Shown piece after piece: positions 1 through 64,000 of a DNA stretch of 64,000 nucleotides. Origin of the DNA: Alloprevotella sp. oral taxon 473 str. F0040 (GTDB taxonomy: Bacteria > Bacteroidota > Bacteroidia > Bacteroidales > Bacteroidaceae); the NCBI RefSeq assembly GCF_000318095.2, contig NZ_KB290717.1, positions 518,838 through 582,837 on the forward strand, given 5' to 3'. Under the pieces are notes generated by a model, which searched no databases, had not been told where the DNA came from, and saw only the letters and a list, made by a program, of their open reading frames with translations. The translations under genes were made by a program, and so were the position numbers. Position 1 is the stretch's first letter. Each line of letters begins with the position of its first letter.

Positions 1-32
1 GCATGTATTCTAACCAACTGAACTAACGCACC
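1..32 (-). tRNA. tRNA-Asp, 5' portion cut by the window edge
   Basis: Read on the minus strand, the first 32 bases of the window form the acceptor 5' strand (GGTGCGT), the D arm (TTAGTTCAGTTGGTTAGAA) and the start of the anticodon stem of a tRNA. The D-arm sequence is a textbook match. The remaining bases up to the edge (TACATGC) fit the anticodon stem of Bacteroidales tRNA-Asp, but the anticodon itself lies outside the window, so the amino-acid assignment is an inference. A TAnnTTTG promoter box lies just upstream at 49-56. Confidence 0.8.
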
Positions 33-48
33 TTGTCGTTTGCGAGTG

Positions 49-56
49 CAAAGGTA
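49..56 (-). promoter_or_regulatory. -7 box of the tRNA promoter
   Basis: The minus strand reads TACCTTTG, matching the Bacteroidetes primary-sigma -7 consensus TAnnTTTG. It ends 16 bases before the first base of the tRNA, so transcription would start about 10 bases upstream of the mature 5' end. Confidence 0.6.
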
Positions 57-99
57 GCACATTCCAACGATACTACCAAACGTTTCGACGTTTTTTTTC

Positions 100-645
100 T
101 CAAAAAAGCCGTTTTTCTAATTGACTCTGCTCAAATACACACTGATAAACGTGCGCATCTTGAAGAACACCCCCTTTGATAAACCAAGAAGGCAGAACGG
201 CAGTCTGTCGAAACCCCACCTTCTGAAACAATCGTTGTGAAGCAATATTCTCTGATTGTACATAGGCATACAACTGCACCATTGAAAGCTGTCGTGATGC
301 CCAGTCACACAATTGCTGTAAGGCTGCAGTGCCCAAACCTTGTTTTCGATACTGAGCCAGAACAGCCACCCCCACTTCTGCCCTCCTATGTTCAGGAGAG
401 AATTCGACAAGATCTATAAACCCCACAGGAGTTGCAGGACACTTCTCTATAACAAAACGTAATTGACGCAAAGCAAAGATGTCCAGTGTCAGACTTTGCT
501 GTATGAAGTGTTTCATTGCACCGCGAGAAAGCGGCATCAAGTTGGTGCTACATTCTGAAAACTGCGCATCGTTTTCTACCTCATAGAGCAAGTCTAAGTC
601 AGACATTTCCAAAGCACGTAAACGAACTTGTGGTAAATCTCTCAT
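100..645 (-). CDS. GNAT-family N-acetyltransferase
   Basis: A 181-residue protein with the GNAT fold. The acetyl-CoA pyrophosphate-binding loop is visible as RKQGLGTAAL (around residue 101). The C-terminal half shows the family pattern of SENIASQRLFQKVGF, where the Asn and the second-shell Phe/Gly line the cofactor cleft. The arrangement resembles RimJ/RimL and SpeG-type enzymes, which acetylate ribosomal protein N-termini or polyamines; the substrate here cannot be deduced. The start codon overlaps the stop of the upstream glycosyltransferase (ATGA, 642-645), so the two are translationally coupled. It is the last gene of the leftward run that begins with ileS. No signal peptide or membrane segment is present. 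Confidence 0.85.
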   Translation of the reverse strand: MRDLPQVRLRALEMSDLDLLYEVENDAQFSECSTNLMPLSRGAMKHFIQQSLTLDIFALRQLRFVIEKCPATPVGFIDLVEFSPEHRRAEVGVAVLAQYRKQGLGTAALQQLCDWASRQLSMVQLYAYVQSENIASQRLFQKVGFRQTAVLPSWFIKGGVLQDAHVYQCVFEQSQLEKRLF

Positions 646-1817
646 TCAAATACCTCCTTTCCTGTAATCATGACTCCCCAAGAAGGGAAAAATGTAGCCA
701 AATACTGCTTGCCGTTAGTCTTGCGCAAACGGTCTAAAATCTCAGAATAGCCCATTTCTTCAGGAGAGAAGCCATAATAACTATAGGAAGATAAGACTTT
801 TTCCTCTGCTACAAACTGAAGATCCCAAACATCGGTGCGAGCTTCCCATTCTTGTTTTAAGGCCTCAGAGCATACCGCTTGTAGCTGCAGAGGAAGACTC
901 GGCCGTTTTGGCGTAAGAAATCTCGACCAGTTCTTCACCATCTGTTGTAATAAAGCCAACAAAGCACGAGCATAGATGGCACAACGCACCGGAATCCTGA
1001 GTGCCAAAGAAGAAGTTGGAAAATGCTTCTGAAAGAAAATCAGCATCGCCTCATAAAAAACATGCACATACCGATATGAATTCTTGTGCGTACTCTCACC
1101 TTTATAGTGTACAATGGGCGTAGGCACATAGAAGTTTTGAAAACCAGCTTTCAGAAATCTGTACGAAAGATCGATATCTTCTCCATACATAAAAAAATCC
1201 TCATCAAATCCCCCTACCTTATCTAAAGCTGCTCGATTACAAAACATAAACGCCCCGCTCACAATGTCTATGGCTGCCATTTCCTCTTGAGAAAGATAAC
1301 TCATATAATAATGAGCAAAGCACCTACTTTTTGGGAAAAGCTTCGTCAGCCCCGCCATCTTACAAAAAGCCACCCAAGGTGTAGGCAGTCCACGACGACT
1401 TTCTGGTGCAAACGTACCATTAGCTTGCAGCATCGCCACACCTATCGCCCCACAATTGGGGCGTTGTTGAGCTGCCGACAAACAGTCAAGAAGCGTATGC
1501 TCGGTGAGAATCGTATCAGGATTAAGAAACAACACATAATCTCCCTTACACTGTCGCAACGCCTGGTTATTGGCGCGTCCAAATCCAACATTATGTCGAT
1601 TGGCTATAAGATGTAATCTAGCAAAATGATGTTCCTCACCCATTTCTTGAGCAAAGACTTCTCGTAGATAGGGAATAGTGCCATCTTGTGAGTCATTATC
1701 CACCACAAACACTTCCACATCAATCTCTGCTGCTTGGCATGAGCGAAACAGACTGTCTAAGCATTGTCGCAAGAAATAGCGCACATTATAAGACACGATG
1801 ATGACAGAAAGCAACAT
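642..1817 (-). CDS. GT2 family glycosyltransferase (WbbL/rhamnosyltransferase-like)
   Basis: A 391-residue GT-A fold enzyme that probably adds a sugar to a lipid-linked or surface glycan from a nucleotide-sugar donor. The N-terminus has the family start LSVIIVSYNVRYFLRQCLDSL and the VVDNDSQDGT donor-binding loop. The metal-binding acidic motif is FLNPDT (around residue 97), and the acceptor-side acidic pair is in MYGEDIDLSYRF (around residue 213). These are characteristic of the WbbL-like rhamnosyltransferase group. The C-terminal 120 residues contain a basic stretch but no convincing long membrane anchor. It sits between a small unknown protein and the acetyltransferase, so a joint role in modifying an envelope glycan is possible but not shown. 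The acceptor and sugar are unknown. Confidence 0.88.
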   Translation of the reverse strand: MLLSVIIVSYNVRYFLRQCLDSLFRSCQAAEIDVEVFVVDNDSQDGTIPYLREVFAQEMGEEHHFARLHLIANRHNVGFGRANNQALRQCKGDYVLFLNPDTILTEHTLLDCLSAAQQRPNCGAIGVAMLQANGTFAPESRRGLPTPWVAFCKMAGLTKLFPKSRCFAHYYMSYLSQEEMAAIDIVSGAFMFCNRAALDKVGGFDEDFFMYGEDIDLSYRFLKAGFQNFYVPTPIVHYKGESTHKNSYRYVHVFYEAMLIFFQKHFPTSSLALRIPVRCAIYARALLALLQQMVKNWSRFLTPKRPSLPLQLQAVCSEALKQEWEARTDVWDLQFVAEEKVLSSYSYYGFSPEEMGYSEILDRLRKTNGKQYLATFFPSWGVMITGKEVFE

Positions 1818-1856
1818 ACTGGGAAGAATAAGGTTTTGGAAAGAAGAAAGATAAGG

Positions 1857-2108
1857 TCAATCGGCGAGTGTCACTTCGCCATTGGGCAATTCAATGAGCG
1901 TACCACGATGCCAGGCAGTGGCCGCAATTTCTTGTGCCAATGGAGTAATCTCTAAAAGATGTGCCCGACAATCAAGTTTCACGACAACGCGCTCCAACAC
2001 CTCTCCATCAGCTCGCAGAAGTTTCAAGGTAGCCACCCTGAAGGATAAATACTGACTTCCTTCTCTTTCAAAAGCAGCGGGAAAATAGCGAAGCAAAAGA
2101 CGAGACAT
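1857..2108 (-). CDS. Small conserved-type hypothetical protein
   Basis: An 83-residue protein starting MSRLLLRYFPAAFERE. A longer reading frame exists up to 2162, but the added 18 residues look like noncoding sequence, so I chose the ATG at 2108. The chain is a soluble alternating hydrophobic/polar pattern suggesting a small beta-rich fold; it ends LIELPNGEVTLAD. I recognise no domain. It lies in the same orientation between the DUF4296 lipoprotein gene and the glycosyltransferase, with a gap of 39 bases to the latter, so it is probably co-transcribed. Confidence 0.6.
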   Translation of the reverse strand: MSRLLLRYFPAAFEREGSQYLSFRVATLKLLRADGEVLERVVVKLDCRAHLLEITPLAQEIAATAWHRGTLIELPNGEVTLAD

Positions 2109-2218
2109 CCTGTAGAAATAAAGCACAATGCTACACTCAGTGTTCCCAGAACATAGCATCACGTATAAAAAATTGGCTCTTTAACCAGAAAACATCCTTG
2201 AAAGCAAAGACAAATCGT

Positions 2219-3064
2219 TCACTCCGAGCTCGAAGTTGCTACACTGGCTTCTTTCACACGGTGCAATTTAATCTGGCTGAAGTTGACCACTTGCGGATAA
2301 GCCTCCCAAGTACTTGAAGAAGCAAACTGAACAGATACCTTTTTCAGGTTACGCTGCGCAAGAGGCAAACGCACCTCATGATGATTCTGGAAATAATAAA
2401 TACTATAATAAGTTGTGGACACAGAGTCATTGTCGTAAATAGCAGTGAGGAAAGCCTGCGCCTGCTTATTTCCACCTCCATAGAGCCATTGTGCATCAAA
2501 GCTCAAAATCAGAGCTTCATTACGCAAACGCCGACCCTTAGCCAGCCCTTCATATACATAACGGTTAGTCGTTGCAGCATCTAGGAGCACTCGATCTTTA
2601 TTCCATAACACCACACTATCCGATGCCGTGGCAACCTGTCTGTTTGCTGCCGCATATTGAGCATTGACTTCAGCAATACGACGCTCTAGGTGCGCATTCA
2701 GCTGCTTCATTTCCTCTGGATTTCGCAAATAGAAAGCCAAGGAATGCTTATAGTCACTCTCTGAAATCTGATACTTAGCTAGCACCGCTGATTTATATTT
2801 CAGATAGTTGCGATGACTCTCTGCGAGCCCCGAATCAGAAGCGGATACCAGCAATCCATTTTCATTGCTCTCTACTTGATTGCCCTCTTGAGCCAGAGAA
2901 GTGGCCAGTTGATAATCATAGAGCACCTTTGCCATCTCATCAACAGGCAATACTTTTCGGTCTCTCATTCCAGAAGAACAAGCCACCAACAAGACGACCG
3001 CCACTAGGAGCCATCCGCGAAGTAAGCATTTAGAGATTATCATTAAAGGGGCTATCATGAACAC
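2219..3064 (-). CDS. DUF4296-domain lipoprotein
   Basis: A secreted protein of up to 281 residues. The N-terminal hydrophobic segment ends in a lipobox, LLVACSSG (Cys about residue 29), so it should be lipid-anchored in the outer or inner membrane. After the lipobox comes the DUF4296 pattern: a helical region with KVLPVDEMAKVLYDYQLA and a YKSAVLAKYQISESDYKHSLAFYLRNPEEM core. The C-terminal half is a beta-rich region. DUF4296 is a Bacteroidetes family of unknown function. It directly follows lspA, the lipoprotein signal peptidase that would process it, a pairing I know from other Bacteroidales. Internal ATGs at 3058 and 3043 are alternative starts and leave the signal peptide intact. Confidence 0.85.
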   Translation of the reverse strand: MFMIAPLMIISKCLLRGWLLVAVVLLVACSSGMRDRKVLPVDEMAKVLYDYQLATSLAQEGNQVESNENGLLVSASDSGLAESHRNYLKYKSAVLAKYQISESDYKHSLAFYLRNPEEMKQLNAHLERRIAEVNAQYAAANRQVATASDSVVLWNKDRVLLDAATTNRYVYEGLAKGRRLRNEALILSFDAQWLYGGGNKQAQAFLTAIYDNDSVSTTYYSIYYFQNHHEVRLPLAQRNLKKVSVQFASSSTWEAYPQVVNFSQIKLHRVKEASVATSSSE

Positions 3065-3132
3065 AAATGGAAATAAAAAGATAGGATTAGGTGATCAGCA
3101 ATGCAGCACACAACTTTTCTTGCTCCTAAGGG

Positions 3133-3807
3133 CTATTGATCGTTGGCTTCGTGCGAATGCTCCTCTGTGCTTGCGGCAGGGGCTTTTGCACCACTGTTCA
3201 TCAACACAGAGAGATGCTTATGATAAAACAAGATCATAGCCACAGCACCAACAGAAATGGCAGCATCAGCAAAATTAAAAATGGCTCCAAAGAATGTACC
3301 CCCTCCTAAGAAAGGCACCCATTCAGGCCACTGAAAGAGAGGGAAGTAAAACATATCCACCACATGTCCATGAAGGAAAGTACCATAACCCTGCCCCATA
3401 GGCACAAAATGCGCAGGCAACGCCCCAAAAGAGGCGGCGTAATAAGGAGCACTTTCAGTAAATATCAATCCATAAAACGCATTATCAACGATATTTCCGA
3501 AGGCACCTGCAATAATCATTGCTAAGCAGATTACAAAACCTATCGGCGCGCGCTTCTTCACTTCCTTGCTCAAGACATAGATAAAGAAGGCAACTGCACA
3601 TAAACGGAACACCGTGAGTATGCCAGGCCCTATGAAGTCCATACCAAAAGCCATGCCTCGATTCTCCGTAAAACGAAGTTGAAACCAAGAGGTGATTTCA
3701 TACGACTCTCCCAATAAGAAATGAGTTTTAATCGCAATTTTGATGATTTGGTCTATGATGATGATACCCATCGGAATCAACACCGCGAGTAGTGCACGCA
3801 GTTTCAT
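3133..3807 (-). CDS. lspA: Lipoprotein signal peptidase (signal peptidase II)
   Basis: A 224-residue inner-membrane aspartyl protease that cleaves the signal peptide of prolipoproteins before the lipidated cysteine. Visible signatures are DQIIKIAIK in the first membrane helix, the ENRGMAFGM loop, and the two catalytic aspartates in GNIVDNAFYG (around residue 111) and FNFADAAISVG (around residue 180). It is longer than the E. coli enzyme (164 residues) because of an insert between the catalytic motifs and a hydrophilic His/Glu-rich tail, a layout usual in Bacteroidetes. It lies between the TraR/DksA-like gene and a lipoprotein gene. Confidence 0.95.
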   Translation of the reverse strand: MKLRALLAVLIPMGIIIIDQIIKIAIKTHFLLGESYEITSWFQLRFTENRGMAFGMDFIGPGILTVFRLCAVAFFIYVLSKEVKKRAPIGFVICLAMIIAGAFGNIVDNAFYGLIFTESAPYYAASFGALPAHFVPMGQGYGTFLHGHVVDMFYFPLFQWPEWVPFLGGGTFFGAIFNFADAAISVGAVAMILFYHKHLSVLMNSGAKAPAASTEEHSHEANDQ

Positions 3808-3893
3808 AAAGGAAAATGTAGGATATTAGGGCACAAATTGAGTGCCTGCCTAGAGTACGGTGATCAAATGAGGAGCTATACGCTGCAGCCAAT

Positions 3894-3944
3894 GGAATGG
3901 AGCCTTCTACAAATACCGACTATTTGTAACAAAAGCTCCATTCC
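3894..3944 (-). terminator. Two-part hairpin between traR-like and lspA genes
   Basis: Outer arms GGAATGGAGC (3894-3903) and GCTCCATTCC (3935-3944) are perfect complements, and inside them TACAAATA (3908-3915) pairs with TATTTGTA (3921-3928). On the minus strand the structure sits directly after the stop codon of the TraR/DksA-like gene. There is no T tract, so it may be an attenuating or RNA-stabilising hairpin rather than a full terminator. Confidence 0.5.
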
Positions 3945-3962
3945 AAAGCATCGCAGATGCAA

Positions 3963-4343
3963 TTATTTACCTTGCGCCAACTTAGCTTCTATGCTAAGTG
4001 TTGCATGAGGCACAGCACGAAGTCGTTCTTTTGGAATCAATTTCTTGGTGACACGACAGATACCATACGTTTTATTCTCGATGCGCAACAAAGCCTGTTG
4101 CAGACCAGTGATAAACTTCTTCAAGCGTTCTGCCGCCACCATCTGCTCTTCCATCGACTGCACACTAGAACCTTCTTCAAGCGTGTGGTAGGTAGGCATC
4201 GTGTCGTCGATATCATTGCTATTACGCTTATTGAGTGTGGCGATGATTTCTTCAAACTGTTGACGAGCCACCTCTAACTTTTCATTGATAAGAGCACGGA
4301 ACTCTGCCAACTCTTCATCAGTGTATCTTGTTTTCTCTGACAT
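3963..4343 (-). CDS. TraR/DksA-family zinc-finger-like protein
   Basis: A 126-residue protein starting MSEKTRYTDEELAEF. A longer frame reaches 4445, but the extra 34 residues look noncoding and the ATG at 4343 opens the family's coiled-coil. Residues 10-80 form the long helical hairpin of DksA proteins, which in E. coli inserts into the RNA polymerase secondary channel. The C-terminal region, YGICRVTKKLIPKERLRAVP, corresponds to the zinc-finger segment but keeps only one cysteine, so it probably does not bind zinc by the four-Cys mode. This reduced form is common in Bacteroidetes. It follows ileS by 105 bases and is likely co-transcribed with it. Confidence 0.88.
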   Translation of the reverse strand: MSEKTRYTDEELAEFRALINEKLEVARQQFEEIIATLNKRNSNDIDDTMPTYHTLEEGSSVQSMEEQMVAAERLKKFITGLQQALLRIENKTYGICRVTKKLIPKERLRAVPHATLSIEAKLAQGK

Positions 4344-4448
4344 AGGATTATAGGTGTTAAAATAATTATGGTCATTATAGTTAACGTCCAAATCGTGCGA
4401 GTGGAGGTGAGCCTTTGCTCCACCCCACTGCACAACAGACGTCATCGG

Positions 4449-7400
4449 TTATACCTTGTTGATTGAGAACTTCACATTCGTTCCGTCCAAATCAAATGTA
4501 GTTGCACTTTCCACTTGGGCAGCAAGTTCGATACTTTCTGCCAAAACTTGTCCAGCAATGAAGTCGCGGTAATCATTGATCGCCTTCTCTGCTACGGGCA
4601 CTGCTTCTACGACAATACGGATGCGGTCGGTGATTTCAAAACCACTATCCTTACGGAAGGCTTGCACACGCTTCACGATTTCACGTGCCACACCTTCATT
4701 GCGAAGTTCTTCAGTGAGCGTGATATCCAGCGCTACGGTAAGCGTTCCTTCATTAGCAACACTCCAGCCTGGCATGTCTTCACTGATGATTTCCACATCA
4801 TTACGTTCTACAACACAAGCTTGACCTTCAACATCAACAGTCAGTGTGCCGTTCTTCTCAAGTTCAGCAATCTGCGCTTGAGAGATGGCGGTCACCACTT
4901 CGTTCACTGCCTTCATGAGCTTGCCAAACTTCTTTCCCATCACGCGGAAATTACACTTCACCTTCTTCTCCAACATCTGGCCTTCTACAAAGTCAATGGT
5001 TTTCACATTCACTTCGTCAAGCACCAGCTGCTGCACAGCTTCGAGGCGTGTACGAATGAGAGGGTCAGTCACTGGAATAGCAATGCGCTGGAGAGGTTGG
5101 CGCACGATGATGCGCTCCTTCTTACGCAATGACAACACAAGCGATGTGGTTTGCTGTGCCAACTCCATGCGAGCCTCCAGTTCTGCATCGATGAGGGTCT
5201 CATCGACTTGAGGGAAGCGATCGAGATGTACACTATCTGCTGCAGCACGAGCCGTTCCCGCAGCCAAATCCTTGTAAAGGCGGTCAGCATAGAAAGGTGC
5301 AATAGGTGCCATCAATCGGCTCAGCGTGATCAGACAAGTATACAAGGTTTGGTAAGCGGAAAGTTTATCTTGTGTCATCTCACCAGCCCAATAACGCTTA
5401 CGATTGAGACGTACATACCAGTTAGATAGATTGTCCACCGTGAAAGTTTGGATCAAGCGACCCGCACGCGTAGGCTCATAATCTTCGTAGCAAGCCGTCA
5501 CTTCGCGCACCAGCGTATTCAGTTCGCTGAGAATCCAGCGGTCAATCTCTGGACGTTCGGCCACTGGCACTTCCGCTGCCTCTGGATCAAAGCTGTCTAC
5601 ATTGGCATACATCGAGAAGAACGAATAGGTCTGAATCAACTTACCAAAGAACGTGCGATTCGTTTCCACCACCCCTTCTGGATCAAACTTCAAGTTGTCC
5701 CAAGGAGAAGAGTTCGTAATCATATACCAACGCACTGGATCGCTGCCATATTCTTGGATTGCAGCAAAGGGATCTACAGCATTGCCAAGTCGCTTAGACA
5801 TCTTCTGCCCGTTCTTGTCCAAAACCAGACCATTAGAAATCACAGCCTTGAAAGCCACAGAGTCAAACACCATGGTCGCAATCGCATGAAGCGTAAAGAA
5901 CCAACCACGAGTTTGGTCCACACCTTCTGCTATGAAATCAGCAGGATAAACCGTACGATTATCCAAGAGCTCCTTATTTTCAAAAGGATAGTGGATTTGC
6001 GCATAAGGCATAGCCCCTGAGTCAAACCACACATCTATAAGATCCGTTTCGCGATAAAGCGGATGCCCGGTAGCAGAAACAAGCACGATATCATCCACAT
6101 GAGGACGATGCAAGTCGATGCGGTCGTAGTTCTCCTTACTGAAATCGCCAGGCACAAAGCCTTGCTCCTTCAGGGGATTTTTTGCCATCACTCCTGCAGC
6201 CACTGACTTTTCAATCTCGTTGTAGAGCTCTTCCACCGAACCGATGCAAAGTTCTTCCTTCTGAGCATTGCGCCAAATGGGCAATGGAGTTCCCCAATAA
6301 CGCGAACGGCTTAAATTCCAGTCATTCAGATTCTCCAACCACTTACCGAAACGGCCAGTACCCGTGGATTCGGGCTTCCAAAGAATCGTCTTATTGAGTT
6401 CCATCATCCGCTCCTTCACAGCCGTAGAGCGAATGAACCAGCTATCCAGTGGATAGTAAAGCACAGGCTTGTCGGTACGCCAGCAGTGAGGATAATTGTG
6501 CACATGCTTTTCAATGCGGAAGGCTTGTCCTGCCTGCTTCATTTCCATGCACAAGATGATATCGAGATTCTCCGCTTTTTCAGCTGCTTTCTCGTCATAC
6601 TTTCCTCCTTCGTTATAACGAGGATCGTAGGCGTTCTTCACGAAGTCGCCAGCATGCTGACCATAAGCCGCAGCTTCTACGCACTTTTCCGCAAAAGCAG
6701 GAGCGCAATCTTCGAGCGTATAGTATTTACCAGTGAGGTCCACCATCGGGCGTGTCTCACCAGCTTTGTTGATGATGAAGAGAGAGGGAATGCCAGCCGC
6801 TTTGGCCACTTTCGCGTCATCAGCACCGAAAGTAGGCGCAATGTGCACGATACCCGTACCATCTTCCGTGGTGACATAGTCACCAGGAATCACACGGAAC
6901 GCTGCATCAGCCATTTCCACAAATTGATCTTGTCCCACAGAGAAGGCACAATCACTGTGTTGAGCGGCATATTCGCGCACAAAGTCTGCTGCCGTGTCGG
7001 CCACCTTTTCAGAAGGACGCACCCATGGCATCAGTTGAGCGTAACGCATACCAACTAGGTCTGCACCTTTATAATGCTCGACTACACGATAGGGCAACAC
7101 CTTATCACCAGCCGCATAGCTCATGTCTGCAGTCTCACCTTCCGCTTTGAAATAAGCCGACAGGCGATTCTCTGCCATAATGGCCGTGATGGGTTCTGCT
7201 GTGTAGGGATTGAAAGTTTGTACAGCCACATAGTCAATGTTCGGGCCTACACAAAGCGCGGTATTGGAAGGCAAAGTCCAAGGTGTGGTCGTCCAAGCCA
7301 AGAACACGGGCTTACCCCACTCTTGCAAGCTTTCGGGAGCATTTAGCACCTCAAACTGGGCCGTAACCGTGGTATCTTTCACATCACGATAAGCACCAGG

Positions 7401-7994
7401 CTGGTTCAGTTCGTGACTAGAAAGGCCAGTTCCTGCAGCAGGACTATAGGGCTGAATGGTATAGCCTTTATATAATAAGCCTTTCTGATAGAGCTGCTTG
7501 AGCAACCACCAGAGTGTTTCAATGTAAGAGTTTTCGTAGGTGATGTAGGGATGCTCCATATCCACCCAATATCCCATAAGGTGCGAAAGGTCGCTCCACT
7601 CTTGGGTGTACATCATCACATTGCGACGGCAATGCGCATTGTACTCTTCGATAGAAATCTTCTGGCCAATATCTTCTTTTGTGATACCCAATTCTTTTTC
7701 TACGCCCAATTCTACGGGCAATCCATGGGTGTCCCAACCTGCTTTACGATTCACTTGGAATCCCTGCATGGTCTTGTATCGGCAAAAAACGTCCTTAATG
7801 GTACGCGCCATCACGTGGTGAATGCCAGGGTGTCCATTGGCAGAGGGAGGACCTTCAAAGAAAACATAGGATGGGCAACCTTCGCGCTCGCTGATGCTGC
7901 GATGGAAGAGATCAGCCTCATCCCATTCTTTCAGCACTTCTTCATTAACGGCGTAAAGGTTCATGCCACTACGCTCAGTAAATTTCTTACTCAT
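4449..7994 (-). CDS. ileS: Isoleucyl-tRNA synthetase
   Basis: A 1181-residue class I aminoacyl-tRNA synthetase that charges tRNA-Ile. The HIGH-type motif appears as HPGIHH (residues 55-60) within GPPSANGHPGIHHVMARTIK, the KMSKR loop is at residues 731-735, and between them lies the CP1 editing domain that hydrolyses mischarged Val-tRNA. The C-terminal third holds the anticodon-binding helical domain. The length and the GWDTHGLPVE motif resemble the longer eukaryote-like class of IleS, which is often less sensitive to mupirocin; that last point is inference from family knowledge. It is the first gene of the leftward block and has its own promoter at 8036-8043. Confidence 0.97.
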   Translation of the reverse strand: MSKKFTERSGMNLYAVNEEVLKEWDEADLFHRSISEREGCPSYVFFEGPPSANGHPGIHHVMARTIKDVFCRYKTMQGFQVNRKAGWDTHGLPVELGVEKELGITKEDIGQKISIEEYNAHCRRNVMMYTQEWSDLSHLMGYWVDMEHPYITYENSYIETLWWLLKQLYQKGLLYKGYTIQPYSPAAGTGLSSHELNQPGAYRDVKDTTVTAQFEVLNAPESLQEWGKPVFLAWTTTPWTLPSNTALCVGPNIDYVAVQTFNPYTAEPITAIMAENRLSAYFKAEGETADMSYAAGDKVLPYRVVEHYKGADLVGMRYAQLMPWVRPSEKVADTAADFVREYAAQHSDCAFSVGQDQFVEMADAAFRVIPGDYVTTEDGTGIVHIAPTFGADDAKVAKAAGIPSLFIINKAGETRPMVDLTGKYYTLEDCAPAFAEKCVEAAAYGQHAGDFVKNAYDPRYNEGGKYDEKAAEKAENLDIILCMEMKQAGQAFRIEKHVHNYPHCWRTDKPVLYYPLDSWFIRSTAVKERMMELNKTILWKPESTGTGRFGKWLENLNDWNLSRSRYWGTPLPIWRNAQKEELCIGSVEELYNEIEKSVAAGVMAKNPLKEQGFVPGDFSKENYDRIDLHRPHVDDIVLVSATGHPLYRETDLIDVWFDSGAMPYAQIHYPFENKELLDNRTVYPADFIAEGVDQTRGWFFTLHAIATMVFDSVAFKAVISNGLVLDKNGQKMSKRLGNAVDPFAAIQEYGSDPVRWYMITNSSPWDNLKFDPEGVVETNRTFFGKLIQTYSFFSMYANVDSFDPEAAEVPVAERPEIDRWILSELNTLVREVTACYEDYEPTRAGRLIQTFTVDNLSNWYVRLNRKRYWAGEMTQDKLSAYQTLYTCLITLSRLMAPIAPFYADRLYKDLAAGTARAAADSVHLDRFPQVDETLIDAELEARMELAQQTTSLVLSLRKKERIIVRQPLQRIAIPVTDPLIRTRLEAVQQLVLDEVNVKTIDFVEGQMLEKKVKCNFRVMGKKFGKLMKAVNEVVTAISQAQIAELEKNGTLTVDVEGQACVVERNDVEIISEDMPGWSVANEGTLTVALDITLTEELRNEGVAREIVKRVQAFRKDSGFEITDRIRIVVEAVPVAEKAINDYRDFIAGQVLAESIELAAQVESATTFDLDGTNVKFSINKV

Positions 7995-8035
7995 ATTTTG
8001 TTGCTCAGTTTTCGTTTCGTGAAAATATACAAGCG

Positions 8036-8043
8036 CAAAATTA
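8036..8043 (-). promoter_or_regulatory. -7 box upstream of ileS
   Basis: The minus strand reads TAATTTTG, fitting TAnnTTTG, 41 bases upstream of the ileS start codon. No clear T-box leader or long structured 5' UTR is present between the box and the gene. Confidence 0.55.
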
Positions 8044-8176
8044 CAATAAAAATTGGAGATACGCGAAAGTTGGCTTCAAAAACACATCATTGACCAGCAA
8101 ACCAAGCTGTTCGTTCACTGGGTATGCCCTTATGGGGAAGCCATTCCCAATGATTTCCAAGTGATGCTCACCAAAG

Positions 8177-8289
8177 TTCCGACAGTTACAACAAAAATCT
8201 CCGAGACTTTCAAAGAAATCTCCGAGAGTTTCTAGAAAAAGTCCGAGAATTGAAAGAAAATCTCCGAGAGTTTGCAAGGAAAGTCCCAG
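8177..8289. repeat. 21-bp phased repeat array A
   Basis: Six degenerate copies of a motif near TCTCCGAG start at 8177, 8198, 8219, 8240, 8261 and 8282, exactly 21 bases apart. The copies read TTCCGACA, TCTCCGAG, TCTCCGAG, AGTCCGAG, TCTCCGAG and AGTCCCAG. Between them are A- and T-rich linkers of variable sequence. All copies are in the same orientation, so no terminator hairpin forms here, unlike the related arrays at 37016, 47215 and 62648. It lies between the divergent ileS and SprB-like genes. Confidence 0.75.
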
Positions 8290-8376
8290 TATTCTAAAGA
8301 AAAATATCCAAACTAACAGCAAATCCGCTCATCATATTATGTAATTAAGATTCCTCAAAACTCGAGCAGTACGGTC

Positions 8377-8535
8377 TTATACTACAGCACACCATTTATC
8401 AGTGCAGGTAAGACCGCTGGGTGCATGCACATCTCCTCGACAAACCACACCACTAGCCACTAATAGCCCACGCCCACCAACAATGATTGGCTGTCCTGTT
8501 CCTTGACACAGCGCAAAAGGATTGCAGATGGCCAT
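8377..8535 (-). CDS. Possible small Cys-rich protein (52 residues)
   Basis: A minus-strand frame from ATG at 8535 to TAA at 8377 encodes 52 residues beginning MAICNPFALCQGTGQPIIVG. It has five cysteines (about positions 4, 10, 32, 44 and 49) and a Gly/Val-rich middle (GGRGLLVASGVVCRGD). The composition is protein-like, with no signal peptide or membrane helix. There is no convincing promoter box or family match that I recognise. It could be a genuine small metal-binding or disulfide protein, a remnant of a larger gene, or chance. The last codons overlap an 8-bp inverted repeat (8372-8379 with 8409-8416). The flanks, 8290-8370 and 8540-8720, show nothing else recognisable apart from A/T-rich tracts near 8620-8690. 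Confidence 0.35.
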   Translation of the reverse strand: MAICNPFALCQGTGQPIIVGGRGLLVASGVVCRGDVHAPSGLTCTDKWCAVV

Positions 8536-8725
8536 TTTAAGACTCGTCACTGGGAGGTAGGGCTAAGCCATTGATGAAACATCATTTACCTAGGCAATGC
8601 ACACAATCTCGAGAAACGAAAAAAAAAGCACTAAATACCACAAGAAAAAAGCTAAAATAGCTAAAAAAAAAGACTTTATTCTCGTTTTTTTGCCATGAAA
8701 ACTATGAAGATAGCTAGAAAAACAC

Positions 8726-8733
8726 TAGCTTTG
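8726..8733 (+). promoter_or_regulatory. -7 box upstream of the SprB-like gene
   Basis: TAGCTTTG fits TAnnTTTG and lies 67 bases before the start codon at 8801. The sequence between is A/T-rich without a clear hairpin. Confidence 0.55.
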
Positions 8734-8800
8734 CACCTAGTTCTATTTTCGCTTATTTAGTAAAAAGCTCACTATACACGAACCAACTTACAAAAGAACT

Positions 8801-11524
8801 ATGACTAAGACTATCAATCTAGTTCAAAAACTAGTAGCCCTCTTGCTCATGATTGTGGGTATGCAGTTCCATGCATACGCCCAGTCATCGCCGGACAACT
8901 GGACCATTTCGACTCAGGTCAAAAAATCCGATTGTCAGTCGGACGGTTCTATCAAGGTGATCAACACCAATGATGGTGCCTTGTTCAACCATTCGTATTC
9001 ACTTCAAGAGAACACTCCTGGAGGTCTGAAAAAGGAACCTCAAACGACTCCTGTCTTTAACTTCATTCCTGCCGGCACCTACACCGTGACCGTAACGGCT
9101 CAGCTCAAATCAGATGCCACGCAGAAGTTCACCCGCACCCTCAACAATGTGGTGGTGCCTGGTGACTACAAGCCTTTGGATGCGACACACAATCTCCTTC
9201 TTTCTCGTAGCACCTTTGCAGGTTGCCCCACAGGAACTATCGTGCTCAATGTCACGAATCCTAAACCAAGCATGAAGTTCGAGATTATCAAGGCTCCCGC
9301 AGGTGTTGCCACGGGTGTTATCACCCCAAAAGACAATGGGGATGGAACATACACTTTACCAGGGGAAAACTATCCCGCTGGTGCCTATGAAGTACACGTT
9401 TCTGACCAATGTATGACACGAAGTGTGCACCTTAATGTAAAAGAGATCACAAAACTTCCAACTGCTGAGATAGAGGATTATCGATTATTTTCCACATTCT
9501 TTGATAGTGAATACGACAAGACAAATCCTCAGAACAAATATTCCTGCAGTGCACCAATTGTTAACTTCACCTATGACGGGGAGACAATATCTAACCAAGA
9601 CTTGATGCGTTATCTAAAAGATGGTCTTTTTGAAATAGCGATGTCTACGATTGATAGAGAACCTGCTGATGCGCAATACCACACTATGTCAGACAAACGC
9701 AAATATTCTTATGCACTCGATTTCTCTCCAAATGACATTTCTGACAGCTATTCGGATGCTGACAATGCCAAAACCCACAAGATTGTCATTCGCTTAAAAA
9801 CTTGTCATGACGTAAAGCGTGAGATTATACTTAGAATACCTCGTCCATGGTTTTTAATGAATGATAATCCTCCTTCCCCAACGTGTGGAAAGTACACAGA
9901 GGTATATAATATACTTCGTGGTTATAGTGGTATTTTATGCTACCCCGTAACAGTAAAGATTAGAGAGAATTCAATCACTAACCCTGTCATCGGCACAGAA
10001 GTATTCAATAAACCTGAAGATCCCCTGTATTCAAAATTCAACTATGATTTTGACAAGGAATACTTTATTGAGATGATTGATGCTAAAGGGAAAACCGTCG
10101 TAACCAAGAACTTCATAAGAAAAAATAGATACGAATGGGGAACTCCAGTACTAACAGAGTGCGAGCAAAAGTATAAGATTCCATATAGAGTGGTAACTTG
10201 GAAAAACTGTCTACCCTATGACGTAGAAGTAATCAACACCAAAACGAATGAGACAGTACAAAAGGTTACATTCACTACTGACCAACCTATTGAAACGCCA
10301 AACTTAGAGCTCGGCGTAACCTACAAATATGTTGCCACAAAAGATGGAATGACTATTACTGACCAACAAACAATTAACCCTCCTAAGAGAGAGTATCTTG
10401 CGTATAGTGGCGAAATTTGCAAAAGAGATGTAGGAGTATTCAGAGTTGCGATGGGACTCAAGAATGAAAAAAATCGTACGGTAATCGTTAAACAAGGCTC
10501 TAAGGAATTAGGTAGGAACACATCCCCAAGCTGGGATATCTACTTTACCAATATATATATGCCCGCTGGTACATATCAAGTTGAAGTATTACAAGAAGGC
10601 TGTCCTCCTACTACTGTGGATGTTGTATGGAAAGGTTTCTACAACCGAGAGAATTTTGGTGCTGAACTCAAACAAACTTGTACTGGTTTGGAAGTAACCC
10701 CTACAGGCTTTGCGACATTCGAAAAGAAAAAACTAGAGAACGATACTTATTTCCGCATTCTTGGTGGCCCAGAAGGAGGATATGCTGAAGGGGCAATCAG
10801 TCTCAAGGATGTGGAAAAAGGAACGAAATTTATACTTACCAAAGAAGGAACATATCTCTTAGGGCTTATGCTCAATCCATCTACGATGTGTGGTATTGAT
10901 ACCGTAAAAATCAACTATAGCTATAAAAACCTGAGATTAGCTTCACAGCATACTTCGGCCTATGCTTGTGGCGGTGGTTCTACCGATGGGCACATCTTGA
11001 TTAAAGCCGAAGAGGGTGTAGCACCCTACCGCTACGAATTGTGGGATGAGAACAATACAACTCGAATCATGGGAGCTGGTGGCACACCTCTTCAACCTCT
11101 CGAAATCCTATCCAATGGTGTAGCTCACTTTGTACATGGTGTAGCTGGTGACACTTATACGGTCAGAGTGATTGATGCTTGTAACAACAGCTTCCCACAA
11201 AAAGTTACGATTACTGACCTCACCAGCCTCACCATTGCAAGCTCTGAATCCAATGTGTACTGCGCAGGTGATCCTATCCAGTTGCAATGTCTGCCCTTGC
11301 ACCAGTATAAGTGGTATCGCCCCAATGCAAAGCCTGGTGATCCTCCCTTCTCTACTGAGCAGAACCCCATCATCCCCAATGCACGCGTAGAAGATTCTGG
11401 TCTCTACAAAGTGGTGGCTGAACCTCTCTTCTGCGCTAAGGGTATTGAAGGCTATGTGAACATCACTGTTCATCCTTGCCACGCTCCTGTGAATCCTCAC
11501 TTGATGAACAGAGTGCATCGCTAG
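8801..11524 (+). CDS. Large secreted repeat protein, SprB-like with C-terminal Ig-like domain
   Basis: A 907-residue exported protein. A Sec signal peptide ends near AYAQ (residue 28). The rest is a chain of beta-rich modules, several opening with a Cys and a DG(S/T)I or GTIVLNV pattern, as in CQSDGSIKV and CPTGTIVLNV. Around residues 725-750, CGGGSTDGHILIKAEEGVAPYRYELW matches the SprB repeat pattern of gliding/adhesin proteins. The last about 90 residues resemble an Ig-like fold (YCAGDPIQLQC, YKWYRP, EDSGLYKVV). The chain ends CHAPVNPHLMNRVHR and lacks a recognisable T9SS CTD, so how it is anchored is unclear. It is a single-gene unit, with a promoter at 8726 and a strong terminator at 11569. 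A surface adhesin role is inference. Confidence 0.75.
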   Translation: MTKTINLVQKLVALLLMIVGMQFHAYAQSSPDNWTISTQVKKSDCQSDGSIKVINTNDGALFNHSYSLQENTPGGLKKEPQTTPVFNFIPAGTYTVTVTAQLKSDATQKFTRTLNNVVVPGDYKPLDATHNLLLSRSTFAGCPTGTIVLNVTNPKPSMKFEIIKAPAGVATGVITPKDNGDGTYTLPGENYPAGAYEVHVSDQCMTRSVHLNVKEITKLPTAEIEDYRLFSTFFDSEYDKTNPQNKYSCSAPIVNFTYDGETISNQDLMRYLKDGLFEIAMSTIDREPADAQYHTMSDKRKYSYALDFSPNDISDSYSDADNAKTHKIVIRLKTCHDVKREIILRIPRPWFLMNDNPPSPTCGKYTEVYNILRGYSGILCYPVTVKIRENSITNPVIGTEVFNKPEDPLYSKFNYDFDKEYFIEMIDAKGKTVVTKNFIRKNRYEWGTPVLTECEQKYKIPYRVVTWKNCLPYDVEVINTKTNETVQKVTFTTDQPIETPNLELGVTYKYVATKDGMTITDQQTINPPKREYLAYSGEICKRDVGVFRVAMGLKNEKNRTVIVKQGSKELGRNTSPSWDIYFTNIYMPAGTYQVEVLQEGCPPTTVDVVWKGFYNRENFGAELKQTCTGLEVTPTGFATFEKKKLENDTYFRILGGPEGGYAEGAISLKDVEKGTKFILTKEGTYLLGLMLNPSTMCGIDTVKINYSYKNLRLASQHTSAYACGGGSTDGHILIKAEEGVAPYRYELWDENNTTRIMGAGGTPLQPLEILSNGVAHFVHGVAGDTYTVRVIDACNNSFPQKVTITDLTSLTIASSESNVYCAGDPIQLQCLPLHQYKWYRPNAKPGDPPFSTEQNPIIPNARVEDSGLYKVVAEPLFCAKGIEGYVNITVHPCHAPVNPHLMNRVHR

Positions 11525-11568
11525 TTACCAAACTAGATGTTTCAACATTGATTCATTAAGACAACCAC

Positions 11569-11612
11569 ACGTCCGTGTCAATTGCTTAGCATTTGACACG
11601 GACGTTTTTTTT
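11569..11612 (+). terminator. Factor-independent terminator of the SprB-like gene
   Basis: Perfect arms ACGTCCGTGTCAA (11569-11581) and TTGACACGGACGT (11593-11605) are followed by an eight-T run on the plus strand. The stem is GC-rich and the loop has 11 bases. Confidence 0.9.
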
Positions 11613-11677
11613 ATGACACACAAACACCGTAGTCTCCCTCTGCATCCTCGCGAGAAGATAGTGGAGACCACAGCACA

Positions 11678-11714
11678 AAAAAGAAGCATCTTTCTGTTTG
11701 ATTCAGAAAGATGC
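11678..11714 (-). terminator. Terminator of rnpB
   Basis: On the minus strand the arms AGCATCTTTCTG and CAGAAAGATGCT (11685-11696 with 11704-11715) form a hairpin about 16 bases after the end of the RNase P RNA. It is followed by TCTTTTTTG. Confidence 0.8.
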
Positions 11715-11730
11715 TCCATTAGTTGAAAAA

Positions 11731-12157
11731 AGCAGTTGAGCGATAAGCCGGGTTTTGTGCCTCGTCCTAAAAAAGAAAGACAAGGTGTCCGTCATTTATC
11801 TGGATGCACTGTCGCCAGTGCACTCTATCGTTCTACCCTCTGATGTGTGCCCGAAAGCACTCGGACGAGCCGCCCTAATGACACCAGTTTACATGAACTT
11901 TCAACTTCCGAGGTGCACAGCTCGTATGTCACCATACGACTGGTGGGCTCTTACCCCACCTTCTCACCCTTACCCCCAGCTCCACTGCGACATGACTGCC
12001 GAAGACCTTGCGACCAAATGCGGAACACGAGGCGGTTGTTTTCTTCTGCACGGATTCACTCTCACGAATGACTTCCCATTAAGAAGCGGAATGCTCTATG
12101 TTGCCCGGACTTTCCTCGTTTGCCACGAAAGCAAAAGCGACGGACTGCCCAACTGCT
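11731..12157 (-). ncRNA. rnpB: RNase P RNA (class A, Bacteroidetes type)
   Basis: This is the catalytic RNA of ribonuclease P, which matures tRNA 5' ends. On the minus strand the universally conserved 5' region reads GAGGAAAGTCCGGGCAAC (within 12097-12119), and the 3' conserved region reads ACAAAACCCGGCTTATC (within 11741-11758). The terminal P1 helix is closed by AGCAGTTG at the 5' end and CAACTGCT at the 3' end, which fixes the boundaries. The length of about 427 nt is normal. It has its own promoter at 12176-12183 and a terminator hairpin immediately downstream, so it is a free-standing transcript opposite in direction to its neighbours. Confidence 0.97.
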
Positions 12158-12175
12158 GATGGTAAAATTCTACTG

Positions 12176-12183
12176 CAAAAGTA
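12176..12183 (-). promoter_or_regulatory. -7 box of rnpB
   Basis: The minus strand reads TACTTTTG (TAnnTTTG). The P1 helix of RNase P RNA begins 19 bases downstream, consistent with a start about 6-12 bases before P1. Confidence 0.65.
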
Positions 12184-12226
12184 GTAAAAAATAGCGAGAA
12201 GAGCGGTTATCCTCGTTTTTTTTGAG

Positions 12227-12234
12227 TATTTTTG
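12227..12234 (+). promoter_or_regulatory. -7 box of the fucosidase operon
   Basis: TATTTTTG fits TAnnTTTG and lies 27 bases before the fucosidase start codon. It is divergent from, and about 45 bases from, the rnpB promoter. Confidence 0.6.
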
Positions 12235-12261
12235 CTCTAAATAAACCCATTAGCTCACCTT

Positions 12262-13557
12262 ATGAAACACATCATTTGGGTGGTGGTTGTCCTACTTGCC
12301 TTGGGGCAACCTATGAAAGCGCAACACTACCAACCCACTTCAGAGAACCTCGAAAACCGCCGCCAGTTTGCCAAAGATCGCTTTGGCATATTCATTCATT
12401 GGGGCATCTACGCTCTTTATGCCCAAGGCGAATGGTACCTTCAAGATGCTCGACTCGATCGCTACGAATATGCAAAGGCAGCTAATGCTTTTTATCCTCA
12501 TGCCTTCAATGCAGCACAATGGATTGAAACCTTTAAGGAGGCAGGGGCTCGCTATGTCACCTTCACCACTCGCCACCATGTTGGTTTCTCGATGTGGGAC
12601 ACCCAACAGAGCGACTACAACATCATGTTCACCCCTTATGGGAAAGACGTCGTGAGGCAACTAGCAGATGCTTGCCACAAACAGAACTTTCCTTTGCATA
12701 TCTATTATAGCCATATAGACTGGACACGCGACGACTACCCTATAGGCCGTACGGGATTGCACACAGGAAAAGACCCTAAACAAGCGAACTGGGCGGGGTA
12801 CTTTGATTTTATGAATCGACAACTTACGGAACTCCTCACGCAATATGGGGCGATTCGTGCCGTATGGTTTGATGGATGGTGGGACCAAGAAAGAGCGAAA
12901 CCCACTTTTAATTGGCAACTACCTGAACAGTATGCCCTCATTCACCGTTTGCAGCCTGGCTGCCTCATCGGAAACAACCATCACCAAACGCCCTATGAGG
13001 GAGAAGACATACAGCTCTTTGAAAGAGACGTTCCTGGTGAAAACAAGGCTGGACTAAGTGGACAAGCTGTTAGTAGGCTTCCACTCGAAACCTGCGAGAC
13101 GATGAATGGTATGTGGGGCTATAAAGTGGCGGACACGAACTACAAATCTACTGAAGAACTCATTCGCTTATTGGTGCGCACAGCAGGAAAGGGAGCGAAC
13201 CTCTTGCTGAATATTGGGCCTCAGCCCGATGGCAACCTTCCTGCAACGGCAGTGACACGCTTGAAAGAGATGGGAACGTGGCTGAAAAGCCATGGTGTCA
13301 CGATCTATGACACAGAAGCAGGAGGATGGGGAGATGGAGAAAAGGTGGTCAGCACGCGCCAAGGCAAGACGATCTATGTGCATGTGCTAGATGCCACACT
13401 CGACTCGCTGCATATAGACTGTACTGCTTCTGTGCAACGCATCACGGACTTTGCTAATAATGCTCCGATGCGATTCACACAACGAAATGGAAAACTGACT
13501 TGCAAGCTACCACCACAAACTGAAGTGGATCGCATCGTGGTGCTGCATCTCAAATAA
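12262..13557 (+). CDS. Alpha-L-fucosidase, glycoside hydrolase family 29
   Basis: A 431-residue exported enzyme that releases alpha-linked L-fucose from host glycans with retention of configuration. The signal peptide ends near MKAQ (residue 21). GH29 hallmarks are FGIFIHWGIYA (41-51), YVTFTTRHHVGFSMWD (98-113) with the substrate-binding His pair, and AVWFDGWW, where Asp204 is the expected catalytic nucleophile. The C-terminal about 80 residues form the beta-sandwich domain of the family. The length is typical of compact GH29 enzymes. The DUF5103 gene follows after only 8 bases, so they are probably one operon. Periplasmic or surface location is inferred from the signal peptide. Confidence 0.95.
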   Translation: MKHIIWVVVVLLALGQPMKAQHYQPTSENLENRRQFAKDRFGIFIHWGIYALYAQGEWYLQDARLDRYEYAKAANAFYPHAFNAAQWIETFKEAGARYVTFTTRHHVGFSMWDTQQSDYNIMFTPYGKDVVRQLADACHKQNFPLHIYYSHIDWTRDDYPIGRTGLHTGKDPKQANWAGYFDFMNRQLTELLTQYGAIRAVWFDGWWDQERAKPTFNWQLPEQYALIHRLQPGCLIGNNHHQTPYEGEDIQLFERDVPGENKAGLSGQAVSRLPLETCETMNGMWGYKVADTNYKSTEELIRLLVRTAGKGANLLLNIGPQPDGNLPATAVTRLKEMGTWLKSHGVTIYDTEAGGWGDGEKVVSTRQGKTIYVHVLDATLDSLHIDCTASVQRITDFANNAPMRFTQRNGKLTCKLPPQTEVDRIVVLHLK

Positions 13558-13565
13558 TCAACATC

Positions 13566-14822
13566 ATGAAACCTTCTCTTCGCTGTTTCATCCTCTGCAT
13601 GTTCTTCATCTTCTGTGGGGCTCTTCAAGCTATGGTGCCCCAGAACAACGTGCTGCGCGACGACATTCGCACGCTTCGCACGGAGATTGGAGGTGAGTTA
13701 AGCCCAATGCCTGTGTTGCAACTACACAGTCGAGAGCAGGTGGTGGTGAGCTTCGACCAGCTGTCGCACGAAGGTCGTAGATTTTTCTACCGCATACAAC
13801 ATTGTAATTTCGACTGGCAACCTGCTGAAGGTATTTTCTTGAATGAATTTATGGAATCAAACCAAGACGAGGTGTGGATAGACAAAGGCATCGAAAGCCA
13901 GAACACAACAACGCTTTACACTCACTATCGCTTTCACTTTCCAAGTGCAGAAGCGAAACCGCTGCTCTCAGGTAACTATCTACTGACCATCTATGATGAT
14001 TCGTCAGAAAACCCAGAGGCTGTGGCTGAAGTTCGCCTACGTATGGTTGAGCCCCTGGTGAGCATCACTGGGCGTGTACTCACCAACACTGACATAGACT
14101 GGAATGCTGCCCATCAACAGCTGGAGATGGAAGTGAAAGCGGAAAGACTAGCTGGAGACTTGCGCTCTGGCATTCGCACCATCGTCTTACAAAATGGTCG
14201 AAGCGACAATGCTGCGGTTGCTATTCCTCCTACGGCGCAGATGGGGAACTCGTTGCTATGGAAGCATGCTCAGGGCCTCATCTTTGAAGCAGGCAACGAA
14301 TACAGACGATTTGAACTCTTATCCGTCCGTACCCCTGGGTTGCGGGTTCAACAGTTGCAATGGTTTCCTCCCTATTATCACGCCACACTCGCTGAAGATG
14401 ATATGCGCCGTAGCTATCTTGTCCAAGGGGATCGCAACGGAACGGCTGTGATTCGCAACACGGACAATGGGGATGCAGACACGGAAAGTGACTATGTGCT
14501 CACACATTTCACCCTTGAAGGGGAGGAAATCCCCAATGCTTCGGTGTTTGTTAACGGACAATGGAGTTATGGGAATTTGACTCCATCCTATCAACTACAT
14601 TATCATGAGGAACGACAAGCCTATGAAGGAGTGGTGTTGCTGAAACAAGGTTATTACAACTATATTTACCTCACTCGATCTCAAAAGACACAAAATGGCA
14701 GCACAGCGGCCACAGAAGGAAACTTCTATCAAACGACTAATGATTATACCATCCTAGTGTATGCTCGTTTGGCCGCTGACCGATATGACAGACTGGTCGG
14801 CGTAGCTACCCTAAGATCCTAA
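13566..14822 (+). CDS. DUF5103-domain secreted protein
   Basis: A 418-residue exported protein with a signal peptide ending near LQAM (residue 21). The sequence NVLRDDIRTLRTEIGGE followed by LQLHSREQVVVSFDQLSHEGRRFFYRIQHCNFDWQPAEG matches the Bacteroidetes DUF5103 family (beta-sandwich domains). The function of this family is unknown. It follows the fucosidase closely, but DUF5103 genes have varied neighbours, so the link may only be transcriptional. No lipobox and no T9SS tail are visible. Confidence 0.85.
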   Translation: MKPSLRCFILCMFFIFCGALQAMVPQNNVLRDDIRTLRTEIGGELSPMPVLQLHSREQVVVSFDQLSHEGRRFFYRIQHCNFDWQPAEGIFLNEFMESNQDEVWIDKGIESQNTTTLYTHYRFHFPSAEAKPLLSGNYLLTIYDDSSENPEAVAEVRLRMVEPLVSITGRVLTNTDIDWNAAHQQLEMEVKAERLAGDLRSGIRTIVLQNGRSDNAAVAIPPTAQMGNSLLWKHAQGLIFEAGNEYRRFELLSVRTPGLRVQQLQWFPPYYHATLAEDDMRRSYLVQGDRNGTAVIRNTDNGDADTESDYVLTHFTLEGEEIPNASVFVNGQWSYGNLTPSYQLHYHEERQAYEGVVLLKQGYYNYIYLTRSQKTQNGSTAATEGNFYQTTNDYTILVYARLAADRYDRLVGVATLRS

Positions 14823-14899
14823 TGTCTTCATCTATATCCCGAGCTTCTCTTCTCTGAAATACCCCTATATCTTCTCTCACTTCTACACATTTTTTCTTC

Positions 14900-15535
14900 A
14901 TGATTACTCTCCCCGAAATCACTTTTGCCAATGTACTAGATTATATCGGAACGCTTGCTTTTGCCATCTCCGGCATCCGCTTGGCTAGTGCGAAACGGTT
15001 TGACCTTTTCGGAGCTTACGTAGTGGGACTTGCCACGGCTATTGGTGGTGGAACCATGCGTGACTTGTTGCTGGACGTACCAGTGTTTTGGATGAACAAC
15101 AGCATATATTTCATCATCAATCTCCTGGCTCTGCTTCTTGTCGTGCTGTTTGGCAAGTTGGTGATTCGGCAGAAGAACACTTGGTTTATCTTTGACACCA
15201 TCGGTCTAGGCATGTTTGCGGTGATAGGGATTGAGAAATCTTTGGCCGTGGGTTACCCTTTTTGGGTGGCCATTGTCATGGGATCCATCACAGGTGCAGG
15301 TGGCGGTGTGATTCGCGACGTGTTTCTGAACGAGATTCCTCTGATTTTTCGTGCGGAAATCTACGCCGTTGCTTGTGTGTTTGGAGGACTAGCCTACTGG
15401 GTTTGCTATGCCATGGGCATGGGAAATGTGCCCTGTGGATTGGTGTGTGGCACTGTGGTGATTTTATCGCGTGTTTTAGCCGTGCGCTACCGCATCAACC
15501 TCCCCACCTTGCGCGATGATGAGATGCCGGAATAA
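14900..15535 (+). CDS. TRIC-type cation channel family membrane protein (YicG/UPF0126)
   Basis: A 211-residue integral membrane protein with about seven helices in two homologous halves. Each half carries the family signature: GLATAIGGGTMRDLLLD (about 43-59) and GSITGAGGGVIRDVFLNEIP (about 130-149). Prokaryotic TRIC proteins form trimeric monovalent-cation channels; the physiological role of the YicG branch is not settled. It stands 77 bases after the DUF5103 gene and 55 before a secreted-protein gene, all on the plus strand. Confidence 0.92.
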   Translation: MITLPEITFANVLDYIGTLAFAISGIRLASAKRFDLFGAYVVGLATAIGGGTMRDLLLDVPVFWMNNSIYFIINLLALLLVVLFGKLVIRQKNTWFIFDTIGLGMFAVIGIEKSLAVGYPFWVAIVMGSITGAGGGVIRDVFLNEIPLIFRAEIYAVACVFGGLAYWVCYAMGMGNVPCGLVCGTVVILSRVLAVRYRINLPTLRDDEMPE

Positions 15536-15590
15536 ATGGCATTTTGAGCATTTTTTCTCCTTGTATATCCTAACTCCTATATAATTACTC

Positions 15591-16946
15591 ATGAAAAACT
15601 TTTGCCATTTTGGGCTGCTTCTCTTTTGTGGAAGTGCAATGCTAGGAAATCTGCGCATGTCGGCGCAAACGAATGTTGCGCCTAACAACAAGAAGGAAGC
15701 CAGCTTACTTGCTCCCAAAGATGGATTCTACCTTGTAGAGTCACCTAACGACTGCCAAAGAGGAAAACGATATGTCTTTGGAAGTTCCATTTTATCGCCT
15801 ACTCAGGCTATTCTCTCACAAGAGGATGACAGAGAAAATAGAAAAGTAGAGCCCATTGCGGCCACCATAGTGAATGGGGATGCGATTTTCTCAGTTCCGA
15901 AACAAGCTATCTGGCACTACGAAGCGGATGAAAAAGGACATACTCATTTAGTGAATGCTCAAAGCCAGCAACAAATGGCAGTGTGGGAATATGCTAAATC
16001 TAAGACTAAAGCCTCTAAGGAAAAAGAGGTCTTTACGGTCAAGAACAACAATCGTGAAAACAACATCTCTACGAGGATGTTTATTGAGAGTTTTCCTCTC
16101 AACGACATCCAATACAGAACCTGTGATAGTCCACAATGGTTTGGACTTTCTTTCTATGAAAAGTCTCTTTCACGACAAAGAGTGTATGTAGAATGGACAG
16201 ATGGCGCAGAGAGCTATAACTTCAAAAAATATAACTACCCTACTGCGGGAGCCTATATAAAAAACAGCCCTAATCTGATTTCTCCAACTAGGGTGTTTCG
16301 TTTTTTTGCTCAAGGAGAGGCTCTGCCGTCTACGTATGTCGCCACTCAGCGCATTCGTTTTTCATCTCCTGGCTATCGCACCTTCTTTGCGCCGCATGCC
16401 TACAAGATACCAGAAAACGTGAAAGCCTATTATGCGCAAAGAAAGGGTCAGCAACTCAATCTATACCCGATTTCTAAGACCATTCCTGCCTGCACTGCGG
16501 TGATTCTCTATAAAGCAGTGGCTGGAGACGTGGAACTGCAACTTACGTTTGAAGATACTCCCCCACTTGAAGCGCGCAATGACTTGAAAGGGACTAGGCG
16601 CGACATCCCAATAGAAGAAGTGGAGGCTTCTCGCTTTCAGTATCTTGGATTGACGGTAGAGGCTGATGCTCCCGACGATTGGTATTTTGCTAGAATAAAA
16701 AGCAATATCCCTAAAGGAAAAGCCGTGTTGGCTGAAGAGAAAGTGCAGGGTAAACGGTCGCACACACAAGTACTCAGTATTAAAGTTCACGACACGGTTC
16801 CTACCTCTGTTGCTTCAACGACTAAGACTAGTTCGCCTCAAGACACAAAGCCTGCGATGAGATATGACCTGAAAGGACTCCCCTTGCTTCATCCTCATAA
16901 AGGGGAGGTCTACATCCAAAATGGGAAAATTAGAATCATGGAATAG
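15591..16946 (+). CDS. Secreted protein with Prevotella-type C-terminal tail module
   Basis: A 451-residue protein with a signal peptide ending about MSAQ (residue 26). The middle is beta-rich without a domain I recognise. Residues about 261-320 (GYRTFFAPHAYKIPENVKAYYA, then IPACTAVILYK) are clearly similar to the module before the C-terminus of the C10 protease encoded at 33641-36961. The extreme C-terminus, YDLKGLPL followed by EVYIQNGKIRIME, is the short Gly-rich tail ending many secreted Prevotella and Bacteroides proteins. It may have a role in export or surface attachment; this is inference. No enzymatic motif is visible. Confidence 0.7.
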   Translation: MKNFCHFGLLLFCGSAMLGNLRMSAQTNVAPNNKKEASLLAPKDGFYLVESPNDCQRGKRYVFGSSILSPTQAILSQEDDRENRKVEPIAATIVNGDAIFSVPKQAIWHYEADEKGHTHLVNAQSQQQMAVWEYAKSKTKASKEKEVFTVKNNNRENNISTRMFIESFPLNDIQYRTCDSPQWFGLSFYEKSLSRQRVYVEWTDGAESYNFKKYNYPTAGAYIKNSPNLISPTRVFRFFAQGEALPSTYVATQRIRFSSPGYRTFFAPHAYKIPENVKAYYAQRKGQQLNLYPISKTIPACTAVILYKAVAGDVELQLTFEDTPPLEARNDLKGTRRDIPIEEVEASRFQYLGLTVEADAPDDWYFARIKSNIPKGKAVLAEEKVQGKRSHTQVLSIKVHDTVPTSVASTTKTSSPQDTKPAMRYDLKGLPLLHPHKGEVYIQNGKIRIME

Positions 16947-17006
16947 CTTTCAGATCAAAAAGCTCTCGATTACGACAGAACAGTCTCAACTACGATAATC
17001 ACAAAA

Positions 17007-17047
17007 AAGTCCTACTTTCCTCGAATACACTGTGGAAAGTAGGACTT
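17007..17047 (-). terminator. Terminator of the OmpA-like gene
   Basis: Arms AAGTCCTACTTTCC (17007-17020) and GGAAAGTAGGACTT (17034-17047) are perfect complements. On the minus strand the hairpin is followed by TTTTTTG, so it ends transcripts of the leftward OmpA-like gene. It may also act on the plus-strand gene ending at 16946. Confidence 0.8.
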
Positions 17048-17143
17048 ACTTAGTTTATTATCTATCCTAGAAATTATGCCGTTGCTGTCTTATTCACACA
17101 GGAACAACGCATATTAAGGATAGACATCTGATTTTGCGATGAT

Positions 17144-17863
17144 TTATTTCGCTTGTGCTTCTGCATTTTGAATCATCTGCTGTGAAGCATAGAGATAAAC
17201 TTCTACGCGACGATTCTCTTTTTTACCCGCTGCAGTGCTGTTGTCAGCTACAGGGAAATCTTCGCCATGGCCAGTCACTTCGCGTATTTGCGTACTCTTT
17301 GCACCCATGCTTTGGAGGTAGCTACTTACGCTTTCAGCACGTTGAAGAGAAAGTTGCTGATTCTTAGCCTTAGATTGCTCAGCTGTGCTGTTCTTCCAAC
17401 CTGCATTGTCAGTATAACCCATGATAGACACGTCCATGTCACTGTTGGGTACAAGTACTTCCTTTGCAAACTTAGAAAGAGAACTCTTAGCAGAAGGAGA
17501 AAGTTGTGAGTTACCAGTAGCAAAAAGAATACCGCTGTCGAAAGTTACCTTGACATACTTCACACCATTCTGACCTTCGAGCACTTCAGCCTTAGCGTTT
17601 GCTACCTGTTCAGCAGCAGCCTTAGCCTTGTCCATGCGGTTGCCAATGATGACACCTGCACCACCACCTACAGCAGTACCGATGGCTGCACCAATTGCAG
17701 TGCCTTTACCGTCCTTACTGATGAGATAGCCAGCCAATGCACCAAGTGCTGCACCAGCACCACCACCTAAGAGGCCACCCTTGGCTTTGTTGCTCCATTC
17801 ACCACAAGAGGTGAACATCATAGATGCGCAAAGCGCAACTGCTGCAAATTTGATTCCTTTCAT
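17144..17863 (-). CDS. OmpA-family lipoprotein with glycine-zipper segment
   Basis: A 239-residue envelope protein. The signal peptide ends in a lipobox, MMFTSCGEW (Cys20). Residues about 28-75 are a Gly/Ala-rich zipper (GGLLGGGAGAALGALAGYLI, then GTAIGAAIGTAVGGGAGVIIG) that would insert in or lie on the membrane. The C-terminal OmpA domain has the peptidoglycan-binding pattern: DSGILFATGNSQLSP, MGYTDNAG with the conserved Asp, SLQRAESVSSYLQ and KENRRVEVYLY with the conserved Arg. It resembles the YiaD/Pal-like proteins that tether the outer membrane to the cell wall. It is transcribed alone from a promoter at 17914-17921. Confidence 0.93.
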   Translation of the reverse strand: MKGIKFAAVALCASMMFTSCGEWSNKAKGGLLGGGAGAALGALAGYLISKDGKGTAIGAAIGTAVGGGAGVIIGNRMDKAKAAAEQVANAKAEVLEGQNGVKYVKVTFDSGILFATGNSQLSPSAKSSLSKFAKEVLVPNSDMDVSIMGYTDNAGWKNSTAEQSKAKNQQLSLQRAESVSSYLQSMGAKSTQIREVTGHGEDFPVADNSTAAGKKENRRVEVYLYASQQMIQNAEAQAK

Positions 17864-17913
17864 AATAAGTTTTGTTTCTAGTAAATATGATAGTTCTTAA
17901 TGGATTTTGTATA

Positions 17914-17921
17914 CAAAAATA
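17914..17921 (-). promoter_or_regulatory. -7 box of the OmpA-like gene
   Basis: The minus strand reads TATTTTTG (TAnnTTTG), 50 bases upstream of the start codon. Confidence 0.55.
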
Positions 17922-17964
17922 CTCATTACCCAAGGAGAAGCAAAAGAAATAAAGAAAAAAGTTG

Positions 17965-17972
17965 TATCTTTG
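17965..17972 (+). promoter_or_regulatory. -7 box of the 18047 gene
   Basis: TATCTTTG followed by CAC is a very good match to the Bacteroidetes -7 element. It is divergent from the OmpA-like promoter; the two boxes are 43 bases apart. Confidence 0.65.
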
Positions 17973-18046
17973 CACGCAAATATCAAAAGTGTGCGAAATA
18001 ATCGCATCAAAATTCTCAGTATAACTAACAAAACAAGCATTCTGCC

Positions 18047-19090
18047 ATGGAAAATACTCAATTTCCACCTCAAAATCAAGGTAATGCTGATGCGCACCTC
18101 GCTCATGACAGTGCGCAAAACTCTGATTATGGTGCACAGAATCCTAACCCTAACGCACCTTATTCCCAAGAAATGAATTCTCCTCACGTGGCTGGCATGC
18201 CTCCAATGCCTCCTAAGAAGAAGAATAAATGGCTCTATTGGTTCCTTCCGCTCGTTATCATTCTAGGACTAGGTGGGGGACTTTTTGGCTGGTACTACAT
18301 CAATGGTAGTCAAAATGAAGAAACAGCCTACACTACTCTATTGGGCAATGAGAATGTTCAAGATTATGAGAATTATCTAGAGCGTTTTCCCAATGGCGAA
18401 CATGCTGCTGAGGTGCGCGAACGGCTGGCACAACTGAAAACGATGTATGCTGACTGGACTAGAATTGCCAATAGCGAATATGCCTCTGACTTCGAACGAT
18501 TCAAACAGCAATATCCCGCTAGCCAACTCGTCAAACAGTGTGAACTCAAGATTGACTCCCTGGATTGGGTTACAGCTCTCAAGCTAAACACTCCTGAAGC
18601 TATGGCTGAATATATGGACAAGCATCCTGAAGGTCGCTATATCTCTGAAGCTGGCATTGCTCAAAACACTCTTGCTACTACACAAGTAGACGAAACGGAA
18701 CGCAGTAGTATCTCAGAGGTGCTTACCGACTTTTATCAAGCGTTTGCCCAAAATGACGATGCGACACTCTGCACCTTCATCACTCCCACTATGTCGCAGT
18801 TTCTCTCTAAGAAGAATGCCACAAAAGCGGACGTGGTGAGCCTTGTAAAAAGCACCTATTCTGAAGATATCGAAAACTGCTCATTCGTGTTGAATAATGA
18901 TTATGAGATTACGAAAAAGGTGAGCAACGAGGGTAAGGTGACTTATCAAGTGAGCTTTAGTGTGGATCAACACATCCAACGCAGTGGTGAAGGGAAAACT
19001 TTTGGCTCGTACACTGCTAACGCTACTATCACAAATGACCTCAAGATTTCGTCATTAACGATGAAGGAGATTTCTCGTCAAAACAAATAA
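18047..19090 (+). CDS. Membrane-anchored protein with helical repeats and NTF2-like C-terminal domain
   Basis: A 347-residue protein. The first about 60 residues are Asn/Pro/Gln-rich and cytoplasmic by charge (PPKKKNK), followed by one membrane helix at about 62-84 (WLYWFLPLVIILGLGGGLFGWYY). Residues 100-210 hold about three copies of a 35-45-residue helical repeat built on YENYLERFPNGEHAAEV, FERFKQQYPASQLVK and MAEYMDKHPEGRYISEA, similar to solvent-exposed TPR-like repeats. The C-terminal 120 residues (VLTDFYQAFAQNDDATLCTFI and onward) resemble an NTF2-like/DUF4878 domain. No function is assigned; a periplasmic scaffold is a guess. Confidence 0.7.
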   Translation: MENTQFPPQNQGNADAHLAHDSAQNSDYGAQNPNPNAPYSQEMNSPHVAGMPPMPPKKKNKWLYWFLPLVIILGLGGGLFGWYYINGSQNEETAYTTLLGNENVQDYENYLERFPNGEHAAEVRERLAQLKTMYADWTRIANSEYASDFERFKQQYPASQLVKQCELKIDSLDWVTALKLNTPEAMAEYMDKHPEGRYISEAGIAQNTLATTQVDETERSSISEVLTDFYQAFAQNDDATLCTFITPTMSQFLSKKNATKADVVSLVKSTYSEDIENCSFVLNNDYEITKKVSNEGKVTYQVSFSVDQHIQRSGEGKTFGSYTANATITNDLKISSLTMKEISRQNK

Positions 19091-19140
19091 TCATCGTTCC
19101 TAGACATCAGGACTTACATCAACCATAAAGCAAAACATCT

Positions 19141-19596
19141 ATGCTCGTTATCAACAACTACGAAGAATTTGCTTCACACCTCGGTCAAGTGCTCGGCACT
19201 TCCGAATGGCTTGAAGTGCCACAAGACCGTATCAACCTCTTTGCTGACGCGACTCTCGACCATCAGTGGATTCACGTTGATGCTGAAAAAGCAAAGTCTG
19301 GCCCATTTGGTCAAACCATCGTGCATGGCTATCTCACCCTCTCTCTCCTTCCTCACTTGTGGGGCCAAATCATTGATGTGCGTAACATCAAAATGATGGT
19401 GAACTACGGAATGGACAAGATGAAATTTGGTCAAGCTGTGCTTTCTGGTCAGCAGATTCGTCTCACTGCTACGCTCGCATCTATCGCAGATCTTCGTGGC
19501 GTATGCAAAGCTGAAATTAAATTTACGATTGAGATTAAGGATCAGAAGAAGCCTGCACTCACAGGTGTAGCTACTTTCTTGTATCACTTTGCTTAA
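19141..19596 (+). CDS. MaoC-like (R)-specific enoyl-CoA hydratase
   Basis: A 151-residue hot-dog fold protein. The hydratase motif is clear: residues 31-62 read FADATLDHQWIHVDAEKAKSG and FGQTIVHGYLTLSL, with the catalytic Asp and His of the MaoC/PhaJ/NodN group in DATLDHQWIH. These enzymes hydrate 2-enoyl-CoA or act on acyl-CoA intermediates. It stands 50 bases downstream of the repeat-protein gene. The acyl-CoA dehydrogenase/EtfAB genes are 5 kb away, so a shared acyl-CoA pathway is possible but not proven. Confidence 0.9.
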   Translation: MLVINNYEEFASHLGQVLGTSEWLEVPQDRINLFADATLDHQWIHVDAEKAKSGPFGQTIVHGYLTLSLLPHLWGQIIDVRNIKMMVNYGMDKMKFGQAVLSGQQIRLTATLASIADLRGVCKAEIKFTIEIKDQKKPALTGVATFLYHFA

Positions 19597-19616
19597 TCTC
19601 TACCTCTCCTTTTCAC

Positions 19617-19695
19617 CGCGTGTGGACTGTTGCTGCTACACGACATAGAGCGCATGCTGCGCTCAACGTCGTAGCTGTAAGCCAGTCCACACGCG
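19617..19695. repeat. Long compound hairpin between maoC-like and yigZ genes
   Basis: Perfect 13-bp arms CGCGTGTGGACTG (19617-19629) and CAGTCCACACGCG (19683-19695) enclose CTACACGAC/GTCGTAG (19636-19644 with 19668-19674) and an inner palindrome GAGCGCA/TGCGCTC (19648-19654 with 19658-19664). The whole can fold into one long imperfect stem. There is no T tract, so it is not a typical terminator. Confidence 0.8.
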
Positions 19696-19736
19696 ATGTC
19701 CATTTTATCTATTGCCTCAACAAACATTCGTCTAAG

Positions 19737-20348
19737 ATGAAGGATACCTATCGTACGATCTCTACTGCAGGTGAAGCGATTTATACCGAAAAGCGAAGCA
19801 AGTTTATCGCCTTCGCAGAGCATGTGGCTGATGAAGAAGCAGTAAAATCTCGTATGGCTGCGCTACGCAAACAATTCTACGATGCTCGCCACGTGTGCTA
19901 TGCTTATGTTTTAGGCAATGATGCAAGCACCACTCGCGCAAACGATGATGGAGAACCTTCAGGCTCGGCAGGCCGACCTATCCTTGGACAAATTCATTCT
20001 GCTGATCTGACCTATACTCTGGTAGTCGTGGTGCGCTATTTTGGCGGAGTGAAGTTAGGTACGGGTGGTTTGGTCGTAGCCTATAAGACTGCTGCCGCTG
20101 CCGCTATCGAAGCAGCTAGCATAGAGGAGAAGATTGTCATGCAACGATTTATTGTTGAGGTGCCCTACACCGAAGCGGACACAGCCATGCGTTTTGTGCG
20201 AGACGGTGAAGGAGAAATTGTAAATCGCGACTATACGGCCTCCCATCAAATACTCACCATCGAGGTGCGCACCTCTCTCTTAGCCTCTTTGCAAGAGCGA
20301 CTTCGCAAGATTTATTCATTGTCCATCAAAGACGAGAAGGCTTTATAA
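19737..20348 (+). CDS. YigZ/IMPACT family protein (UPF0029)
   Basis: A 203-residue protein starting MKDTYRTISTAGEAIYTEKRSKF. An upstream GTG at 19620 would add 39 residues encoded by the hairpin region, which is unlikely. The family signature YFGGVKLGTGGLVVAYK is at about 100-116, preceded by DDGEPSGSAGRP. The C-terminal part has the DUF1949 ferredoxin-like pattern (VEVPYTEADTAMRF). The YigZ/IMPACT N-terminal domain is related to translation-linked proteins; its bacterial role is unclear. Confidence 0.93.
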   Translation: MKDTYRTISTAGEAIYTEKRSKFIAFAEHVADEEAVKSRMAALRKQFYDARHVCYAYVLGNDASTTRANDDGEPSGSAGRPILGQIHSADLTYTLVVVVRYFGGVKLGTGGLVVAYKTAAAAAIEAASIEEKIVMQRFIVEVPYTEADTAMRFVRDGEGEIVNRDYTASHQILTIEVRTSLLASLQERLRKIYSLSIKDEKAL

Positions 20349-20417
20349 GCCGTAAACTCTTTCTCATCTCTATCTCCTGATTTGGGTATTTAGGAAGAGG
20401 AACTCACATAAAACAGC

Positions 20418-20455
20418 GACCGCTAATTTGTACCATCGTAGACAAATTAGCGGTC
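20418..20455. terminator. Hairpin between convergent yigZ and porE-like genes
   Basis: Arms GACCGCTAATTTGT (20418-20431) and ACAAATTAGCGGTC (20442-20455) pair perfectly with a 10-base loop. The 3' flank on either strand is only moderately T-rich (ATCATATTT). It is placed to serve both convergent genes. The rest of 20349-20594 shows nothing else I can identify. Confidence 0.6.
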
Positions 20456-20594
20456 ATCATATTTCGACCTTCAGGACTGGCATTATAGAGGGCTTATTCT
20501 CCTTGTTCAGCCACAAAGTGTATCTCTTACCCTCATTTTATTCTCGATGTTAAAACGGGAAGAAAGCCGAGAGCGCACGATAGCTCACGCTGAT

Positions 20595-22661
20595 TTAATC
20601 ACGTTTGCGCGCTGGCAGAGCATCTGATTTGAGATTTCCATGAGCATCAAAAAGCCCATAGGTGGTGCGAAGCACGCGGAACTCCGTTCGTCGATTGAGC
20701 GCATTGCAGATTTCTTGTTGTTCGGGTGTGAGTTTTGCTATGAAATCCGTGCTCAATGTATCGTTTTCGTGCAAGAAAGGTTGTTCTTCAGCTAAACGCC
20801 GATTCACCACTTTAGGTACAGACTCTCCATAGCCTTTCGGGGTGAGTCGATCACGAGCGATGCCTTTGCTCAACAAATAGTTCACGACACTCTCTGCACG
20901 ACGTTGAGACAAGCTAAGATTATAGGCATCATTGCCACGATAGTCGGTATGTGCAGCCAGTTCTATTGTGATGTGCGGATTGTCTATGAGCAGTTTTGCG
21001 AGTCGCTCCAATGCAGGAGCTGACTCAGAAGCCACCTCAGCTTTGTCAAAAGGATAGAACACATTGCGTACCAGAACGGGAATGTTCATGGATGGGAGAG
21101 GAAACTGCAAGACATATTGATGTTCTTCATCCTGAATAGAATCTACTTGAAGCTGATTGGGGAAATTGAGATAACCCGAACATGAAGCTAAGAAGACATA
21201 GCGCACTCCTGGCTGTACTTCTTGCTCAAATGATCCATCGGGCTTCACAGGGAGCTTGACATTAGTACCATCACTTCCCACCATTTGCACCTGTGCAGCT
21301 GGAAGTTCGTAGCCGTCTTGTTCGTACACCCAACCTTTCACTGTTAGGAGGCGTTCGGGATAGGAAAATTCAAACATTTTGTCCCATCCTCTACCTCCAG
21401 TGCTACGAGAGGAAGAGAAAAAGCCACGGTTGTGCCATCCATCAAAAGTGATTCCGAAATCATTTCCCGCCGAATTCATTGGTGCAGGTAGATGTTCAAC
21501 CTTCCATTCATGCAACAACGTGTCCTCTTGAGCAAGATACAAATCTAACCCTCCTAATCCTCCGCGGCCATCACTCGAAAAATACAAGGTGCCGTTGGGA
21601 CGGAAGCTAGGAAAACTCTCATTTCCCGAGGTGTTAATCGAAGCTCCCAAATTTTCTATGATACCTACTCCTTTTGCCTCTTTGATATCAGCACGCCAAA
21701 GGTCTAGGCCACCATATCCTCCAGGCATGTCGGAGGTGAAATATAACCATCTTCCATCAGGAGAAATAGTCGGATGCGCATAGCTCGACAAGGTGTCTGT
21801 ACCTATTTTTAGGACTTGCGGTTTAGTCCAGGCTGCATCGCTGCGTTGCGCTGTCCAGATTTCAGCCATTCGTGGATATTGAGGATGATTAGGACATACT
21901 GTGAGATACATGGTCTTACCATCGGGAGAAAAGGCCACAGCTCCTTCATCTTGAGGAGTGTTGATTGTACTCACAGGCTCAGGCGTTTTCCAGCGGCCTT
22001 TCTCATCTAATTGCGAGTAGAACACATCTCCACTCTTTTGAGCAGTGATGCCAGAGATATCATTGCCCAATACCGCAGAACGGGTGGTCGTGAAGTAGAG
22101 TTGTTGTTCTTTGCCCTGTCCTACCAACATAGGTGCATAGTCACTACGATTACCATTGAATAACGTTGCTGATTTTACGGTATAGAGAGAATTGGCACCG
22201 CGCTCGGCCATAGCCTTTTGCACCTGCTCCACTCCTAGAGCAGCTTGTTGGTGTGCCATCGCTAAAGCATTATTCTCAAGCGAAAGCTTTCTTTGATTTT
22301 CAAAGGCTACTAAAGCTCCTTTGTAGTCGCCTTGCAGCATGAACATCTGCCCTATACGAAGATAGGTCAAAGTGTCGGTGAAATGATATCGCTCTGCCGT
22401 ACGATAAGCTGCAAGAGCACGCGAAGAAGCACCATAGCGACTGTAGCATTCGCCCATAGCATAGGACAAACGCCCTCTTTTGGCTTTATCGCTTGCAGGG
22501 GTCAGCCGGTAGGCATGTTGATAGTGTGCCGCAGCTTCGGCATACTCACCTATGGCGAGGGCACGCTGGGCACGAAGCTCACTCTTTTCGGCAGAGCCAC
22601 AACTAGCGATAACGGCTAAAAGAGCAAGGCTGGAGAGGATAAACAGGACTTTTCTCTGCAT
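20595..22661 (-). CDS. PorE-like T9SS component: TPR, WD40-type propeller, CRD, OmpA domain
   Basis: A 688-residue lipoprotein starting MQRKVLF. The upstream TTG at 22670 is a less likely start. The signal peptide ends in a lipobox, AVIASCGSA (Cys about 21). Domain order is TPR helices (about 30-150), a PD40/WD40-like beta-propeller with FSPDGKTMYLT and SPDGRWLYFTSDMPGGYGG blades (about 150-420), a carboxypeptidase-regulatory-like fold (about 425-490, VKGWVYEQDGYELPAAQV), then an OmpA domain (VFYPFDKAE, AAHTDYRGNDAYN, NLSLSQRRAESVVNYL). This is the architecture of P. gingivalis PorE, which attaches the type IX secretion machinery to peptidoglycan. The family also contains other gliding/envelope proteins, so PorE is the best but not the only reading. 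Confidence 0.85.
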   Translation of the reverse strand: MQRKVLFILSSLALLAVIASCGSAEKSELRAQRALAIGEYAEAAAHYQHAYRLTPASDKAKRGRLSYAMGECYSRYGASSRALAAYRTAERYHFTDTLTYLRIGQMFMLQGDYKGALVAFENQRKLSLENNALAMAHQQAALGVEQVQKAMAERGANSLYTVKSATLFNGNRSDYAPMLVGQGKEQQLYFTTTRSAVLGNDISGITAQKSGDVFYSQLDEKGRWKTPEPVSTINTPQDEGAVAFSPDGKTMYLTVCPNHPQYPRMAEIWTAQRSDAAWTKPQVLKIGTDTLSSYAHPTISPDGRWLYFTSDMPGGYGGLDLWRADIKEAKGVGIIENLGASINTSGNESFPSFRPNGTLYFSSDGRGGLGGLDLYLAQEDTLLHEWKVEHLPAPMNSAGNDFGITFDGWHNRGFFSSSRSTGGRGWDKMFEFSYPERLLTVKGWVYEQDGYELPAAQVQMVGSDGTNVKLPVKPDGSFEQEVQPGVRYVFLASCSGYLNFPNQLQVDSIQDEEHQYVLQFPLPSMNIPVLVRNVFYPFDKAEVASESAPALERLAKLLIDNPHITIELAAHTDYRGNDAYNLSLSQRRAESVVNYLLSKGIARDRLTPKGYGESVPKVVNRRLAEEQPFLHENDTLSTDFIAKLTPEQQEICNALNRRTEFRVLRTTYGLFDAHGNLKSDALPARKRD

Positions 22662-22667
22662 AGACAA

Positions 22668-22675
22668 CAAAGATA
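22668..22675 (-). promoter_or_regulatory. -7 box almost touching the porE-like start codon
   Basis: The minus strand reads TATCTTTG (TAnnTTTG) and ends 7 bases before the ATG at 22661. If it is functional, the 5' leader would be nearly absent. Confidence 0.4.
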
Positions 22676-22731
22676 ACAGAAAAAGTCGGATTTTAGTGCT
22701 TTGGAAATGCTTTATTTGTAGAATAATTTTG

Positions 22732-22739
22732 TACTTTTG
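22732..22739 (+). promoter_or_regulatory. -7 box upstream of nagA
   Basis: TACTTTTG followed by C matches TAnnTTTG. It is 230 bases before the nagA start, implying a long 5' leader (22745-22969). Confidence 0.5.
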
Positions 22740-22969
22740 CTCTTATATAGGCTATCTTCTAGAGAAGATGCTTATAGGATGTATGGAAAACAGCTCCATC
22801 TCCTCTCTTTCGAGAGCTGATAAACCCATAACAAAGAATACACACTTGTGAGCGGTGTCTCCACAATATGCACCCATTTGCTCAAGAATTTTCTTGCTCA
22901 AGGAATCTTCGACTCTCGTAAGAACCACAAACGAACTCATTTGTTTCACCCAAACAACCATTATATCTC
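22740..22969 (+). other. Long leader region of nagA
   Basis: About 225 bases between the likely promoter and nagA hold no gene I can support. A possible 27-codon ORF (22769-22852, ATG to TGA) is the only notable reading frame. Short inverted runs are present (for example GCTCTCGAAAGAG-like pairing near 22800-22820 and AGAATTTTCTT near 22887-22897), but I could not match a known riboswitch. Confidence 0.4.
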
Positions 22970-24142
22970 ATGCTTAAGCAAATCACCAATGGTCGCATCC
23001 TCACGGCCGAAGGTTGGCTCGAAGGCGGTAGTGTTATCGTCGATGGGGGCAAAATTATTGAGGTATCTAATAACGAACTCCCTGTGCAAGGTGCTGAAAT
23101 CATCGATGCCAAAGGTTGCGACATCGTGCCTGGTGGTATTGAGCTTCACATCCATGGTGGTGGTGGCCGCGACTTCATGGAAGGAACAGAAGAGGCTTTC
23201 CGCACAGCCGTAGAAGCTCACATGCACTGGGGAACTACAGCGATATTCCCTACCCTTTCCTCTAGTAAGCGCGAATGGATAGACCGTGCCATCAAGACTT
23301 GCGAAAAGTTGATGGCTGAACCTGGAAGCCCCGTCATGGGTCTTCACCTCGAAGGGCCTTACTTCAACTTGAAGAAAGCCGGTGCTCAAATGCCAGACAT
23401 TATCCGCAATCCTGACCAAAAGGAATATGAAGAAATCTTTGCTTCCACCAACTGCATCAAGCGTTGGGATGCTGCTCCAGAACTTCCTGGTGCTGAAGAA
23501 TTCTTCAAATGCTGTGTCAAGAATAACTGCGTTGCTTCTATTGCTCACACCGATGGTGACTGGGAAGATGTGAAACGTGCTTATGATGCTGGTGCTCGTT
23601 TGGCCACTCACTTCACCAATGCTATGAGCATGCTCCGCAAAGACCGCGAATTTAAGAAAGTGGGTGTCGTAGAAAGTGTGTTTGCCCTGGAAGACTTTAA
23701 TGTAGAAGTCATTTGTGATGGTATCCACGTTCCTCCTGTGCTTGTGAAGCAGATTTTCAATGCCAAGGGCGTAGACCGCATGTGTCTCATCACTGACTCA
23801 CTCGCAGTAAGTGCAATCCCTGAAGGTAGTGATGTAGATCCTGGCATCATCGACCCTCGCACCATCATTGAAGATGGAGTGTGCAAGCTATCCGACCGCA
23901 GTGCTCTCGCTGGTTCTATTTCCACGATGGATCGATTGGTACGCACTGCCGTTCAAGAGGCTGGTATCTCTATGCAAGATGCTTGTCGCATGATTGGCGA
24001 AATGCCAGCTCGCTTCATGGGTATTGATGACCGCAAGGGTTTCCTCAAAAAGGGTTATGATGCAGACATCATTATGTTTGACCAAAATCAACAACTCAAG
24101 TTTGTGATGCAGAACGGCAACGTAAAGCGTAGCGAACTTTAA
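22970..24142 (+). CDS. nagA: N-acetylglucosamine-6-phosphate deacetylase
   Basis: A 390-residue amidohydrolase that converts N-acetylglucosamine-6-phosphate to glucosamine-6-phosphate and acetate, feeding NagB. The metal site and family motifs are visible: PGGIELHIHGGGGRDFMEG (about 54-72), GLHLEGPYF (about 125-133), a conserved IAHTDGDWEDV with metal-binding His, TNAMSML, CDGIHVPP (about 250) and LITDSLAVSAI with the catalytic Asp. The length is normal. nagB lies 23 kb away at 47501, so the pathway genes are not linked. It is transcribed alone, with a terminator at 24151. Confidence 0.96.
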   Translation: MLKQITNGRILTAEGWLEGGSVIVDGGKIIEVSNNELPVQGAEIIDAKGCDIVPGGIELHIHGGGGRDFMEGTEEAFRTAVEAHMHWGTTAIFPTLSSSKREWIDRAIKTCEKLMAEPGSPVMGLHLEGPYFNLKKAGAQMPDIIRNPDQKEYEEIFASTNCIKRWDAAPELPGAEEFFKCCVKNNCVASIAHTDGDWEDVKRAYDAGARLATHFTNAMSMLRKDREFKKVGVVESVFALEDFNVEVICDGIHVPPVLVKQIFNAKGVDRMCLITDSLAVSAIPEGSDVDPGIIDPRTIIEDGVCKLSDRSALAGSISTMDRLVRTAVQEAGISMQDACRMIGEMPARFMGIDDRKGFLKKGYDADIIMFDQNQQLKFVMQNGNVKRSEL

Positions 24143-24150
24143 TCTGTAGC

Positions 24151-24196
24151 CTCTCTCACGAAGGCCTGTGCTTTCGTGGGAGAGCTTTTCTTTTTT
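24151..24196 (+). terminator. Terminator of nagA
   Basis: Arms CTCTCTCACGAA (24151-24162) and TTCGTGGGAGAG (24173-24184), with one G-U pair, are followed by CTTTTCTTTTTT. Confidence 0.85.
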
Positions 24197-24382
24197 GAGC
24201 CTTTATTCTCCATGTGGGAATGATGATGTGTGCTCAACTTCTGTGGAATATTGCTTCCGCAACTTATGATTTAATAGACTAATGACTGTCTCTTGTCTAT
24301 TACAGTCACTCTATACCCTAGGTGTTTGACCACACCTCAATGAAAACTTATTTTCTTATATCTAAACCGCTCTTTCTCCTTT

Positions 24383-25255
24383 ATGAGTTTCAACATTGTT
24401 GTACTTGCAAAGCAAGTGCCCGACACCCGCAACGTGGGAAAAGATGCCATGACTCCTCAAGGCACGGTGAACCGCGCTGCGCTTCCTGCAATTTTCAATC
24501 CTGAAGATCTCAATGCGCTGGAACAAGCACTTCGCATTAAAGATTTGTATCCGGACACGCGCATCACCATCATTACGATGGGATTGCCCAAAGCTGCTGA
24601 TATCCTTCGCGAAGGACTTTTCCGTGGCACTGATGCTGGGATACTTGTCACTGATCGTGCGCTGGCTGGTGCTGACACTTTGGCTACATCCTATGTGCTC
24701 TCACAGACCATTCACAAAATGGGCAACGTAGATTTGGTGATTGGTGGTCGCCAAGCTATTGATGGTGACACGGCTCAAGTAGGGCCACAAGTGGCACAAA
24801 AATTAGGTATTGACCAAGTTACCTATGTAGAGGAAATTAATGAAATTACCAAGGACTATGTCATCGCTACACGACGCATAGATGGTGGTATCGAACAAGT
24901 GAAAGCTCCTCTCCCTTTGCTGCTTACCGTTACGGGTTCGGCTGCTCCATGCCGTCCTAGAAATGCAAAATTGATGATGCGTTATAAACGCGCACTTGTA
25001 GCAGCAGAGCGAAACTCTCTTCCAGAAAAATACGCGGCACAATGGGAAGCGCGCCCAGAACTCCAGCTCATTCAGTGGGGGGCAGAAGAAATCGATGCAG
25101 ATCTAGCGCAATGTGGGCTGACAGGCTCACCCACTAAAGTAAAAAGCGTGCAGAATGTGGTTTTTGCCACCAAAGAGAGCAAACGACTCACCGCTAGTGA
25201 CAGCGATATCGAAGATTTAATTACAGAACTCTTAGACAGCCACACCATCGGATAA
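24383..25255 (+). CDS. etfB: Electron transfer flavoprotein, beta subunit
   Basis: A 290-residue cytoplasmic subunit of the heterodimeric ETF that carries electrons from acyl-CoA dehydrogenases. The N-terminus MSFNIVVLAKQVPDTRNVG is the family start. The AMP-binding region VIGGRQAIDGDTAQVGPQVAQKLG (about 116-139) and the loop containing IDGGIEQVKAPLPLLLTV are typical. It starts a three-gene operon with etfA (gap of 3 bases) and the acyl-CoA dehydrogenase. A clear promoter was not seen in 24197-24382. Confidence 0.94.
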   Translation: MSFNIVVLAKQVPDTRNVGKDAMTPQGTVNRAALPAIFNPEDLNALEQALRIKDLYPDTRITIITMGLPKAADILREGLFRGTDAGILVTDRALAGADTLATSYVLSQTIHKMGNVDLVIGGRQAIDGDTAQVGPQVAQKLGIDQVTYVEEINEITKDYVIATRRIDGGIEQVKAPLPLLLTVTGSAAPCRPRNAKLMMRYKRALVAAERNSLPEKYAAQWEARPELQLIQWGAEEIDADLAQCGLTGSPTKVKSVQNVVFATKESKRLTASDSDIEDLITELLDSHTIG

Positions 25256-25258
25256 GCC

Positions 25259-26317
25259 ATGAACAAGAACGACAATAATTGCGCTTGCACAAACAACAGC
25301 AGCGTTTATGTGTATTGCGAACTGGAAGGTAAGCAAATTGAGGAAGTGAGCTTTGAATTGCTCACAAAAGGTAGAAAACTTGCCAATGAACTAGGAGTGA
25401 AACTAGAGGCTGTAGTGGCAGGGAATGGTATTAAAGGTGAGGTAGAGGCGCAGATTCTGCCTTATGGTGTGGATGTGCTTCACGTGTTTGATGCACCTTG
25501 CCTTTCTCCCTATACCACTCGTCCTCACACTGCTGTATTGGTGAAGCTCTTTGAACGTGAACTCCCCCAAATATGCTTAATGGGAGCAACATCAATTGGA
25601 CGTGATTTAGGGCCAAGAGTTAGCTCCACACTCACCAGTGGTTTGACGGCAGACTGCACAGCTTTGGAGATTGGTGACTACGAGGACAAGAAGAACAAAA
25701 AGAATTACGAAAACCTTCTTTACCAGATTCGTCCTGCCTTTGGTGGAAACATCGTCGCTACGATAATCAATCCCGACAACCGCCCTCAAATGGCAACAGT
25801 TCGCTCGGGAGTGATGAAAGCAGAAGTGCTAGATCCAGCCTATAAAGGGAAGGTGATATACGAAGAGGTAGATCAATTTGTGGCTCCTGAAGATAAAATG
25901 GTGGAAGTGCTTCATCGCCAAGTTGAAAAAGCCAAAAACAACCTCAAAGGTGTCTCTATTGTAGTAGCTGGAGGTTATGGCGTTGGGTCGAAAGAAAACT
26001 TTGATCTTCTGCGTAAATTAGCAGAAGAACTCCACGGAGAAGTGGGAGCAAGTCGTGCCGCTGTGGACGCTGGCTTCGCCAACCATGAGGAACAAATCGG
26101 ACAAACCGGCGTTACTGTCCGTCCCAAGGTCTACATTGCCTGCGGCATTTCTGGAGCAATCCAACACGTAGCTGGTATGAAAGAAAGTGGCATCTTGATT
26201 TCTATCAACTCAGACCCTAATGCTCCCATCAACGACATTGCCGACTACGTCATCACAGGGAGTGTGGAAGAGGTCGTACCTAAAATGATTCAGTATTACA
26301 AACAACACAGCAAATAA
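25259..26317 (+). CDS. etfA: Electron transfer flavoprotein, alpha subunit
   Basis: A 352-residue partner of EtfB. The FAD-binding domain occupies the C-terminal half: GGYGVGSKENFDLLRKLA, VGASRAAVDAGF, then QIGQTGVTVRPKVYIACGISGAIQHVAGM and INSDPNAPINDIADYVI, the diagnostic ETF-alpha signature. The N-terminal domain binds the beta subunit. It lies 3 bases after etfB. The start ATG opens a polar run (MNKNDNNCACTNNSS) before the core; no other nearby ATG fits better. Confidence 0.95.
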   Translation: MNKNDNNCACTNNSSVYVYCELEGKQIEEVSFELLTKGRKLANELGVKLEAVVAGNGIKGEVEAQILPYGVDVLHVFDAPCLSPYTTRPHTAVLVKLFERELPQICLMGATSIGRDLGPRVSSTLTSGLTADCTALEIGDYEDKKNKKNYENLLYQIRPAFGGNIVATIINPDNRPQMATVRSGVMKAEVLDPAYKGKVIYEEVDQFVAPEDKMVEVLHRQVEKAKNNLKGVSIVVAGGYGVGSKENFDLLRKLAEELHGEVGASRAAVDAGFANHEEQIGQTGVTVRPKVYIACGISGAIQHVAGMKESGILISINSDPNAPINDIADYVITGSVEEVVPKMIQYYKQHSK

Positions 26318-26396
26318 TGCTGAGCAACATTAAGGAGATATAGATAAAAAGAGCTCTTTTAGACTCAATTATTCTCCTTGTGCTCATTTATCCTCT

Positions 26397-28112
26397 ATGA
26401 TTATGGCTAATCACTATACGGATCATCCCGAACTTCAATTTGAACTTCATCATCCTTCCATGGAGCATATCGTGACTCTAAAAGAGCGCGACTATCGCGA
26501 TGCAGACAATTTTGACATTGCACCGCAAGATTTTGAAGATGCCATGGACACCTATCATCGTACTCTTGAGATTGTTGGAGAAATCGCAGGCACCATCATT
26601 GCTGACAATGCCGAAGGTGTGGACCAAGAAGGGCCTCACCACGAAGGAGACCGAGTGCGCTACGCTAGCGGTACGCAACAAAATCTAGATTCGATGGTGC
26701 AAGCAGGGCTAAATGGTATGACCATGCCTCGTCGCTATAATGGCCTCAACTTCCCCATTACCCCCTATACGATGTGCGCAGAACTAGTGGCTGCATCAGA
26801 TGCTGGATTTGGGAACATCTGGTCGCTCCAAGATTGCATTGAAACGCTCTACGAATTTGGCAATGAGGACCAACACGCTCGGTTTATTCCCCGAGTGGCT
26901 GAAGGTGCTACCATGTCTATGGACTTGACCGAGCCCGATGCGGGTAGTGACCTCCAAAGCGTGATGCTCAAGGCTACTTATTCGGAAGAAGATGGTTGCT
27001 GGTTGCTCAATGGTGTCAAGCGTTTTATCACGAATGGAGATGCTGATATACATCTCGTGCTCGCACGCTCCGAAGAAGGCACCACTGACGGACGTGGCTT
27101 GTCTATGTTTATTTACGACAAGCGCAGTGGCGGAGTCAATGTACGACGCATTGAAAATAAACTCGGCATCCATGGCAGTCCTACCTGTGAACTTGTTTAT
27201 AAGAATGCGAAAGCTGAGCTATGTGGCTCCACTCGCATGGGACTCATCAAATATGTTATGGCTCTCATGAATGGTGCACGCCTCGGTATCGCAGCGCAAT
27301 CTGTTGGTCTTTCTCAAGCCGCCTATAACGAAGCTCTTGCTTATGCACGGGAACGCGAACAGTTTGGCAAAGCGATTATTGAGATTCCGGCTGTCTATGA
27401 TATGCTTTCCACGATGAAAGCTAAACTTGATGCAGGTCGCGCACTTCTCTACCACTGTGCGCGTTGTGTTGACGTTTACAAAGCTCTGGAAGACATTTCA
27501 CGTGAACGTAAGCTCACTTCTGAGGAACGTGATGAAATGAAGACCTTTAATAAGCTGGCAGACTCTCTCACTCCTTTAGCTAAGGGAATGAACTCGGAGT
27601 TTTGTAACCAAAATGCCTATGACTCATTACAGATACATGGTGGTTCAGGCTTCATGATGGACTATCCCATTCAGCGCATTGCACGAGATGCCCGTATCAC
27701 TAGCATTTACGAAGGTACTACTCAATTGCAAGTGGTAGCTGCCATCCGTTTCGTCATGAATGGTGCCTACACCGCTCAACTTCATGAATGGGAAAATCGC
27801 GAGGTTTCGGAAGAGATGCGCCCATTACAGACAAAAGCTGTTCGGCTTTCTGCTCTTTTGGAAGAGGCTATCGCACATGTCAAGGAAGTATCTGACCAAG
27901 AATTCCAAGACCTCTGCGCCCGTCATTTAGTCGAAATGGCAGCTAATGCAATCATGCTTCATCTACTGCTCTACAATGCTTCACAATCTCCAGAGCTTTT
28001 CGCAAAATCTGCACGTGTTTTCGCACGCCACACTGAAGCAGAAGCTCAAAAACATTATCACTTTGTGATGTCACTCTCTCTCGATAATCTTGCAGACTAT
28101 CGCCACAGATAG
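26397..28112 (+). CDS. Acyl-CoA dehydrogenase
   Basis: A 571-residue FAD enzyme that oxidises an acyl-CoA to the enoyl-CoA and passes electrons to EtfAB encoded just upstream. Family features are visible: MDLTEPDAGSDL (about 183-194), KRFITNGD, the flavin-binding stretch in the middle, ARQFG-type REREQFGKAI (about 325), and QIHGGSGFMMDYPIQRIARDARITSIYEGTTQLQ (about 420-453), which contains the region of the catalytic base. The longer form, with a C-terminal helical extension, is common in Bacteroidetes. The ATG at 26403 is an equally good start. The exact chain-length specificity is unknown. Confidence 0.94.
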   Translation: MIMANHYTDHPELQFELHHPSMEHIVTLKERDYRDADNFDIAPQDFEDAMDTYHRTLEIVGEIAGTIIADNAEGVDQEGPHHEGDRVRYASGTQQNLDSMVQAGLNGMTMPRRYNGLNFPITPYTMCAELVAASDAGFGNIWSLQDCIETLYEFGNEDQHARFIPRVAEGATMSMDLTEPDAGSDLQSVMLKATYSEEDGCWLLNGVKRFITNGDADIHLVLARSEEGTTDGRGLSMFIYDKRSGGVNVRRIENKLGIHGSPTCELVYKNAKAELCGSTRMGLIKYVMALMNGARLGIAAQSVGLSQAAYNEALAYAREREQFGKAIIEIPAVYDMLSTMKAKLDAGRALLYHCARCVDVYKALEDISRERKLTSEERDEMKTFNKLADSLTPLAKGMNSEFCNQNAYDSLQIHGGSGFMMDYPIQRIARDARITSIYEGTTQLQVVAAIRFVMNGAYTAQLHEWENREVSEEMRPLQTKAVRLSALLEEAIAHVKEVSDQEFQDLCARHLVEMAANAIMLHLLLYNASQSPELFAKSARVFARHTEAEAQKHYHFVMSLSLDNLADYRHR

Positions 28113-28137
28113 TCAATGCCTCTCTTGCATTCATACG

Positions 28138-28171
28138 AAACGGCCGAGCTTTAGATGAAGCTCGGCCGTTT
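28138..28171 (+). terminator. Terminator of the etfBA-acyl-CoA dehydrogenase operon
   Basis: Arms AAACGGCCGAGCTT (28138-28151) and AAGCTCGGCCGTTT (28158-28171) pair perfectly with a six-base loop. The A and T ends flanking the GC stem make it bidirectional. Confidence 0.85.
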
Positions 28172-28219
28172 AAACTATAATTATAATCCTAGGATTAGAA
28201 AAAACAAAAACTATTTCTT

Positions 28220-28906
28220 CTAGCGGTTGCGTTCAAAACTAATCTCGTAATAATATGGATGTATGCGATTTTGGGCTATTGAGTGGCCTTCAGTGCTAGG
28301 TACAATCAAACGTACTTTTGATATCTTATCGTTCGCTGTAAGCTGACGACCAAGCTTCAGGTAAGGTAATGGGATAAGCCAGCCTGAAGGTACGTTTGTC
28401 CCGTAGAAACGTCGCATCACTCCAGCTGTGAATACGCCTGTGAGAGACCCATTATTATTTTGCAAGCTCATCTCATCTGGATACGCTGCATCACTTCCAT
28501 AAAGATTACTAGATCGAATGCTATCTGTTGCTATATTGTATTCTATATAGCGACACAAGAGCATAGTATGTTCACCATTTTGAATGCCAGTTCCTGTACC
28601 TCGGCGCACAAATTGAGCATATACCCCAGAACCAGCAAAAAGCACATATTCATTCTTGCTTACGTCTGTCGTAGTGTCTTGAGCAAAAAACTGTTTTTCA
28701 CTGATGACTTTAATATTACCTGGTACGTTCAGCAACGAACGTTGATACTCGTTATCGACTACATTTGCTCCTCGTTGGAGAAATGAGTTGATTTGAGAGT
28801 TTTCTCTCTCACGACGCTCAGCATAAGTCTCTTCTTTGTTACAGGAGATAAAAGAAAAAGAGAGAATAAGCGCAAAAGTTATAGTAGAAAATAAGCGTTG
28901 AAACAT
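28220..28906 (-). CDS. DUF4827 lipoprotein (FKBP-like fold)
   Basis: A 228-residue lipoprotein beginning MFQRLFSTITFAL. The reading frame continues to 29002, but the ATG at 28906 is next to a signal peptide and downstream of a -7 box at 28953, so I chose it. The lipobox is SFISCNKEE (Cys about 22). DUF4827 features are ERRERENSQINSFLQR, YAQFVRRGTG and LTGVFTAGVMRRFYGTNVPSGWLIPLPYLKLG. The family is a Bacteroidetes relative of FKBP-type prolyl isomerases, but catalytic activity is unproven. It follows the DUF3078 gene by about 115 bases. Confidence 0.85.
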   Translation of the reverse strand: MFQRLFSTITFALILSFSFISCNKEETYAERRERENSQINSFLQRGANVVDNEYQRSLLNVPGNIKVISEKQFFAQDTTTDVSKNEYVLFAGSGVYAQFVRRGTGTGIQNGEHTMLLCRYIEYNIATDSIRSSNLYGSDAAYPDEMSLQNNNGSLTGVFTAGVMRRFYGTNVPSGWLIPLPYLKLGRQLTANDKISKVRLIVPSTEGHSIAQNRIHPYYYEISFERNR

Positions 28907-28952
28907 AAATAATAAAGAAGGAAATGATAGCAAAATGCATGTTTGATAGGAG

Positions 28953-28960
28953 CAAAGATA
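28953..28960 (-). promoter_or_regulatory. -7 box of the DUF4827 gene
   Basis: The minus strand reads TATCTTTG (TAnnTTTG), 46 bases upstream of the chosen start codon at 28906. Confidence 0.6.
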
Positions 28961-29020
28961 CAAAAAACTTCTAGTACCATAGAGATTACCCTTTGAAAAC
29001 ATGCATTTGATTCGCTGAAA

Positions 29021-30334
29021 TTATAAACCTAAGTCTAAACCAACAGAAAGATACTCATTGAATTGGAAGAAGCTCGTATTGTTTCTGCGCTTCACTCCAT
29101 CATCAAATCTGGGAAAGAGGAAGAGTTTGGTAGAAAGATGCTTGTTGGCACGGAGAGAAATCGTATTTTCCCACTCAGCTTGCGTTTTTGAATAGCTTGT
29201 AAAGGCATAGAAGCGAGTAGTCCATTGAAACCAGCTATTGGGTGTCCAACGCATATTGATGGTCACCGTAGAACCTAGATTTAGACGTGAATGCTTTCCT
29301 TTCTCCACACCATAACGCTCTGCTAAGGCAAGTCGGGCAACATACTTGTAGTTTGCTGCAATAGGCGACATAGTGGCCGAAATCTCAAACTTTGGATTCT
29401 TGTACTTATAATCCATACCGATTGAGAAGACAGTCTCTATAGGTGAGGCAAAATCAGAGAAAACCCGCTTGTCATTGGCATGATACCCAGGATAGAATTG
29501 TGACCAAGTCTGGAGCATCGCTGTATAATACCAGTGTTTAAAGGCTTGCAAGCCGATTTTATTAGTCAAACGAAGAAGGTCAGCATTTGTCTTATACTTA
29601 TGTAAAGAGTCCGACTGAGAAGTCTGGAAACCTAGTTTCATCTCCAACTTATTAGTGAAGGTAAACTTCTGCTTATTATCATAGTTTGCTTCGAGAATGC
29701 CAGATGTCAGAAAAGAGTTGTGATCTTCTCCACCTTTATACCAGTTGTCAGAAACCAGATATTGCATAAATTGCAATGAAAAATTCCCCTTAAAGCTCCA
29801 AAAGTTTGGACGATGGATTTGCAGTTGAAGTGGTTCAAAATCCTGCCATAGTGCCAACTGCTCGGCACTCAATTTAGGAGGAGCCATAGGTTTATTTTTT
29901 TCTTTAGGCAAGGCCGAAGGTTTGGCAACTACAGCATTCTTGCCATCATCTTTATGATGCGATAAATTATACTGTATCAACTCCGGACGATGAGCGTAGA
30001 GCTGCATTAAAGCCTGAGCTATGCTAGACTGCAAAGAGAAATCATCCTGCTGCAATGATCCTAACTCCAAATGTACAGGGAATCGATAGAAAGTACTAGA
30101 GGCAAATAATGGGAAATAATAGGGATTCTCCAAATTCTCCTTTTCATTCCTTCCTTCCTCTGCCAAAGCCTTATTAAGGCTATCAATGGCAAAAGAATAA
30201 CGACGTCCGATGTTTGCCAAGGAATCCTCTAGAACACTAGGATGTCCTTTTGTGTTGCGTCGCGATGCCTGGGCATAACTCGGTAAAGCTAGGCTAAAAA
30301 TGCTCAGAATTAGGGCAATGAACTTCAAATTCAT
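29021..30334 (-). CDS. DUF3078 family outer-membrane-type protein
   Basis: A 437-residue exported protein with a signal peptide ending near SYAQ (residue 22). The N-terminal third is polar and helical, including a Lys/Pro-rich linker (KEKNKPMAPPKL). The C-terminal 250 residues are a string of amphipathic beta strands with alternating aromatic positions, as in outer-membrane beta-barrels: FWSFKGNFSLQFMQYLVSDNWYKGGED, a DUF3078 signature, and the terminal FNEYLSVGLDLGL. The function of DUF3078 is unknown. It is the middle gene of three leftward genes after mltG. Confidence 0.85.
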   Translation of the reverse strand: MNLKFIALILSIFSLALPSYAQASRRNTKGHPSVLEDSLANIGRRYSFAIDSLNKALAEEGRNEKENLENPYYFPLFASSTFYRFPVHLELGSLQQDDFSLQSSIAQALMQLYAHRPELIQYNLSHHKDDGKNAVVAKPSALPKEKNKPMAPPKLSAEQLALWQDFEPLQLQIHRPNFWSFKGNFSLQFMQYLVSDNWYKGGEDHNSFLTSGILEANYDNKQKFTFTNKLEMKLGFQTSQSDSLHKYKTNADLLRLTNKIGLQAFKHWYYTAMLQTWSQFYPGYHANDKRVFSDFASPIETVFSIGMDYKYKNPKFEISATMSPIAANYKYVARLALAERYGVEKGKHSRLNLGSTVTINMRWTPNSWFQWTTRFYAFTSYSKTQAEWENTISLRANKHLSTKLFLFPRFDDGVKRRNNTSFFQFNEYLSVGLDLGL

Positions 30335-30469
30335 AGTCTTTGTTTAGTATAGTTTATCCCGCCTATGTTGGATATTACATTTAAGTATGGACTCATTTTC
30401 ACATCGCAATGAGCTTCAAGAAAATAAAACCTTATACTATAGATTAGAACATTCTCTCAACCACCAACA

Positions 30470-31492
30470 TCAAGAGCGGATACCGCGTGCATTAAGCGCA
30501 GCCGTGTATTTTGCAGCATTCTTTTGATGCTCAGCATAAGTAGTAGCAAAATTATGACTTCCCGAGAAATCCTCCTTGGCACACATATAGAGATAATCAT
30601 GTTCTGCTCGATGCAACACAGCATTGATGCTCTCCACAGAGGGAATGCATATAGGGCCAGGAGGCAATCCTTTTTGTTTGTATGTGTTGTAGGGACTATT
30701 TATCCGGAGATGCTGATTAAGAATGCGACGTAATGTAAAGTCTCCAAGCGCGAACTTCACCGTTGGGTCGGCCTGTAATGGCATATTTTGCTTTAAGCGA
30801 TTCAGATACATTCCAGCCACCATCGGTTTCTCTGGATTGTAGGCTGTCTCTTGCTCGACAATAGAAGCCACCGTAGTTACTTGATCAGGCGTAAGACCTA
30901 GCTGCTTCGCCTCCATCGTACGTTTCTCATTCCAAAAGTTCTGGTACTCCTTGTGCATGCGTGCTATCACAGCTTTGGGCGAGGATGTCCAGAAGATTTC
31001 GTAAGTATTAGGAACGAAAAGGCACATTACGGTTGCTGGTGTCTTATCATAAGCAGCCAATATAGAACTGTCTTGTAAAATAGCTTCAAAGTCAGCGGTC
31101 TTAGCTTGAAAGTTCTTCCCTAAAAACTCAGCTAAATCACGATTAGTACGGAGCACAGGAATGGTAAGTCGCACTGGAGTTTGTCTACCATTTCTCAAAG
31201 AACGAAACACCTGCAAGGTTGAAGTTCCACTTCCCACATCATAACGCCCTGGACGGATATGGGCACCATATCCAGTCAATGTACTTAGTAAAGCAAAAGT
31301 AGGCCGTGCCAAGAAGCTACGATTCATAGCTGTCTTTGTATAAACAGAGTCAAGGGTATCATCATCGTCTAAAAAGATAATACGTGGCTCCTTGCCAGCG
31401 AAAGAACTGAACAAAGCACCCAAGACGACAACAATCAATGACACAGCCATAAGAGCAAGTAAATAGAGCTGTTTCTTCTTTTCCATAAACAA
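30470..31492 (-). CDS. mltG: Endolytic murein transglycosylase MltG
   Basis: A 340-residue inner-membrane enzyme that cleaves nascent peptidoglycan glycan strands and helps set their length. There is a short cytoplasmic lead, one membrane helix (about 12-33, LYLLALMAVSLIVVVLGALF), a LysM-like region, and the YceG catalytic domain. The active site is ASIVEQETAYNPEKPMVAGMYLNRL, with Glu as the catalytic residue, then the family motif MPLQADPTVKFALG and SPYNTYKQKGLPPGPICIPS. The ATG at 31486 is an alternative start. Confidence 0.95.
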   Translation of the reverse strand: MFMEKKKQLYLLALMAVSLIVVVLGALFSSFAGKEPRIIFLDDDDTLDSVYTKTAMNRSFLARPTFALLSTLTGYGAHIRPGRYDVGSGTSTLQVFRSLRNGRQTPVRLTIPVLRTNRDLAEFLGKNFQAKTADFEAILQDSSILAAYDKTPATVMCLFVPNTYEIFWTSSPKAVIARMHKEYQNFWNEKRTMEAKQLGLTPDQVTTVASIVEQETAYNPEKPMVAGMYLNRLKQNMPLQADPTVKFALGDFTLRRILNQHLRINSPYNTYKQKGLPPGPICIPSVESINAVLHRAEHDYLYMCAKEDFSGSHNFATTYAEHQKNAAKYTAALNARGIRS

Positions 31493-31680
31493 GGTTGAGG
31501 GTAGGTATATTTAAACTTCAAAAGTTATCTCATAGCCATTGATATCGACTCTCCCGCAACGTATGCAGGCACCTCATAAATAATGCAAGGCTGTCAATTA
31601 GCACCGACAAAATTACACAAAAATATCGGTCTGTGTGCAGTTTCTCCCAGCTTTCTCCTTGCCAAGTCTCAAAAATATTG

Positions 31681-31688
31681 TACATTTG
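31681..31688 (+). promoter_or_regulatory. -7 box upstream of the acyl-CoA ligase
   Basis: TACATTTG fits TAnnTTTG. The leader to the start codon is about 130 bases and ends in a perfect 14-bp tandem repeat (31797-31824). The remaining sequence of 31493-31822 shows no gene. Confidence 0.5.
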
Positions 31689-31796
31689 CACATAACGAAG
31701 TAGTTTGCGCAAGTTGACTACCGCTATAATTTACATTTCTAAGCAGTACAATAACCAATATCATTAAGACTGCTCCCCACTGTTTGACATAACATC

Positions 31797-31824
31797 TATA
31801 TTGTTTCAATTATATTGTTTCAAT
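31797..31824 (+). repeat. Perfect 14-bp tandem repeat overlapping the ligase start codon
   Basis: TATATTGTTTCAAT occurs twice without a gap (31797-31810, 31811-31824). The second copy supplies the first two bases of the ATG at 31823. Confidence 0.9.
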
Positions 31825-33520
31825 GGAATATCAATATAAAGACTTTAATCGTCTAATTCAAGAAAGCATTTGCACCCATTGGGATCGCAACGCTCTTACT
31901 GACTACAATGGTAGCACGCTTCAATACAAAGATGTGGCGCGCAAAATAGCAAAACTCCATATCCTTTTTGAAACAGCAGGCATACATCCTGGTGACAAGA
32001 TTGCTATTTGCGGACGCAACTCCTCTCAATGGGCGGTTGCTTTCTTAGCTATCCTCACCTATCGTGCTGTTGCTGTGCCCATTCTACATGAATTCAAGCA
32101 TGAACAAGTGCACAACATTGTCAACCACTCCGAAGCTCGCTTGCTCTTTGTAGGAGACATGGTGTACAATGATCTCAAAGGTGATAAAGAAGAATATTTG
32201 GCAGAGGAAATGCCAAATCTTGAGGGAATCATCTATATCCCTGACTTTATGCTCAAGTTGAGTCGCAACGAAGAACTCACGGCAGCTCGCGAGCGTCTCA
32301 ATGCCCTCTATGGTGAGCGTTATCCCAAGTATTTCCGCAAAGAGCATGTCATCTACCCTGAGGCTCCAAATGGCGAAGACTTAGCGATGATCAACTACAC
32401 CTCTGGTACGACGTCTAATTCTAAAGGCGTGTTGATTCCATATCGTGCTGTTTGGTCAAACTATGAGTTTGCCACTGAAGTACTTGGAGACAAGGTAAAA
32501 CCAGGAGATCGCATCATCTCCATGCTCCCTATGGCTCACATGTATGGCATGGCATTTGAATTCATCTTTGAGTTCCTCTTTGGTCTCCATGTACATTACC
32601 TTACAAGCAAACCGACTCCAAAGATTATCGTTCAAGCCTTTGCAGACGTCAAACCAAAAGTTGTCATTAGCGTACCCCTCATCATAGAGAAAATCATCAA
32701 GAAGATGGTGATGCCCAAACTCGAGACACCTTCGATGAAGATTCTCTTGCGTTTGCCCATCATTAGCGATCGCATTTTGACGAAGGTGAAATCTGCCATT
32801 CAACAAGTCTTTGGCGGAGAATTCTACGAAATCATTGTGGGCGGAGCAGCTCTCAACAAAGAAGTGGAACAATTCCTTCACCGTATTGGCTTCAACTACA
32901 CCGTCGGTTATGGTGCCACAGAATGTGCACCCATCATCACCTACGAAGACTGGAGTAAGTTTGCACTTGGCTCATGTGGTAAAGCTGCGCCTCGCATGGA
33001 AGTGCGCATCGACAGCCCCGATCCCACGCACGTAGTTGGTGAAATCCTCGCACGTGGCGCCAACGTAATGCTCGGCTATTATAAGAATCCAGAAGCCACA
33101 GCCCAAACCATTGATGCCGATGGATGGTATCACACGGGCGACTTGGGTATTCTTGATGAAGAGGGCAACCTATACATTCGTGGACGAAGCAAAAACATGC
33201 TGCTTGGCGCAAGTGGTCAGAATATCTACCCAGAAGAAATAGAAGACAAGCTCAACACACTTCCCTTTGTGATGGAGAGCATTGTGATTCAAAAGGGAGA
33301 GAAGCTATATGCGCTGATTCACCCAGACTATGATGAGATACAAAAAGCAGCACTTAGCGAAGAAGACCTCCAAAAACAAATGGAAGAAAATCGTCGCGAG
33401 CTCAATTCTATGGTGAATAGTTACGAACAAATCTCTGGTTTCCGTCTTTATGAAGAGGAGTTTGAAAAAACGCCTAAGCGTTCTATCAAGCGATTCCTCT
33501 ATGCTGATGCCGAGATTTAA
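31823..33520 (+). CDS. AMP-forming long-chain acyl-CoA synthetase
   Basis: A 565-residue ANL-superfamily enzyme that activates a fatty acid to acyl-AMP and then acyl-CoA. The P-loop is NYTSGTTSNSKGVLIPYRA (about 191-209), the A5 motif GYGATECAPII (about 363), the A7 motif GWYHTGDLGILDEEGNLYIRGRSKN (about 434-458), and the C-terminal TPKRSIKRF carries the catalytic lysine region. The sequence FLFGLHVHYLTSKPTPKII is typical of the long-chain group. No signal peptide is seen. It sits apart from the acyl-CoA dehydrogenase operon. Confidence 0.94.
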   Translation: MEYQYKDFNRLIQESICTHWDRNALTDYNGSTLQYKDVARKIAKLHILFETAGIHPGDKIAICGRNSSQWAVAFLAILTYRAVAVPILHEFKHEQVHNIVNHSEARLLFVGDMVYNDLKGDKEEYLAEEMPNLEGIIYIPDFMLKLSRNEELTAARERLNALYGERYPKYFRKEHVIYPEAPNGEDLAMINYTSGTTSNSKGVLIPYRAVWSNYEFATEVLGDKVKPGDRIISMLPMAHMYGMAFEFIFEFLFGLHVHYLTSKPTPKIIVQAFADVKPKVVISVPLIIEKIIKKMVMPKLETPSMKILLRLPIISDRILTKVKSAIQQVFGGEFYEIIVGGAALNKEVEQFLHRIGFNYTVGYGATECAPIITYEDWSKFALGSCGKAAPRMEVRIDSPDPTHVVGEILARGANVMLGYYKNPEATAQTIDADGWYHTGDLGILDEEGNLYIRGRSKNMLLGASGQNIYPEEIEDKLNTLPFVMESIVIQKGEKLYALIHPDYDEIQKAALSEEDLQKQMEENRRELNSMVNSYEQISGFRLYEEEFEKTPKRSIKRFLYADAEI

Positions 33521-33566
33521 GCTAATTATCATACGTGTTGATACAACTCATTCACATACTCCCCAC

Positions 33567-33602
33567 AAGAGCTTTGTTGGTTATGGCCAACAAAGCTCTT
33601 TT
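33567..33602 (+). terminator. Terminator of the acyl-CoA ligase gene
   Basis: Arms AAGAGCTTTGTTGG (33567-33580) and CCAACAAAGCTCTT (33587-33600) pair perfectly with a six-base loop and are followed by TT. Confidence 0.85.
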
Positions 33603-33640
33603 ACCAAATAATGTATAGTACTCTATCTTTCTAAATACTA

Positions 33641-36600
33641 ATGAATAAAACAGCTATATTATCTTTACCGCTCAACAAACGTCTATATACATTGTGTTTA
33701 GCTATGTTTGTTGTGCTACCTCATTTTGCAGAGATTATCTCACCTTCTAATGCCTTAGATATTGCGCAACAATATGTACAGGTTAAGGCTAAGGATAAGC
33801 AAATGATCAAAAGACTCTCAAAGAAAGCCCATCGAAACACACTCTCTAGCCAAGCAACGCCCTACTATCTATTTAACGATGCCCAAAATCGCGGTTTCGT
33901 GCTTGTTGCAGGCGACAATGCTTTGGGGGAAGTTCTAGCTTATAGCAATACCAACACGCTGGACACGACCAGTATAAATCCAGGTGCTCGCTACCTGCTT
34001 GAAGAGTATAAAAAGAGCTTTATCGCATTGCAAAAGAGAAGCCGACAACAGACAAGACTCATTAATACAACTTCTCTTAAAACGAAAGTTCCTGAGCTAC
34101 TAACGAGTAAATGGAACCAAGACTCCCCTTACAACCTGTATCTAGGCCCTAATCAAGATGGTAGCTACCCATACACAGGTTGCGTAGCTACTGCCGTAGC
34201 TCAAATTATGGCTTTTCATAAATGGCCCATCCAAGGTTCTGGATCTAACGCCTACAGAGTTACTCACTACAACGACAGACTCACTGCAGATTTTTCAAAG
34301 TCACGCTACGACTGGAAGAACATGCGCGATGAGTATCGCTCTAGTGCTAACGAACAACAGAAGAATGCAGTAGCTCTTCTGATGAAAGACGTAGGCATTG
34401 CAACTAATATGCAATATACCCCATGGTATAGTGGCACTCTCACATGGAACGCAAAAGAAGCCGTTAGCCAGTACTTTCAATATGATGCTGCACTTCTGTC
34501 GAAAGCCACTGAAGGAAGCAACTTTGTTCAAGTCATCCATCAAGAAATCAGTAACGGCTATCCTGTATACCTATCTGGCTTCCAATCTTTAGGAAAGAGT
34601 GGGCATGCTTGGGTCGCTGATGGTTATGATGAAAAAGGGCTAACCCACATGAACTTTGGTTGGGGTGGGCAAGCAGATGGCTATTATTCTATTGATGCTA
34701 TTAACGTAGAAAACTCTGGTGCTGAGTTTGGAGGAAAGTCTCTGAGTTTTAGTAAAGGGATGGAGGCTCTCTTGATGCATCCGCATAAAGATGGGAAGAA
34801 TACTCTACCCACAGAATTTCAGAATGAAGCTGCTCGCCTCATGGGAAATAATGGTTTTGAATTTAGACTCGCTGAGGGACAGTCTAAAATTCAGGATCAA
34901 AACAATCCTATTCGTGTCACGCTTTCTGATATTATCAACAAAGGAAATGCCTTTAATGGTAAAATAGGACTTGTTGTTTACAATGAACAACAACAGCAAA
35001 TGTCAGAACCCAACTATGCATCATCGTCTATTGACTTATTAGAATCTGGACTTTACACAGAAAAGCTACCCATTTCCCTCAATGTCAAAGATTTAAAAGA
35101 TGGTCGTTATATTATTGCTCCGATATGTCAGCCTTCCACCCTATCGACAACTAACGTCTTCTATCCTATAAGAAATACTCCTAAGATTGTACTTGAAATC
35201 AAGGATGGAAAAGCCCATGTCTTACAGGAATACTACACTGGAGCTGGATACATATGGGATGGAAAACCTGTAAGTCGCCAGCCCCTACGCGTAGGTTCAT
35301 CAGCAGAATTATACTGTCCCATCCGCATTCTACAAGCAGCCTATAAACAGTCGACTTTCAAAGTCTCCTTTATCAATGCACAAGGAACAGAAGTTTATAT
35401 CGCGCAAAGTAGAACAGATGGAATTGAAATGCAAGACTTTCAGACCAAACAAATTTCCCTTAATGTTGATTTACCCCAAAGTTTGTCTCCTGGCACATAT
35501 CGACTCAAAGCACAAATGATTTGGTCGAAGGATGCACTAAGTGGACTCGACAAAGATAAGTACTTTGATGTTCAAGAAACGAATGAGACCAGCACCACCA
35601 CTATCGAAGTGAAACCCCAGCTGCAATCTTCCCAGCTGATGGTATTAGGCAGCACTTTCGAAGACAACTCAGGAACATCCTTTGAAGCTCAACAACCCAT
35701 ACCTGTGAATGGTAATTTCAAATTTTCACTGAGCATTAAGAACAATAGTAACACTTTGTTCCGTGGCAACCTCAAATGCTATTTTGAAGAACAAGCTACG
35801 GGAGTCAGAGTTCCTCTTGAGCATCCATTCCTTAATAACATAACGATTGAAAAAAACCGACTTAGCTTACCTACTTCAGGCTGGCTAAAGAACGAAAGCT
35901 TGAAAGTCAACAATGATAAAGCTTATCATCTGATTGTTGTGCAACAGCTAGAGAACGGTGATCAAATCGAAGTACCATTTGCACCAGGTAAGCAACGCAC
36001 ATACTGGTTTAAAAATGCCACTGTCTCAGCCAACTCCACTTCTACCTATGTGCCGCAGCCCAAAGAGTTCTTCACACTTAAGCTCGCAACAAGATCAGCT
36101 TATGTCATAGCCCCCAGCTCACGTGAGGTAGAGAAAAGTGAATTATCAACAATTCAAGAAGCTGAAGCGAAGAATGACGCTCGCGCTATCTTCTATCGAG
36201 AAGGTGACTATATCATTTCTCTCTCTACTGGTCGTGTAATCCAATGGAATAGTGAAGAACGTGACTGGAACCAAGTTCTCACCTTTGCTCCAGAAGGGCA
36301 AATGGGTAGTCCGCTTCATTGGATACAGCAAGACGGAAACATCAGACCACGTGGTTTGGGATACCGCGACATAGCACTCTCCACACCTATGGTTGCTGAA
36401 CGTGTAGACGTCCTCCCCATCACGCTAGCTCAGCATGGCATGGCTAGTTTCTTCACACCAGTACAAGGTAAGGTGACAGATGGAATAGCCTATCGAGCGA
36501 CTTTAGATAATGAAGGCCAACTGGAATTACATAAGATAGAAGGTGATATCCCCGCAAATACAGCCTTCTTGGTCGAAAAAATCCAAGCTACGCAAGTGCA

Positions 36601-36961
36601 TTTTCAGATCAAAAAAAGCAGTGGTTTGCTGTCCCCTTTCTCATCTAACGACAATATACTTTATGGCTCAGTGACAACACCACCGACTACCAGTTCATCC
36701 ATAGTCTATGCTCTTTCAGGTGAGGAAAAAGCCTACCACCGTCTTGGGGCTTGGCAACGTCCCTTCCGTGCCTACATCATTCGTGCAACGGCTCTAGGAC
36801 ATGCTCCTAGTTTCAGTATTAAACCCACTGGAATTGTGAGTCCTCAGCTTAGTACGAAGAGTACATGGAACACCCCCATCTTTGACCTCACAGGACGTCG
36901 TATTTCTACTCCTAAATCTGGACAAATCTTGATTGAAGGTGGACGAAAGGTGATGCACTAA
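33641..36961 (+). CDS. Secreted C10-family cysteine protease (streptopain/interpain-like)
   Basis: A 1106-residue exported protease. Signal peptide about 1-32, then a Spi-type propeptide with SNALDIAQQYV and YYLFNDAQNRGFVLVAGDN. In the catalytic domain (about 150-390), YPYTGCVATAVAQIMAFHKWP contains the nucleophile Cys181, GKSGHAWVADGYD the catalytic His322, and NFGWGGQADGYY the downstream Trp/Gly motif. The last 700 residues are beta-rich repeats ending in a module shared with the product of 15591-16946, and then the tail FDLTGRRISTPKSGQILIEGG. The family includes SpeB of Streptococcus and interpain A of Prevotella intermedia. A TATCTTTC box (33624-33631) is very close to the ATG, and a promoter is uncertain. 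Confidence 0.93.
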   Translation: MNKTAILSLPLNKRLYTLCLAMFVVLPHFAEIISPSNALDIAQQYVQVKAKDKQMIKRLSKKAHRNTLSSQATPYYLFNDAQNRGFVLVAGDNALGEVLAYSNTNTLDTTSINPGARYLLEEYKKSFIALQKRSRQQTRLINTTSLKTKVPELLTSKWNQDSPYNLYLGPNQDGSYPYTGCVATAVAQIMAFHKWPIQGSGSNAYRVTHYNDRLTADFSKSRYDWKNMRDEYRSSANEQQKNAVALLMKDVGIATNMQYTPWYSGTLTWNAKEAVSQYFQYDAALLSKATEGSNFVQVIHQEISNGYPVYLSGFQSLGKSGHAWVADGYDEKGLTHMNFGWGGQADGYYSIDAINVENSGAEFGGKSLSFSKGMEALLMHPHKDGKNTLPTEFQNEAARLMGNNGFEFRLAEGQSKIQDQNNPIRVTLSDIINKGNAFNGKIGLVVYNEQQQQMSEPNYASSSIDLLESGLYTEKLPISLNVKDLKDGRYIIAPICQPSTLSTTNVFYPIRNTPKIVLEIKDGKAHVLQEYYTGAGYIWDGKPVSRQPLRVGSSAELYCPIRILQAAYKQSTFKVSFINAQGTEVYIAQSRTDGIEMQDFQTKQISLNVDLPQSLSPGTYRLKAQMIWSKDALSGLDKDKYFDVQETNETSTTTIEVKPQLQSSQLMVLGSTFEDNSGTSFEAQQPIPVNGNFKFSLSIKNNSNTLFRGNLKCYFEEQATGVRVPLEHPFLNNITIEKNRLSLPTSGWLKNESLKVNNDKAYHLIVVQQLENGDQIEVPFAPGKQRTYWFKNATVSANSTSTYVPQPKEFFTLKLATRSAYVIAPSSREVEKSELSTIQEAEAKNDARAIFYREGDYIISLSTGRVIQWNSEERDWNQVLTFAPEGQMGSPLHWIQQDGNIRPRGLGYRDIALSTPMVAERVDVLPITLAQHGMASFFTPVQGKVTDGIAYRATLDNEGQLELHKIEGDIPANTAFLVEKIQATQVHFQIKKSSGLLSPFSSNDNILYGSVTTPPTTSSSIVYALSGEEKAYHRLGAWQRPFRAYIIRATALGHAPSFSIKPTGIVSPQLSTKSTWNTPIFDLTGRRISTPKSGQILIEGGRKVMH

Positions 36962-37015
36962 GTCTACCCTCTTGCCTTCTCAGACATTGATATAAACAAT
37001 GGAGGTTCTATAAAA

Positions 37016-37107
37016 GCTCCAACTATCCTCCATAACTCTCCCATATAAATTGGAAAATCTCCCATGTTTTACTGAAAACGTGGGAGATTTTTGCATTTTG
37101 CTCCGAC
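37016..37107. repeat. 21-bp phased repeat array D, with terminator
   Basis: Motif copies start at 37016 (GCTCCAAC), 37037 (TCTCCCAT), 37058 (TCTCCCAT), 37079 (CGTGGGAG, reverse core) and 37100 (GCTCCGAC), each 21 bases apart. Arms AAAATCTCCCATG (from 37054) and CGTGGGAGATTTT (to 37091) form a bidirectional terminator stem with one G-U pair, just after the C10 protease gene. Confidence 0.7.
37054..37092 (+). terminator. Terminator of the C10 protease gene
   Basis: A 17-bp stem (37054-37070 with 37075-37091, one G-U pair) with a four-base loop; the right arm ends in T's. It lies inside the phased repeat array. Confidence 0.8.
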
Positions 37108-37183
37108 AAGTTTTCTAGCATATCGTTTGCCGGAATAGCACCGTTTACATCTCTTTACAATTCTCTCTTTTTATCCTTCCTTC

Positions 37184-37471
37184 CTCGCGCGCGCGTACGT
37201 AACAGGAATTTTGACCTTTTTGCTTTCACAACCTTCACAGATTTCATTGTAACACACTATCACACAAACGCTTATAGTCACCTTTCGGACATTTTTTAAG
37301 AATTGGCAAAAAATCAAGGTATTCAGAATGGAAATCTCTACGTTGAACTTCTCCAAGCTACAAGAGCGTCTAAGAAAACTTGTCACATGCAACGGCTCGT
37401 TTATGTGAAGGTTGTGAAAGCAAAAATGCAAAGTTGCTAGGGAATGCACGCGCGTCACGCGTACGCGCGAG
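37184..37471. repeat. Perfect 23-bp inverted repeat with alternating CG/TA flanks (MITE-like or regulatory)
   Basis: Inner arms 37217-37239 and 37404-37426 are perfect 23-bp inverted repeats with the core GCTTTCACAACCTTCACA, separated by 164 bases. Outside them, 37184-37199 (CTCGCGCGCGCGTACG) and about 37460-37471 (CGTACGCGCGAG) are also complementary with a four-base insertion. The outer tracts are alternating purine-pyrimidine (37186-37201 and 37456-37469) and could adopt Z-DNA. The 164-base interior and the flanks encode nothing I can support. No target-site duplication is visible. Confidence 0.75.
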
Positions 37472-37948
37472 AAACCGTACTCCTTTTGCCACACAATACA
37501 GCAACACCAGGTGAAAGATATAGGTGAACAAGCACTTTTTGATTTCGCTGCTCACCAGCTCTTTATAATTAGATGTTTTTTGAACCTTCACCGTTGACAT
37601 CTCTACACCACAAAAAGAGCGGTTTCAGTGATTTTCTCCTCAAAAGTTGAGCATTTTTCATTCTTTTAAGGCTGATTTTCTCACTTTCGGTGCATTGCTA
37701 CCCATATCTATAGAGGGAGTGCAGCTCATGAAGCACGCAAATCATTGCTTGTCGCAACACCTTCCTTGCACACCCCACCCATAATCTACTAGACAAAAAC
37801 ACAAGTTTCCGTATCCTCCAGCTGTCAAATCGTTAAATTTTCACCTTTCACCGCATTTTTCTTGAAAAAGATTTGGTACTCTCAAAAGAAACTCAGACAT
37901 TCGCAGTGTAACACGACACTATTACACCAAAACACAGGAATTACTCCT
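37472..37948. other. Noncoding DNA with repeated TTCACC/GGTGAA motifs
   Basis: About 480 bases without a supported gene. The motif GGTGAA or its complement TTCACC recurs: GGTGAAAGATATAGGTGAAC (about 37510-37529), AACCTTCACCGTTG (about 37583), and TTTTCACCTTTCACCGC (about 37838-37854). The inverted-repeat arms nearby also contain TTCACA/TGTGAA. These could be binding sites or remnants of a repeat family. Confidence 0.45.
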
Positions 37949-37985
37949 ATGATTTGGACAAATCATAAACCATAGAAATTCTATG
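37949..37985 (+). promoter_or_regulatory. Two adjacent palindromes at the start of the ABC-GntR operon (candidate operator)
   Basis: ATGATTT/AAATCAT (37949-37955 with 37960-37966) and CATAGAA/TTCTATG (37971-37977 with 37979-37985) are 7-bp inverted repeats. The second overlaps the ATG at 37983. A GntR/YtrA-type repressor is encoded two genes downstream and commonly autoregulates such operons, so these are candidate operators. This is inference. Confidence 0.5.
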
Positions 37986-38846
37986 ATAACGATACAAAAC
38001 CTCCACTTCAACTACGGCAACTCTGCCTACAAGGTATTTGAAGACTTCACCTTGAACATCCCCAATGGTAAAATCATTGGACTACTTGGCAGAAACGGTA
38101 CAGGCAAATCTACCCTACTCTATCTCATCTCAGGACTACTCCGTCCCAACCAAGGCATGATGCTCGTAGATGGCTACGTTTCTCAAGACAGACATCCCGA
38201 AATGTTGCAAGACATCATGATTGTCCCCGAAGAAATAGACCTTCCTGCAGTTAGTTTTAAAGACTTTATCCGCACCAATCGTGTGTACTATCCCAACTTC
38301 TCAGAAGAGGTGTTGCACCAAGTGCTTCGCGATTTTGATATTCCCGCAGAATTTAATCTCACTGCGCTCTCTATGGGACAGAAAAAGAAGGTGTTCATGG
38401 CTTTTGCCCTCGCCACTTGCACTAAATATCTGCTCATGGACGAACCCACCAATGGTCTGGACATCCCCTCCAAGATGCAATTCCGCCGAACCCTCGCTTC
38501 GCAGATGAATGCAAATCGCACCATCATCGTTTCTACCCACCAAGTGCACGATGTGGAACAACTCATTGACCATGTGGTGCTCATCGAAGGCACACACTTA
38601 CTGGTAGATAACTCCACCAACGAATTGAGCAAACTACTACGCTTTGAACAACGCCCTTATGGAGCGCCCCTCGATGACGCACTCTACGTGGAGCCCTCAC
38701 TCTCAGGTTCTGCAGTCATCACACCCACTAAAGGCCGTGAAGAAACTCCCATCAATCTGGAGCTACTCTTTAATGCCATCGTGCAATATCCTGACTTGCT
38801 TCACCAAGCAGAAGCAGCGAATAATGGGACTATAGCCTCATTCTAA
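37983..38846 (+). CDS. ABC transporter ATP-binding protein (YtrB-like)
   Basis: A 287-residue ATPase. The Walker A is GLLGRNGTGKSTLL (about 33-46), the signature is ALSMGQKKK (about 130-138), Walker B is KYLLMDEPTNGLD (about 148-160), and the H-loop is VSTHQVHDV. The last about 70 residues are an extension with no recognised motif. It begins an operon with a six-helix permease and a GntR regulator, the layout of GntR-controlled ABC systems such as Bacillus ytr genes, which respond to envelope-acting compounds. The substrate is unknown. The start codon is inside a palindrome (37971-37985). Confidence 0.93.
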   Translation: MITIQNLHFNYGNSAYKVFEDFTLNIPNGKIIGLLGRNGTGKSTLLYLISGLLRPNQGMMLVDGYVSQDRHPEMLQDIMIVPEEIDLPAVSFKDFIRTNRVYYPNFSEEVLHQVLRDFDIPAEFNLTALSMGQKKKVFMAFALATCTKYLLMDEPTNGLDIPSKMQFRRTLASQMNANRTIIVSTHQVHDVEQLIDHVVLIEGTHLLVDNSTNELSKLLRFEQRPYGAPLDDALYVEPSLSGSAVITPTKGREETPINLELLFNAIVQYPDLLHQAEAANNGTIASF

Positions 38847-38876
38847 TTTTGTTTCACCTCTAAAACATACTCGATT

Positions 38877-39755
38877 ATGGATTTCCACAAAATTAATTTC
38901 CAACGTGTTGGATGGTTATTGCGCCAAAATGTGGTGGAACATTGGAAGACGCACTTGCGTTATTACCTCGGACTCCAAGTTGGCTTTCTCATTGCCCTCC
39001 TTCTTTTCATCTACAATGTCTTGCAGGCCTTCACCAATGGCTACAATGAAGAGAGTACCTACGAAGCATTAGGAATAATGGCGCACAGCATGGCTAGCAT
39101 AGGCTGCATAACCCTCTATGCGGCATTCATCTTTAGTACTTCAGCTGTATTTTCGCTAAAAACAGAACGCAGCAAAAGGATCGTTCAACTGATGACTCCA
39201 GCCACAACGGCAGAAAAAGTGCTTTCGCGTTTTATTCTCTATAATCTCGGAGCTATTGCGCTTTCCTTTAGTGCACTTCTCTTCACAGACTTAGTAGGTT
39301 TTTTTGTGGTGGAAGCCTTTGATTTAGATTATGTGTGGTTTACCCCCAAGATGCTAGCCAATATCTGTGACAGTTTGGTGATTCCACCATTTTCCTCAGA
39401 AGACTTCCAACCTCTGCTAGGTGCATGGAGCTTACGCAGCTTACCCATTTTCTCTATCGTCGTATTATGGAGCTTTTATCTCTGGGGTGGCGCAGTCTTT
39501 CGTAAAAAGTCATTTATTATGACTTCCTTGTTCTGCTTCATCATCTTTGTCATCTTTTCGGCTATCACGACATCTGTGATCGTCTATTATTCCGATATTT
39601 ATAGCTGGCATGACAAAGAAATTAAATTGATTGTGAACATCGTGTTTACTACATATTACTTAATTGGCTGGGTATGGCTCGCAGCGAATATCTATTTCGG
39701 CTATCGCATCCGTAAACGTGCCTCGCTCATGCCTCGCCATTGGGTGGGACAATAA
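38877..39755 (+). CDS. ABC transporter permease
   Basis: A 292-residue membrane protein with about six helices, including FLIALLLFIYNVLQAF, MASIGCITLYAAFIFSTSAVFSL, FILYNLGAIALSFSALLF and a C-terminal TYYLIGWVWLAANIYFGYRIRKR. It resembles the ABC-2 type permeases that pair with YtrB-like ATPases. It lies 30 bases downstream of the ATPase and 33 upstream of the GntR regulator. No periplasmic binding protein is nearby, which fits an exporter or sensor role rather than uptake. Confidence 0.85.
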   Translation: MDFHKINFQRVGWLLRQNVVEHWKTHLRYYLGLQVGFLIALLLFIYNVLQAFTNGYNEESTYEALGIMAHSMASIGCITLYAAFIFSTSAVFSLKTERSKRIVQLMTPATTAEKVLSRFILYNLGAIALSFSALLFTDLVGFFVVEAFDLDYVWFTPKMLANICDSLVIPPFSSEDFQPLLGAWSLRSLPIFSIVVLWSFYLWGGAVFRKKSFIMTSLFCFIIFVIFSAITTSVIVYYSDIYSWHDKEIKLIVNIVFTTYYLIGWVWLAANIYFGYRIRKRASLMPRHWVGQ

Positions 39756-39788
39756 TTTCTAGTTATCTATTTTCTAACATACAACAAA

Positions 39789-40196
39789 ATGAATTTCCGC
39801 GACGGACAACCCATCTATCTGCAAATTGCAGAACGCTTGATGGACGAAATCCTCGCAGGACAGTACACCGCCGATGAACGTGTGCCTGGCGTGCGTGACT
39901 ATAGTGCACTACTACAGGTGAATGTAAACACCACGGTTAAGGCTTTCGACGTATTGGTGCAGAAAGGTATTCTCTACAACAAACGCGGCTTAGGCTCCTT
40001 TGTTAGTCCAGATGCTATACAAATCATTAGTGATCTACGACAAGATGATTTGCTCAACCAATTACTTCCTGATTTGGCGCACCAAATGCAACACCTCGGA
40101 ATTCCTATCAGTAAGGTGGTCGAACGCTTGCAACAACTGATTTCTCAACGACAAGAGGTGCAGAACAGTATGGCGCAAACAACAAGCATTGTTTAG
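39789..40196 (+). CDS. GntR-family transcriptional regulator, YtrA subfamily
   Basis: A 135-residue repressor-type protein. The winged helix spans residues 1-70: MNFRDGQPIYLQIAERLMDEILAGQYTADERVPGVRDYSALLQVNVNTTVKAFDVL. The effector-binding domain is reduced to a short helical tail, as in the YtrA subfamily. Such regulators usually control the ABC genes beside them. It follows the permease by 33 bases, so it is in the same operon. Candidate sites are the palindromes at 37949-37985. Confidence 0.92.
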   Translation: MNFRDGQPIYLQIAERLMDEILAGQYTADERVPGVRDYSALLQVNVNTTVKAFDVLVQKGILYNKRGLGSFVSPDAIQIISDLRQDDLLNQLLPDLAHQMQHLGIPISKVVERLQQLISQRQEVQNSMAQTTSIV

Positions 40197-40277
40197 GCAT
40201 TTCGATACTATCCTCGTAAGATTTCTCCAACACAAACTAACTATTCAACACAATAACTCATCCTAACGCTTCATCCT

Positions 40278-41108
40278 ATGAAACGAATGATATTCACTCT
40301 CACTCTCGGTCTTTTGACCGCCGTAACTTTCGCTTCGTGTCGACGTATGGCATACCATCTACAATCGATAGATTTGAAATCATCTTCCACCTCATCTGCT
40401 CAAGGAGGAGGTACTCGCACCGTAGGTCGCTTGCCTCACTTCGATGGCGTGACCGTGAGCAATGGCATCACGCTGAAATATGTGGCAGAAGGCACACCCA
40501 GCATCACAGTAACAACAAGTAACATCTCACCTTCAGACGTGATGGTGCGCGTGGACGATGACGAATTGAAGATCAACTATTCCAACGCAATTCAGGTGGC
40601 AAACGAGAAAACCGTGGTCACTATCACGGGCTATGCTATCAAAGACTTTGAGCTCGACAATGGCGGTATGATAGACATCGCTCAACCGCTCAATGTGGGT
40701 GGCAAACTTAGTTTTGAACTCAACAATGGCGGCACAATCAAATTGGTGAGTGCTAAGGCATCGGAATTGGATGTGGAAGTGAACAACGGTGGTACATTCC
40801 AAATCGGAAATGTGGAAGTGGCCAAGTTGGAAATGGACGTGCAGAATGGTGGCAACATCAACGTGAACGGTGCTACGGTGAGCGAATCTGATGCCGAAGT
40901 GTCGAATGGCGGTGGTATTGCACTGGTGGGCACTGCCAATGTGAGTAAATATCAAATCAACAATGGCGGAAAGATTCAAGCAGAACGTTTGAAGAGCAAA
41001 CGCGCTGCTGTGGAAATCTACAATGGCGGTACGCTCCACTTCAACGCACAAAGTGTGTTCAAACAAGCAGTGATGAACGGCGGTCAGGCTCAAAATCATT
41101 TCAAATAA
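40278..41108 (+). CDS. DUF2807 lipoprotein with NGG beta-ladder
   Basis: A 276-residue lipoprotein with lipobox VTFASCRR (Cys21). After a linker, GRLPHFDGVTVSNGITLKYVAEG begins the DUF2807 (GIN) domain common in Bacteroidetes, a putative adhesin/beta-helix fold. The triplet NGG occurs at residues 128, 150, 170, 190, 210, 229, 249 and 267, about every 20 residues, which suggests a beta-solenoid with one NGG turn per rung. Family members often show SGSG-type turns, so NGG here is a variant. It lies between the GntR system and the MacB-like system. No enzyme motif was seen. Confidence 0.85.
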   Translation: MKRMIFTLTLGLLTAVTFASCRRMAYHLQSIDLKSSSTSSAQGGGTRTVGRLPHFDGVTVSNGITLKYVAEGTPSITVTTSNISPSDVMVRVDDDELKINYSNAIQVANEKTVVTITGYAIKDFELDNGGMIDIAQPLNVGGKLSFELNNGGTIKLVSAKASELDVEVNNGGTFQIGNVEVAKLEMDVQNGGNINVNGATVSESDAEVSNGGGIALVGTANVSKYQINNGGKIQAERLKSKRAAVEIYNGGTLHFNAQSVFKQAVMNGGQAQNHFK

Positions 41109-41169
41109 CCCCAAAGGCTGTTGTAATAGACAACACCAGACAACACCTTATTCTATTTCTTTTGCTCTG

Positions 41170-41205
41170 GACACCTCATTGCCCACCGCACGGCACTGAG
41201 GTGTC
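41170..41205 (+). terminator. Hairpin between the DUF2807 gene and the macB-like genes
   Basis: Arms GACACCTCA (41170-41178) and TGAGGTGTC (41197-41205) pair perfectly around an 18-base loop. There is no T tract, so termination strength is uncertain. It splits the two halves of the cluster. Confidence 0.45.
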
Positions 41206-41280
41206 TAAGTATTAGTATACCATTCAGCTTCGTGCGTTAGAAAGTCACGCTTCACAACCATTTTATTAAAGTTCTGCTTT

Positions 41281-41991
41281 ATGATTCACATCGAAAATCT
41301 ACATAAGACTTACTATGCTGCACAGCCTCTACACGTGCTTAAAGGCATAAACCTCGACATTGATGAAGGTGACTTCGTGAGCATCATGGGAAGCTCAGGA
41401 TCGGGCAAGTCTACCCTACTCAATATCCTCGGCATTCTCGACAACTATGATGAGGGCAACTACTACATCAATGGAACACTCATCAAAAACCTTTCAGAAA
41501 ATAAAGCAGCCGACTATAGAAATCGAATGATTGGCTTTATTTTCCAATCGTTCAACCTCATCAATTACAAGACTGCACTTGAAAACGTGGCGCTTCCTCT
41601 CTACTACCAAGGGATATCGCGCAAGAAGCGAAACCTAATTGCGATGGAGCATCTCGATCGTTTGGGGCTCAAAGATTGGGCACATCATTTGCCCAACGAA
41701 TTGTCTGGTGGACAAAAACAGCGTGTAGCTATAGCACGTAGCATCATTACCAATCCTCAGATTCTATTGGCAGACGAACCCACAGGTGCCTTGGACTCCA
41801 CGACATCGGGCGAGGTGATGCAATTGCTCACCGACCTCAATGCCGAAGGACGCACCATCATAGTGGTGACCCATGAAAGTGGTGTGGCTTATCGCACCAA
41901 ACGCATCATTCACCTTTCAGACGGTGTGATTGAGCGCATCGAAGAAAATAATCCCAATGCGATGCAACCTTTTGGAGATTTGATGAAATAG
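41281..41991 (+). CDS. ABC ATP-binding protein of a MacB/LolD-type system
   Basis: A 236-residue ATPase. Walker A is GSSGSGKSTLLN (about 37-48), the signature LSGGQKQRVAIARSI (about 141-155), Walker B ILLADEPTGALD (about 160-171), and the H-loop VVTHES. This is the family pairing with FtsX-type permeases in macrolide/peptide exporters and lipoprotein release. Two FtsX-like permease genes, an HlyD-family gene and a TolC-like gene follow, so it probably powers a tripartite MacAB-TolC-like efflux pump. Confidence 0.95.
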   Translation: MIHIENLHKTYYAAQPLHVLKGINLDIDEGDFVSIMGSSGSGKSTLLNILGILDNYDEGNYYINGTLIKNLSENKAADYRNRMIGFIFQSFNLINYKTALENVALPLYYQGISRKKRNLIAMEHLDRLGLKDWAHHLPNELSGGQKQRVAIARSIITNPQILLADEPTGALDSTTSGEVMQLLTDLNAEGRTIIVVTHESGVAYRTKRIIHLSDGVIERIEENNPNAMQPFGDLMK

Positions 41992-42066
41992 CCGCATCAC
42001 ATCCCAACCTTATGACTGTTTCCAAGAAAGTTTGCCTTTCTTGTCACTCCTATAACATAGCGAACT

Positions 42067-43314
42067 ATGTGGCACGACATTTTCATACGACTCCAACAAA
42101 ACAAGCTCCGCACTGCGCTCACAGGCTTGAGTGTGTCGGTGGGTATCTTTCTGCTCATCGTCCTCCTCGGAGCAGGGAATGGACTGATTCATGCCTTTAA
42201 TCACAACAATCAGATGTTTAGCACCGATGCTATATCCATCTACCCGGGCTATACATCTAAACCCTTCAAAGGTTGGAAAGAAGATCGCAACATTAAATTT
42301 GACAACATAGACGTTGACAATACAGCGATAGTGGCAAAGAGCAAGGTGAAGTCTACTGCTGGTAAACTAACTAGCTCAGAAAAAACAGCTTCTGCACACC
42401 AACATTATTTCAAAACAACCCTATACGGACAATCTCCTGAAGCCTACAACATAGAACGATTATCCCTCGCAAAGGGACGATATATCAATGAACTAGACCT
42501 CAAAGAGCAACGTAAAGTGGTGGTGATACCCGACTATAGTGCAGAAGAAACATTCGGCAGCATTGAGGCAGCTATTGGCGACTATCTGAACGTCGACTCT
42601 GTGTCCTACCAAGTGGTGGGAGTGCTAGAGTCGAATGGTAATAAAGGACAGAGCCGATGCCATATCCCTTTTACCACATATCGTACCATCTTTCACTCGG
42701 GCTTTGATGTTCCAGAAATTGTGGTACAAACATATAAACCTGAAGAGGATGAATCTTTTGAGGTTTTGAGAGCGGCATGGTGTAAGAGTTTGGGTGCTCG
42801 CCATGATTTCGCAGAAGACGACGAAAGTGCAGTGTGGATATCCAGTGTTGCTCAAGGAGCAAAAGAGCAAAATTTAGCTTTGACGATGCTCGAACGTGCA
42901 TTGTGGGTGGTCGGGTTGCTCACGCTGATGAGTGGTGTGGTGAGTATTTCTAACATTATGCTCATCACCGTAAAAGAAAGGACTAAAGAATTTGGTATCC
43001 GCAAAGCTCTGGGTGCACGTCCCTGGGCGATACTTCGCGGTGTACTCGCAGAAAGTGTAATCATCACGCTATTCTTTGGCTACATCGGTCTTGTAGCTGG
43101 AATTGCTGCCACCGAATGGATGAATGTAGTGTCAGGGCAACAAGTCACTGAATTTCTCAATTTCAGATTCTACACCTTCCTTGACCCTACGATTAACATG
43201 AGCGTTGCCTTCTCTGCTTTGTTGACACTCATCATCGCTGGACTCTTGGCAGGTTTCTTCCCTGCACGACGAGCGGTAAAAATCAAGCCTATTACGGCAC
43301 TCAATGCCAAATAA
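42067..43314 (+). CDS. FtsX-like (MacB) permease, first of two
   Basis: A 415-residue protein with the MacB layout: one N-terminal helix (about 19-38, LRTALTGLSVSVGIFLLIVLLGAG), a large periplasmic domain, then three C-terminal helices with the FtsX signature LMSGVVSISNIMLITVKERTKEFGIRKALGARP (about 290-325). It couples periplasmic motion to ATP hydrolysis by the ATPase encoded just upstream. It is followed after 29 bases by a second, related permease, so the pump may be heterodimeric. Confidence 0.93.
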   Translation: MWHDIFIRLQQNKLRTALTGLSVSVGIFLLIVLLGAGNGLIHAFNHNNQMFSTDAISIYPGYTSKPFKGWKEDRNIKFDNIDVDNTAIVAKSKVKSTAGKLTSSEKTASAHQHYFKTTLYGQSPEAYNIERLSLAKGRYINELDLKEQRKVVVIPDYSAEETFGSIEAAIGDYLNVDSVSYQVVGVLESNGNKGQSRCHIPFTTYRTIFHSGFDVPEIVVQTYKPEEDESFEVLRAAWCKSLGARHDFAEDDESAVWISSVAQGAKEQNLALTMLERALWVVGLLTLMSGVVSISNIMLITVKERTKEFGIRKALGARPWAILRGVLAESVIITLFFGYIGLVAGIAATEWMNVVSGQQVTEFLNFRFYTFLDPTINMSVAFSALLTLIIAGLLAGFFPARRAVKIKPITALNAK

Positions 43315-43343
43315 AAATCCCCTATCCTCCTAAATTCAAGACT

Positions 43344-44597
43344 ATGACTATCTTTGATCTCGACAAATGGTCTGAAATCTGGCAAACCCTGAGTCGCAAC
43401 AAATCGCGCTCCTTGCTCACTGCCTTCGGAGTATTTTGGGGCATCTTTATGCTCACAATCCTCATGGGTGGTAGCAATGGTTTTCGAGCTATACTAGAAG
43501 CCAACTTCAATGGTTTTGCACAAAACTCGTATTTCTTCATGCCGGGAAAAACGACAAAGCCCTATAAGGGATTCCAAGTAGACCGCTCTTGGATGTTGCA
43601 CTTGAGCGATGTGGACGCGCTCCCCAAACAAGTGCCAGGGGTGAAACTCGCTACGCCTATGGTGTTGGGGCTCTTCACAGAAATGACCCACAAGCAACAT
43701 AAGGAGAATGTATCTCTGAAAGGAGTATATCCCAACTATGATCAAATTGAAAATCCTCACATCGTGATGGGGCGCTTCATTCAGATGGCAGATGTGATGA
43801 ATCAGCGACGTGTATGTGTGCTCAGTAAAAACATTGCATCGCGACTCTTTCCCAACGACCCTAACCCTCTAGGAAAGTACGTACAATCTGGTGGTATGTA
43901 TCTGCAAGTGGTGGGGGTGTCTCACATCATCAGTAATTTTGGTGTGGGTGGGAATAGCAGCTATTCGGTGTTTATCCCTTTCTCTGTAGCTCAAAACTTA
44001 ACGAAATCGGGCAATGACATCGCTATTATCGGAGTGGTGGTGAAAGATAATGTGTCAATCAGCAGTATTCAACCACAAATGGAAAGATTTTTCTGTGAAC
44101 GACACTCTGTGGATCCTACAGACACCGCAGCCTATATGAGCATCAACATGGAATCAATGTTTCAAATGGTGACAGCGCTGTTTTCGGGCATCAACATCCT
44201 TGTATGGCTCATTGGTGTCGGCACCTTGCTCTCTGGCGCCATTGGTATCTCCAACATTATGATGGTAGTCGTGAAAGAGCGCACTACAGAAATCGGTATT
44301 CGCCGCGCCATCGGTGCCAAACCACACGACATTCTCTCTCAAATTATGACAGAGAGCGTGGTCATTACTCTGCTTGCTGGCATAGGAGGCATCATTATAT
44401 CGGTGTGGATTTTGAGCGGTATAGACATAGCTGCACATTCTATGACGGAATCTTACCCAAGTGGCGGATTCTTCATCAGCTTCCCAGTAGCGGTTGGAGC
44501 ATTGTTTGCCCTTTCCTTCATTGGGGTTTTAGCAGGCATAGCTCCTTCGCTTCGAGCACTTGCCATCAAACCTATTGATGCTATCCGCGATGAATAA
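43344..44597 (+). CDS. FtsX-like (MacB) permease, second of two
   Basis: A 417-residue paralogue of the preceding permease with the same four-helix plan and the same signature, GTLLSGAIGISNIMMVVVKERTTEIGIRRAIGAKPHDI (about 290-327). The N-terminal WQTLSRNKSRSLLTAFGVFWGIFMLTILMGGSNGF is the cytoplasm-to-membrane segment. Two tandem FtsX permeases in one operon with a single ATPase suggest an asymmetric transporter. Confidence 0.93.
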   Translation: MTIFDLDKWSEIWQTLSRNKSRSLLTAFGVFWGIFMLTILMGGSNGFRAILEANFNGFAQNSYFFMPGKTTKPYKGFQVDRSWMLHLSDVDALPKQVPGVKLATPMVLGLFTEMTHKQHKENVSLKGVYPNYDQIENPHIVMGRFIQMADVMNQRRVCVLSKNIASRLFPNDPNPLGKYVQSGGMYLQVVGVSHIISNFGVGGNSSYSVFIPFSVAQNLTKSGNDIAIIGVVVKDNVSISSIQPQMERFFCERHSVDPTDTAAYMSINMESMFQMVTALFSGINILVWLIGVGTLLSGAIGISNIMMVVVKERTTEIGIRRAIGAKPHDILSQIMTESVVITLLAGIGGIIISVWILSGIDIAAHSMTESYPSGGFFISFPVAVGALFALSFIGVLAGIAPSLRALAIKPIDAIRDE

Positions 44598-44660
44598 GAC
44601 CCTTTTAGCACTACCTCATTCTTTCCTCATATTCCTAATAACAAGTTATATTCTTGCATC

Positions 44661-45776
44661 ATGAAAAAAGCTATTAAAATCATTGGTCTCATTCTTCTTG
44701 GAGTGATTTTTATTGGCACCTTTGTCTTCCTCTACAATAAGACGCAAAAGAAAGAAGCAACTTTTGAAGAGATTGCTCCTGCCTACAACAACCTTCAACG
44801 CACCACCGTGGCAACAGGCACGATAGAACCGCGCAACGAAGTGGACATTAAACCACAGATTTCTGGCATCGTGGCAGAACTCTACAAAGAAGCTGGACAG
44901 TCGGTGAAAAAAGGAGAGCTGATAGCGCGTGTGAAAGTGATTCCAGACATGAGTTCGCTCAACTCTGCAGAAAATCGCGTGCGATTGGCTCAACTGAACT
45001 TGGCACAAGCTCAACGCGACTACAACCGCAACAAACAACTCCACGATCAGCAGCTCATTTCTACCGAAGAGATGGAGAAATCGCACTTGGCGCTTCGTCA
45101 AAACAAAGAAGAATTGGCGAACGCAACAGAGGCACTGCAGATTCTTAAAGAAGGTGTGAGCCGCTCTATGGCAGCACAATCCACAACTTTGGTTCGTTCT
45201 ACGATTGATGGCATCATCCTTAATGTCCCTGTGAAAGTGGGTAACTCGGTAATTATGAGCAACACCTTCAACGAAGGTACAACGATTGCGACGGTGGCAA
45301 ACATGAAAGACTTGCTCTTCAAAGGCACCATTGACGAAACAGAAGTGGCTTTACTCACTAATGGAATGTCCATGGACATCTCCGTCGGTGCTTTGCCCGA
45401 TGCTACGTTGTCTGCAAAGCTGGAATTCATCGCTCCTAAAGTGAGCGCTGGCACCCAAAGTAATCAGTTTGAAATCAAGGGAGCTATTGCCCCCAACAGT
45501 GGTCATCAGCTCCGCGCTGGCTATAGTGCCAACGCTACCATCGTATTGGAGGCACGCAAACACGTGCTCACAGTGCCCGAAAGTGCGATTGTTCACGAGA
45601 ACAACAAGACCGTAGTTTATGTGGTGACAAGCAAGCCAGGCGCTGTTCCTCAAACATTTGAACGTCGCGAGGTGACTGTTGGCTTGTCCGATGGCGTAAA
45701 CATTGAGATTCTCAAAGGACTCACCACCAAAGACCGTGTGCGCGGCAACCAACAAGAAGCAACCACTGACAAATAA
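44661..45776 (+). CDS. HlyD/MacA-family periplasmic adaptor protein
   Basis: A 371-residue adaptor. An uncleaved N-terminal membrane helix (about 7-24, IIGLILLGVIFIGTFVFL) is followed by a biotinyl-lipoyl-like half (KPQISGIVAELYKEAGQSVKKGELIARVK), a long coiled-coil hairpin (about 100-175) that reaches toward TolC, the second lipoyl half (STIDGIILNVPVKVGNSV) and a beta-barrel. The C-terminal domain (VYVVTSKPGAVPQTFERREVTVGLSDGVNIEILKGL) is typical of RND/MacA adaptors. It joins the ABC permeases to the TolC-like channel encoded next. Confidence 0.94.
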   Translation: MKKAIKIIGLILLGVIFIGTFVFLYNKTQKKEATFEEIAPAYNNLQRTTVATGTIEPRNEVDIKPQISGIVAELYKEAGQSVKKGELIARVKVIPDMSSLNSAENRVRLAQLNLAQAQRDYNRNKQLHDQQLISTEEMEKSHLALRQNKEELANATEALQILKEGVSRSMAAQSTTLVRSTIDGIILNVPVKVGNSVIMSNTFNEGTTIATVANMKDLLFKGTIDETEVALLTNGMSMDISVGALPDATLSAKLEFIAPKVSAGTQSNQFEIKGAIAPNSGHQLRAGYSANATIVLEARKHVLTVPESAIVHENNKTVVYVVTSKPGAVPQTFERREVTVGLSDGVNIEILKGLTTKDRVRGNQQEATTDK

Positions 45777-45831
45777 ATCTAATGGTCGCTCATATTCTTA
45801 AGGTTTCATCCCTCATACACTAGTCTCGATT

Positions 45832-47139
45832 ATGAAGAAAATCATATTTATGCTCCTCACTGCAGGCTTTCCGCTAATGGTTGGCGCGCAAACCCTCACG
45901 TTGCGCCAATGCATAGACCTCGCTGTGGCACGCAATGTCAGTGTACGACAAGCGCAAGTGGGACAACAGCAGCAAAAGATAGCCTTGGAGTCTGCCAAAC
46001 AAGCTAGACTTCCCCAAGTGGGCGGTAGTTTTAACCAAAATCTATCGCTCGGACGCGGACTCACCGCCAACAACACCTATGATACCCGCAACACCTACTC
46101 TTCTTCCTTGGGAGTACATGCCGATATGCCACTCTTTACGGGCTTTCGTATTGGCAACGAGCGCAAACGCGCAGAACTCAATCTGAAAGCAGCCACAGCA
46201 GATATCGAACGACTGAGTGAAAGCCTGGGATTGCAAGTGACACAAGCCTACTTCCAAGTGCTCTACCAACAAGAATTGCTGCAACAAGCAAAGACCAACT
46301 TGCAGCTATCTCAACTCCAAGAGAGTCGTCTTATTGGTCTGATTCAGGCAGGGAAGGCGGCACAAGTGGAACTCAGTGAGGCACAATCGCGAGTGGCGCA
46401 AGACCAAGCCTCTATTGTGCAAGAAGAGAGTCAATATAACTTGGCATTACTCGAACTCTCCCAACTGCTTGAGTTCTCCACACCAGACAGTTTGCACATT
46501 GCTTCGCCTGCTTCTCTACAACTTCCTCATCTGCCAGAAAGTGCCGATGCAGTGTTTGCACTCGCACTTCCCCAGCGTCCTGCACTGCAAGTGGCAAAAC
46601 TTCGCACAGAAGCTGCAGAAATGGGAGTGAAGGTGGCACGTTCGGGTTATCTTCCTACCCTTTCCCTCTCTGCTGGTCTGGGCACTAATTACTACAATAC
46701 TTCGGGATTCACAAACGAAGCATTCAATAGACAGATTCGCAACAACTTCGCTTCCTCTCTTGCACTCTCACTCAGCATCCCCATCTTTGATCGATACAGC
46801 ACGCGCAATAGTGTGAAACAGGCAAAGCTCGAAGTGGTGAATCAACAACTGGAGGAAGAAAATCTCAAAAAAACGCTGTATAAAGAGATTCAAAACGCAT
46901 ATTACAACGCTGTTGCAGCACAACAAAAGTGGACTGCTGCCAAGACAGCAGAACAAGCTTCAGAAATGAGTCTCAACCTTGTGACAAAGAAATATGAAGC
47001 AGGGAAAGCCAATGGCACCGAATATGATGAAGCGCGCAAAAAACATACTAATGCAGCAACTCAACGCCTCACTGCTTACTACGACTATCTTTTCCGCACC
47101 AAAATCTTAGACTTCTATGCTGGAGAACCTTTACAATAG
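45832..47139 (+). CDS. TolC-family outer-membrane efflux protein
   Basis: A 435-residue exported channel. The signal peptide ends near VGAQ (residue 20), followed by TLRQCIDLAVARNVSVRQAQ, the first OEP repeat, then long coiled-coil helices and a second OEP repeat (FALALPQRPALQVAKLRTEAAEMGVKVARSGYLPTLSLSAG). These form the beta-barrel and the alpha-helical tunnel across the periplasm. It completes the tripartite pump; its terminator is in array B (47277-47316). Confidence 0.94.
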   Translation: MKKIIFMLLTAGFPLMVGAQTLTLRQCIDLAVARNVSVRQAQVGQQQQKIALESAKQARLPQVGGSFNQNLSLGRGLTANNTYDTRNTYSSSLGVHADMPLFTGFRIGNERKRAELNLKAATADIERLSESLGLQVTQAYFQVLYQQELLQQAKTNLQLSQLQESRLIGLIQAGKAAQVELSEAQSRVAQDQASIVQEESQYNLALLELSQLLEFSTPDSLHIASPASLQLPHLPESADAVFALALPQRPALQVAKLRTEAAEMGVKVARSGYLPTLSLSAGLGTNYYNTSGFTNEAFNRQIRNNFASSLALSLSIPIFDRYSTRNSVKQAKLEVVNQQLEEENLKKTLYKEIQNAYYNAVAAQQKWTAAKTAEQASEMSLNLVTKKYEAGKANGTEYDEARKKHTNAATQRLTAYYDYLFRTKILDFYAGEPLQ

Positions 47140-47214
47140 AGGATAAACAATGCAATCTCTTTAGCATGAAATGACACAAAGTCACACTAGGACCATAAGA
47201 ACAGATCTTCCCTT

Positions 47215-47307
47215 TCTCGGAGAATTAAGTAACAAATCTCCGAGGTTAGTATGAAAATCTCCTACTTTTTTCAGATAATCTCCGAGTTTTCAATAGAAAT
47301 CTCGGAG
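47215..47307. repeat. 21-bp phased repeat array B, with terminator
   Basis: Copies start at 47215 (TCTCGGAG), 47237 (TCTCCGAG), 47258 (TCTCCTAC), 47279 (TCTCCGAG) and 47300 (TCTCGGAG); spacings are 22, 21, 21 and 21 bases. First and last are in reverse-core form, so the last two form a hairpin. The sequence to 47501 otherwise holds a -7 box and no gene. Confidence 0.75.
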
Positions 47308-47316
47308 ATTTTTTTT
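47277..47316 (+). terminator. Terminator of the efflux operon
   Basis: Arms AATCTCCGAG (47277-47286) and CTCGGAGATT (47301-47310) pair perfectly with a 14-base loop and are followed by a T run. The stem is formed from two repeat units of array B. Confidence 0.8.
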
Positions 47317-47420
47317 TGCATAGAGCGCATAAACATAAAAATCACAGCGATTCATCTCGAAAAGTATAGACATTATGTAGAAAAAGGAAAGAGGTTAATC
47401 TTAATATCAAATAAAATGCT

Positions 47421-47428
47421 TATCTTTG
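47421..47428 (+). promoter_or_regulatory. -7 box upstream of nagB
   Basis: TATCTTTG matches TAnnTTTG. The predicted leader to the nagB start codon (47501) is about 65 bases. Confidence 0.65.
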
Positions 47429-47500
47429 TATGGTCAATAAGACAACCGACCTTGTCGATAATTATTTCAATAAAAACAACATACATACTTTCTTTCAACC

Positions 47501-48292
47501 ATGAGAGTTATTATCGAACCCGATTACGCTAAATTGTCACAATGGGCTGCTGACTACGTTGTAAACAAAATCAATGCAGCAAAGCCTACAGCTGAAAAAC
47601 CTTTCGTTTTGGGATTGCCCACTGGCTCTAGCCCTATGGGCATGTACAAAGCCATCGTCAAGGCTTATCAAGAAGGTCGCGTAAGCTTCAAACACGTTGT
47701 AACCTTCAACATGGATGAATACGTAGGTCTTCCCGAAGATCACCCTGAAAGCTACCACACTTTCATGGCCAACAACCTCTTCAACCACATCGATTGCCCC
47801 AAGGAAAATGTACACCTCCTCAATGGTAACGCAGAAGATTTGGCAGCGGAATGCGCTCGCTACGAACAAATGATTGCTGACTTTGGTGGTATCGATCTCT
47901 TCCTCGGTGGCATTGGCCCTGATGGTCACATTGCTTTTAACGAGCCTTTCTCTTCGCTCAACAGCCTTACACGTGAGAAGACACTTACCACAGACACTCG
48001 CATTGCTAACAGCCGATTCTTCGGTGGTGATCCTAATGCAGTGCCTGCCACTGCACTCACTGTCGGTGTAGGCACAGTGATGGCTGCTAAGGAAGTACTC
48101 ATCCTCTGCAATGGCCACAATAAGGCTCGCGCTTTGCAAGCTGCCATCGAAGGTCCAGTGTGTCAAGCTTGGACAATCTCAGCTCTGCAAACTCACCCTC
48201 ACGGCATTATCGTGTGTGATGAGGCTGCTTGCGAAGAACTTAAAGTGGGTACCTACAAGTATTTCAAAGATATCGAAAAAGATAACTTGTAA
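47501..48292 (+). CDS. nagB: Glucosamine-6-phosphate deaminase
   Basis: A 263-residue enzyme converting glucosamine-6-phosphate to fructose-6-phosphate and ammonia, the step after NagA. The family pattern is clear: [15 protein letters not shown] (about 39-53), [22 protein letters not shown] (about 68-89) with the catalytic Asp, [18 protein letters not shown] with the catalytic His (about 137-154), and [16 protein letters not shown] (about 187). The length is right for the E. coli type. It is a single-gene unit with a terminator at 48325. Confidence 0.97.
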
Positions 48293-48324
48293 TAGTTGAT
48301 TTTTATCCTCTATTTCATGATTTC

Positions 48325-48378
48325 TCAACGTGTCCTTGCTCCCTATTTGATGAAACGGAGCAAAGACACGTTGATCTT
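48325..48378 (+). terminator. Terminator of nagB
   Basis: Arms TCAACGTGTCCTTGCTCC (48325-48342) and GGAGCAAAGACACGTTGA (48357-48374) pair with one mismatch around a 14-base loop, followed by TCTTTT. Confidence 0.85.
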
Positions 48379-48582
48379 TTAGAGCCAAACTATCGAGATT
48401 CAAGGCTTTATATTTCATTTTTACTTCACCATTTACCTCTCAGGGCTTACATCTATTCTTCATAGAATGTAAAGCCAAGGAAGATAGTAGAAGAGAAACA
48501 TAAAGAATCCTTTAGAATCTTTGATTCTTACGCATTGTAGGCCTTTAACGGCGCAGCAATATCCATCACTTATTCCATAGAC

Positions 48583-49794
48583 ATGCACCCTATTCATTTG
48601 ATGCCTAAACCAGCTGGTTCGGCTTGCAACTTGGACTGCACCTACTGCTATTACCTCGAGAAACAAAAGCTCTATGCTGCATCAGGCAAACAAGAGATGA
48701 GCGACGAACTTCTCGAAAAGTATATCCATGATTATATCGCAGCTCAACCCACAAACAATGTTCTCTTCACTTGGCACGGTGGAGAACCCTTGGTGCGCCC
48801 CATGAGTTTCTATGATCGTGCTCTGCGTTTACAAGAGAAGCATGCGCAAGGAAAGACGATAGAAAATGCTCTCCAAACAAATGGAACTCTACTTACACTC
48901 GACTGGTGTAACTTCCTTAAAAGCAACAACTTTCTTGTCGGCATCTCCATAGATGGAACACAAGAGATGCATGACCACTATAGACTCTCTCGCTCTGGTC
49001 GTGGCACTTGGAAACAAGTAATGCGTGGAGTGGAACTATTGCAACGATGTGGCGTAGACTGGAACGCCATGGCAGTTGCGAATGATTTTAATACTCAAGA
49101 TCCATTAGCTTTCTATCATTTTTTCAAGTCGATAGGTTGCGACTATTTACAGTTTACCCCTATTGTGGAACGCATCTATCGACATCCCGATGGAAGACTT
49201 CTAGCTTCTCCTATCGAGGGATTGACAACAGCCGAGATGGCTCCTTTCAGCGTTTCACCTAAAGCGTGGGGTATTTTTTTAACGACCATTTTTGATGAGT
49301 GGGTGCGCCATGATGTGGGAGAGTTTTTTGTACAAATTTTTGATTCTACCTTAGCAGGATGGATGGGTGTGCCCGGAAGTCTGTGTACAATGGCAGAGAC
49401 CTGTGGACATGCCACTGCCATGGAACACAATGGCGATGTCTATGCCTGTGATCACTATGTATTTCCGGAGTTTAAACTAGGGAATATCATGCAACAAACG
49501 TTGGAATCAATGGTATTCAGCACTGAACAAAAAGAGTTTGGAGAGAATAAACGAAGACTACTCACTCAGCAATGCAAAACTTGCGAATGGAGATTTGCTT
49601 GCAATGGTGACTGCCCTCGCACCCGATTTACACAAAGTCAAGAAGGAGAATGGGGACATCCCTATTTGTGCGCTGGATGGCAACATTATTTTCACCATGT
49701 AGCCCCTTACATGGATTTCATGAAACGTCAACTCCAAGCGAATCTACCTCCAGCCAATATCATGAACATCCTTGCTAAGCAAGGAAAACTATAG
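48583..49794 (+). CDS. Radical SAM enzyme, anaerobic sulfatase maturase-like (AslB/anSME)
   Basis: A 403-residue radical SAM protein. The first cluster is CNLDCTYCYYLEK (Cys15, 19, 22). The C-terminal SPASM region has CKTCEWRFACNGDCPRTRF and further Cys residues (about 330-350), which bind auxiliary clusters. This matches anaerobic sulfatase-maturing enzymes, which convert an active-site Cys or Ser of sulfatases to formylglycine. No sulfatase gene lies in the window, so the target is elsewhere. The region 48379-48582 contains no gene I can support. Confidence 0.88.
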   Translation: MHPIHLMPKPAGSACNLDCTYCYYLEKQKLYAASGKQEMSDELLEKYIHDYIAAQPTNNVLFTWHGGEPLVRPMSFYDRALRLQEKHAQGKTIENALQTNGTLLTLDWCNFLKSNNFLVGISIDGTQEMHDHYRLSRSGRGTWKQVMRGVELLQRCGVDWNAMAVANDFNTQDPLAFYHFFKSIGCDYLQFTPIVERIYRHPDGRLLASPIEGLTTAEMAPFSVSPKAWGIFLTTIFDEWVRHDVGEFFVQIFDSTLAGWMGVPGSLCTMAETCGHATAMEHNGDVYACDHYVFPEFKLGNIMQQTLESMVFSTEQKEFGENKRRLLTQQCKTCEWRFACNGDCPRTRFTQSQEGEWGHPYLCAGWQHYFHHVAPYMDFMKRQLQANLPPANIMNILAKQGKL

Positions 49795-49810
49795 GGTTTC
49801 TCCTGTTGGG

Positions 49811-49842
49811 TTTGGCAGAATGAAGAATAAATGCTAAATTTG
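49811..49842 (+). promoter_or_regulatory. Promoter of the 49941-51231 genes
   Basis: TTTG (49811-49814) and TAAATTTG (49835-49842) are separated by 20 bases, matching the two-part Bacteroidetes consensus (TTTG, 19-21 bases, TAnnTTTG). It is the best full promoter in the window. Confidence 0.65.
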
Positions 49843-49940
49843 CAGGAAGATATAAAGGCGTTTTTCATAAGAATCGCTCTAACTATTGGATTATCAATGA
49901 AACAACGAGCATTTTTTAATGCTCTTCAAGCTACAACCCT

Positions 49941-50579
49941 ATGGGAATTTTCTCTAAATTCTTTGGTAGCTCCAAGAAAAGCGTACAAGATCAAGGCTGG
50001 CGCGTGGGAGGTACCGAGGATTTCATGACACTCATCCGTGTATATTATCAAGCCGTCATGGCTTCGTCTTTCGGACTTCGAGATCTCCGTGCTTTACCAG
50101 ACCTCAGAGTTTTCAAGCAAACACTTAAAGTGCAGACTCTCAACAACAAAATTGGTCTAGCAGAAAAGAGTAAGTGCAAGAAAATGATGAACGAGATTTA
50201 TGGTATCTCCGACAGTTTTTTCAAAGAAATTGATGAAAGTATCAAGCGTCGTTGCAGAAATGTAAATGATATGCAAACCTATCTTTTTCAGTTTCAAGGA
50301 TTCACCCAAGAACTTATGATGCTCATGGGCAATCTTATGAATTGGAAATTTCGCCTTCCTTCTTTCTTGCGCGGAGCATTGCGTAATCTTACAGAAAAAT
50401 CTGTACGTGATATTTTCACTAAAAACTCTTGGAGCGATGCAAGTGTGCAAAAAGCCGTGATGAATGTGCGTAGCTATCAAGCGCAATTGGGATATTCACA
50501 AGCGTGGATGACCGAATTTGTCTACAATGTGCTGATGCTCGCCAAGAAAGAGCCAAAGACCGACAATAAAGATGCGTAA
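49941..50579 (+). CDS. Conserved-type hypothetical protein upstream of zapA
   Basis: A 212-residue soluble protein starting MGIFSKFFGSSKKSV. It is rich in predicted helices, with a basic N-terminus and a long amphipathic middle (LMGNLMNWKFRLPSFLRGALRNLTEKSVRDIF). I recognise no domain. The three genes 49941, 50620 and 50932 are closely spaced on one strand before rny. Since the third is the cell-division protein ZapA, a role near division or the envelope is plausible but unproven. Confidence 0.65.
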   Translation: MGIFSKFFGSSKKSVQDQGWRVGGTEDFMTLIRVYYQAVMASSFGLRDLRALPDLRVFKQTLKVQTLNNKIGLAEKSKCKKMMNEIYGISDSFFKEIDESIKRRCRNVNDMQTYLFQFQGFTQELMMLMGNLMNWKFRLPSFLRGALRNLTEKSVRDIFTKNSWSDASVQKAVMNVRSYQAQLGYSQAWMTEFVYNVLMLAKKEPKTDNKDA

Positions 50580-50619
50580 ACTTTGGCAAGAGTATTCATT
50601 GAAGGATTCATGACTGCCT

Positions 50620-50913
50620 ATGACTGCCGAAGAAGAAAAGATTTTACATCAATTTGAAGCACGAGTGCGCCAACTCATCAACAAGCACAAAGAAGTTCTT
50701 GCACATAATGACGAGTTGAACCAGGCTTTGAATGAAGAAAAATCCCGTGCACAAGAATTGGAACAGCGTATTGCTACATTAGAGCAGCAATATGCCAATC
50801 TCAAAATGGCCAAAATGATAGAAATCACAACGGCCGAAAACCAAGCTGCACAGAAGCGAATCAACAAGCTCATTCGAGAAATTGATAAGTGCATAGCTTT
50901 GCTCAATGTGTAG
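50620..50913 (+). CDS. Small coiled-coil protein
   Basis: A 97-residue protein starting MTAEEEKILHQFEARV. It is almost entirely a heptad coiled coil (about 10-75; EEEKSRAQELEQRIATLEQQYANLKMAK), with a short C-terminal helix containing AAQKRINKLIREIDKCIALLNV. It is immediately upstream of zapA (gap of 18 bases), which suggests a ZapB-like or division-associated partner, although coiled coils alone do not prove this. Confidence 0.6.
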   Translation: MTAEEEKILHQFEARVRQLINKHKEVLAHNDELNQALNEEKSRAQELEQRIATLEQQYANLKMAKMIEITTAENQAAQKRINKLIREIDKCIALLNV

Positions 50914-50931
50914 GTTTGACAGTAGATTAAG

Positions 50932-51231
50932 ATGCCAAACACAAGCGACAAATTACAAATCAGACTATTGATTAATAATCAGCCTTATATGTACACTGTG
51001 CTCCGTGAAAAGGAGGAACTCTTTCGTAAGGCGGCTGATTTAATCAACAGCAAATTCAATAAATATCGCACAGCACAGCCTAATCATAGTGCTGAACGCT
51101 ATAGCACTACTGTGCTGGTGGACATAGCTGTGCAACTACTTCAACTGCAACAGGAGAAAAGTGTAGATCCACTCGTGTCTTCGATGAAGCAACTCAACTT
51201 AGAAGTAGAAGAGGTGCTCAATGAAGAATAG
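50932..51231 (+). CDS. zapA: Cell division protein ZapA
   Basis: A 99-residue protein with the ZapA layout: a globular N-terminal region ([38 protein letters not shown]) followed by a helical C-terminus ([40 protein letters not shown]). ZapA binds FtsZ and stabilises the division ring. It is followed by rny after 68 bases. Confidence 0.9.
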
Positions 51232-51299
51232 AAAGAGTCGCTAATCTCTCTCGCAATTTTTACCCCGATAACCAACAAGACATAATTCTTTCCACGATA

Positions 51300-52832
51300 A
51301 TGATTTATTTTATCATAGCCTTGGTAGCACTCATCGTTGGTGGAGGTGGAGGATATCTCTGTTTCCGCTACGTCTTGACGTCTATCTACCAACAAAAACT
51401 CAACGAAGCCTCTAAAGAAGCAGAGGTGATAAAGGAAAAAAAACTCCTAGAAGTCAAGGAAAAATTCTTGAATAAAAAGGCTGAACTTGAAAAAGAAGTC
51501 CAACAACGCAATCAACATATCCTCCAGAGCGAGAATAAGCTGAAGCAACGCGAAATGACGCTTAACAAACGTCAGGAAGAGATTAATCGCACTAAACAAG
51601 AACTTGATTCTCACCAAAACCGTGTCAAGAATCAAGAAGCTCTGCTACAACGTAAGGAGGAAGAGCTGAGCAAAATGCACCAGCGTGAAATAGAAAAGCT
51701 CGAAGAACTTTCTGGTATTTCTGCGGAAGAAGCGAAAAATCAACTCATTGAAGGACTCAAGGCCGAAGCTCACAGCCATGCTCAAAGCTACATCAATGAG
51801 ATTATGGACGAGGCGAAGATCAACGCTAACAAAGAAGCTAAGCGCATCGTTATTCAAACCATTCAACGTGTGGCAACTGAAACCGCTATTGAAAACAGTG
51901 TGACAGTTTTCCACATCGACAATGATGAAGTAAAAGGTCGAATCATCGGCCGTGAAGGCCGTAACATTCGTGCTCTCGAAGCCGCCACTGGTGTCGAAAT
52001 CGTTGTAGACGACACTCCTGAAGCAATTGTCATTAGTGCTTTCGACCCTGTACGCCGTGAAATTGCTCGTCTTGCATTGCACCACCTCATCTCTGACGGT
52101 CGCATTCACCCAGCCCGTATTGAAGAAGTTGTGTCCAAAGTGTCTAAGCAGGTTGAAGAAGAAGTAATAGAAACAGGTAAACGGACCGCCATAGACTTAG
52201 GTATCCATGGTTTGCATCCTGAACTCATTCGCATCGTGGGTAAAATGAAGTACCGTTCTTCTTACGGCCAAAATCTTTTGCAACACGCACGAGAAACGGC
52301 AAACCTTTGTGGTATCATGGCAGCTGAATTAGGGTTGAATCCCAAAAAGGCCAAACGGGCAGGTTTGCTCCACGACATCGGTAAGGTGCCCGATGAAGAA
52401 ACCGAATTGCCACACGCGCTCTATGGAGCAAAGATAGCTGAGAAGTATAAGGAAAAGCCTGATATTTGCAATGCTATTGGAGCTCACCACGATGAAATGG
52501 AGATGACCTCACTCATTGCTCCTATCGTACAAGTTTGCGATGCTATCTCTGGTGCTCGTCCTGGTGCTCGTCGAGAAATTGTAGAGGCCTACGTTAAACG
52601 ATTGAACGACTTGGAAAATATCGCAATGAACTATCCAGGTGTAATGAAGACTTACGCCATCCAAGCTGGTCGTGAACTCCGTGTTATTGTCGGTGCTGAC
52701 AAGATTGACGACAAAGAAATTGAAAACCTCTCCAACAATATCGCTACACGCATCCAGAACGAAATGACCTATCCTGGACAAGTTAAGATTACAGTGATCC
52801 GCGAGACAAGGTCTGTGAGCTACGCTAAATAA
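51300..52832 (+). CDS. rny: Ribonuclease Y
   Basis: A 510-residue membrane-anchored endoribonuclease. The N-terminal helix (about 2-24) is followed by a long coiled coil (about 30-200). The KH domain contains [26 protein letters not shown] (about 217-242). The HD domain contains the metal-binding motif [14 protein letters not shown] (about 353) and a second His/Asp region [20 protein letters not shown]. RNase Y initiates mRNA decay and processes specific operons. It is preceded by zapA and followed by a terminator. Confidence 0.97.
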
Positions 52833-52848
52833 TTTAGCTCTGTATTAA

Positions 52849-52882
52849 GGAGAAGGCAATGCTAGTTTGCAAGCCTTCTTCA
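52849..52882 (+). terminator. Terminator of rny
   Basis: Arms AGAAGGC (52851-52857) and GCCTTCT (52873-52879) pair perfectly around a 15-base loop. The following bases are T-rich (TCATTTG). Confidence 0.6.
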
Positions 52883-52988
52883 TTTGTTTGCACTCTTTAT
52901 ACAATAAATTCAACAGAGAAGCGTTAGCCAAATAAACGAACGATGAGGTTTTTCCATACCAAGTGGCCAAACCTCTGTCTAGCTAGTT

Positions 52989-53668
52989 ATGCAACAACTT
53001 GATAGTTACAATACCACAATCTCTACTTTTCATGAAGATAAAGATGCGATGAAGAAGCCCGCCCTACTTCATCGCATCTCTAAACGAGTTTTTGATTTAT
53101 TCTTTTCGTTTGTAGGTATTATCCTCATTTCCCCTGTTATTATCGCTGTACTAATCCTCCAATGGATAACGACGCCCGGCACACCTTTTTTTCGCCAGGA
53201 GCGGATAGGTAAAGGAGGGAAGCCTTTTTATATCATTAAGTTTCGCACCATGGAACTTGATGCAGAAGCCAATGGACCGCAACTAGTGAACATTGAAAAT
53301 TCCAACCGATTTACTCGATGTGGCCAGTTTCTTCGCAAGCACCATTTGGATGAACTTCCCCAGCTATGGAATGTTCTTGTAGGAGAAATGTCACATTTGT
53401 CGGATACCGACCAGAACGCGCCTTCTACATCAAGCAAATAATGGAGCGCGACCAACGTTATGCATGGCTTTATATCACGCGACCTGGCATAACCTCCGAA
53501 GCTGCTATTTACAATGGATATACCGACACCATAGATAAGATGCTTCGCCGCCTAGAAATGGATTTAGATTACCAAAAACGTCTCTCACTCTGGACGGACG
53601 TGAAAATTATTATTGCCACTGCTGCTGTGTTTTTTACTGGTAGGCAAGATGCGTCTAAGAATTCTTAG
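52989..53668 (+). pseudogene. Initiating sugar transferase (WbaP/WcaJ-type) broken by a 2-base insertion
   Basis: This enzyme would transfer the first phosphosugar to undecaprenyl phosphate, starting surface polysaccharide assembly. Frame 1 (52989-53441) encodes the membrane helix and core (KRVFDLFFSFVGIILISPVIIAV, FFRQERIGKGGKPFYIIKFRTMELDA) up to HLDELPQLWNVLVGEMS. The conserved continuation FVGYRPERAFYIKQIMERDQRYAWLYI and onward is encoded in another frame up to the stop at 53666-53668. The break is at 53392-53395, where CA is duplicated in TCACATTTG; removing CA joins the frames as GEMSFVGYRPER. Joined, it would be about 226 residues, or 206 if it starts at the ATG at 53049. No classic slippery site is present. 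It could be a real mutation, a mixed population or a sequence error. Confidence 0.85.
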
Positions 53669-53681
53669 CAAAACCCAACTT

Positions 53682-56207
53682 ATGAAAGCCTTCAAATACC
53701 TCCTTCTTTCTCTTTCTTTCTTATGTAGTGGACTGCTATTTGCGCAGTCCACTATGACAGATAGTCAAATCATGGACTATATTGTCAAAGAAAATGCCAA
53801 AGGTACTCCTCGGTCTCAAATCGTAACTCAACTTATGGAGCGAGGTATAACTGTAGATAGAATTCAGAAAATTCGTCGCAATTTCGAACGCCAGCAAAAG
53901 AAAGAAGTACAAGGTGCCGTTAATATCTCTGGAATAGATAGTAAAACAGCCAAACGCTTGAGGAAAAGCAATGGAGATGTACGTGAGGAACCTATCAAAT
54001 CTAACAAGAACTTTCCCACTAAGAACAAGCAAAAAGTAGATGAAAGTTCTTTTACTCCATATCAACGCCAGCGATATAAAGAACAACAAGAATTAGATTT
54101 AGATGAGAATCTAAATTTTATTCTTCCGGACTCTTTAGAGATGTACGAAAACGCTATGATCTTATTAGACAATAATAAGAAGAAGGTTTTCGGTCGTGAC
54201 ATCTTCAACAACAAGAAACTCTCTTTTGAATCAGAGATGAACATAGCAACTCCCAGCGACTATCTCTTAGGCCCTGGAGATGCGGTGTTTGTGGATGTTT
54301 GGGGAGCATCGCAAAAACAGTTTGAATCCACTGTTTCTCCTGAAGGCTTCATCAATATCGAAGGGTATGGTCCAGTCAATGTAAGTGGACTCACGGTAGC
54401 ACAAGCTAACCAAAGACTTCGTAATACTCTGGGGTCCCGCTTTGGAGGCTCACAGGTAAAACTCACAGTTGGTCAAACTAAGACTATCACTGTGAATGTC
54501 ATGGGTGAAGTAAAAGCTCCTGGTACATACACAGTGTCTGCTTTTGCCACTGTGTTTCATGCGCTATACATGGCTGGTGGAGTCAATGACATTGGTACGT
54601 TGCGTAGCATCAAGGTGCTGCGCAAAGGACGTTTAGTGTCAACAGTAGACATATATGACTACATACTCAATGGCAAGCTCTCAGGAAACATCCGTCTGAC
54701 ATCTGACGACGTCATCTACGTAGATACCTATGATTGCTTAGTAAATATTGCGGGTAAAGTGAAGCGCCCCATGTTCTACGAGATGAAAAAGACTGAGAGT
54801 GTCAACACACTACTCAAATATGCTGGTGGATTTACAGGAGATGCTTTTAGCGATAATATCACTCTCATCCGAAAGTCGGGTGGAGAAATGAGCATTTATA
54901 GCCTCAATGAGTTTGAAAGAGGAAAATTTCAAGTCCAAGATGCCGACTCTGTTTGGGTAGACTCAGTGCTTGATCGTTACAAAAATCTCGTAGAGGTTCG
55001 TGGTGCAGTGATGCGTCCTGGCAAGTATCAAATGGATGGTAACATCTCTACAGTTCGTCAACTTATTCAAACGGCAGGAGGCCTTGCGGAAGATGCTATG
55101 CCTGCTCGAGGGATTATCCATCGTTTACGCTCTGATCGCACCCTTGAAGTGAAGAGCTTCAATGGTGGTGACTTGATGCAGCATAAAGAAGCTGATATCC
55201 CTCTTCAGAATGAAGATGTAGTTTTCATTCCATCACGCAAAGATACAAATGAAGAACTTCTTCTCACCATCAACGGAGAAGTGAGATACCCTGGTTCTTA
55301 CCAATATGCTGCTAATAGCTCTATAGAGTCTCTCATTCTACAAGCCGGCGGTCTCACCGACAAAGCCAGTGTTGCGAAAGTAGATATAGCACGTCGTTTC
55401 CGCGATAAGAAAGCTGTAGCTTCAGGAGAGCAAGTTGCTCAGTTCTTTAGTTTTTCACTTAAAGACGGATTTATCATAGATGGTAAACCAGATTTCATCC
55501 TTCAGCCTTTCGATGAAGTTTATGTTCGTACGTCACCTGGCTATGTAGAACAACAACATGTGAAAGTAGAAGGAGAAGTACAATTTGAAGGGACTTACGT
55601 AATCACCAAAAAGAAATATCGTCTCTCCGACCTCATCACTGCTGCTGGTGGATTAACCAAAGAAGCTTATGCAAGAGGTGCTCGTCTAGAACGTCAACTC
55701 ACAGATGTAGAGAAACTAAAGCAACAAGAACTAATCAAAATTGCAACGCTCAACGACAGCACTGATATCCGTAAGATTCAGATAAACGATATGCCTTATG
55801 TTGTAATTCACCTAGAATCGGCATTGCAAAATCCAGGAGATGACCGTTGGGATGTCATCCTTCGAGAAGGCGATCGACTTATCATTCCACAATTTAACAA
55901 CACAGTAAGTGTGAGTGGTGAAGTGATGTATCCCACTACCCTAACCTATACTCCTGGAGCTAGTCTCTCGCATTATATTGAGCAATGTGGTGGTTATAGC
56001 CTCAAATCAAAAAAGAGTAGAGTATTTGCCATACAGATGAATGGAACCGTGAAACGTGTGCGCTCTTCACGAGACATTCAGCCAGGCAGCAATATTGTGG
56101 TACCTGCCAAGCCTAAACGCCAAGTCATGAACCTCACGCAACTCATCTCTCTCATCATGAGTCTCACCACTCTCGCCGCAGTAGCAGTGAGTGCATTGAA
56201 AAAGTAA
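53682..56207 (+). CDS. Polysaccharide export protein with multiple SLBB domains (Wza-like)
   Basis: An 841-residue exported protein starting MKAFKYLLLSLSF. The longer frame from 53613 overlaps the preceding gene. The signal peptide ends near LLFAQ (residue 22). A Poly_export domain is visible at about 200-280 (YLLGPGDAVFVDVWGASQKQFESTVSPEGFINIEGYGPVNVSGLT), followed by several SLBB repeats (VNVMGEVKAPGTYTVSAFATVFHALYMAGG, VEVRGAVMRPGKYQM, LTINGEVRYPGSYQY, VKVEGEVQFEGTYVI, VSVSGEVMYPTTLTY). It ends in a membrane helix (LISLIMSLTTLAAVAVSALKK). This would form the outer-membrane pore for the polysaccharide. Confidence 0.93.
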   Translation: MKAFKYLLLSLSFLCSGLLFAQSTMTDSQIMDYIVKENAKGTPRSQIVTQLMERGITVDRIQKIRRNFERQQKKEVQGAVNISGIDSKTAKRLRKSNGDVREEPIKSNKNFPTKNKQKVDESSFTPYQRQRYKEQQELDLDENLNFILPDSLEMYENAMILLDNNKKKVFGRDIFNNKKLSFESEMNIATPSDYLLGPGDAVFVDVWGASQKQFESTVSPEGFINIEGYGPVNVSGLTVAQANQRLRNTLGSRFGGSQVKLTVGQTKTITVNVMGEVKAPGTYTVSAFATVFHALYMAGGVNDIGTLRSIKVLRKGRLVSTVDIYDYILNGKLSGNIRLTSDDVIYVDTYDCLVNIAGKVKRPMFYEMKKTESVNTLLKYAGGFTGDAFSDNITLIRKSGGEMSIYSLNEFERGKFQVQDADSVWVDSVLDRYKNLVEVRGAVMRPGKYQMDGNISTVRQLIQTAGGLAEDAMPARGIIHRLRSDRTLEVKSFNGGDLMQHKEADIPLQNEDVVFIPSRKDTNEELLLTINGEVRYPGSYQYAANSSIESLILQAGGLTDKASVAKVDIARRFRDKKAVASGEQVAQFFSFSLKDGFIIDGKPDFILQPFDEVYVRTSPGYVEQQHVKVEGEVQFEGTYVITKKKYRLSDLITAAGGLTKEAYARGARLERQLTDVEKLKQQELIKIATLNDSTDIRKIQINDMPYVVIHLESALQNPGDDRWDVILREGDRLIIPQFNNTVSVSGEVMYPTTLTYTPGASLSHYIEQCGGYSLKSKKSRVFAIQMNGTVKRVRSSRDIQPGSNIVVPAKPKRQVMNLTQLISLIMSLTTLAAVAVSALKK

Positions 56208-56272
56208 AGCAAGCGATTTCTATCTAGATAACATTATATAGTCTCACCACGTCTGTATAGGCACAACTACGC

Positions 56273-57718
56273 ATGAGCAACAGCAGTAAGTTCTCTAAAG
56301 GTCTAGGTTGGGGAGTCATCGACAACTTCTCGGGCACAGGTATCAATTTCATAGTTGGTATCCTGCTTGCTCGTGCTTTGTCACCAAAAGATTTTTCCAT
56401 TATTGGAGTTTCGTTACTCCTGATAACGATTTCCAATATAATATCAGATGGTGGAATTTCAACAGCCCTGGTTCGCAAGACAAAAATAAGCCAAGTTGAC
56501 TATAACACAGGATTTACACTTAATGTAATTACCTCTGTAGTAGTTTATATAATACTCTTTAGTATAGCTCCTTTGCTATCAAAAGGGCTAAATATACCAG
56601 TGCTCACTGACGTAGTCAGATGGTTAGGTATCATTATTTTTATCTCTGCCTTTTCCATTGTTCCTAAAGCACAGCTCACACGTGCAATAAACTTTAAAAC
56701 ACAAGCTGTTGCTGCATCTTCATCTTCTATTTTAGGGGCTATAGTGGGCTTACTGCTATTATATCAAGGCTATGGAGTATGGTCATTTGTTGTACAACAA
56801 ATTGTGAGGCAAACCACCTATACTCTAGTATTGTGGAGTTCAATTCAGCAACTCCCTAGCCTACAGTTATCCAAAGATTCAGCACGTAACTTATTTTCAT
56901 TTGGTTCACGTATTCTCTTATCAGGATTAATTGATGCATTCTATAATAATGTATACTTTTACTTTATAGGAAAAATATATGGTGGACACCATTTAGGCTT
57001 ATATTCGCGTTCTGATCAGTTTTCTGTAGGATTAGTTGCAAACTTCGCATTAGTACTACAAAAAGTATCCTTACCAGCTTTAGCAAAAATCAAGCACGAC
57101 AGAGTCTATTTTTCCATAAGATTCCAACACTTATACAATAAGACTACTATTTTTGCTTTACTCTTTAGTGGATTTATTGCAGCAACGTCTGATCATTTTA
57201 TTGTACTACTAATAGGGGCTCAATGGGAAGAAAGCATCGTGATTGTCAAAATCCTATCAATATCAGCTCTTTTTCAACCTCTCATTGTGCTTTACCAAAA
57301 TGTTATACAAGTCTATGGTAAATCCCAACAATATCTCAACATAGAGATTGCTAGAAAGACTATAGCTGCTATACTTTTTGTTCTTAGCATAACTATTTCA
57401 TTCGAAACACTGCTATATAGCTTTTCCCTATTAGCACTTTGTTCGTGGCTGATTTATGGATACTTTACTCAAAGAATAATAGAACAAATAGAATTGCTTC
57501 AAGGAGCTAAAAGTATTTTAATGCACGTCATTCCCTCATTCATTGTCTGTGCTATTGTATACTACGTTGGATTGCTATATACATCACATTGGCTAGGGTT
57601 AATATACCAAACTCTTACATTCTCTGCCTTGCTATTAATCTATATTGCAATAATTCTTCCCCAACGACGTAAACAAATACTGAGTAAACTACGTTGTCTT
57701 ACATCTTGTGTTAGATAG
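56273..57718 (+). CDS. Polysaccharide flippase (Wzx, MVF family)
   Basis: A 481-residue protein with about 12-14 membrane helices, starting MSNSSKFSKGLGWGVIDNFSGTGINF. It matches the Wzx/MATE-type flippases that move undecaprenyl-linked repeat units across the inner membrane. The gene looks visibly more AT-rich than its neighbours, which is common for flippases moved by horizontal transfer. The helix-rich composition, early GILLARALSPKDFSIIG and the position after the export protein support the call. Confidence 0.9.
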   Translation: MSNSSKFSKGLGWGVIDNFSGTGINFIVGILLARALSPKDFSIIGVSLLLITISNIISDGGISTALVRKTKISQVDYNTGFTLNVITSVVVYIILFSIAPLLSKGLNIPVLTDVVRWLGIIIFISAFSIVPKAQLTRAINFKTQAVAASSSSILGAIVGLLLLYQGYGVWSFVVQQIVRQTTYTLVLWSSIQQLPSLQLSKDSARNLFSFGSRILLSGLIDAFYNNVYFYFIGKIYGGHHLGLYSRSDQFSVGLVANFALVLQKVSLPALAKIKHDRVYFSIRFQHLYNKTTIFALLFSGFIAATSDHFIVLLIGAQWEESIVIVKILSISALFQPLIVLYQNVIQVYGKSQQYLNIEIARKTIAAILFVLSITISFETLLYSFSLLALCSWLIYGYFTQRIIEQIELLQGAKSILMHVIPSFIVCAIVYYVGLLYTSHWLGLIYQTLTFSALLLIYIAIILPQRRKQILSKLRCLTSCVR

Positions 57719-57770
57719 TAATATCCTATCATCATCATACACTGTTTATCCTCTTTTCCTATAGCATAGT

Positions 57771-58922
57771 ATGACGACCTTTAATTTATCGACCTTATTA
57801 AAAGTTCTGAGACAAAAAAAGAAGATATTTTATCTCAATATTATTCTCTCTATAGTTTTCGGACTTATCGTAGCTTTCAGTATCCCCAAAACCTACACTT
57901 CCAAAGTGAGCATGGCAGCAGAATCTCAAAAAGATAGTAAACTCTCTGGGATGATGGGCAACCTTTCCTCTTTGGCAGGCATCAACTTGGGCAATAGCGA
58001 AGATGCTATCAGCCCAAACTTATATCCAGATGTAGTATCGACTAATAAGTTTCTTATCCAACTGTTGCAAACTCCCATCAAAACACATCAAAGGAAAGCC
58101 TATCCCACCTACGCTGCCTATCTAGAAACCGAAAGCCGCACACCTTGGTGGACAACAGCTATCAAAGGAACTATCAAAGGTATTAAATCTATCTTTTCGG
58201 AGAGCAAGGAGGAAGACCCCATCACGAACAAGAAGATAGACCCTAATCACCTCACGATAGAGCAAGAAACCATGGTAAAGGCCATGCAAGGTAGCATCAT
58301 CTGCTCAGTAGACAAAGAGACAGACGTTATCACTATTGCTGTTTCTGACCAAGATCCTGAGGTAGCCAAACAAATAGTAGACGTTGCACAAACCAATCTA
58401 CAAGAGTTCATCACTGAATACCGTACAAATAAAGCTCGCACCGACTATCACTACTACCATGGTTTGGCGCAACAACTTCAGAAAAAATACACAGCTATTC
58501 AGCATAAGTATGCTGCTTTTGCAGACTCTCACATGGACGCTTCTCTTAAGAGCGTGACCACCGTAGAAAGCGATCTAGAAAATGAAATGCAAAATGCCTT
58601 TACTGCCTACACTCAAATGAAGCAGCAAGCTAGCATGGCAGAAGCAAAGATTCAAGAACGCACTCCCGTGTTTACCATCATTGATGATGCAGCAGTGCCC
58701 AACCGTCCAACTTCTCCTAAAAAGGTGATGCTCCTCATTGCATTTCTCTTCGTAGGGATCGTAGGAACAGCAGCTTACTACTATCTTCGACTCCTCTTCT
58801 CCAAAAATCCAACAACTCAGAGTGAGGAACTTTCCATTACAAATATCACCAACAAAGACAGCACATTTTTTTCTAATAAGATGACAGAAGACGACACTCC
58901 CCCTCTTAATTCTAAAGAGTAA
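57771..58922 (+). CDS. Wzz-family chain-length determinant
   Basis: A 383-residue inner-membrane protein with two helices (about 18-36, FYLNIILSIVFGLIVAFSI, and about 320-340, VMLLIAFLFVGIVGTAAYYYL) around a large periplasmic domain that contains a long coiled coil (about 230-300). The TFNLSTLLKVLRQKKKI start and PNRPTSPKKVMLLI end are typical. It sets the length of polysaccharide chains made by Wzy. There is no cytoplasmic tyrosine-kinase domain. Confidence 0.9.
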   Translation: MTTFNLSTLLKVLRQKKKIFYLNIILSIVFGLIVAFSIPKTYTSKVSMAAESQKDSKLSGMMGNLSSLAGINLGNSEDAISPNLYPDVVSTNKFLIQLLQTPIKTHQRKAYPTYAAYLETESRTPWWTTAIKGTIKGIKSIFSESKEEDPITNKKIDPNHLTIEQETMVKAMQGSIICSVDKETDVITIAVSDQDPEVAKQIVDVAQTNLQEFITEYRTNKARTDYHYYHGLAQQLQKKYTAIQHKYAAFADSHMDASLKSVTTVESDLENEMQNAFTAYTQMKQQASMAEAKIQERTPVFTIIDDAAVPNRPTSPKKVMLLIAFLFVGIVGTAAYYYLRLLFSKNPTTQSEELSITNITNKDSTFFSNKMTEDDTPPLNSKE

Positions 58923-59016
58923 AATCAATTAAATCTCTGCACACTCAAGACGAATCAAGTGTAGAAAGCAAAAGAAATCCCGCAATTGTCGCCGTATCCT
59001 AATCGACAGTTAGACT

Positions 59017-60243
59017 ATGTCAGCATTGTTTGCACCGCATCATACCTATCCCTTTCTAAAGAAAGTGGGCAATTTGATTTTTGCCCTCTTTCTTTTGGTG
59101 TTAATGCTCGATCCCTCCAATAGTGTTCTTCATCTTAAAGATAAACTATTCATTCTGTTCTTAGGCTTCAACATACTCTTTTTTCGTCCAGACTGGCGAT
59201 TTTTACCACACATTCTGGGTGTTTTTTTAGTGATTACCCTGGGTTATATCTTTGCAGAAATGCAAGGAAATTCCATAGACCATGAGTATCTGAATGGAGT
59301 GTTCAAAAGTATGGCTCCCCTCACACTTCTTCTGTGGGTACGTCACTATGACGTATTGCGATTATCTATTTTTCCTGCACTAATCACCACCATTGTCATC
59401 CTCACACTCTATGCTTTAATTAGCTCGAGTCCAATCTTTGAATTTGCGCTCTTCACCTATTCGCAAGAGCACAATGAAATGGTGATGATTACCCGACGCA
59501 ATTGGCTAGGCGTACAAGTGTTTGGTATGTACTATCGCTCTATTGTGAGTTTAATTCCTGTGCTTTATTGGGTTCTTTTCGCGAGTTTCACACAACAAAA
59601 AAAAACCTTTTGGCGCAAACTCGGATACACCCTCTTAGGCATCCTACTCACGATCGCTTTCTTCATCAGTGGCACACGTGCTATGATGCTCACTCCCTTG
59701 TTCATCATAGGTCTCATCAGCTACAACTGGATCAACAAGCGTCCGAAGGCGAAGTATTTCTTCTATCCTCTGTTGGTGCTAGCAGGAATAGCCTTCCTAC
59801 TCTTCATTGGTCTTCTCGCCACACAAAAGGGTGATGTTTCCAACGCTATCAAGTATGGACACCTGTCCTCCTACTTAGACCTATTCAATGAACACCCTGA
59901 ATATCTCTTTTGGGGACAGGGCACTGGCACGCTCTTTTATTCCGAAGGGTTTCGACGCCTCACTGCTCAAACAGAGTGGATTTACATCGAATTGCTCCGT
60001 AATTATGGACTGCTAGCTATAGCCATCCTTGCGGTGTATCTTTATCCGCTCAAAGTTCTCTTCCATCACCGAAAAGATGCTTTCAATATGGGGCTGTTTC
60101 TGACCTATTTCGCATTTTTACTCGTTGCTGGTACTAACCCATTTCTCCTCAATTCCCAAGGTATGACCGTGTTGTGGATGATGTATGCACACATCATTCA
60201 CCTCCGAAAGTCCACCTCTATTCCACTTGCCTCTACCACATGA
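59017..60243 (+). CDS. O-antigen polymerase (Wzy-like)
   Basis: A 408-residue membrane protein with about 11-12 helices. The polymerase core is hinted at by a large periplasmic loop in which GQGTGTLFYSEGFRRLTAQTEWIYIELLRNYGLLAI (about 305-340) resembles the Wzy_C signature, preceded by HPEYLFWG. Wzy polymerises undecaprenyl-linked repeat units. Its last bases overlap the ATG of the next gene (ATGA at 60240-60243). Confidence 0.85.
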   Translation: MSALFAPHHTYPFLKKVGNLIFALFLLVLMLDPSNSVLHLKDKLFILFLGFNILFFRPDWRFLPHILGVFLVITLGYIFAEMQGNSIDHEYLNGVFKSMAPLTLLLWVRHYDVLRLSIFPALITTIVILTLYALISSSPIFEFALFTYSQEHNEMVMITRRNWLGVQVFGMYYRSIVSLIPVLYWVLFASFTQQKKTFWRKLGYTLLGILLTIAFFISGTRAMMLTPLFIIGLISYNWINKRPKAKYFFYPLLVLAGIAFLLFIGLLATQKGDVSNAIKYGHLSSYLDLFNEHPEYLFWGQGTGTLFYSEGFRRLTAQTEWIYIELLRNYGLLAIAILAVYLYPLKVLFHHRKDAFNMGLFLTYFAFLLVAGTNPFLLNSQGMTVLWMMYAHIIHLRKSTSIPLASTT

Positions 60244-61058
60244 TTTCAGCAACTTTCTCTCTCCTTCCCGTTGTGGTAATCTATCGTTGTCGATGGCAAG
60301 ATGCACTGAGCATCCAAAGTCTGCTCTCCCATTATTCTGGAGCAATCTACATTGGTGACAATTCGCCTGCCGATTTTAAAGTAGACACAGCATCATTACC
60401 AGAACAACTGGTTTATCAGCGTACTATTAACAATCCAGGATTATCGTACCACTACAATGCTGCAGCCCACTATGCAGTAACATATGGCTACACTCACCTC
60501 TTGCTACTCGACCAAGATACGCTCTTTCCGCCACACGCATTGGAACAGTATTTGCAAATTTCAGAAAGTACCATCGTAGCTGCACCATCATTAACCACTC
60601 ACACGGGAGCTTTCTCGCCTGCCACCATCGACACATGGAACATCAAGGCTGTATCCCTGCCCGCTGGCGAGCATTCCCTCTTCGATTACGCTCCCGTCAA
60701 TAGCGGTCTCTGTGTGCGAGTCGAAGACTTCTTAGCAGTAGGAGGATACAACGAAAAAGTGATGCTCGACTTTGCCGACTTTCAATTCATACGCCGCATA
60801 CGCCAGCGCAGCAAATATTTCCCCCTGCTGCCACTGACAGTACAACAAGATTTTTCCAACCATCAAACGCGTACAGAAGTCTTACTTCCACGCTTTCGAC
60901 TCTACATCAAGAGCGCTCGGTACTGCGAATTTGAAACCACCAAAGCGAAATGGCAACATCACTATCAAGTGTTGCGCCACACCCTCGCCCTCAGCCTTCG
61001 TACACGCTCTCTTAGATTCCTCACCACTCTCTTTAAGCATTATCTATTTCAAACATGA
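60240..61058 (+). CDS. GT2 family glycosyltransferase (RfbF-like)
   Basis: A 272-residue glycosyltransferase starting MISATFSLLPVVVIYRCRW. A longer frame from 60174 overlaps the wzy gene. The nucleotide/metal-binding motif is LLLLDQDTLFP (about 97), with NSGLCVRVEDFLAVGGYNEKVMLDFADFQFIRRIR (about 156-190) matching the acceptor region of RfbF/rhamnosyltransferase-type enzymes. The specific sugar is unknown. It overlaps its neighbours at both ends. Confidence 0.88.
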   Translation: MISATFSLLPVVVIYRCRWQDALSIQSLLSHYSGAIYIGDNSPADFKVDTASLPEQLVYQRTINNPGLSYHYNAAAHYAVTYGYTHLLLLDQDTLFPPHALEQYLQISESTIVAAPSLTTHTGAFSPATIDTWNIKAVSLPAGEHSLFDYAPVNSGLCVRVEDFLAVGGYNEKVMLDFADFQFIRRIRQRSKYFPLLPLTVQQDFSNHQTRTEVLLPRFRLYIKSARYCEFETTKAKWQHHYQVLRHTLALSLRTRSLRFLTTLFKHYLFQT

Positions 61059-61780
61059 TATCTGTCTGCATAGCCACTTACAATGGTGCTTCCACCCTCC
61101 ACTCACAACTAGCTTCCATTCTTCCCCAACTATCGGAAGGTGATGAAGTCATTGTGTCAGACGATGGTTCTACAGACGATACAAAACAAGTGGTAGAATC
61201 CTTTCAAAGTCCACTTATTCGTTGGGTCAAAGGTCCCTGCAATGGTTCTCTCATCAGCAATTTTGAGCATGCTTTGCAAGTGGCTAAAGGAGATTACATC
61301 TTCCTTTCAGACCAAGACGATGTGTGGATGCCCAACAAAGTGGAAGAAATGATGAAGCTCATTCGCAATGGTTACGACTGCGTCATTAGTGACTGCCATG
61401 TTACTGACCAATCATTAAATGTGGTGCATCCCTCCTTCTTTGAACTTACAGGAATGAAGGCAGGGAAATGGTACAACCTCCTGCTACACAACTACTACCT
61501 TGGTTGCTGCATGCTGTTTACCCGAAGAGTGGTCGAAAAAGCACTCCCCTTCCCCAAAGAGTTGCCGATGCACGACATCTGGATTGGCAATGTGGCTGCT
61601 TTCTTCTTCAATACTTATTTCCTCCACCAACCCCTCATTCTCTTCCGTCGTCACGGCAACAATGCATCGTGCACAGCCCAAAAGAGTCCCTACTCTCTAA
61701 AGGAAAAGTTCCTTTTCCGTCTGCGCATCTTGCTCCCTCTATTCAAACGCCTCCTCTCTTCAAAACTTCTATCACGATAA
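61055..61780 (+). CDS. GT2 family glycosyltransferase
   Basis: A 241-residue enzyme with the GT-A start MISVCIATYNGASTLHSQLASILPQ, VSDDGSTDDT and the acidic motif LSDQDDVWMPNKVEEM (about 84). The later CCMLFTRRVVEKALPF and ELPMHDIWIGNVAAFFF are the acceptor-side half. It starts by overlapping the preceding gene (61055-61058) and is followed by a third glycosyltransferase after 9 bases. The sugar specificity is unknown. Confidence 0.9.
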   Translation: MISVCIATYNGASTLHSQLASILPQLSEGDEVIVSDDGSTDDTKQVVESFQSPLIRWVKGPCNGSLISNFEHALQVAKGDYIFLSDQDDVWMPNKVEEMMKLIRNGYDCVISDCHVTDQSLNVVHPSFFELTGMKAGKWYNLLLHNYYLGCCMLFTRRVVEKALPFPKELPMHDIWIGNVAAFFFNTYFLHQPLILFRRHGNNASCTAQKSPYSLKEKFLFRLRILLPLFKRLLSSKLLSR

Positions 61781-61789
61781 ATCAGAGCT

Positions 61790-62560
61790 ATGACCATCAC
61801 TATCATCACCGCGACCTACAATAGTGCTGCAACGATTGCTGATACCCTGCAATCTGTGTTGGAACAGACCTATCAAGATTTTGAGGTTATTGTGGTGGAT
61901 GGAGTGTCTTCAGACAAGACTCTTGAAATCGTTCGTTCGTTTAAACCTGCTTTTCAAGGAAAACTACGCATCGTGTCCGAACCTGATCAAGGCTTGTACG
62001 ATGCAATGAATAAAGGCCTTCTCATGGCTACAGGTCATGTGGTGGGTATTCTCAATAGTGACGATTTCTTCAGCACTCCTCATAGTCTTGAATATATAGC
62101 TCAAGCCTTTGAGAATCCCTCCGTTGACGCTTGTTATGGAAATCTATATTTCGTGCAACCTCATGCACTTAAAGTTCCAGTTCGCCATTACACCGCTGGC
62201 CATTTTCGCCGCTGGATGATGCGATTAGGCTATGCTCCTCCCCACCCGACCTTCTACTGTCGCAAAGAAATTTACGAGCAACAGCCACTTTTCGATCTCA
62301 ACATGAAGATTGCTGCAGACTTCGAATTGATGCTTCGTCTCATCTATGTGCAACGATTGACCACTGTCCACATCCCTCACGACCTCGTTACGATGCGCAT
62401 GGGCGGTGTCTCAACAGCGGGTTGGAAGAGTTACCTGCAAGGCCTTAAAGACCGGCTGCGTGCCCTCAAGAAGAATAGAGTTTACTCCAACTTTTTCTTC
62501 CTGTTACTCCCCTATTGCTACAAGGCTTGTCAAATGCTCAAGAGTCGATTTGCACGATAA
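61790..62560 (+). CDS. GT2 family glycosyltransferase (WcaA-like)
   Basis: A 256-residue enzyme with the start MTITIITATYNSAATIADTLQSVLEQTYQDFEVIVVDGVSSDKT and the acidic motif VVGILNSDDFF (about 82). A metal/acceptor region, PHPTFYCRKEIYEQQPLFDLNMKIAADFELMLRLI (about 145-180), is like WcaA. It is the last gene of the polysaccharide operon; array C with a terminator follows. The C-terminus is basic (KKNRVYSNFFFLLLPYCYKACQMLKSRF). Confidence 0.9.
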   Translation: MTITIITATYNSAATIADTLQSVLEQTYQDFEVIVVDGVSSDKTLEIVRSFKPAFQGKLRIVSEPDQGLYDAMNKGLLMATGHVVGILNSDDFFSTPHSLEYIAQAFENPSVDACYGNLYFVQPHALKVPVRHYTAGHFRRWMMRLGYAPPHPTFYCRKEIYEQQPLFDLNMKIAADFELMLRLIYVQRLTTVHIPHDLVTMRMGGVSTAGWKSYLQGLKDRLRALKKNRVYSNFFFLLLPYCYKACQMLKSRFAR

Positions 62561-62647
62561 TTCGAGCAACTCTTCTAGAAGAAAGATTATAGTAAGATAG
62601 AAATCTAGGTCTCTATTGTTCTTTGACTATCGACTCTTCTGGAAAAA

Positions 62648-62741
62648 AGTCCGAGATTTTCCCAAAAAAGTCGGAGAAGTTCTAAGAAATCTCCGACTTT
62701 TTAACTATAACTCTCCGACTTTTTCATCATATATCTCGGAG
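62648..62741. repeat. 21-bp phased repeat array C, with terminator
   Basis: Copies start at 62648 (AGTCCGAG), 62669 (AGTCGGAG), 62690 (TCTCCGAC), 62712 (TCTCCGAC) and 62734 (TCTCGGAG); spacings are 21, 21, 22 and 22 bases. Cores occur in both orientations. Each core is followed by a T-rich linker such as CTTTTTAAC, giving phased A/T tracts. It lies between the polysaccharide operon and the cas3 gene. Confidence 0.75.
62665..62702 (+). terminator. Terminator of the polysaccharide operon
   Basis: Arms AAAAAGTCGGAGA (62665-62677) and TCTCCGACTTTTT (62690-62702) pair perfectly with a 12-base loop and a T run on the plus strand. The A run on the other side gives activity for the minus strand too. 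Confidence 0.85.
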
Positions 62742-62848
62742 TTTTTAGAAAACCCATGAATTCTGTGGCTAATACTCTAGGCTATTGTTTTAATCATCAT
62801 GTAGTATAATTGCCTAAACCACGGAACTACCTAAAAAGCTAATTCACT

Positions 62849-62885
62849 AAAGGCCAGTATGTTTCACTACATATTGGCCTTTCTC
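62849..62885. terminator. Hairpin between the polysaccharide operon and cas3
   Basis: Arms AAAGGCCAGTATG (62849-62861) and CATATTGGCCTTT (62870-62882), with one G-U pair, lie downstream of the cas3 stop codon on the minus strand and of the glycosyltransferase operon on the plus strand. Confidence 0.7.
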
Positions 62886-62927
62886 TTTGAAATTGTAGTA
62901 GAAGGGTGATAAAGAAAGTCTTAAGGT

Positions 62928-64000
62928 TTAACTGATGAGCGGAGCATCAGCATAGGGATTATCCCACCGAACACCAAGAGCAGCATCATATCCATCAAGA
63001 TCTAACATACAGAGTTCGCGCTGTGTGCCAGGATCTAACACAATCTTTTCCACCCATCCTGCAGCAAGCAAAGTATTATATTGACGATGACTCACTCCGA
63101 TGCGATAAGGCTGAAGTTGTCGCAACACATGACGAGAAAGAAAAGCACGATGATGCTGCAAACTATCAATGAGCGGTAACAATGATTCATCCTTCAAGAT
63201 AATTTCTACCTGGTCTTGCTCATCAATGATTTTGAAATCCTTGCTAGCACTTTCAAAATCGAACTGCCAACTTTCTGCATAATCTGCTCGCCAAAGTCTA
63301 GCAGCAATGCCATGTGCATCAAAAGTTTTGATACGTTTGAAGAAACGCTCATAGTATTGTTGAATATAATCCAAGTGGCTCTCACTATAAGTTGCACCCG
63401 TGGCATGGATTAAATCTTGAGTGGCATAGACCGCCTCTTTGCGATCGCCTTGTAGTTGACCACCTTCTATAAGATCTACTACAAAAACTTCTCCGCGTTC
63501 TGCACGTTTACCCTCTCGATTGCATCGACCTCCAGCTTGAATGATTCCATCTAACCCTGTCTTAGTTCGATATACTACAGGAAAATCCAAATCTACCCCA
63601 GCCTCAATGAGTGGCGTACTCACGACTAAGGTGGGAATTTCTTGCGCCATTCGTTCTCGAATAGCTGTGATTGCCGTCTTCAAATGCGATGAACACATAT
63701 TGCGAGACAGATGCAATAGCTGTTCTGGAGGGCATCCTTGCTCCAGCAATTCTAAATACAACATTGCAGCCTCTTTTCGAGTATTCACAACACACAAGCC
63801 TGAAGTGTGCTGCTTTAAACGCATAGCTATTTCTGCATAGGTCAATGATATAGGTTTTAGATGATAATGTACTCTCTCGAAAGGAGCTACCATTTCAGCT
63901 GTTATATCCACTATCGGGGATAGCCTATGTTGGAGCGCATAAAAATCTTTCACATGCTTGAAGGGACTGTTGTGATTCCGATCGAAAGAAGGCAAAGTTG
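62928..64000 (-). CDS. cas3: CRISPR-associated helicase/nuclease Cas3, C-terminal part (continues beyond the window)
   Basis: The frame is open to the window edge (its first codons, TTGCCTTCT, are not a real start), so only the last about 357 residues are seen. They contain the second helicase domain: SGLCVVNTRKEAA (motif IV region), VSTPLIEAGVDLDFPVVYR (motif V) and IIQAGGRCNREGKRAERGEVFVVD (motif VI, with the Arg finger), followed by the C-terminal extension of Cas3. The NTRKEA and QAGGRCNREG patterns resemble type I-C Cas3. The stop is followed by 46 bases and a hairpin, with no cas5, cas8 or cas7 gene downstream. If the system is complete, the rest must lie to the right, in an order that is unusual for type I-C. 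Confidence 0.9.
   Translation of the reverse strand, partial: TLPSFDRNHNSPFKHVKDFYALQHRLSPIVDITAEMVAPFERVHYHLKPISLTYAEIAMRLKQHTSGLCVVNTRKEAAMLYLELLEQGCPPEQLLHLSRNMCSSHLKTAITAIRERMAQEIPTLVVSTPLIEAGVDLDFPVVYRTKTGLDGIIQAGGRCNREGKRAERGEVFVVDLIEGGQLQGDRKEAVYATQDLIHATGATYSESHLDYIQQYYERFFKRIKTFDAHGIAARLWRADYAESWQFDFESASKDFKIIDEQDQVEIILKDESLLPLIDSLQHHRAFLSRHVLRQLQPYRIGVSHRQYNTLLAAGWVEKIVLDPGTQRELCMLDLDGYDAALGVRWDNPYADAPLIS

Follow-up and report, generated by a model that had tools for sequence, protein, structure and literature searches.

Why should a short motif return every 21 bp, six times over, in the gap between two genes? The question is raised by positions 8,177 to 8,289 of the 64,000-nucleotide stretch of Alloprevotella sp. 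oral taxon 473 str. F0040 DNA analysed here (the window), where a first-pass annotation had seen six copies of a core [T/G]CTCC[G/C]A at an exact 21-bp period and suggested a protein-binding or curved-DNA element. A symmetric profile places seven units at 8148..8296 (array A, no strand assigned; centres 8158, 8180, 8202, 8223, 8244, 8265 and 8286). The array is real, but its gaps are 22, 22, 21, 21, 21 and 21, and the exact period holds only from 8202 onward. Its first two units and its last are weak (scores 4.0, 4.8 and 5.5), the remainder scoring 10.6-13.6. The proposed core needed redrawing: TCTCCGA is present in three of the six copies (8198, 8219, 8261), TTCCGAC, AGTCCGA and AGTCCCA open the other three, and TCTC(C/G)GAGA with A-rich and T-rich arms fits better. 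The host gap is divergent, between ileS (minus strand, start 7994) and a 907-aa ORF (8801, plus strand).

Related arrays had also been reported near 37016, 47215 and 62648, and the profile recovers all three, with centres spanning 37020-37104, 47219-47304 and 62652-62738. Array B (37010..37114, no strand; five units centred at 37020, 37041, 37062, 37083 and 37104) has CCC/GGG core variants, is the weakest of the three and sits 66 bp left of an inverted-repeat (IR) element; the syntenic site in a sister species (G033) also has an array. Array C (47209..47314, no strand; five units centred at 47219, 47241, 47262, 47283 and 47304) occupies the gap between a TolC-like gene and nagB, and its syntenic array in G033 is weaker (30.3 vs 62.0). 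Array D (62642..62748, no strand; five units centred at 62652, 62673, 62694, 62716 and 62738) is flanked by convergent genes and likewise has an array at the syntenic G033 site. To its right, an ORF on the minus strand at 62928-63998 leaves the window and gives weak matches, below cut-offs, to Cas3 helicase models. A search of the window for three TCSGA cores at exact 21-bp steps gives three hits, and 100 dinucleotide shuffles give none. The refuting outcomes named in the first-pass annotation, as many such runs in shuffled DNA or no arrays elsewhere in the genome, did not occur. At gathering thresholds, Rfam models matched no array in the window, the sole match being a class A bacterial RNase P RNA at 11728-12156 on the minus strand. 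Plasmids and phages gave no match to window positions 8140-8310 at E <= 0.01; the triple pattern does occur in viral contigs, in 16 stretches.

How far does the family extend? The arrays were said to be repeated around the genome, and they are: 91 were found in the 1.64 Mb examined of this genome (G000) and 36 in 0.80 Mb of G033, most stretches having been picked around arrays, with C17, part of C16 and G033 530-790 kb as unselected sequence. Contig C17 (673 kb) has 28 arrays with scores above 30, against a best score of 29.3 in 10 dinucleotide shuffles; the cut-off used later, 28, was exceeded in 2 of those 10. Independently of the trained profile, TCTCCGA-N14..17-TCCGA matches G000 105 times and its reversed control once. 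Across 61 genomes, 37 of them from the genus including G000 itself, this two-core pattern is abundant only in G000 (105), G033 (36) and G013 (26), hence in 3 of the 37 genus genomes, and every other genome has at most 6. The TCTCCGAG cores of G013, the third genus member, are 21 bp apart with differing linkers. An order-wide scan of 393 genomes matched 12, with 40 matches in G000 and no more than 8 in any other, some matches being heptamer satellites and some genomes matching the reversed control alone (up to 12). Scanning named genomes for the core, without a reversed control, returned at least 116 stretches; many of those listed are coding repeats or 7- or 11-bp satellites, and the core alone is therefore no mark of the family.

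The unit consensus is roughly AAAAnTCTC(C/G)GAGAnTTTT, a near-palindrome composed of an A-rich arm, TCTC-S-GAGA (S = C or G) and a T-rich arm, as described by a profile that is symmetric by imposition and was trained on the same genome, which biases it toward the real data. Individual units are often asymmetric at positions +-3, where C,G is found in 248, G,G in 147, C,C in 133 and G,C in 37 (n = 657). The orientation of the central C/G, judged by eye, follows no pattern with strand or replichore. Adjacent units are separated by 21 bp in 217 of 267 pairs, by 22 in 48 and by 20 in 2, with a detector that scans gaps of 20-23 and favours 21-22. Because of that preference, strong single units were also picked without regard to spacing (420 units; C17 and part of C16). 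These lie 21 (54), 22 (9) and 42 (39) bp apart and, at longer distances, 43 (10), 63 (18) and 64 (7); within 5-32 bp, the sole value besides 21 and 22 is one pair at 11. The two-helical-turn spacing proposed at first sight is thus upheld, and the linkers are, as suspected, not conserved: those of neighbouring units are only slightly more alike (0.479, s.e. 0.011) than those of different arrays (0.434). In unselected sequence, arrays contain 3 to 8 good units, most commonly 4 or 5 (39 arrays).

Intergenic positions account for 81 of the 89 G000 arrays that could be classified (2 of the 91 have no called neighbour) and 34 of 36 in G033, the others (8/89 and 2/36) overlapping called genes. In tandem gaps, the median distance from the preceding stop codon is 219 bp in G000 and 123 bp in G033. 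Could the arrays derive from coding sequence, as pieces or relics of genes that encode seven-residue repeats? Translation of seven of the eight in-gene G000 arrays gives mostly such repeats, each marked by S-[D/E] or G-[D/E], but the intergenic majority and the frequent 22-bp gaps make this origin extremely unlikely. One in-gene array, C10a_0 in G000, resembles a miscalled gene start, and two others (L223, L225), with scores of only about 30, are close to the chance limit. Genes containing an array in frame include an MBL-fold gene (L354, L355) and genes on L223, L225, L228 and G000 C17:152738-154007. Most genus relatives match the MBL-fold gene in two pieces with the middle segment absent. 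In an alignment for which 30 loci were taken (L356, whose ORF motif was not matched, was left out), the repeat-bearing loop is found in G000 and G033 with different unit numbers and in none of 27 other genus proteins; the MBL-fold proteins of L357, L358 and L361 have a shorter loop of unrelated sequence.

Are the arrays maintained between species? Syntenic sites were identified in G033 for 26 of the 91 G000 arrays, with an array present at 21, weak at 3 and absent at 2; the other 65 have no syntenic site in the G033 sequence examined, most stretches of which were picked for arrays. Where sequence was unselected in both species (C17 vs G033 530-790 kb), the array is kept at three of five sites and absent at two. 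Array A lies outside the 26: no counterpart stands beside ileS in G033 (stretch 54-74 kb), a weak two-unit match lying 5 kb away. Substitutions were compared with a neutral simulation run through the same detector, with substitutions only and no indels, using 18 pairs from the 26 sites after setting aside long gaps, an array inside a gene and a pair that aligned poorly. The T/A pair at -2/+2 mismatches in 3 of 176 cells versus 12.3% in the simulation (p = 2.8e-7). Base context does not explain this, since the mismatch rate is 16.8% for T-in-TC and A-in-GA in the flanks, and 4 of 20 cells mismatch for lone TCNGA. In the arms, positions 7 and 8 mismatch at 13% vs 21% simulated (p 0.007 and 0.009, with eleven positions tested), core positions 0, +-1 and +-3 change no slower than neutral, and position +-4 changes faster (29% vs 19%). 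Flanks mismatch at 20%; raw identity, before allowing for the choice of good units, is 87% in the core and 80% in the flanks. Against the neutral simulation, the T/A pair at -2/+2 is the sole strongly conserved feature.

What might the arrays do? Our tentative answer, drawn from sequence comparison and given slightly less than an even chance, is that they are dispersed strips of helically phased sites for a putative DNA-binding protein. Two-turn spacing, variable linkers and a conserved +-2 pair are compatible with a protein that sits on the same helical face at every unit and touches the next. Retention of arrays at 21 of the 26 syntenic sites, and similar cores with different linkers in G013 and in two metagenome-assembled genomes (below), also speak for it. 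The binder would be sequence-specific and probably dimeric, and the arrays would be strips of operator-like sites, in which successive rough palindromic units of ~21 bp lie on the same side of the helix. Bound proteins could touch their neighbours and build a short cooperative filament of about 100 bp. The arrays also spread as a dispersed repeat, mostly into intergenic targets, gaining or losing units and occasionally being copied in frame into genes, 21 bp being seven codons. What the sequences show directly is the family with its spacing and positions, its partial orthology, its dispersal and the conserved T/A pair; we infer the protein, its cooperativity and any effect on the chromosome or on genes. 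For a recognition site, it is odd that position +-4 should change faster than neutral and positions 0, +-1 and +-3 no slower. The asymmetry at +-3, the copying of arrays, the restriction to three of 37 genus genomes, retention at only three of five unselected sites and the lack of conservation of array A also count against a protein-coated strip. Two-turn sites at dozens of places in one genome would provide a handle on the putative protein, with array DNA as bait.

Might the same palindromes act as RNA, facing units pairing into 3' UTR stem-loops or transcription terminators? Stems that lead into T-runs are present in arrays B, C and D (best energies -23.2, -18.9 and -16.7), array A has a stem of -13.9 on the minus strand, and the A/T arms within a unit are slightly over-complementary (ratios 1.05-1.16 at +-5 to +-9). 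The arrays also favour convergent gaps (18 vs 13.8 expected in G000, 11 vs 5.3 in G033) and avoid divergent ones such as that of array A (11 vs 17.0 and 2 vs 6.3), counts given without a significance test. However, mirror pairs across linkers are complementary no more than expected (ratios 0.55-1.01; 1.0-1.1 for neighbouring outer arms), mean terminator energies of -8.4 to -9.7 kcal/mol are nearly equal across strands and gene contexts, divergent gaps included, and array A RNA folds no better than its shuffles (z = -0.71). Overall, the arrays lack what an intrinsic terminator would show, a stem with its T-run in the orientation of the upstream gene, though B and C singly would qualify. Despite the good stems in B, C and D, covariation, context, strand and folding disfavour hairpins as a general role, which we consider unlikely. 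Curvature through phased A/T tracts, the other possibility raised by the first-pass annotation, can appeal to A-rich and T-rich arms recurring every 21 bp and to values slightly above shuffles (mean z 0.86, 85 arrays). Strong curvature, though, was not borne out: in a wedge model, the mean ratio is 1.089, hardly different from the 1.067 of other intergenic DNA (2474 105-mers), whereas a control of phased A-tracts gives 1.83, and we regard this explanation as very improbable.

A selfish or neutral minisatellite, spreading as or with a MITE-like element in the manner of BrickBuilt and having no host function, is the close rival, quite possible if appreciably short of an even chance. Its strict period would be inherited through copying and the gain and loss of whole units. 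Copying there has been: between loci, the best array pairs score 124 bits (92% over 88 bp) and five simulated sets of independent units at most 69, from which it follows that some arrays were copied from others. Several syntenic sites differ in length between the species by about 21, 41 or 85 bp, and gain and loss of whole units is also attributed to BrickBuilt in the part of its description used here (PMC4596501). Homology between arrays of different loci extends in some cases over 80-100 bp, and neighbouring units point the same way in 143 cases vs 71, which indicates that the regular spacing is partly inherited by copying. The initial suggestion that the period is under selection accordingly stands only in part, resting on the kept spacing and the conserved +-2 pair. 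That pair is also what a host-neutral repeat explains poorly, as is the constancy of the 21-22 bp gaps between units whose linkers have diverged almost as far as linkers from separate arrays. Besides the IR element, no common leader or tail was recognised among 25 of 431 flank matches. The family, then, spreads as a repeat and, as a site, conserves at least one feature. If it were selfish DNA only, it would still be an unusually regular dispersed minisatellite, found also in frame within protein genes. One G033 array (C6:485,050-485,161) has some identical units, as if recently tandem-duplicated. Elsewhere (L237 12482-14235, G000 C14), about 1.5 kb is extra relative to G033 beside an array shared with it; an ORF in the extra segment may encode a Fic-family protein.

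The IR element accompanies some of the arrays. Its copy beside array B has a left arm at 37179..37300 (plus strand) and a right arm at 37396..37500 (minus strand) and folds strongly as single-stranded DNA (z = -4.2). Counting arm pairs less than 450 bp apart (four unpaired arms in G000 were viewed separately), all 34 examined have an array inside or within 316 bp: in G000, the array is inside 10 of 23 and within 217 bp of the other 13, and in G033, 11 of 11 have one inside or within the 316 bp. Unselected elements have a nearby array in 7 of 7 cases in G000 and 4 of 4 in G033, some shared by descent; the chance that a random 300-bp intergenic stretch is equally near an array is 28% and 26%, respectively. 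From the side of the arrays, 58 are on pieces carrying an IR arm, and 24 of these have an arm within 300 bp; 500 random sets average 10.0, with a maximum of 21. In unselected G000 sequence, 8 of 39 arrays are that near vs a mean of 3.5, with 7 of 500 sets reaching 8. This proximity beyond chance, like the arrays inside the element, favours spread with a mobile partner, but 67 of the 91 G000 arrays lack an IR arm closer than 300 bp. At G000 C17:653,849-670,846, about 17 kb is apparently inserted within an IR right arm, with an array 80 bp from that arm; the first two ORFs of the insert may encode tyrosine recombinases.

Where does the IR element lie on the chromosome? Its exact arm 18-mer is found in G000 (56) and G033 (63) only, of 41 genus genomes. 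The 63 copies in G033 represent 40 loci, all at C6:436.8-2055.0 kb, a 1.62-Mb arc of 2763 kb; for random loci, the probability of an empty arc that large is about 3.5e-8. One degenerate copy lies outside the arc, near 2549.6 kb. By the two-core pattern, G033 array loci are evenly spread, 12 of 27 lying outside the IR-occupied arc vs 11.2 expected. The occupied arc includes dnaA, at 1082 kb. In the stretches examined, GC skew changes around there from predominantly negative to predominantly positive values, too irregularly to place the G033 origin. In G000, C17:1-556,058, C2 and C6 contain no exact IR copy and C5 contains one, and these pieces (0.95 Mb) map by array orthology mostly to the empty arc of G033; the exception is C17 at about 400-556 kb, whose G033 counterpart, at about 440-568 kb, is inside the occupied arc. 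A comparable pattern appears in the portion of a paper that covers Noc and SlmA, whose palindromic sites are scattered over the chromosome and, for Noc, largely missing from the terminus region (PMC4331003). As with Noc sites, the IR element is largely missing from one arc, and the arrays are palindromic and scattered like Noc and SlmA sites; unlike these, which that portion presents as discrete sites of known proteins, the arrays stand all round the chromosome (PMC4331003). Arrays and IR element may conceivably be two parts of an undescribed Bacteroidales chromosome-organising system, in which a putative protein would coat two-turn arrays all round the chromosome and the array-sited IR element would mark the dnaA-bearing part, as Noc sites spare the terminus, with the core TCTCCGAGA kept across lineages and linkers and the 21- or 22-bp period specific to each; we judge this improbable. 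If the arrays were protein strips and the IR element truly confined to the dnaA part, they would offer a sequence-defined entry to chromosome organisation in this group.

Has anything similar been described? Titles and abstract openings, with subscription journals mostly beyond reach, held no description of such 21-bp arrays. REPs are 20-40 bp palindromes usually regarded as stem-loops. Like the arrays, REP and BIME elements form short palindromic units in small intergenic arrays, according to the section of the source consulted (PMC3733652). The present arrays differ from them, so far as that section goes, in strict two-turn spacing and in showing no excess pairing between units, with a slight A/T excess within the unit. 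The nearest described system is BrickBuilt of Porphyromonas gingivalis, which the arrays resemble without being members of its family. In the part of the report available, BrickBuilt consists of 23-nt units without spacers, in 1 to 22.8 copies at 19 loci, between a leader and a tail with IS5-like TIRs; it is strictly intergenic, probably spreads as, or with, a MITE-like element, and gains and loses whole units (PMC4596501). By that partial account, the two share dispersed intergenic tandem arrays, a unit of about two helical turns, whole-unit gain and loss, a link to an inverted-repeat element and confinement to a few related species (PMC4596501). In contrast to the 23-nt unit, ours measures 21-22 bp and its linkers diverge; the arrays mostly contain 3-7 good units, they number 91 in 1.64 Mb, and, unlike the strictly intergenic BrickBuilt, some lie in called genes in both G000 (8/89) and G033 (2/36). 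The BrickBuilt TIR form GAGACCTTTGCA, as given in Table 2 of its report, matches the window 6 times with at most 2 mismatches vs 6.86 expected, one match falling within array B. Because unit length, copy number, the tested TIR form and strict intergenic position do not agree, we class the arrays as BrickBuilt-like rather than as members. Rickettsia palindromic elements, in the excerpt cited, are about 150 bp long, encode a conserved peptide and occur in frame in protein genes (PMC10969869). The arrays share with them an in-frame occurrence, in the MBL-fold gene of G000 and G033, but differ from what the excerpt describes in having a 21-bp unit lattice, a mostly intergenic location and peptides that share only S-[D/E] or G-[D/E] per seven residues.

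Beyond the genus, arrays with the same core and linkers of their own appear in two metagenome-assembled genomes. In Prevotella RGIG1607, TCTCCGA arrays with the core TCTCCGAGA occupy 12 loci among the matches listed (L049, L050, L058, L062, L071, L076, L086, L115, L121, L124, L132 and L149, the last measured on a neighbouring GTCGGA array), and 40 of 40 gaps are 22 bp. In Tannerellaceae Cf509_bin38, TCTCCGA arrays occupy six loci among the matches listed (L098, L102, L110, L122, L129 and L159), some with two alternating linkers, and 28 of 30 gaps are 21 bp. Both genomes came out of a search built on this core at 21-22 bp, and the core they share thus partly reflects how they were sought. Other 21-bp TCTCCGA arrays, with unrelated linkers, are seen among the matches listed in distant bacteria: Planctomycetaceae Kf353_bin127 (L072, L157), Burkholderiaceae bacterium 26 (L063) and Flaviaesturariibacter (L147).
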